Shown piece by piece: positions 1-25,485 of a DNA stretch of 25,485 nucleotides. A model generated the notes under the pieces. That model was not told the origin of the DNA, did no database searches, and saw only the letters and a list, made by a program, of their open reading frames with translations. A program made the position numbers and the translations under genes. Numbering within the stretch: position 1 is the stretch's first letter; each line of letters starts with the position of its first letter. Source of the DNA: a virus; the IMG/VR virus record IMGVR_UViG_3300006752_000198, positions 1 to 25,485 of that record. One strand, given 5' to 3'.

Positions 1-1569
1 AGCTAAAGGATTATCAGTTGGTACTGTTTTTGCAGCAGATCCTGCACCCGCTACATCTTTAATGGCTGCTGAAGTTCCAACATCAAACATAGATCGTTCA
101 AGATCTAAGGCTTGATTTCTTAAAGTTGCTTCATTAGGTACATCAAAATTTTTAACTCCTTCAATATCTTCTGCTAATTTCGTTTCGTTTTTATTAAAAC
201 CAGATGGAGATTGAACAGATCCAGTTTTATCTAATTTTTCTGTATTAAATATTCTGTAATTATTTTCAGTAAAACCTTCTTCTTTAGAAAATCTTACACC
301 ATCAAATCCTTGTGCAATTAACTGATCGTCTGTTAATTTTTCTGCTTGTTCTGCTGTAGCTAATTTAACTTTATTTTCATCAAGTAATCTTTTAATTATA
401 TTACCTTTACCTGCAGCGCCTACTGTACCAGCTTTGATAGCATCAATATCATCTGTAAACCAAATAGATTGATCAGCTGTTTTATTTAGATCAAACTCTT
501 TAAAATATTTGTCTGTGCCGTGGTATATAATTTTATTTTCAATTCTTGGTAAATCTACAGGTTCTCCATCTTGTAATTGTTTTAAAGATGTATTTAATCT
601 TTCGTTATGCTCTGTTCTAGCTAGTGGAGTATTAATATCTGGTATATCTTTTTTAGGGATTTCAATCTCATTAAGAGCTTTGTCTTTAAATTTAGGATTA
701 ATATCTCCTAATTCTTTATGAATTTTTTGTAAATCTTCTACAGAAGTTTTAGATAATAATTTTTTACCTGCATCAATACTTTTACCAAATGCTTTAAATA
801 AACCTAAAAATGCTGGAGACAATGCAGCCGATGCACCTGTAACCATGGCTACATTTTTTAAACCAGTTTCTAAACCAGCATCTTCAAATCCAAGTTTAGC
901 TCTGTATGGTTGTGATTTTAATTGTATTAATGTTTCTGATACACCACCAATAATTGCTTCCATGTATGCAACTCTTAACGCTGCAGCTCCGAAAGTTGCT
1001 GGTACAGAATAACCAAATGATGCAACTGCAGCTCCTCCCATAATTGGATCTGTAAAAGCTCCTGCAGCAATACCACCAAAGCCACCTATTTTACCTTTAG
1101 TAGTAGCTCTTTCGTTTATATCTGAATATTCTTTCCAAGCACTATGAGCTTTCTTTGCTATAGTTGCTTGCATATTATCTGGAGTATCTAATCCAGCTTC
1201 AACTAATAATGATTTTAAATTTTCGTCAGTAGTTTGTAGCTCAGAAACTTTGTTCCAAAAATTAGCTTCTAGCTCTTCTTTTGGTTTAAAAAAACTTTCT
1301 TCAGATACATCAATACCAGTTCCTACAAATGGATTAAATTCTTGTTCTAAGGGGGAGATAATATCTGTATGACCTGCTTTTTGTAATATATTAACTATAT
1401 TAATATATTCTTCTTCAAGGTTATTTCTTTCAGATGTAAATAGCTCAGATCTTCTAAAAGCATTAAATGCTGAACTAGCATTTTCCATAAAGCTAGTTCT
1501 TTCGCCTTTAGCAACACTTGTATTGCTATCTGGTGTTAGAGTTTTATCTTCATCAAAGAAAATACTCAT
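1..1569 (-). CDS. Internal virion/ejection-type protein with ADP-ribosyltransferase-like domain, partial (C-terminus off left edge)
   Basis: An open frame of 523 codons runs from ATG at 1569 to the left edge with no stop. It is too long to close inside the window. The first ~340 residues are Gly/Ala-rich helical sequence (for example GGIAAGAFTDPIMGGAAVA), which is common in large internal core proteins of T7-like podoviruses. Residues ~345-445 look different: YHGT (349-352), then F..FDL, WFTDD (370-374), GFDGVRF (421-427) and NYRIFN (437-442). This order resembles ADP-ribosyltransferase domains of phage polyvalent proteins. It starts 1 nt after the 696-aa gene, at the end of the tail/core operon, where T7 has gp15/gp16. 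The role as an ejected protein is inferred from position. The usual catalytic Glu/Gln is not certain. Confidence 0.75.
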   Translation of the reverse strand, partial: MSIFFDEDKTLTPDSNTSVAKGERTSFMENASSAFNAFRRSELFTSERNNLEEEYINIVNILQKAGHTDIISPLEQEFNPFVGTGIDVSEESFFKPKEELEANFWNKVSELQTTDENLKSLLVEAGLDTPDNMQATIAKKAHSAWKEYSDINERATTKGKIGGFGGIAAGAFTDPIMGGAAVASFGYSVPATFGAAALRVAYMEAIIGGVSETLIQLKSQPYRAKLGFEDAGLETGLKNVAMVTGASAALSPAFLGLFKAFGKSIDAGKKLLSKTSVEDLQKIHKELGDINPKFKDKALNEIEIPKKDIPDINTPLARTEHNERLNTSLKQLQDGEPVDLPRIENKIIYHGTDKYFKEFDLNKTADQSIWFTDDIDAIKAGTVGAAGKGNIIKRLLDENKVKLATAEQAEKLTDDQLIAQGFDGVRFSKEEGFTENNYRIFNTEKLDKTGSVQSPSGFNKNETKLAEDIEGVKNFDVPNEATLRNQALDLERSMFDVGTSAAIKDVAGAGSAAKTVPTDNPLA

Positions 1570-1570
1570 A

Positions 1571-3661
1571 TTATAATCCTGTAATTATTTCTGCTTTGAT
1601 TTTGTTAATATCAATTATAAAAAATCCGCCATCTGAATTTATTAAGTATTCGGGATCTCCGCCAAATTCTTTAGGGTTTTCTCCCATAGCAATCTTATAT
1701 TTACCATTACCAATACTTACAAAATAAGGATCTCTTTCTTTAAATACTTGATCAACTGTAAATTCTTTTCCATTAATCATTGGCAACTGATCATTACTAG
1801 ATGCTTTTTTAAATAATTCTTTACCTTCTGCAGATTTAAAATTTTCTATTACATCTTCAAATTTACCATTAGGTAGCCAAGGTGGTATATGTACCATTGT
1901 ACCTCTAGTGTTAGTATCAAAGCCACCCATCTTAGTATCAAAACCAAATTTCTGTATTGATTTTGCACCTACCGCCATACTAAATGCTTTTTCCCAATCA
2001 CTAGCTTTAAAATTTTTAGTAGTTTTTCCAGAGTTTTTTAATTGAGCTGCATAAATATAATTAGCTGTTTCTACTGCATTATTAAAAGTTTCTAAGTTTT
2101 CTCCAAATACCTCGCTGTATTTACCAATAACATTTAGTAAACCAGTATCTGAACTTTTCATTTTATACTTATCTGCAAGATCTGGCTCTTTAGATAATAA
2201 ATATCCATCAATAGCTAATTTAGCATTATTACCAGCAACACCATCGTTCATCATAGTAAGACCACCAATGTGTGCTAAGAAAGTATTATCTTTTGAAATT
2301 TGTCTAAAAGCTACATCGCTATCTCCACCAAATGCTTGAACTAAAGTAGTTGATAATTGAATTATTTGATTGCCATTTGTTGCACTATCAAATGCAGCTG
2401 TAATTTGTTTAGCCTCGTTTTCAGTAAAAAATTTTACGGGTCTTTTGTAAAAATTTGCAACAGTAGTAGCTTGAGCTATTCTTGATTTTACCTTAGATGC
2501 AAATAAATTCATATCTCCACCTGTTAATAATTGATCAAATCCTATTTCTTCTATTTCTACTAAACCTTTATTTTTTGCAGTAGTTAATTGATCTTTATCT
2601 AAAGATGTAGATAGAGCAGCAAGATACTTTTTAGATATTTCTAAATTTCTAGCATCTTTTAATGACATACCTTTTTTACTGGTATTATTAAAATTAGTTA
2701 AAATATTAATTCTGTTTTCTATTTCAGAAACAGACATTGTATTTAGTTGAGCATAAATAGGAGCATCTTCTTGAATTTTTTTTAATTTTAGAATTGTCGC
2801 CTGGTCATTATTAGTAGTTGCAATAGATAAAGCTGTATTAAATTCATCAACATTAATGTTAATGCCATTTTCAATATTACTTTGCATTTGTGAAACATTA
2901 GCTTTGTTTAAATGATTGCTTGTTGTTGATTTAGATTTAAAATGTGTTTCTAATTTAATAACATCATCTGTAGATAATCGGTCATCTTTTTTAGCTAATT
3001 CTAAGGCTTGATCTTGTTGATTAAGTGGTACTCTTTTGTAACCATAAAATGCTATATCTTTTGCTACTGCACTTTTAACATCTTTAATACCACCACCAAA
3101 TAATTCAGTATTAGATGCAGAATTTAATCTTGTATTTAATTCTATTGTTGCATTATTTTTTTCAAGATCAGATCCTGCAAAAATAACTTTCTTTTTTAAT
3201 GTTTCAATATAATCAAGCTCGGTTGTTTTTCTTCCTTCAATTAGATTTGCAGTAGATTTAACTTTAATTGTGTTACCATCTTCTATTGATTGTTTAGTCA
3301 ACCAAGTATTAAATTTTTTCTTAGAAAATAAACCAGTAAAATCAGAAGTAGAATTTTTAATTTTTTCAACTTCATTATTGTAATAAGCCATAGCTTTATC
3401 TGGATCATCCATCTGTACCGCATTTAATTTAACAGAAGCCAAACCATTTTCGCCATTCATTACAGTTTTAATTTTTTCTAAAACTTCTTTTTCACTTTTG
3501 ATTTCTTGATGTTTGACGTAAAGTTTTTCGCCAGCTTGAGCAAAACCTTTAAATGCTCTACCTACAGCTCCAGCTTCAGACATAGATATTTTTCTTCGGT
3601 CTAAAACATTTGATGATTGGGTTGTTGGTTCTAATTGTGATTTGTATAATTTAATAGCCAT
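1571..3661 (-). CDS. Internal virion protein (T7 gp15-like by position and style)
   Basis: This 696-residue protein starts ATG at 3661, sharing one base with the previous stop (TAATG). It has no signal peptide or membrane segment. It is mostly charged helix with Ser/Thr/Asn-rich stretches and an early segment (residues ~30-75) of coiled-coil type. Length, position after a gp14-like protein and before a larger C-terminal gene, and overall composition fit the second internal virion protein of T7-like podoviruses, which is ejected and helps form the DNA-translocation channel in the cell envelope. No enzyme motif is visible. The family assignment rests mainly on gene order, so the general role is likely but the exact homology is inferred. 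Confidence 0.72.
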   Translation of the reverse strand: MAIKLYKSQLEPTTQSSNVLDRRKISMSEAGAVGRAFKGFAQAGEKLYVKHQEIKSEKEVLEKIKTVMNGENGLASVKLNAVQMDDPDKAMAYYNNEVEKIKNSTSDFTGLFSKKKFNTWLTKQSIEDGNTIKVKSTANLIEGRKTTELDYIETLKKKVIFAGSDLEKNNATIELNTRLNSASNTELFGGGIKDVKSAVAKDIAFYGYKRVPLNQQDQALELAKKDDRLSTDDVIKLETHFKSKSTTSNHLNKANVSQMQSNIENGININVDEFNTALSIATTNNDQATILKLKKIQEDAPIYAQLNTMSVSEIENRINILTNFNNTSKKGMSLKDARNLEISKKYLAALSTSLDKDQLTTAKNKGLVEIEEIGFDQLLTGGDMNLFASKVKSRIAQATTVANFYKRPVKFFTENEAKQITAAFDSATNGNQIIQLSTTLVQAFGGDSDVAFRQISKDNTFLAHIGGLTMMNDGVAGNNAKLAIDGYLLSKEPDLADKYKMKSSDTGLLNVIGKYSEVFGENLETFNNAVETANYIYAAQLKNSGKTTKNFKASDWEKAFSMAVGAKSIQKFGFDTKMGGFDTNTRGTMVHIPPWLPNGKFEDVIENFKSAEGKELFKKASSNDQLPMINGKEFTVDQVFKERDPYFVSIGNGKYKIAMGENPKEFGGDPEYLINSDGGFFIIDINKIKAEIITGL

Positions 3662-4110
3662 TAGCCGCCTCCTCCAAACATAGCTGCAGTATTTAATAAA
3701 CTTTGACCTGCTGCAAAGTAACTAGCTTTTTTAGCTACCTTGCCTCTAAATCTTTCAAGATCTGCGTTTGCTTCCATCATAATTGCTTCATTGTTTGCAG
3801 TATCAACTGCGTTTTGTGCGTTGTAATCCATTATATCTCTGTCAGTTTGCAGCTCTAATTCATTTTCATATAACGCTTCTAAAGGTGTACCAGATAATTC
3901 TACACCACTTGCAAGATAAGCAACTCTTGTAGCTCCTTGTATTTCTTCAACTGTTTTGTCAAACTTAGGTAAAGTATACGCATTATGCGTAGTCATTATT
4001 CGTTTTGCTTCTAATCTTTTTAGTTCAGCATTACGTTCTTCTACCTGCGCATTAAAATCAGCTGCTTTTTGTTGTGCTTTACCTTGATATATATCTCCAA
4101 AAAAACTCAT
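3661..4110 (-). CDS. Internal virion protein (gp14-like), 149 aa
   Basis: The frame is open from 4194, but the better start is ATG at 4110. It overlaps the upstream stop as ATGA (4107-4110), the junction style used throughout this genome, and gives a natural N-terminus, MSFFGDIYQGKAQQ. Residues ~10-45 are a charged coiled-coil-like helix. The stretch ASGVELSGTPLEAL, with D.D and N-A after it, is typical of small podovirus core proteins that carry a conserved Ser-Gly-Thr/Ser-Pro segment before a second helix. The C-terminus is Ala/Gly-rich (FAAGQSLLNTAAMFGGGG), plausible for membrane insertion after ejection. The gp14-like call is from position and these features. Confidence 0.72.
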   Translation of the reverse strand: MSFFGDIYQGKAQQKAADFNAQVEERNAELKRLEAKRIMTTHNAYTLPKFDKTVEEIQGATRVAYLASGVELSGTPLEALYENELELQTDRDIMDYNAQNAVDTANNEAIMMEANADLERFRGKVAKKASYFAAGQSLLNTAAMFGGGG

Positions 4111-4559
4111 TTTATAACCCTCGCATATCTGTAAAAATCTTCTCCATCTGGACCATAAGCCTTCATTAAACCTTCTTGTTTTAAACCTAGCCACTCAGCA
4201 AATCTTATTGCTGTATCGCAATCAGCTTTAACGGATGTTTGTAATCTTCTGATAAAATTATTTTTTATCATCATATCCGTTCTTTGCTTAATAACTTTTG
4301 AAATCGTTATTGGATAGTTATTTATTTCTTTAGTAGCTAAGACCCACCCCTCAGCTGTGCCTTCCCAGAGAGGAAAAATCCCTCCTGCCACAATAGGTTT
4401 ATTATTTAATAATCCTGTAAATGACATTCCAATTTCTTTTAAGTATAAAGAATACTTCCTGTGTTCTGGTTTGAATTCTAATAATTTTTGGTTTAATCCT
4501 TGATCAAGTATTTCTTTTGCATGATCATTTTCAAAAGATACAAATTCAATTTTAGACAC
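4107..4559 (-). CDS. T7 gp13-like protein, GNAT-acetyltransferase-like fold (150 aa)
   Basis: The frame extends up to a TTG at 4589, but GTG at 4559 is preferred. It has GGAGA seven bases upstream and overlaps the tail-tube-B stop by only 8 nt. The protein has the layout of the T7 gp13/DUF2833 group, which resembles N-acetyltransferases: a central strand pair (NKPIVAGGIFPLW, GWVLATKEI), then a long helix with repeated Lys/Arg (ISKVIKQRTDMM), and a C-terminal part with AIRFAEWLGL and the ending FYRYARV. In T7, gp13 is needed for virion assembly and is not a proven enzyme. The neighbours (tail tube B before, gp14-like after) match T7 order. A true acetyltransferase activity is not shown. Confidence 0.75.
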   Translation of the reverse strand: MSKIEFVSFENDHAKEILDQGLNQKLLEFKPEHRKYSLYLKEIGMSFTGLLNNKPIVAGGIFPLWEGTAEGWVLATKEINNYPITISKVIKQRTDMMIKNNFIRRLQTSVKADCDTAIRFAEWLGLKQEGLMKAYGPDGEDFYRYARVIK

Positions 4560-6831
4560 TTTCTGTCTCCAATCTTGGATAGATACCAAGTATAGTCATT
4601 GGCAGCGCTTGTGGTTGTTTGATGTAAATTAATCCTTCTGTTCCGTGTCCGACATCAAATTCAATTTGTTTATCGCCAGTAAATAAAGGTACTGGTAAAT
4701 CCATACTTGCTGAACTATCTCTAAAATCTAAAGATGTTAAATTATCTGATGATGGTCCAATACTAGCTCCAATAGTATCTAAAAATCTTACTGATAAATC
4801 ATAAACTCTTTTTGTTTTAGTCTGAGTAGTTTCTGTGTAACCTTCATCTAATCTCATTGTTTGTAAATCAGATGAATACAATAAACCTACATTTGCCTCT
4901 TCAGTAGCAACATCAATAGTTATTGATCCTCCATTTACTACCTTAGATGTTTGTACGGATCCCTCTCCTATTATGGATACAGTTTCTCCTTCTAAATGAT
5001 TTAAGCCTGTTAAAGTACCAGTTTCTCCACCAGAATAAGTCAAGCCACTATCCATGAAATGAAACTTTGTTAGATCTTTGTTAAATTCAAAAGGAGTAAA
5101 ATATTCAACATATCTTTTTTTAGCTCCATTAATATATCGTTCAACAATAACCCAAACTTGATCCTCGTCTGTATCTCCATCAATTACTGCAACACTTTCT
5201 ACTTTAGCGTGGGTTAGTATTTTATCTATTTGTTCTGAAGAATGAGCTGAGCTTAAATTAATAACAGTATTTAAACCTTCGTCTTTGAATAATTGAAATT
5301 GGTTATCATCTATTTTGGATATATAATATTTAGTATTTTCTGCTAAACCAGTTATTGCCGTTCCAGAATTTTTGTAAAAAATGTGATCTCCTGTTTTAAA
5401 ACCATGTGCAACACTAAAAATAAAATTATTATTTATGTTTACTCCTTGATAAATAAATTGTGTTGTATCGGATCCAGGCGCTGAAGTTAAAGAAATTTCT
5501 GTACCTGCAGATGCGCCAGAAGAAGAGTTTGCTAATTTAATTGTATTTGCATCAACAGATATAACATAATAAACTTTTGAATTACTTAATCCGCCTATTT
5601 TATTAGATGCAGCATAATAATAAACTTGATCTCCAGTTGATAAACCATGTGATGATAAAGTTATTGTATTGTTTGTAGTATTGACGTTTGTTGAATTAGA
5701 TGTGAAAGTAATTTTTTGTTGTTTGATTGTTTTACCTGTATCTGATTTACCGCCTAAAATGTGTCTGTGCCAAGCTACAACATTCTCTAATCTGTTATAA
5801 GTTAAGCCTACTAAAACACCATCATTTCTTACACCCCAAACAACTGAGTAAGGTTCTTGTTGATAATCCATTTGGATAATACCAGTTTCTGAAATGTGAT
5901 CTGCAAGTATGGTTAAATCTGGAGCAACATAACCATCGCTATCAAAATTATAAGCTAGTTCTCTTATTTTTCTTTTTGCTCTTTGTAAAAAAATAGTTGC
6001 ATTACCAATAGACAAAGCATCAACACCAGAAGATCCATAGTTTGATTGCTTAACGATTGAAATATTTGTAGGAGTGATCGCAATTCCAGATCCAGCAGAC
6101 ACAGCATACTCTCCACCAGTAGTCATTACAATAAGAGTTCTTGTAGCTTTCATAGCCTGGATTGCATTAACTTGATTTGATGCGATTGTATAAATCATGG
6201 CATCGTCATCATTTGTACCAGTTGTAAAGTTTTCGTAATCTCCAGCTTTTGAGAACCAAATAGTTTGTGGATTATTATTAGTTCCTGCAAAGACTAATCT
6301 TTGTTCAAAAAAAGTAACTGTACTTGGTCTATTGTTTGATCCAGAAATTCCAGGAGAGGGAGATCCACTAAATGAAACTGTATTAAGTGTCCAGGAAGTG
6401 TGTCCAGTTCTACTTAATTTTTTTACGGGATGGCTTGGATGAACTAAATACATCACGTCAGCAGATTGAGCAAATTTAATATCAAATAACTGTGCTTCTA
6501 AATAAGGAGAAGATATTTCATAAGCGGAACTACCAGATTGGATTTGTCCATCATCTTTATAAAATCTAATATACCCATTTCCAAATTCTAAAATATAGGC
6601 TTGTTCAGTTGAAAAAGTAAAAGGTATAAGTCTTGTTTTTTGTGTACTTGTTTTTACTTCTGCAGCAAAATAAGTTCCTGGTCTCCTAGTTACGGGTCCA
6701 TGTGGTAAAACTACAAAATTTTCAATACGCGTAGCTGCGTTAAAGTATTTTTGAAAATCAGTTCTCCCCTGCATAGAGGATGACATCTCCCCAGCTGTAA
6801 AGCTAGGAATACTTAATAGTTGTTTTCCCAT
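4552..6831 (-). CDS. Tail tubular protein B (T7 gp12-like) with inserted tandem beta modules
   Basis: This 759-residue protein forms the tail nozzle below the gatekeeper ring. The N-terminus has the family signature: PSFTAGEMS, then GRTDFQKYFNAATRIENF, then GPVTRRPGT (residues ~9-52), followed by strand-rich sequence such as RLIPFTFS and YILEFGNGYIRFY. An insertion at residues ~375-535 holds two similar units, each with HG(L/F).TGD followed by YY/FY and a Gly-Leu...YY stretch. These look like small beta-barrel repeats often found in phage tail proteins. It starts 2 nt below the tail tube A stop and ends overlapping the gp13-like gene. Identification is strong; the function of the insert is unknown. 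Confidence 0.9.
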   Translation of the reverse strand: MGKQLLSIPSFTAGEMSSSMQGRTDFQKYFNAATRIENFVVLPHGPVTRRPGTYFAAEVKTSTQKTRLIPFTFSTEQAYILEFGNGYIRFYKDDGQIQSGSSAYEISSPYLEAQLFDIKFAQSADVMYLVHPSHPVKKLSRTGHTSWTLNTVSFSGSPSPGISGSNNRPSTVTFFEQRLVFAGTNNNPQTIWFSKAGDYENFTTGTNDDDAMIYTIASNQVNAIQAMKATRTLIVMTTGGEYAVSAGSGIAITPTNISIVKQSNYGSSGVDALSIGNATIFLQRAKRKIRELAYNFDSDGYVAPDLTILADHISETGIIQMDYQQEPYSVVWGVRNDGVLVGLTYNRLENVVAWHRHILGGKSDTGKTIKQQKITFTSNSTNVNTTNNTITLSSHGLSTGDQVYYYAASNKIGGLSNSKVYYVISVDANTIKLANSSSGASAGTEISLTSAPGSDTTQFIYQGVNINNNFIFSVAHGFKTGDHIFYKNSGTAITGLAENTKYYISKIDDNQFQLFKDEGLNTVINLSSAHSSEQIDKILTHAKVESVAVIDGDTDEDQVWVIVERYINGAKKRYVEYFTPFEFNKDLTKFHFMDSGLTYSGGETGTLTGLNHLEGETVSIIGEGSVQTSKVVNGGSITIDVATEEANVGLLYSSDLQTMRLDEGYTETTQTKTKRVYDLSVRFLDTIGASIGPSSDNLTSLDFRDSSASMDLPVPLFTGDKQIEFDVGHGTEGLIYIKQPQALPMTILGIYPRLETESV

Positions 6832-6832
6832 A

Positions 6833-7414
6833 TTAGTATCTACTGTTTATAAAATCTTCAGATATAACTTGATCAGTTTGTCCATTACGAGGATCGGTGT
6901 TGTAACCCTCGCTTGCGTCTGCGTGTCTTGCCTCAGATAATTTAGCAGTATATCTGTCTGTCATTAATCCAGTTACTTGTAAATTTGCTGTAATTGAATA
7001 TGCAAGATCTGCTGCTAGACCAGCTGAAATAGTTTCTCTTAACAAAATATCCATTTCGTTTGGATCTGTCACAGTTGAAACGTAAACTATTTTTATTGTG
7101 CTTTCGTTAGATAATATTTTTCTACCTTCTATTTTATAATCAGAATTATAAGCATCGATTGCTAAAACTCTTAAACTGTCAGAAGGTAAAGTGAATTGGT
7201 ATTTAAAACCCCATGCAGGTGTAGCTGTATCTTGAGCTAACTGTTGTCTTTTAATTAAAGAGTTCCAAGGATGAGATCTAAATACTGCGTCTCTAATAGT
7301 TTCATATCTTTCGTTGCATAATCTTGCGTTCTTAGAATTATCAGTAAGAGAAGTTATACTTGCAGCTCCTAACTGATTGAGCGCAGAATTACACATTTGA
7401 ACCACACTAGCCAT
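6833..7414 (-). CDS. Tail tubular protein A (T7 gp11-like)
   Basis: This 193-residue protein matches the gatekeeper/adaptor family that sits between portal and nozzle. Typical family features are the early ALNQLGAASITSL, the helix with CNERYETIRDAVFRSHPWN (residues ~28-48), then a beta part with W.FKYQFTLPSD, and a Leu/Ala-rich helix near residue 130. The start ATG at 7414 lies 3 nt after the stop of the upstream 43-aa ORF, with GGAAG about ten bases before it. It is directly followed by tail tube B, the conserved order in T7- and BPP-1-like phages. Confidence in the call is high. Confidence 0.9.
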   Translation of the reverse strand: MASVVQMCNSALNQLGAASITSLTDNSKNARLCNERYETIRDAVFRSHPWNSLIKRQQLAQDTATPAWGFKYQFTLPSDSLRVLAIDAYNSDYKIEGRKILSNESTIKIVYVSTVTDPNEMDILLRETISAGLAADLAYSITANLQVTGLMTDRYTAKLSEARHADASEGYNTDPRNGQTDQVISEDFINSRY

Positions 7415-7417
7415 TGA

Positions 7418-7549
7418 TTACTTCCATCCTTTTTGTAAAGCCGTATATGACTTTTTAGAAATTGTAGAATTTTTCTTTGATCTACTAATCCCTTTCTTAC
7501 GTCTGTTATTAATGTTTTTAACCAAACTATTTTTTGATCCGTATGCCAT
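7418..7549 (-). CDS. Small basic protein, 43 aa, MAYGSK start
   Basis: This short frame runs from ATG at 7547-7549 to TAA at 7418-7420. The product is very basic and begins MAYGSKNSLVKNI and ends TALQKGWK. Its support is context. It fills the gap exactly: its start shares a base with the preceding stop (TAATG), and 3 nt separate its end from tail tube A. Its first residues (MAYG.K) match those of the adjacent 50-aa ORF, suggesting the two are related by duplication. The Lys/Arg content suggests nucleic-acid or capsid contact, which is inference. No family is recognised. Confidence 0.62.
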   Translation of the reverse strand: MAYGSKNSLVKNINNRRKKGISRSKKNSTISKKSYTALQKGWK

Positions 7550-7701
7550 TATTTACCTACCTTTCTCATAGCCATTGTATGTGCTTGTTTAAATGTTTTA
7601 TTATTTTTACTCATTTCTGAAACCATCAAACTCATGTGTTTTTTTGTATGATGTTTAGAATGTTTTTGTAATAATGTTTTTTCTTTTTTTCCGTAAGCCA
7701 T
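7549..7701 (-). CDS. Small basic protein, 50 aa, MAYGKK start
   Basis: ATG at 7699-7701 opens a 50-codon frame ending TAA at 7549-7551. Both ends are TAATG junctions: its start shares a base with the stop of the 90-aa gene and its stop with the start of the 43-aa gene. The product is Lys/His/Met-rich (KKEKTLLQKHSKHHTKKHM), then a helix-like segment ending TMAMRKVGK. It has no membrane segment. The shared MAYG.K start with the next ORF suggests paralogy. It probably belongs with head maturation or packaging functions given its place between capsid and tail genes, but its function is unknown. Confidence 0.62.
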   Translation of the reverse strand: MAYGKKEKTLLQKHSKHHTKKHMSLMVSEMSKNNKTFKQAHTMAMRKVGK

Positions 7702-7973
7702 TATGCCTTCTTATTATTTCTTGCAAAACTAGCAGCAGCTTCTTTTGAACCAAATCCCCACGCTTTTAATGCTAATGCTAATCTTGTTGGTTTACCTTTT
7801 TTATCTTTCATGGGTCCAGACATCCCTGCAAAGCGCGCTGCAAAGGATACGCGTCTTGGGTTTTTACCAGAGCTAACTGGTCTTTTTAAATTAGATCCAT
7901 CTTTTCTATTAAAGAATTGTCTGCCTCTTTCGCTTAATCCGCCTTTTTTATTCTGATGAATTTTTTTTACCAT
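7701..7973 (-). CDS. Small basic phage protein, DUF6321-like (90 aa)
   Basis: The 90-residue protein has a recognisable pattern: GLSERGRQFFNRKDGSNLKR near the N-terminus, then RRVSFAARFAGMSGPMKD (residues ~40-57), K.T.LALALKAWGF and EAAASFARNNKK at the end. I recall this order of motifs from small phage proteins of the DUF6321 type, of unknown function. The protein is strongly basic with no transmembrane stretch. Its start lies inside the last codons of the 73-aa gene (26 nt overlap). Position between capsid and tail genes points to a head-associated or DNA-contact role, which is inference. Confidence 0.72.
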   Translation of the reverse strand: MVKKIHQNKKGGLSERGRQFFNRKDGSNLKRPVSSGKNPRRVSFAARFAGMSGPMKDKKGKPTRLALALKAWGFGSKEAAASFARNNKKA

Positions 7974-8169
7974 TTTTAATAATATACTTTCGCCTTATGT
8001 GCCTATCTTTTTCTAATGCCCAAATCTCATGCTCAGTTTTTTCAAGTTTTGCATCAAAACCATGATGCACTTTACTTGTGTTCTTAAACCTATCTACCAA
8101 CACATATCGATAAACATAATTATCTTTTTTGAAATGTAGTACAGGTTTTAATTCTTGTATTTTCTTCAT
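7948..8169 (-). CDS. Hypothetical small protein (73 aa)
   Basis: This 73-residue protein starts at ATG 8169, just past the GC-rich hairpin that follows the capsid gene. It overlaps the 90-aa gene by 26 nt. The sequence alternates short strands and charged residues (HFKKDNYVYRYVLVDRF) and ends in a helix with EHEIWALEKDRHIRRKYIIK. It is basic, soluble and has no recognisable family. No strong ribosome-binding site is visible before the ATG; coupling to the capsid transcript through the hairpin is possible. Support is the gap-filling position and a normal composition. Confidence 0.6.
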   Translation of the reverse strand: MKKIQELKPVLHFKKDNYVYRYVLVDRFKNTSKVHHGFDAKLEKTEHEIWALEKDRHIRRKYIIKNGKKNSSE

Positions 8170-8175
8170 GCACTC

Positions 8176-8207
8176 TAGGCGGGTTCCACTCTCGCTTTCC
8201 CCGCCTA
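8176..8207 (-). terminator. GC-rich hairpin after the capsid gene (attenuator or processing site)
   Basis: A perfect 8-bp inverted repeat, TAGGCGGG at 8176-8183 and CCCGCCTA at 8200-8207, encloses a 16-nt loop. It lies 18 nt past the capsid stop, where T7 has its partial terminator behind gene 10. No U-run follows in either direction, so it is not a classical intrinsic terminator. It may cap or stabilise the abundant capsid mRNA or act as a processing site. Confidence 0.5.
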
Positions 8208-8225
8208 AAATTTAGTTAGTGATTA

Positions 8226-9098
8226 TTATTCATCACAAGGTACTTGGAATACATGACTTTCTTGCATCCTTGTTGCACCTAATGCCATTGAGTAATAAAC
8301 CTGTGTCGCATAAGACTTGTCATCTCTTTCAGTAATTTTTGCTTTTGGCTCAGCACCAATAGCTAATTTTACTGCGTCTTGAGTGAAACCAAAACACAAT
8401 CTGTCGTCTGTGTTTGTAGCATCATTGTTAAGTCTAGTTGACATAATGAACTCAAATCCTAAGAACGAATTAATATCGCCTTGAGCTAGAGCTTTAACTG
8501 TGTTGAAATCACTAGATTTAACTTCAGTTGTAGCTAATAGATCTTGGATTTGTTTCGGACCACACACAAAGTATCTTTTTAAAGATGGGTCTATATCGCC
8601 ATTGTCAAAGAAAAACTTAGTTTCTAAAAGTTTAGCAATAGTTAAACCATCAGTTTGTTGTGCAGTTGAGAACTTAGAAGATGAAGGTAAAGCAACCGCA
8701 GTTCCTCCAGCTACGCCTGTGTCTGCAGATCCACCTAAAGCAGAAATGATTTGATCGTCAATCGTTCTGTTCATAGCAGCTGCCGCAGCTTTTGCGTAGT
8801 TAGAAGTTGGGTCAACCAACATTCTTACTTTATCTAAGTCATCGATTAAATCAGCCCATTCAAAATCTGAAAGGCTAACTCTTCTTCTGCTGTGTGGTGT
8901 ATTTACTTGAGGAGTATCTCCGTGTCGAGTAGTTCTCGCTACAGCTGCTGTTGCTCCGATTTGATCGAAGAAAGCATTTTTTCCTCTAATAGTTTCCACA
9001 TCCACAGCACCTCTTAATTTACTTCCCATTTGTTGAGATAGCATCTGTACGTTAGAGCTATATTGTTCAACAAAAGAAGTAGTTATAGCAGTAGACAT
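8226..9098 (-). CDS. Major capsid protein (HK97-type fold expected)
   Basis: This 290-residue protein follows scaffold and precedes small head and tail genes. It has the look of podovirus major capsid proteins: an N-terminal region with FVEQYSSNVQMLSQQMGSKLRG, a loop-like segment with TRHGDTP and RRRVSL (residues ~57-75), then W.DLID.LDK.R and a helix rich in Ala with MNRTIDDQII. The second half contains GPKQIQDLL and INSFLGFEFIMSTRL, a common A-domain strand, and ends near QVYYSMALGATRMQ. A strong ribosome-binding site (AAGGAGA, seven bases before ATG) fits high expression. The gene has a 140-bp leader upstream. Confidence 0.88.
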   Translation of the reverse strand: MSTAITTSFVEQYSSNVQMLSQQMGSKLRGAVDVETIRGKNAFFDQIGATAAVARTTRHGDTPQVNTPHSRRRVSLSDFEWADLIDDLDKVRMLVDPTSNYAKAAAAAMNRTIDDQIISALGGSADTGVAGGTAVALPSSSKFSTAQQTDGLTIAKLLETKFFFDNGDIDPSLKRYFVCGPKQIQDLLATTEVKSSDFNTVKALAQGDINSFLGFEFIMSTRLNNDATNTDDRLCFGFTQDAVKLAIGAEPKAKITERDDKSYATQVYYSMALGATRMQESHVFQVPCDE

Positions 9099-9238
9099 AA
9101 TTGTCTCCTTCTTGGTTTGTGATTGTTAATTAAATCGGATGATTATCCTTACGGGTCGCTCCTCAATTTTAGATCTTCTGGATCCCAGGCTTTCCTGGTG
9201 TCAACTAGGGTCTTTCGATTATCCTAATAATTTTTTAG
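9099..9238 (-). promoter_or_regulatory. Capsid gene leader (140 bp) with weak hairpin and strong RBS
   Basis: This is the longest gap within the structural block. Read on the minus strand it holds a TTGACA hexamer (9199-9204) with no good -10 at normal spacing, a short CCAGG/CCTGG hairpin (9185-9198), a GAGGAG stretch and finally AAGGAGA before the capsid ATG. It probably sets high capsid expression. A promoter is possible but not demonstrated. Confidence 0.35.
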
Positions 9239-10078
9239 CTATACGTTATTCTTTTGTTCTCGTAAAGCCAAAACCTCTTCAACAGCAATTTGATGATTAG
9301 GATGATTTTTATCCCAATACGCAGAACCCGATTGTGTAAGTTCTCCAATTTGCTTTTCAATTTGATTTGGTGTCATGTAAGCTGGTCCAGATGCTTGAAC
9401 AATATTATCTTCTCCCATCTTATCAGCTAACGCAGCAAATGCTTTGATCATCATTGGATGATCTCCAATTTTAGAACCATCTTCTAAATGTGTATTTAAA
9501 AAATCAGCATCAACTACTTGCTTAGCAACACTAGCAGCTCTTGTTAGATTGTGGTCATAAGCTGCTCCCCATTCTTTTTTAAGATCTGATTGAGCTTGTT
9601 CTCTTGCAGCTACCGCTGTTGTTTCAGCACTATCCTCATCTTTAGCCACCATATCATTATAAAATTTAACGACACCTTCTGCTTGACTAGGAAGTAAACC
9701 AAGTTTGTGAGCTTGATCTGAAAAAACTTTTAGAGCTTCTTCATTAATATTTGTTTCTTCTCCTAAATTATATTTATATCCATCTGGAGTTTCTGGTCTG
9801 CCTAATTTTTCATATACAGCTTTCCAATCATCTTCAGTTGCAAATTTATTAGGTACAGGGATCTTATCGCCACCTACCATTTTTTGTGCATGAACATAAC
9901 TTTTTGCCAGGCTTTCAATATCTTTTATATTTTCTAAAGATTTGTCGGCTTTTAATTCATCAGAAAGACTTGCTTTCCAATCTGTGTTTGTTTCTGTTGG
10001 AGTTGTTTCTACAGGGTCTCCAGACAGTACCGAGTTAGTATTTTCAACTGGTGCTGCTACCTCTTGATTATCACTCAT
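9239..10078 (-). CDS. Capsid assembly/scaffold protein
   Basis: The 279-residue protein is acidic, with no Cys and long predicted helices, as usual for scaffolds. The first ~30 residues are Thr/Glu/Asn-rich and probably disordered. Family-like features are WKASLSDELKADKSLENIKDIESLAKSYVHAQKMVG split over residues ~33-70, then IPVPN and YEKLGRPETPDGY (~88-101), and a central helix with VVKFYND. The C-terminal region with WDKNHPNH and VEEVLALREQ would contact the capsid subunit. It sits directly before the capsid gene, as in T7 gp9/gp10. Its start shares the ATGA-type junction with the 70-aa gene. Confidence 0.88.
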   Translation of the reverse strand: MSDNQEVAAPVENTNSVLSGDPVETTPTETNTDWKASLSDELKADKSLENIKDIESLAKSYVHAQKMVGGDKIPVPNKFATEDDWKAVYEKLGRPETPDGYKYNLGEETNINEEALKVFSDQAHKLGLLPSQAEGVVKFYNDMVAKDEDSAETTAVAAREQAQSDLKKEWGAAYDHNLTRAASVAKQVVDADFLNTHLEDGSKIGDHPMMIKAFAALADKMGEDNIVQASGPAYMTPNQIEKQIGELTQSGSAYWDKNHPNHQIAVEEVLALREQKNNV

Positions 10079-10290
10079 TATTTCTCCTTTTTATTGAGCA
10101 TATTATTAATGAACAAGACTACTGATCTTGTTCCTTCTAAAAATGCGCTCTCATGGCTATCGCCTTTGATATGAGTAGTATTATGAAAGCTGCATCTTTT
10201 TTTTAAATCATCTAACACGCGTTCGCCTGCTTCAGATTTAAAAACTGTTTTATAGTCTACTTGTAATTGCTTAATATCTTTTTCTGTCAT
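10078..10290 (-). CDS. Bbp19-like small structural-module protein (70 aa)
   Basis: This 70-residue protein carries the pattern F.SEAGERVLDDLKKRCSF followed by HIKGD, then AFLEGTRSVVLFINNML. I recognise that as the small protein found next to portal and scaffold in BPP-1-like podoviruses (Bbp19-type). The family is thought to be a virion or head-completion accessory; its biochemistry is not known to me. It is a soluble helical protein with two conserved Cys/His-containing turns (RCSFHNTTH). It lies between portal and scaffold with single-base overlaps at both ends, so it is translated as part of the head operon. Confidence 0.75.
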   Translation of the reverse strand: MTEKDIKQLQVDYKTVFKSEAGERVLDDLKKRCSFHNTTHIKGDSHESAFLEGTRSVVLFINNMLNKKEK

Positions 10291-11885
10291 TACTCAACCG
10301 CCTTTAGCGCTGGAGCTATTTGACCAGCAGCCTCGGCAACTTGTTGAGCTTGTTGTAATTGTTGTTGTTCAATTTGCATTTCTTGTTTTTGTTGTTGTTG
10401 TTCTTGTACTTGTGCTTTTGATTTCATCATCTTAGCTGGTAAACCTAAAACATCTTTGATGTGATTAACTAAACCATCTATATCTACATAATCAAAAACT
10501 GGAGCTACATTTTGAAGAGATCCAAATATTTCTATTCCACGCATCACAGAAGATAACTCCTGGCTTTTTTGTGCTTTAGCTAATGGAGATACATATTCGA
10601 TTTCAATATCTTGTTCGCCTAGCATTTCTGGTATTGGTGGTAGTTTATTATTTTTTAATAATAAATTGAAAGCTCTAGTGATTAATGGTTGTAAGAACTC
10701 AGATTGCAATCTACCTAATACTGGACCAAGTAATCTCATCTTCTCTTCAGTTCTTTGCAAGACTTCAGTTGCGGTCATATTTTGACCCTGTACTGTCATT
10801 AACTGATCAACAAAAAAGTTTTCTCTAATAGCTTTTCTTCTTTGTTCTTCCATTTGTATACCTAAAGGATTATTGGATCCAATATTTAGTGGTTCAATTC
10901 TTTCTCTGGTTCCAGATCTATAGAAATTTAATCCGCCTGGTACAGTTCTAATAGGTAAGATAAAGCCATCATCGGGAACCATTAAAGGTGGGTCGATTTG
11001 TTTTTGTGCAGCTTTGATTGTAGTCTTACACATTGTATTTAACATTTTCGTATCAGGCAACGCGTTCATGGCTGGAGATCTTCCATAAATTTCGTTTGAT
11101 GAAGATTTTAAATAACGTGGTACAACGTACGGAAATTCTTTAAATCCACCTTCTCTTAAAATAGTTCCTGTCTCTTGATGAACATGACAAGAAATAAAAT
11201 CCATATTATCTTTATTGTCATAACCCATTGGATTATCTGATGGATGTACTGAATGAATGATAATACTATCATCGTATGGTTTGTTTTGTATAGCCTGTTC
11301 TAATGATCTAGGTAATACTGCATCTGGATACATCGCAGGTATATTTTTATTTTTAAGATGAAACTTTCTAACCAGGCAATCAACCATGCCTTTCTCATTT
11401 TCTGTTATAAAGATTTCTGAAATATGAATAGTTTTAAATCTTAAATCATCCTTAACATCATCTGTAATAAACATAGCTGAAGTACCAAATGCTAATAATT
11501 CATGGTACATTTCAAACACTTCTTGTTGAAAGTTAGATCTAGCAAATACTTGCTGCATAATCTTTGCGCTGCTTTCTAACCATTCATTTGCCTCATCATC
11601 CTGGTTTACGGCTTCATTTCTAAATTTAAGAACGAACCAAGGCGAAATTGTATTGGTTAGCATCCCATTTAGACTCGCTGAGAGCAATTCGAGCGCGTGC
11701 GTGGCAGTTCCATCATATAATTGATCATGCCTCTTATCGCCTTTCGTACGCCTTACTGTGATGTTTGATTTTCTAGGTAGGAAATAATCAGCTATATCTT
11801 GCCAATGATCTTCCCAGGTAGATCTTTGAGCTTTTAAAGTTTCGTATTTCTCAATAATTTGTTTTGCTTTTTTGTTGATAGCCAT
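10290..11885 (-). CDS. Portal (head-to-tail connector) protein
   Basis: The 531-residue protein matches the podovirus head-tail connector family. Signatures are the N-terminal helix with TWEDHWQDIADYFLPR (residues ~22-37), then LYDGTATHALELLSASLNG and SPWF.LKF, and later GRSPAMNALPD and the helix MTATEVLQRTEEKMR (~363-380). The portal forms the dodecameric ring at one vertex, holds the terminase during packaging and the tail afterwards. The C-terminal 44 residues are Gln-rich (several QQQ runs), a variable tail in this family. AGGAG within the end of the previous gene gives the ribosome-binding site. Order is terminase, two small genes, portal. Confidence 0.93.
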   Translation of the reverse strand: MAINKKAKQIIEKYETLKAQRSTWEDHWQDIADYFLPRKSNITVRRTKGDKRHDQLYDGTATHALELLSASLNGMLTNTISPWFVLKFRNEAVNQDDEANEWLESSAKIMQQVFARSNFQQEVFEMYHELLAFGTSAMFITDDVKDDLRFKTIHISEIFITENEKGMVDCLVRKFHLKNKNIPAMYPDAVLPRSLEQAIQNKPYDDSIIIHSVHPSDNPMGYDNKDNMDFISCHVHQETGTILREGGFKEFPYVVPRYLKSSSNEIYGRSPAMNALPDTKMLNTMCKTTIKAAQKQIDPPLMVPDDGFILPIRTVPGGLNFYRSGTRERIEPLNIGSNNPLGIQMEEQRRKAIRENFFVDQLMTVQGQNMTATEVLQRTEEKMRLLGPVLGRLQSEFLQPLITRAFNLLLKNNKLPPIPEMLGEQDIEIEYVSPLAKAQKSQELSSVMRGIEIFGSLQNVAPVFDYVDIDGLVNHIKDVLGLPAKMMKSKAQVQEQQQQKQEMQIEQQQLQQAQQVAEAAGQIAPALKAVE

Positions 11886-11886
11886 A

Positions 11887-12288
11887 TTAAGCTGCTCCTA
11901 ACTTTTTCTTTTTAATTACTAAATTATTATCTCCTAAACCTGCTGCTGAAGTGAGGATGTTTTCCGTTCTACCTTTTTTATTATTTTTAACAGTTGTTTC
12001 ATTATTCATTAATGTAGTGTCTGTTTTATCCGTAGATTGAGTAGATTGAGTAGATTGAGTAGATTGAGCTTGATCTATTTCCATTGTAGTTGGAGAAGAA
12101 GTTACTGATACAGGTTTTTCTTTTATTATTTTTGTATTACCACCTCTATTATCTCTCATATTTTTTTCATGGTCTGCTAAATTTTTTTGATTTTTTTTTC
12201 TTTTTTTTTCTTGTTCAGAAATAAAAAAACCTTCGTCAGCTCCTGTGTTTCCACCTCCGCTGTTTCCGCCTCCGCTTGCTCCACCCAT
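11887..12288 (-). CDS. Small protein with Gly-rich start, QST repeat and C-terminal ILT-AxGL motif (133 aa)
   Basis: The protein begins MGGASGGGNSGGGNTG, then a Lys-rich stretch, a Ser/Thr-rich middle with four QST units, and ends with GRTENILTSAAGLGDNN and KKKKLGAA. The last ~30 residues resemble those of the adjacent 83-aa protein, and similar GR.STILT..GL endings occur in small proteins next to phage portal genes, as I recall. The body looks disordered. Its final codons include AGGAG, which serves as ribosome-binding site for the portal gene. Function is unknown; a head or packaging accessory role is likely from position. Confidence 0.7.
   Translation of the reverse strand: MGGASGGGNSGGGNTGADEGFFISEQEKKRKKNQKNLADHEKNMRDNRGGNTKIIKEKPVSVTSSPTTMEIDQAQSTQSTQSTQSTDKTDTTLMNNETTVKNNKKGRTENILTSAAGLGDNNLVIKKKKLGAA
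12032..12067. repeat. Four tandem 9-bp repeats (GTAGATTGA)
   Basis: Four exact copies of GTAGATTGA stand head to tail inside the 133-aa gene. On the coding (minus) strand they encode a QST tripeptide repeat. Slippage would change length by whole codons without breaking the frame. Confidence 0.9.
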
Positions 12289-12289
12289 A

Positions 12290-12541
12290 TTAGTCTCCTA
12301 GTAAATATTTCTTTTTAATAATGCTGTCGTCATCTTCTAATCCGCTAGCATCAGTTAAAATTGTTGATTGTCTGCCTTTTCTTTTTCGCAAAACTTTTTC
12401 TCTTTTTTCAGCAACTTTTTTTTCTCTTTCCTTATCCTCAAATTTTGGGGGTTCTGGCAAAGGCGCAGGTTCTGGTATTGCTGGTAGCGCTGGCGCTTTT
12501 GGTACAAATGGTTTCATTATTTTTTTTACTACTCCACCCAT
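12290..12541 (-). CDS. Small protein with Pro-rich segment and C-terminal ILT-AxGL motif (83 aa)
   Basis: This 83-residue protein starts MGGVVKKIMKPFVP, has a Pro/Ala stretch (PALPAIPEPAPLPEPP, residues ~18-33), a highly charged helix (KEREKKVAEKREKVLRKRK) and the ending GRQSTILTDASGLEDDD plus KKKYLLGD. The end is clearly similar to that of the neighbouring 133-aa protein. A good GGAGA lies before the ATG. The gene sits between large terminase and portal, a place where many podoviruses keep such a small protein. Function unknown. The charged helix could contact DNA or terminase, which is inference. Confidence 0.72.
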   Translation of the reverse strand: MGGVVKKIMKPFVPKAPALPAIPEPAPLPEPPKFEDKEREKKVAEKREKVLRKRKGRQSTILTDASGLEDDDSIIKKKYLLGD

Positions 12542-12543
12542 AA

Positions 12544-13821
12544 TTAATCTCCGTGTATTGTGTATTCATTTACTGCAGTTTGTTGAGCTGCAATTTTTTT
12601 TCTTGGTAAATCAGTTATAGACATAGCCATATATCTTGCAGCATCGCACGCATGACTTGACCAATCTCTAACTGGTTTAGTTCCAAACATTTTCATTTTT
12701 TCGTTATATTTTCGATGGTACTGTCTAAGCGCATCTACCAGCGGTTTAGCTTGATCTGCATCAAACCAACACTTAGGTAAAAGCATTTTTAAACTGTGTA
12801 TACCTTCTTCTAAATTTAACTTAGGTAAAACTCTAAACCTAATTCCTAATTGGTAAGCGACTTCTTTCCTAGTCTTACCAGATGAGAATTCTGTAATTTC
12901 TAAATCCCATGGCGCATAGTGTTCGCCATAAACATAATCTTTATTCTTTACGACTTGAACATAATGCGGCAAGCCTTCTCGATTGTTTTCGTAATAATCA
13001 ATAATCAATATTTGGTTTCCCAATAATTGAAAAAAAATTATTACAGTTTGGTCATCGACCCCAAGATCCCATGCAGTATGAACTTCGAGAGCTGGATCAT
13101 AAGAAACTCTAGTAATCTGTTTATCTTCCTCGAGCTTTTTAATTATATCCCCATATATGGATCCCTCGATGTTTGCTATCCAATCGCACTCAAATTCTTG
13201 TTTATACTTTGTATCTCCCATCTGCGCTTTAGCAGCGTCTAACTCTTCTTGGTCGATAATATTTGTCTGGCTTGCTTTTGCTGTGTAAGCTAACCATTCT
13301 GGATCTCCCAAAGCATGTTGGTATAGATCATAGAAAATATTACTCATCCCCTGTGGAGTGGAAATAAAATACGCGAAACCCTTTCTGTCTGATAGAGCGG
13401 GTCTTAAAATTTCATTCCAAAGAACTGGGTTCATTTGGCTGCACTCGTCTATGCAAACTCCGTCAGCGTAGATCCCTCTAATTTTATCTGGATCTTCACT
13501 AGACAGTAAAGTTATTCTAGCGCCATTTGGTAAATCACAACGCAGCTCAGTTTCATTAAACGTAGTACCTGGAATACATCCAGCGTATTGTTTTAAATAA
13601 TCCCAACAAACCCTTTTGATTGAAACGAATGTTGGTCCAATCAAATAATATCTCGGGTTCTTTTTATCATTTGTTAGCGCCTTCTTTATAAGGTGCATAA
13701 TGATAAGAATACTTTTTCCAAATCGTCTATGACAATTTAGAACTGCAAATCTATGCTTATCCAATTCATTGTGCAGCATCGCCTGGAGCGGTCTCGGTGT
13801 ATATGGTATTTCTATGTGCAT
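12544..13821 (-). CDS. terL: Terminase large subunit
   Basis: This 425-residue protein is the DNA-packaging motor ATPase and nuclease. The N-terminal ATPase shows a Walker A-like CHRRFGKS (residues 30-37), Walker B GVCIDE (121-126) and the coupling motif STPQG (154-158). The C-terminal RNase H-like nuclease has HTAWDLGVDD (first Asp 252), PWD near residue 310 and HACDAARY (Asp 393). It works on the portal vertex with the small subunit to cut and pump phage DNA. Its start shares one base with the preceding small ORF. Length is near the lower end for the family, but all motifs are present. Confidence 0.96.
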   Translation of the reverse strand: MHIEIPYTPRPLQAMLHNELDKHRFAVLNCHRRFGKSILIIMHLIKKALTNDKKNPRYYLIGPTFVSIKRVCWDYLKQYAGCIPGTTFNETELRCDLPNGARITLLSSEDPDKIRGIYADGVCIDECSQMNPVLWNEILRPALSDRKGFAYFISTPQGMSNIFYDLYQHALGDPEWLAYTAKASQTNIIDQEELDAAKAQMGDTKYKQEFECDWIANIEGSIYGDIIKKLEEDKQITRVSYDPALEVHTAWDLGVDDQTVIIFFQLLGNQILIIDYYENNREGLPHYVQVVKNKDYVYGEHYAPWDLEITEFSSGKTRKEVAYQLGIRFRVLPKLNLEEGIHSLKMLLPKCWFDADQAKPLVDALRQYHRKYNEKMKMFGTKPVRDWSSHACDAARYMAMSITDLPRKKIAAQQTAVNEYTIHGD

Positions 13822-14015
13822 TAATGTAATGTGGGTAAGTCAGCCATATCCAATATTGAATTATATTCTATCCCCGAGTTTTTCATTAAATCCTTTACGA
13901 AACTGTTAGCGTGCCTGTCGTTATCAAAACCATTTAAGTGGATAACCAATCCGTTTGTATCTTCTGCCAAAAATACCATCGCAGTTATAAATTTATTTTT
14001 TTTATCGTTATCCAT
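13821..14015 (-). CDS. Small hypothetical protein upstream of terminase (64 aa)
   Basis: This 64-residue ORF ends in a TAATG junction with the terminase start, which supports translation. The sequence MDNDKKNKFITAMVFLAED, then GLVIHLNGFDND and a helix with ANSFVKDLMKNSG, suggests a small beta-beta-alpha protein. It is soluble and has no known family. It is the first gene after the 300-bp gap, so its mRNA would begin in or beyond that gap. No strong ribosome-binding site is seen (AGGAAGA lies about 24 nt upstream). Function unknown. Confidence 0.6.
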   Translation of the reverse strand: MDNDKKNKFITAMVFLAEDTNGLVIHLNGFDNDRHANSFVKDLMKNSGIEYNSILDMADLPTLH

Positions 14016-14081
14016 GTGTGTGTCTGTGGCTGTGTGTTGATCTTCCTATTTATATATACTTACAAAACGCGCCCAGGTTTC

Positions 14082-14093
14082 GGGGTATACCCC
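14082..14093. promoter_or_regulatory. Perfect 12-bp palindrome GGGGTATACCCC
   Basis: The sequence is its own reverse complement and lies in the gene-free stretch before the terminase operon. With no U-run beside it, a protein-binding site or packaging-related site is more likely than a terminator. It occurs in a GC-rich patch that contrasts with the surrounding AT-rich DNA. Confidence 0.4.
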
Positions 14094-14137
14094 CAAATGT
14101 TCCTGCTTTGTTCCGCTTTTTATATGCAAAAAACATG

Positions 14138-14162
14138 GTCGATAGGTAGAATACCTGTCGAC
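14138..14162 (-). terminator. Intrinsic-terminator-like hairpin reading leftward
   Basis: Two 11-nt arms (14138-14148 and 14152-14162) pair with one G-T type mismatch around a 3-nt loop. On the minus strand the stem is followed after CATG by six T residues. This is the layout of a Rho-independent terminator that would stop or attenuate transcripts coming from the small-terminase side before they reach the large terminase gene. The same dyad could also be an operator. Confidence 0.6.
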
Positions 14163-14324
14163 TATTAGCGTAAACATTAATCTTTTTAGCTATCGAACTG
14201 GTATCGAGAGTGTGCTGCGAGTTTAGAACTCCATATCGCGCGCCCGAGGATGACTGCGTTGGCTACGAAGAACCAACTTATCAACCAGTTCAGCAAACCA
14301 AACACTTAAAACAAATTCATATTA
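14163..14324. other. GC-rich gene-free region, candidate structured RNA or packaging/att site
   Basis: This part of the gap is visibly richer in G+C than its neighbours. Complementary arms GAACTGGT (14195-14202) and ACCAGTTC (14284-14291) could close a domain of about 97 nt. Inside it are GAGTT/AACTC (14219-14231) and GTTGG/CCAAC (14258-14277) hairpins. I could not fit a tRNA. A GTG-started 39-codon frame (minus, 14186-14305) with a hydrophobic segment also fits here but lacks a ribosome-binding site. What the region does is unknown. Confidence 0.4.
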
Positions 14325-14765
14325 TCAATCAGCTGCTGATAACTTCTTTGTATCTTGTTGATCCACTTGTTCAATAATTTCTTTAGCTTGTAATAAATCT
14401 TTTTTATCATCGCTCGGTCTCCCCCATGATATAGTCAATGTTGTATCTTGTTTTACTTCTTGTTTAGACTTCTCGCCAAATGTACTGCTCGCAAGTTTTG
14501 TTGCAAGCCATCGAATGTGGCTCCACTTCTCTCTCAAGAAATGTGTCTCTTGTGGTGTCTTTGGGATCTGCATATCTTCTGAGATCTGATCTAACAAAGT
14601 GAACACTCCAGTTTGCCTGGCGTTCATAATCTTTTTTTGTAACTCTTCATCCTCTCTACAATGCCTGTAGACAGTTGAAGTATCTGGCATCGATTTATCT
14701 TTACAGATCCTGGATAAAGGTTCTCCAAGTTCTAATCGTTTACAGATTTCTTCAGCTTGATCCAT
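14325..14765 (-). CDS. terS: Terminase small subunit (Sf6/P22-class HTH type)
   Basis: The 146-residue protein has an N-terminal helix-turn-helix for recognising packaging DNA: EEICKRLELGEPLSRICKD then MPDTSTVYRHCRED (residues ~4-38). It continues with helices of the oligomer core and the pattern REKWSHIRWLATKLASSTFGEKS (~80-102), close to the common small-terminase ending RKWLAAKL.P..YG. The C-terminus is charged and probably binds the large subunit. It overlaps the upstream HGG gene by 34 nt. It is separated from the large subunit by the small ORF and the structured gap, which is unusual spacing for a terminase pair. Confidence 0.85.
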   Translation of the reverse strand: MDQAEEICKRLELGEPLSRICKDKSMPDTSTVYRHCREDEELQKKIMNARQTGVFTLLDQISEDMQIPKTPQETHFLREKWSHIRWLATKLASSTFGEKSKQEVKQDTTLTISWGRPSDDKKDLLQAKEIIEQVDQQDTKKLSAAD

Positions 14766-14989
14766 GATAATAATTCTGCTTCAGTTTTATTTTTAAAAGG
14801 TTTTAAATTTTTTAATGCTTTTAATTTGCCTTCGATTGACGTTGGTCCTTCAGAGAACCCTCCATGATATTTACATCTATATTTTTTCGAAGTCTTTTGA
14901 TAATAACCTTTGCATCTACATTGTTTAGTGAAGTTACTAGATCTTGTGTAACTTTGGCATTGTATTTTGTGTAAAGGCTTACCTACCAC
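14732..14989 (-). CDS. Small Cys/His protein with HGG-x-S-x-GP motif (85 aa)
   Basis: This 85-residue protein starts at GTG 14989. It shows Cys24-Arg-Cys26 and Cys39-x-x-His42, followed by HGGFSEGPTSIEGKLKALK (residues 42-60). The HGG.S.GP.T.EG pattern after a Cys/His cluster is known to me from small phage proteins of unknown function that sit beside small terminase genes. The four ligands could bind zinc. The C-terminus is a Leu/Lys helix. Its 34-nt overlap with the small terminase implies coupled translation, so a packaging or DNA-contact role is reasonable but inferred. Confidence 0.7.
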   Translation of the reverse strand: MVGKPLHKIQCQSYTRSSNFTKQCRCKGYYQKTSKKYRCKYHGGFSEGPTSIEGKLKALKNLKPFKNKTEAELLSWIKLKKSVND

Positions 14990-15004
14990 AAGTTATCTTT
15001 CTCT

Positions 15005-15415
15005 TTATAAAAAATTGTCTATCTTGTCTACTGTTTGTTTATCCAAGCTAATTTCAAGATCCAAGATAGCAGCTCTGTATCGTTTCTTAATTGTAACTCG
15101 ATGGCAGCCAAATCGCTTGCCAAGGATAACCCAGGAATATCGCATAGCTCTCGCCCAGATTAGCCTTCGATCTTCTAATTTTGGGATCTTACCAAGTAAA
15201 TCAATAGCTATCTCCCAGCAGGTAATTTGTTTGGAATTAGCTCTTAATTTGAGCTTACCTTCCTTATTCCAATATCCATCATCTTTACGATCATAAGACA
15301 TTTCCAAAATATCGTACATTTCAGTTGCTTTAGGTTTTTTAACTCCTGGCATCAATCTTTCAGTAGTTCCAGCAATCTCAAACAATGTAACTAATTTATC
15401 AGTAATTATGCGCAT
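15005..15415 (-). CDS. DUF6362-like helix-turn-helix protein (136 aa)
   Basis: The 136-residue protein contains CWEIAIDLLGKIPKLEDR (residues ~66-83), RLIWARAMRYSWVILGKRFG and CHRVTIKKRYRAAILDLE (~104-121). A Trp/Arg-rich segment followed by a GKRFG.hR.T.KkRY turn looks like a DNA-binding helix-turn-helix, and the whole resembles the DUF6362 group in phages. Its ATG at 15415 overlaps the end of the previous gene by 10 nt. The place just ahead of the HGG and small terminase genes suggests a late-gene regulator or packaging helper. That role is inference. Confidence 0.7.
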   Translation of the reverse strand: MRIITDKLVTLFEIAGTTERLMPGVKKPKATEMYDILEMSYDRKDDGYWNKEGKLKLRANSKQITCWEIAIDLLGKIPKLEDRRLIWARAMRYSWVILGKRFGCHRVTIKKRYRAAILDLEISLDKQTVDKIDNFL

Positions 15416-15993
15416 AAAGCCGCCTTTCTAGCGGCATTAAACTTTTTTATAGGTTCATCTTTCTTAAATGAGTGTTTTTGGATCCGATCGCCTTTCCCGT
15501 TGCTATATTCAACATAATGACCTTCGCGACCACACTCTACATACTTTTCTCCGTTATATTCTATAGAATGTTTTGCAATCCCCCCTGTCGATGATGATCT
15601 ATTATAGTTAAAGTTACTTCTATTAAATCTATTATTAGTTTTATAAGATGGTTTTATTAATACACCTCTGTGAGATATATCCCTCCCCTCAGAGAGAGTT
15701 ATCACTCGTTTTTTAATTGTTTCCTGCAATATTTTCTGTGTGGATAATAAGTATAGATTAGTGGAACTTAGTCGTTTTACAGCTATCAACTTTAGCTTGG
15801 CAAGGTGTTTAACTGATCTTTGAATGGCAGCAATACTGATACCTGTTCGCTTCTTAATTGTAGCATATCTTGGATGACACTTTCCATCCTTAACATTCAT
15901 GTAACTAACCAAACAGAAATAAACTAATTTGTCATGTGCAGATAATCGATCATCCGCCAAAATATTTAGATCCCCCACAAAATATAAACTCAT
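15406..15993 (-). CDS. Winged-helix/HTH protein, possible replication initiator (195 aa)
   Basis: The frame is open from 16059, but ATG at 15993 is chosen. It forms an ATGA overlap with the upstream stop and has AAGGA eight bases before it. Residues ~15-75 (RLSAHDKLVYFCLVSYMN, C.PRYATIKKRTGIS, RSVKHLAKLKLIAV) are a typical helix-turn-helix of the HTH_36/RepA-like kind used by phage replication initiators and DnaD-type proteins. A Ser/Asn-rich linker follows. The C-terminal part has two Tyr/Gly beta stretches (YNGEKYVECGREGHYVEYSN). No other replication protein is visible in the window, so this is the best local candidate for origin recognition, with modest certainty. Confidence 0.7.
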   Translation of the reverse strand: MSLYFVGDLNILADDRLSAHDKLVYFCLVSYMNVKDGKCHPRYATIKKRTGISIAAIQRSVKHLAKLKLIAVKRLSSTNLYLLSTQKILQETIKKRVITLSEGRDISHRGVLIKPSYKTNNRFNRSNFNYNRSSSTGGIAKHSIEYNGEKYVECGREGHYVEYSNGKGDRIQKHSFKKDEPIKKFNAARKAALCA

Positions 15994-16382
15994 GCTTGAT
16001 CCTTCTTGGTGCAAACCATATTGTGTCGATCCTGTAGCAGCTCCATTGCTTGAACCCATGCCTCTGGGGTTAGGTTTACTTCTGAACCCTTCTCTGGTGT
16101 CAGCTGCTGCACTCTAAAGCCTATAACTTCATTACCCTTAACCTTATAAAAAACCAGGAAACTTGGTAATCCACACATCCTGGCTAACTTGGCTGTCGTT
16201 GTTGTAGCTTTCCAGGGTTGTCCAACATCAAATGCTGTTTCTTTTAGATACAATGGCTCCTTACATTTTAAACAGATCCCCACTCCATCCATATCGATTA
16301 AACCCAATTTCTGTGGCAAAGCACGATGCCATAAACTATAATCCGAAAATTTTACATCTTTAAAATAAATATCTCTAGCCAT
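15990..16382 (-). CDS. Conserved-looking phage protein, possible degenerate PD-(D/E)XK-like fold (130 aa)
   Basis: The 130-residue protein has DYSLWHRALPQKLGLIDMDG (residues ~14-33), then C.KC, EPLYLKETAFDVG (~41-53), a TTTT-rich helix start and LPSFLVFYKV. An Asp in one strand, Glu in the next, a helix, then a hydrophobic strand recalls small nucleases of the restriction-endonuclease fold, but the Lys after Glu is missing. CLKC (residues ~37-40) may bind metal. It has an 8-nt ATGGCTAG-type overlap with the ORF before it and an ATGA overlap with the HTH gene after it. Function is unknown; nuclease-like is a guess from layout. Confidence 0.6.
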   Translation of the reverse strand: MARDIYFKDVKFSDYSLWHRALPQKLGLIDMDGVGICLKCKEPLYLKETAFDVGQPWKATTTTAKLARMCGLPSFLVFYKVKGNEVIGFRVQQLTPEKGSEVNLTPEAWVQAMELLQDRHNMVCTKKDQA

Positions 16383-17565
16383 TTACCTTCCAATCTTGCT
16401 CAACTTCAAAAGTTAGTTCTTCATCAAACTTAATTTCTTTTAAGAAAGGTTTAATAGTGTTCCAATCCTTAATAGTTGGATAAGAAAAACATTTATCTTT
16501 TCTGAACCAATGCTCAATTTTAGTTTTTGGAATAGAGGTGTTTTTAACTAATTGTTTTATTGATGTATTTTGTTTTAAATAATTAATAAATTCTAATTTT
16601 TTTGGTAATTTTGTTCTAACTTTAAATGGCTTATCGTACTGATCTATTAAATGAGGATTATCTTTTAAAAATTTTAAAGCAACATCTGTAGATAAAGTTA
16701 TTTGCACCCGACTATTAGAGTTTCTATTAATTTTACCTCTTAAAATTTTAGCAGCATAAATAAAACTTTCTTCGCCAGTATCCATAGCTGTTGGGGTTCT
16801 ATACATTTGTTTCTGCCTCAATGATTGCTTTTCCAATTTCTCTTGCGATTTGTGGAACGATTGAGTTTCCGAGTGATTTAATTCTGTTGGCTCTATCTTT
16901 GTCCAGTTCTGCGGATAACCCATTAACATCTCCACAAAGTTCGGATTGAGTTTGCCACCAACTTTGGGTTCCAAAAACTCCATCGCATCCTGTAGTCTTG
17001 CTCCGTATGTCATGTGTGGCTTGTTTTTCTTTCTCAGAATAAAACCCCCAGATTTTGTCCGTTCCACTCTTTCCGATTGTGGAGTGTTGATATTCGTTGC
17101 GTTGGGAGTTGGGTACATCGCCATTGTTTGTGGATCCATTTGCTCCCTTAGATTGCAAGGTTTCGTTCTGCCTTTTCGATGACCCATCATTAATTTTAAT
17201 GTTCCCTTCTTTGATCTCGGAGGAAGATGATCCATAGTGTTTGGAGTAGCCAAGTATCCAGACCCTTTTTCTTTGATGCCACGCACCGACACCGCTAGCT
17301 GGAATAATAAGACTTTGCGTTTCGAAACCTTCGCTTTCCAAGTCATCGTGGATCTGTCTGAACACCATGCCGTCTTGGATGTTAATAATCCCTTCAACAT
17401 TTTCGCCAATAAACCATTTAGGTTTTTGCTCGGATACAATTCTAATAGTTTCATCCCAGAGGAAGCGATCATCATCTGTTCCCTTTCTTTTTCCTGCAAC
17501 GGAGAAAGGTTGACACGGGAACCCTCCAGTAATGACATCTGCTCTAAATTTTTCTCCTTTGACAT
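16375..17565 (-). CDS. Second ORF overlapping the methyltransferase in the +1 frame; C-terminal 143 aa extend beyond it
   Basis: This 396-codon frame shares 767 nt with the methyltransferase in another frame, then continues alone for 424 nt. In the overlap it reads TMTWKAKVSKRKVLLFQLAV (residues 73-92), GYLATPNTMD, MYPTPNAT and LNPNFVEMLMGYPQNWT (206-222). These patterns recall proteins that accompany phage cytosine methylases. The last part holds MYRTPTAMDTGEESF (254-268) and a helix-turn-helix-like IKQLVKNTSIPKTKIEHWFR. The first ATG (17565) has AAGGA directly abutting it. A safer alternative start is ATG at 16806, which overlaps the methylase stop by 8 nt and gives 143 aa. Whether the overlapped part is made is open. 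Confidence 0.6.
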   Translation of the reverse strand: MSKEKNLEQMSLLEGSRVNLSPLQEKEREQMMIASSGMKLLELYPSKNLNGLLAKMLKGLLTSKTAWCSDRSTMTWKAKVSKRKVLLFQLAVSVRGIKEKGSGYLATPNTMDHLPPRSKKGTLKLMMGHRKGRTKPCNLREQMDPQTMAMYPTPNATNINTPQSERVERTKSGGFILRKKNKPHMTYGARLQDAMEFLEPKVGGKLNPNFVEMLMGYPQNWTKIEPTELNHSETQSFHKSQEKLEKQSLRQKQMYRTPTAMDTGEESFIYAAKILRGKINRNSNSRVQITLSTDVALKFLKDNPHLIDQYDKPFKVRTKLPKKLEFINYLKQNTSIKQLVKNTSIPKTKIEHWFRKDKCFSYPTIKDWNTIKPFLKEIKFDEELTFEVEQDWKVNG

Positions 17566-17725
17566 TCCTTACATCATCCTCGATTGGTATATTTGGAAAA
17601 TTTTTTTGTAATACTTTTTGGCAAAATTTATCTTTTTCAACAAAACCAATAGTTTTAAAAAATCCTGTGCTTTCCAAACCAAGACTAAAACCACCAATAC
17701 CAGAAAATAAATCAAGTACATTCAC
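16799..17725 (-). CDS. DNA cytosine-C5 methyltransferase (Dcm type)
   Basis: This 308-residue enzyme would transfer methyl from S-adenosylmethionine to cytosine C5, probably protecting phage DNA from restriction. Motif I is DLFSGIGGFSLGL (residues 5-17), motif IV GGFPCQPFS with catalytic Cys71, motif VI ENV (108-110), motif VIII QRKRVWI (151-157) and motif X GNSIVPQIA (from 286). The presumed target-recognition region (~161-260) is short and Ser/Asn/Gly-rich. It begins with GTG at 17725 in a GTGA overlap with the coiled-coil gene and has AAGGA upstream. The recognition sequence cannot be read from the protein. No partner endonuclease is visible, so it appears solitary. Confidence 0.9.
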   Translation of the reverse strand: MNVLDLFSGIGGFSLGLESTGFFKTIGFVEKDKFCQKVLQKNFPNIPIEDDVRNVKGEKFRADVITGGFPCQPFSVAGKRKGTDDDRFLWDETIRIVSEQKPKWFIGENVEGIINIQDGMVFRQIHDDLESEGFETQSLIIPASGVGAWHQRKRVWILGYSKHYGSSSSEIKEGNIKINDGSSKRQNETLQSKGANGSTNNGDVPNSQRNEYQHSTIGKSGTDKIWGFYSEKEKQATHDIRSKTTGCDGVFGTQSWWQTQSELCGDVNGLSAELDKDRANRIKSLGNSIVPQIAREIGKAIIEAETNV

Positions 17726-17922
17726 AAACCCCCATCCTTACGGAAACCATTAAGAGGATCTTTCAGCTGCTTATTTTCTTTTTGCAAACCATCAATTATT
17801 GTTTTTAAATTTTTGTTTTCTTCGCTCAGCCTATCTATTTCTTTTTTAAAATTATCAGTTTCTTTTGACTTAGCTTTATTCTTATCAATCACATGAAAGT
17901 GAGCTGGCGTTAATTCTGTCAT
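17722..17922 (-). CDS. Small coiled-coil protein (66 aa)
   Basis: Residues ~22-55 (FKKEIDRLSEENKNLKTII and on to ENKQLKD) have a clear heptad pattern with Leu/Ile at a/d positions, so the product should dimerise as a coiled coil. The first 20 residues and last 10 are polar. Both ends use 4-nt overlaps: ATGA with the 95-aa gene and GTGA with the methyltransferase. It has no recognised family. Tight coupling to the methyltransferase could mean a partner or regulator of that enzyme, which is speculation. Confidence 0.62.
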   Translation of the reverse strand: MTELTPAHFHVIDKNKAKSKETDNFKKEIDRLSEENKNLKTIIDGLQKENKQLKDPLNGFRKDGGL

Positions 17923-18206
17923 TTGTTAAAAATAATTTCTGTTACTTCCTGTACCCAACCGCCAGGAATAGTGTTTGTGTTACCTACAGTTAAAGATCCA
18001 TCCTCCATGTCATAAGAATAGTCTGCAAATATTGTAATTACTTTTTTATTTCTAACCAGGAGATGACCCTTGCTTATACAAATTGCTGGCTCAATTTTTG
18101 ATGCTCTGGCTACTGTCATCCAGGAATTATCAGCAATACAATCCAACCATTTAACTTCTACAAATGGATAATCAGCTATCGTTCCTGTTACTTTTGTTTT
18201 AGCCAT
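17919..18206 (-). CDS. Small hypothetical phage protein (95 aa)
   Basis: The sequence is strand-rich: FVEVKWLDCIADNSWMT (residues ~15-31), then ICISKGHLLVRNKKVITIFADYS split over ~43-65, and IPGGWVQEVTEI at the end. This arrangement (V.V.WLD, G.L, IP.GWV..V) recalls small beta proteins common in phage early regions with no known function. It has no membrane segment. It starts with an 8-nt overlap (ATGGCTAA) with the Cro-like gene and ends in an ATGA overlap with the coiled-coil gene, so it belongs to the leftward operon under the switch promoter. Confidence 0.65.
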   Translation of the reverse strand: MAKTKVTGTIADYPFVEVKWLDCIADNSWMTVARASKIEPAICISKGHLLVRNKKVITIFADYSYDMEDGSLTVGNTNTIPGGWVQEVTEIIFNK

Positions 18207-18396
18207 AAAAACTAGATGGTAATACTTTGCCTTTTGTTTTAGATTTAATTAGATCCATGTACTTGGGTCGAGGAATTCGATCTCCAACACACCATCTACA
18301 AACTGTACTCTCTGGAGAAACTCCAGTAAGACCAAAAAACTTTGCTAATTCTTTATGGGAAAAACCTTTTTTTTTTCTAAATTCTTCTAATTTCAT
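18199..18396 (-). CDS. Cro-like helix-turn-helix regulator (65 aa)
   Basis: The frame is open upstream to 18489, but ATG at 18396 gives a normal Cro-sized protein and leaves the switch region free for promoters. Residues ~3-35 (EEFRKKKGFSHKELAKFFGL, then ESTVCRWCVGDRIPRP) form an XRE-type helix-turn-helix with recognition helix around STVCRWC. It is the first gene leftward from the divergent region opposite the CI-like repressor, the classical place for Cro. No clear ribosome-binding site lies close to the ATG. A role in shutting off the repressor gene or early genes is inferred from layout. Confidence 0.75.
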   Translation of the reverse strand: MKLEEFRKKKGFSHKELAKFFGLTGVSPESTVCRWCVGDRIPRPKYMDLIKSKTKGKVLPSSFYG

Positions 18397-18413
18397 ATAT
18401 TTTTTGCTTTTAT

Positions 18414-18422
18414 TTATCCTTA
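18414..18422 (+). promoter_or_regulatory. Candidate operator half-site TTATCCTTA
   Basis: This is one of four TTATCC-containing elements placed around the repressor gene (also 18464-18472, 19270-19279, 19293-19302). It sits in the leader of the Cro-like gene. Support is repetition and location only. Confidence 0.4.
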
Positions 18423-18463
18423 CCTTATTGTCAATGAATATGCGGAACTTAGTTATGTATAAA

Positions 18464-18472
18464 TAGGGATAA
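18464..18472 (-). promoter_or_regulatory. Candidate operator half-site TTATCCCTA (minus strand)
   Basis: Read on the minus strand this matches the TTATCC element. It lies between the Cro-like and repressor starts, upstream of a weak TATACA that could be a leftward -10, so a bound repressor would block leftward transcription. Confidence 0.4.
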
Positions 18473-18496
18473 CTGTATGATTTAAACAACTTCTAA

Positions 18497-19252
18497 ATGT
18501 ATCATAAGGGAACTGTTGACATATCAAACTACAAATACTACTTTGACATTATGACAATAAAAAACAAATTCACGCTTATTAAAAATGATATACTAAAAAC
18601 AGCTGATCATAAAAAAGAAACTATGGCTTTATTAAAAAAATTATTACTTGAAAAAGACATGACGCAACAAGATTTAGCTCGTCTTTTACATAGAGATAAA
18701 ACTACAATTAGCAGATGGTCTAATGACAGTAGAGAAATTAACTGGGAGAACGCAGTTAAAATTGCAGATGCTTTAAATATTCATCCTGTTGAAGTTTATA
18801 TGCCTAAAAAAGATATTTATTTAAGATGGTATGTTGATGCAAAATATGAAGTCAAAATGTATAACGAAAAAGATCAAATTAAAATTAGAATACCTTATGA
18901 ATATTACAATAAAGACGTAATAGCTGTTCAAGTAAATGTACCAGGCTCTTATACTGACGGAGAAATTTTTTTGTTTGATATACCAAAAATTAAAAAATTT
19001 AGCAGCTTAGCTATAGGTAAATATTGTTATTGTACCTCCTCTACTAAATATAAGAAAAAAAATAAAAATGCTAAAAATGTTATAGGTATTTTAAAAACTA
19101 ATGATGATTATTCGTTGACTATTATAAATCCAATAACAAGAAAACCAATAAATGAAGCGTCTGTAAGTTTTCAACCAGAAGATTTAGGTATCGCAACACC
19201 AGTTAAAGTTAGATACCACCCATATTTTTTAAATCAAAAAGTTACAACCTAG
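18497..19252 (+). CDS. CI-like repressor with XRE helix-turn-helix
   Basis: The longest frame has 251 residues. Residues ~43-100 are an XRE helix-turn-helix (LLLEKDMTQQDLARLLHRD then KTTISRWSND). The C-terminal half (~108-245) is beta-rich with VIAVQVNVPGSYTDGEIFLF (141-160), which has the layout of the LexA/CI S24 domain but no catalytic Ser-Met or obvious Lys. It faces the Cro-like gene across the switch and precedes the recombination operon. The start is uncertain: ATG 18497, ATG 18551 (233 aa, ten-odd bases after a TTGACA-N17-TACTTT) or ATG 18623. None has a clear ribosome-binding site. It would maintain lysogeny. Confidence 0.82.
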   Translation: MYHKGTVDISNYKYYFDIMTIKNKFTLIKNDILKTADHKKETMALLKKLLLEKDMTQQDLARLLHRDKTTISRWSNDSREINWENAVKIADALNIHPVEVYMPKKDIYLRWYVDAKYEVKMYNEKDQIKIRIPYEYYNKDVIAVQVNVPGSYTDGEIFLFDIPKIKKFSSLAIGKYCYCTSSTKYKKKNKNAKNVIGILKTNDDYSLTIINPITRKPINEASVSFQPEDLGIATPVKVRYHPYFLNQKVTT

Positions 19253-19254
19253 TT

Positions 19255-19266
19255 GGGAATATTCCC
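19255..19266. promoter_or_regulatory. Perfect 12-bp palindrome GGGAATATTCCC
   Basis: It begins 2 nt after the repressor stop and immediately precedes the two TTATCCATAA elements. No U-run follows, so it is more likely a binding site than a terminator. Confidence 0.4.
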
Positions 19267-19269
19267 TAT

Positions 19270-19302
19270 TTATCCATAATTAGTATTTACTGTTATCCAT
19301 AA
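19270..19302. promoter_or_regulatory. Two TTATCCATAA dyads, candidate repressor operators
   Basis: TTATCCATAA occurs at 19270-19279 and again at 19293-19302, spaced 23 bp (about two helix turns). Each is a dyad, TTAT-CC-ATAA. They stand 32-64 bp before the exonuclease ATG. Together with two similar elements in the switch region they form a plausible left/right operator pair. No convincing -10/-35 pair is visible here. Confidence 0.5.
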
Positions 19303-19333
19303 ATGTTTATGAATTGTTCTATTGATTTGATTT

Positions 19334-20287
19334 ATGATTTCAAAAGAACAAGCAGCAGAAAAAGCAATATCAGAATTTATTACAGGCATAAATGAATTAC
19401 CAGAATGGGTAAAACTTTATAAAATTAATCATCACTCGCCATCACAAGCTAACACCTCAGATGATATGTGGGGTTATAAATATTTATATCTAACTCAAGA
19501 AGAACGAAGAGATCTACCCATAAATTCTAAAATGTTTTCTGGTGTGTGTATCGGAGATATGGGTCAATTAGAATTTGGTAATTTTATTTGGGAGTATGAA
19601 AAAGGTAAAGGCTTAACAAAAAAACCAATCCCACCAACTAGAAAAGTTTTTGAAAAAATTATTGAAAAATTTAATCAGTATGGTCCAGTAAATGAAGATG
19701 ACAAAAATCAACATGATGTAAATAGAAAAGGTTTAGCATTACTGTTTGATCAATTTAAAAAAGGTTTTAGAGAAGCTGGTCTTAAAGGGGAAATAGAATG
19801 TGAACGATCTGTGGAGTTGATGCTGCCAGATTGTTTGCTGCCAATGATAGGTAGAGTGGATTTTGAGGATGCCGATCAGTTCATAGAATTGAAAACAAAA
19901 TGGCGTAAAAAAAATAGACCGCGTAAAGATGGAACCAGTTCCTACTCATTACCAAAAATTGATGAAGGTTATCTTGGATGGAATGAACATTTACTCCAGG
20001 TGGCTTTTTATTATTTAGCTACAGGTAAGAAACCAAACTTATTGGTGGTCCATGAAGAGGGTTACAATTTATTCAATCCAGATAATTGCGATGATCTTAA
20101 ACCAGAAAACTTAAAATTATTATTAAACAAGATGAAGATTGTTTGCAGCAATCGTGAGAAAATTATGGAGAAACACGCAGGTAAAAATACTTGGGTGGAA
20201 GATATATTCCCAGACTTCGGTCATTATTTCTGGCGTGGTATGGGAGATCATTTAGATAAAGCAAAAGAATTGTGGGGTCAATCGTGA
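19334..20287 (+). CDS. PD-(D/E)XK exonuclease (phage recombination type)
   Basis: This 317-residue protein carries the core of the RecB/lambda-exonuclease-type fold: GRVDF with Asp176 (residues 173-177), FIELKTKW with Glu185 and Lys187 (183-190), then a helix starting HLLQVAFYYLATGKKP (219-234), the usual Gln-x-x-x-Tyr position. The family trims one strand of double-stranded ends for single-strand annealing. Its partner, the annealing protein, is two genes downstream. The N-terminal ~150 residues are charged and helical. It is the first gene of the rightward operon after the operator-like dyads, and no ribosome-binding site is seen before the ATG. Confidence 0.85.
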   Translation: MISKEQAAEKAISEFITGINELPEWVKLYKINHHSPSQANTSDDMWGYKYLYLTQEERRDLPINSKMFSGVCIGDMGQLEFGNFIWEYEKGKGLTKKPIPPTRKVFEKIIEKFNQYGPVNEDDKNQHDVNRKGLALLFDQFKKGFREAGLKGEIECERSVELMLPDCLLPMIGRVDFEDADQFIELKTKWRKKNRPRKDGTSSYSLPKIDEGYLGWNEHLLQVAFYYLATGKKPNLLVVHEEGYNLFNPDNCDDLKPENLKLLLNKMKIVCSNREKIMEKHAGKNTWVEDIFPDFGHYFWRGMGDHLDKAKELWGQS

Positions 20288-20526
20288 AAAAATTAAGAGA
20301 AGATCCTTTAGTTTTAAATGTGCAAGATTTCTTGCTGTTTCCAAAATTAGTTAAGAAAAAAAATAAAAGATTACGAATTATCTCCCTTGTTGTTTTCGTG
20401 ATCTTTTTATCTTTATCTCTCTTTGGTTACTTAACTAATGAAGATGACCAGGCGTTACCCAGTTTTCAAAGCGGCAACTTTTCTCTGAGTAATAGCCTGG
20501 AAATCGGAGATAAAAAACATGACTAA
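20284..20526 (+). CDS. Small single-pass membrane protein (80 aa)
   Basis: GTG at 20284 overlaps the exonuclease stop as GTGA. A GTG four codons earlier is also possible. The product has a basic N-terminal part (KLVKKKNKRLR, residues ~21-31), a hydrophobic helix (IISLVVFVIFLSLSLFGYL, 32-50) and a polar, acidic tail. By the positive-inside rule the N-terminus should be cytoplasmic and the tail outside. There is no signal-peptidase or lipobox site. It lies between two recombination genes, which suggests an early-expressed host-envelope or superinfection function rather than lysis. That is inference. Confidence 0.68.
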   Translation: MKKLREDPLVLNVQDFLLFPKLVKKKNKRLRIISLVVFVIFLSLSLFGYLTNEDDQALPSFQSGNFSLSNSLEIGDKKHD

Positions 20527-21097
20527 AGTAATTAACTTCCCAACTAATTTAAAAAAAAAATTAGAAGAAATTAAAAAGAATGGTGGAATGTGGGAGATTG
20601 GTAAAGGTAAGTTTGCCATCAAACATTTTGAAATTGAAAGATTAGCTTACGAGTATGGTATTACAACGGATATAGATCTTAAGAGCTGCGATATAACTAA
20701 AGGCTGCGCAGTAGTAAAAGGTTTAGCAATTTATAATAATAAAAGATTTTCATCTCTTGGAGAATGTTCTCCACTAAATAATGATTTCCCCTACCCTGTA
20801 TCAGTAGCAGAAAAAAGAGCTGTCGATAGAGCTGTTCTAAAAGCATTAAACATACATGGTCAAGTTTACTCAGCAGAAGAGCTGCCTCCAGAAAATAAAT
20901 TAAATTCAGAAATTAAGTTAGATCAAGCATCAATAATTTTAGAAAGAATTAAAAATACAAGTCAACAAGCAAATTTAAGAGAGCTGATGTCAGACAACAA
21001 AGAATACTTAATCAAGCTCAAAAAAACTAATTCTGCAAAAGCTATGGAGATTGTCCAGGCGTGCAAGGATAAACAAAAGCAACTAATCGGAGGCTAA
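20519..21097 (+). CDS. Putative single-strand DNA annealing protein (Rad52/Erf/RecT-like group)
   Basis: The 192-residue protein has MWEIGKGKFAIKHFEIERLA (residues ~24-43), a middle strand region (CAVVKGLAIYNNKRFSSLGE) and the segment YPVSVAEKRAVDRAVLKALN (92-111) followed by GQVYSAEELP. A conserved AEkRA.dRAvLk helix after two strands is typical of phage annealing proteins and their relatives that pair with an exonuclease. The C-terminal ~70 residues are Lys-rich and helical. It is in the same operon as the PD-(D/E)XK exonuclease, with an 8-nt overlap with the membrane-protein gene. The exact family cannot be fixed by eye. Confidence 0.68.
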   Translation: MTKVINFPTNLKKKLEEIKKNGGMWEIGKGKFAIKHFEIERLAYEYGITTDIDLKSCDITKGCAVVKGLAIYNNKRFSSLGECSPLNNDFPYPVSVAEKRAVDRAVLKALNIHGQVYSAEELPPENKLNSEIKLDQASIILERIKNTSQQANLRELMSDNKEYLIKLKKTNSAKAMEIVQACKDKQKQLIGG

Positions 21098-21102
21098 TAA
21101 AA

Positions 21103-21387
21103 ATGACGACTAAACCAAAAGATCCTAATTGGGTCGCAACTTTCTCAATAAAGAGAAACCCAGATAAAACTCCTGGCGATAGTAAACCAGATTTTATCTC
21201 TGTTGATAGTGATAAGGTAAATCAGAAAACTGGTAAACCTTACAGAAAAAATTTTACCATCAACGATCAATGGCACGAACCAGCTGCCTGGATACAAGAT
21301 GATAAATCCATAAAGATCACTATTAAAAAAAGTGTATCTACTGGTACAGGCAAACCAGCAGCGGATGCCTGGGATGACCAATTTTAG
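21103..21387 (+). CDS. Small SSB-like protein with acidic aromatic C-terminal tip (94 aa)
   Basis: This 94-residue protein follows the annealing protein with a good GGAGG nine bases before its ATG. It has strands around NWVATFSIKRN and KSIKITIKKSV. It ends in a flexible Gly/Pro/Ala linker plus WDDQF. An acidic tail ending in Phe is the hallmark of single-stranded DNA-binding proteins (DDDIPF in bacterial SSB) that recruit recombination partners. Length is short for an OB fold but possible. The SSB idea is inference from the tail and operon; no motif proves it. Confidence 0.62.
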   Translation: MTTKPKDPNWVATFSIKRNPDKTPGDSKPDFISVDSDKVNQKTGKPYRKNFTINDQWHEPAAWIQDDKSIKITIKKSVSTGTGKPAADAWDDQF

Positions 21388-21396
21388 GTAATCAAT

Positions 21397-21615
21397 ATGC
21401 AATATGGTTTAACTGCAAAACAGGTAAAAGTATTTTCTTTTATTAAAAACTTTATTGCAAAAAAAAACTATCCGCCTTCTTATGATGAGATTAAGGAGGC
21501 GGCTGGATTAAAATCAAGAAACTCTGTTAATGTTTATGTAAAGAATTTAGAGGAACGAGGATGGTTAAAAAGAATACCAGGCAAAGCAAGAAGCCTACAG
21601 ATAATAAAACAATGA
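21397..21615 (+). CDS. Stand-alone LexA-type winged-helix DNA-binding domain (72 aa)
   Basis: The 72-residue protein matches the LexA N-terminal domain: LTAKQVKVFSFIKNFIAKKN (residues 5-24), PPSYDEIKEAAGLKSRNSVN (26-45), LEERGWLKRIPGKARSLQI (51-69). The helix-turn-helix and wing are complete, including the Lys/Arg-Ser-Leu ending. The S24 cleavage domain is absent, because the gene stops here. It could bind LexA-like or phage operators without being cleavable in the SOS response. It sits in the recombination operon and ends in an ATGA overlap with the DUF3310 gene. Confidence 0.8.
   Translation: MQYGLTAKQVKVFSFIKNFIAKKNYPPSYDEIKEAAGLKSRNSVNVYVKNLEERGWLKRIPGKARSLQIIKQ

Positions 21616-25485: not shown

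What the first reader, a model, noticed from the sequence alone, without database searches (positions are those of the whole stretch)
16799..17565. Methyltransferase gene and a second conserved-looking ORF overlap for 767 nt in different frames
Both frames look constrained. The methylase frame has motifs I, IV, VI, VIII and X. The +1 frame is open for about 255 overlapping codons and reads TMTWKAKVSKRKVLLFQLAV over methylase motif VIII and LNPNFVEMLMGYPQNWT near motif X, patterns I recall from proteins linked to phage cytosine methylases. Where the +1 frame looks most motif-like (LATPNTMD, YPTPNAT), the methylase frame is low-complexity Ser/Asn/Gly/Gln. That suggests the frames trade constraint: overprinting, or a +1 frameshift fusing the two. 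A caution: this stretch is less AT-rich than its surroundings and antisense frames are also long, so chance openness is possible.
Basis: partly seen in the sequence, partly recalled or inferred. Interest (0 to 1): 0.85.

Follow-up and report, generated by a model that had tools for sequence, protein, structure and literature searches.

The report
DNA methylase encoded in two frames
A phage DNA-methylating enzyme is written as two overlapping genes in different reading frames, one carrying the catalytic core and the other the part that should choose the DNA target; the layout recurs in many phages, where the second gene is often unannotated, and it resembles the known two-protein enzyme M.EcoHK31I.

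Summary
Observation confirmed: a C5-cytosine methylase gene (MT, 16799-17725, minus) and a +1-frame ORF (OV, 16375-17565, minus, 396 aa) overlap by exactly 767 nt. Both appear to be real genes. In 94 non-redundant homologous loci, most fetched by methylase similarity alone, the +1 ORF is open, starts at about the same place and usually has a ribosome-binding site (81% versus 9% at other ATGs). MT has motifs I-VIII and X but no motif IX, and its target-recognition (TRD) stretch is modelled as disordered. OV carries the motif-IX-like block, just upstream of MT's motif X. Codon-position divergence switches frame: MT's over motifs I-VIII, OV's over the TRD and IX, MT's again at X. Canonical C5 methylases show no switch. 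OV's extra C-terminal domain is found elsewhere inside DNA methyltransferases, in the region where the TRD lies. Best reading: a split methylase with alpha (MT) and beta (OV, TRD plus IX) subunits translated independently from overlapping genes, like M.EcoHK31I. The overprinting idea is supported and the frameshift-fusion idea is not. New here: an apparent TRD on beta, TRD cassette exchange, the appended TRD-like module and the breadth in phages. Expression, complex formation, specificity and homology to M.EcoHK31I are untested.

The parts
16799..17725 (-). MT (alpha): C5-cytosine methyltransferase ORF, 308 aa, motifs I-VIII and X, no motif IX
   Evidence: PF00145 1e-56, TIGR00675 2.8e-48; HhaI-like over its first 167 residues
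16375..17565 (-). OV (beta): +1-frame ORF, 396 aa, candidate TRD and motif-IX subunit with a C-terminal module
   Evidence: phrog_1008 1e-19; conserved in 94 non-redundant loci
17261..17713 (-). MT catalytic core, motifs I (DLFSGIGGF) to VIII (QRKRV)
   Evidence: profile alignment to canonical methylases over residues 1-164; AlphaFold pLDDT mostly about 90
16904..17227 (-). MT residues 167-274: predicted disordered, low-complexity linker where a canonical methylase has its TRD and motif IX
   Evidence: pLDDT below 50; MT dNN/dSN 0.93
16808..16894 (-). MT motif X segment (RIKSLGNSIVPQIA...)
   Evidence: confident helices 278-306; invariant G286-N287, P291
17577..17580 (-). candidate Shine-Dalgarno (AGGA) 11 nt before the OV ATG; 4 nt here, AAGGAG/GGAGG in many relatives
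17569..17571 (-). TAA in the OV frame, with one codon between it and the OV ATG, so the ORF cannot be read into from upstream in that frame
16957..17247 (-). OV residues 107-203: candidate TRD with LATPNTMD and YPTPNAT elements
   Evidence: MT position 1 (= OV position 3) diverges fastest here; mosaic exchange between close relatives
16897..16956 (-). OV residues 204-223 GKLNPNFVEMLMGYPQNWTK: motif-IX-like block directly upstream of MT motif X
   Evidence: hhalign places it on canonical motif IX (E=0.077); best PSSM window; pos3/pos1 0.25
16378..16776 (-). OV C-terminal module (residues 264-396), outside the overlap; found inside the TRD region of other phage methyltransferases
   Evidence: 7 phage matches, 6 in annotated DNA methyltransferases and 1 in an unannotated record; position checked in 4; pLDDT about 90-95 over 321-390

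Best explanation
The two ORFs encode the two subunits of one C5-cytosine DNA methyltransferase. Alpha (MT, frame 0) has the catalytic motifs I-VIII and X, joined by a disordered linker. Beta (OV, frame +1) supplies what alpha lacks, the target-recognition domain and motif IX, and in this phage also a C-terminal DNA-recognition-like module. Beta is translated independently from an internal ATG inside the alpha gene and the subunits assemble; beta sets the target sequence. The overlap probably arose when the TRD-IX part of a single-chain methylase moved into the +1 frame while I-VIII and X stayed in frame 0. Shown by sequence: conserved overlap, start-site signals, frame switch of divergence, absence of motif IX from MT and a counterpart in OV. 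Inferred: translation of OV, assembly, specificity role, evolutionary route.
For: 1) +1 ORF open in 94 non-redundant loci, with a nearly fixed start. 2) Match of 5 nt or more to the anti-SD upstream of the OV ATG in 81% versus 9% at other ATGs; codon 54 is AAT or GAT (both keep the ATG) in 71 of 72, never AAC, though AAC is 37% of upstream Asn codons. 3) MT pos3/pos1 divergence: before overlap 2.18, IV-VIII 1.57, TRD 0.77 [0.70-0.86], IX 0.25 [0.12-0.45], motif X 2.12; canonical control 3.14, 1.87, 1.40, 4.01; K1H family also drops in the TRD, to 0.98. 4) MT aligns to canonical methylases over motifs I-VIII only, with disorder in 167-274. 5) OV 204-223 falls on canonical motif IX and is the best PSSM window in all 20 representative OVs. 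6) Over four seeds, 220 overlap-type loci: motif-IX-like block in +1 in 179, motif IX in frame 0 in none; canonical: 66 of 70 in frame 0, none in +1. 7) MT frame stays open through the TRD where about 7 stops would be expected if only OV were preserved. 8) OV's C-terminal module lies between motifs VIII and IX of C5 methylases and inside an N4/N6 methylase in other phages. 9) TRD stretch exchanged between loci with near-identical catalytic DNA.
Against: No expression or interaction evidence. OV folds poorly alone (mean pLDDT 57, no significant PDB match) and no complex could be modelled. The motif IX profile match is weak (probability 0.7%, E=0.077) and PSSM p-values are only 0.007-0.1 per sequence. 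No constraint on OV's N-terminal ~100 residues was shown: the synonymous-rate reduction there is the same in the canonical family. OV dNN/dNS of 0.4-0.48 is no lower than the canonical baseline of 0.43-0.58. Clear whole-TRD swaps are few (5 pairs). The window's own SD is only 4 nt.
Confidence: 0.82

Rival explanations
1. Programmed frameshifting makes one fused methylase: frame 0 for I-VIII, +1 for TRD-IX, then back to frame 0 for X.
For: Ancestral motif order would be restored, and IX (+1) ends about 10 codons before X (frame 0), close to canonical spacing.
Against: Needs two shifts in opposite directions. OV has its own conserved ATG, SD and often an adjacent upstream stop, and MT is kept open through the TRD; neither is needed for a frameshift product. 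No slippery-site search was made.
Confidence: 0.05
2. OV is real but is not part of the methylase: an unrelated overprinted accessory protein, for example an anti-restriction factor or inhibitor.
For: Its N-terminal part has no recognised domain and the model is poor.
Against: Motif-IX-like block in register with MT motif X, absence of IX from MT, and a C-terminal module otherwise seen inside DNA methyltransferases.
Confidence: 0.08
3. The +1 frame is open only as a by-product of methylase amino-acid composition.
For: A canonical family also has about 160 open +1 codons, mostly over motifs IV-VIII; null +1 runs average about 100 codons.
Against: Openness through TRD and IX, frame switch of divergence, SD and start conservation, and no equivalent in canonical families over TRD-IX.
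Confidence: 0.02
4. A split C5 methylase as proposed, but with the TRD on alpha and only motif IX on beta, as the literature states for M.EcoHK31I.
For: That is the published motif assignment for M.EcoHK31I (PMC3404938).
Against: MT is modelled as disordered over that stretch, MT dN/dS is about 1 there, and divergence follows the OV codon.
Confidence: 0.08

Closest known systems
M.EcoHK31I (YGGCCR), natural two-polypeptide C5 methyltransferase
   Same: Larger polypeptide has motifs I-VIII and X, smaller one has motif IX, and two polypeptides make the enzyme (PMC3404938). From memory (Lee, Kam and Shaw 1995, not held here), the smaller polypeptide is encoded inside the larger gene in another frame.
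   Different: The TRD is reported on the larger subunit; here selection and modelling put it on the +1 product, which also bears a C-terminal module. Sequence homology could not be tested: the EcoHK31I sequence was not found or fetched.
M.AquI (CYCGRG), two-subunit C5 methyltransferase
   Same: Methylase split so that motif IX is on a second polypeptide.
   Different: AquI is split once, with IX and X together on the small subunit; here X stays on alpha and only TRD-IX moves.
Phage records with both frames annotated: Redbud 'g50 internal gene', K1H 'Mte8-like' inside 'C-specific methylase'
   Same: Same nested +1 layout with a motif-IX-like block in +1.
   Different: Named only as ORFs or methyltransferases; those records give no subunit role. 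Window OV is longer, with the extra module.
Single-chain C5 methylases (HhaI; phage MM1 family)
   Same: Same catalytic motifs I-VIII and X.
   Different: TRD and IX are in the same frame; +1 is full of stops beyond motif VIII.
ShiLan-type hidden HNH insertion in phage methylases (PMC11855218)
   Same: An out-of-frame ORF inside a phage methylase gene.
   Different: That is an inserted homing endonuclease with a patchy distribution; OV is part of the methylase locus itself and is present in all 94 homologous loci compared.

Membership tests
C5-cytosine DNA methyltransferase (PF00145) | Catalytic motifs I, IV (PCQ), VI (ENV), VIII (QRxR) and X in MT | tested here: met
C5-cytosine DNA methyltransferase (PF00145) | TRD and motif IX in the same polypeptide | tested here: not met
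   no motif IX in MT frame; residues 167-274 modelled as disordered
M.EcoHK31I-type split methylase | Motif IX on a second polypeptide while X stays on the first | tested here: met
   individually weak motif scores, strong frame switch
M.EcoHK31I-type split methylase | Second polypeptide encoded within the first gene in another frame | tested here: met
   sequence: 767-nt overlap, here with OV running on past the MT stop; for EcoHK31I itself this feature is from memory
M.EcoHK31I-type split methylase | Both polypeptides required for methylation | not testable with these tools
   needs expression and assay
M.EcoHK31I-type split methylase | Sequence homology to EcoHK31I alpha and beta | not tested
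   EcoHK31I sequence not available; original paper not held
M.EcoHK31I-type split methylase | TRD on the larger subunit (as published) | tested here: not met
M.AquI-type split methylase | Motifs IX and X together on the small subunit | tested here: not met
   X is in MT
Programmed frameshift fusion | No independent start for the second frame | tested here: not met
   conserved ATG and SD
phrog_1008 | OV matches the family profile | tested here: met
   1e-19 over OV 2-165; its 'DNA methyltransferase' label is an annotation only

The most novel reading that the evidence does not exclude
In this large phage family, the reading-frame overlap serves specificity evolution. The alpha frame over the TRD is a tolerant linker, so exchange of one DNA cassette replaces the TRD on beta without harming alpha, and a portable module (also seen inside C5 and N4/N6 methylases) can be added to beta. 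It would be a two-gene, overlapping counterpart of Type I specificity-subunit shuffling, used by phages to change their methylation pattern.
Probability: 0.35. Interest if true: 0.75.

Novelty: new variant of a known kind. Interest (0 to 1): 0.6.

Why it matters
The nested beta ORF recurs in 220 overlap-type loci from four phage methylase families, and OV has no Pfam or NCBIfam model, so many phage methylases annotated as single genes are probably missing half the enzyme. Cloning 'the methylase' alone would then give an inactive or unspecific protein. It offers long overlapping genes in which constraint passes from one frame to the other at motif boundaries, and a testable case of how target specificity is exchanged when two proteins share the same DNA.

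Tried and rejected
OLGenie-like dN/dS for OV first looked supportive (0.2-0.48), but the canonical control gave 0.43-0.58, so it was set aside for the codon-position test. Openness over motifs IV-VIII was dropped as evidence for the same reason. Structure of OV: only the C-terminal module is confident; no PDB fold match at E<=0.001. PDB, Pfam and NCBIfam profile searches with OV found no relative. A Lokiarchaeota genome hit (L129) carries runs of N over the key region, so it was not used. Literature searches for a phage-wide description found none in the open-licence library; absence there is weak evidence.

Full report
WHAT IS THERE. The window is a 25,485-base virus record. On the minus strand MT runs 17725-16799 and OV runs 17565-16375; they overlap by 767 nt, OV being +1 relative to MT. 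The ORF upstream (17722-17922) ends in a GTGA overlap with MT's start, and the ORF downstream (15990-16382) begins 8 nt before OV ends, so OV, not MT, is the neighbour of the next gene. Other ORFs match phage repressors, an integrase, replication initiation and head and tail families, which suggests a temperate tailed phage.

THE METHYLASE FRAME. MT is a C5-cytosine methyltransferase (PF00145 1e-56). Profile searches align it to HhaI residues 12-178 and to a canonical methylase alignment over MT residues 1-164, that is motifs I-VIII. Motif X (SLGNSIVPQ) is present. AlphaFold gives a confident core and motif X helix, but residues 167-274 are below pLDDT 50. No motif IX is found in the MT frame in any of 220 overlap-type loci, while it is in frame in 66 of 70 canonical methylases. 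These counts rest on simple regular expressions.

THE +1 FRAME IS CONSERVED. OV is found in 68 phage records and 41 viral contigs; in nearly every locus mapped it overlaps MT in the same relative frame, the exceptions being fragments or matches to the C-terminal module alone. Starting instead from MT gave 80 loci, again with the +1 ORF open. In 94 non-redundant loci the ORF nearly always starts around MT nucleotide 145-180. Synonymous shuffles give p<=0.001 in 84 of 94. The start has a ribosome-binding-site match of 5 nt or more in 81%, against 9% at other ATGs in the same genes. MT codon 54 is AAT in 67, GAT in 4 and never AAC, so the ATG is kept in 71 of 72.

WHICH FRAME IS CONSTRAINED WHERE. 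An OLGenie-like count was checked against a canonical family, and the OV statistic dNN/dNS proved uninformative. A model-free comparison of divergence at the three codon positions is clear. MT position 3 diverges fastest before the overlap and over motifs IV-VIII (ratio to position 1: 2.18, 1.57). In the TRD stretch position 1, which is OV position 3, is fastest (0.77, interval 0.70-0.86). In the motif IX stretch the ratio is 0.25 (0.12-0.45). At motif X it returns to 2.12. The canonical family keeps 3.14, 1.87, 1.40 and 4.01. The K1H family shows the same drop in the TRD (0.98), less sharply; its IX-X interval is wide (0.77-1.93). MT over the TRD has dN/dS near 1 (0.93) but no stops, where about 7 would be expected if only OV were kept: MT is read through, as a linker. 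Together these say that both frames are translated. They do not show constraint on OV's N-terminal part.

WHAT OV IS. Its conserved block GKLNPNFVEMLMGYPQNWTK is placed by hhalign on canonical motif IX (weak score, E=0.077, but the expected column) and is the best-scoring window in all 20 representative OVs. It ends about 10 codons before the G-N of motif X, close to the 12 or so of canonical enzymes. The C-terminal module (residues 264-396) has seven phage matches: six in proteins annotated as DNA methyltransferases or methylases and one in an unannotated Staphylococcus phage record. In the four proteins examined, three C5 methylases carry it between motifs VIII and IX and an N4/N6 methylase carries it inside the PF01555 match. 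That is where target-recognition regions lie. Only 14 of 94 loci have the extension, and it was gained or lost at least 5 times (11 by parsimony) on the MT tree.

SPECIFICITY EXCHANGE. L049 and L071 are 95-100% identical over the catalytic DNA, 55-75% over the TRD stretch and 95% over IX-X. Of 139 pairs with at least 95% catalytic identity, 7 have a TRD at the shuffled level of identity, 5 of them with IX-X still at least 85% identical; none of 32 canonical pairs does. This is suggestive, not abundant.

MECHANISM. Best supported: alpha (I-VIII, X) and beta (TRD, IX) translated separately and assembling into one methylase. A double programmed frameshift, an unrelated overprinted protein, and chance openness were weighed and fit less well (see rivals). 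The role of beta in target choice is inferred.

RELATION TO KNOWN SYSTEMS. M.EcoHK31I has motif IX on a separate smaller polypeptide (PMC3404938); that this is nested in another frame is from memory. The arrangement here works like it, but homology was not tested, and the apparent TRD position differs. Some phage records already annotate both ORFs. The family is broad: the K1H, Rhynn and Paenibacillus seeds and the window family total 220 loci with the layout, and isolated examples occur in bacterial genomes. It was rare in one phylum sampled: 7 of 296 genomes matched at all, several of them canonical methylases.

LIMITS. No expression data, no complex model, no EcoHK31I sequence; the literature search covered open-licence papers only.

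Noticed in passing
L048 (IMGVR_UViG_3300037714_000152) about 3290-4150: About 860 bp inserted between motifs VIII and IX; both the MT and OV frames are interrupted, and unrelated short ORFs lie inside. Nature of the insert not determined.
   Followed up: partly
L002 (KT997847) 3800-4714: MT is split by a frame change near residue 40, so the record annotates two methylase pieces; OV-frame similarity continues.
   Followed up: no
L161 (Paenibacillus polymyxa pAP1) 1251-2741: The +1 frame holds two copies of the motif-IX-like block (GQLNPTWVECLMGFPLDWT and GQLNPAWVECLMGFPLGWT), separated by stops.
   Followed up: no
L157 (phage MM1) 1601-2026: An annotated 'putative methyltransferase' ORF lies inside a canonical methylase gene in another frame; motif IX is in frame 0 there, so this ORF may be spurious.
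   Followed up: partly
L129 (Candidatus Lokiarchaeota chromosome record): A piece 73% identical to OV's C-terminal half next to runs of N in an archaeal genome record; possibly viral DNA, a prophage or misassembly.
   Followed up: partly
window 18199-19252: Divergent pair of repressor-like genes (18199-18489 minus, 18497-19252 plus) upstream of the methylase operon, with an integrase at 23793-24947: a lysogeny-control-like arrangement.
   Followed up: no
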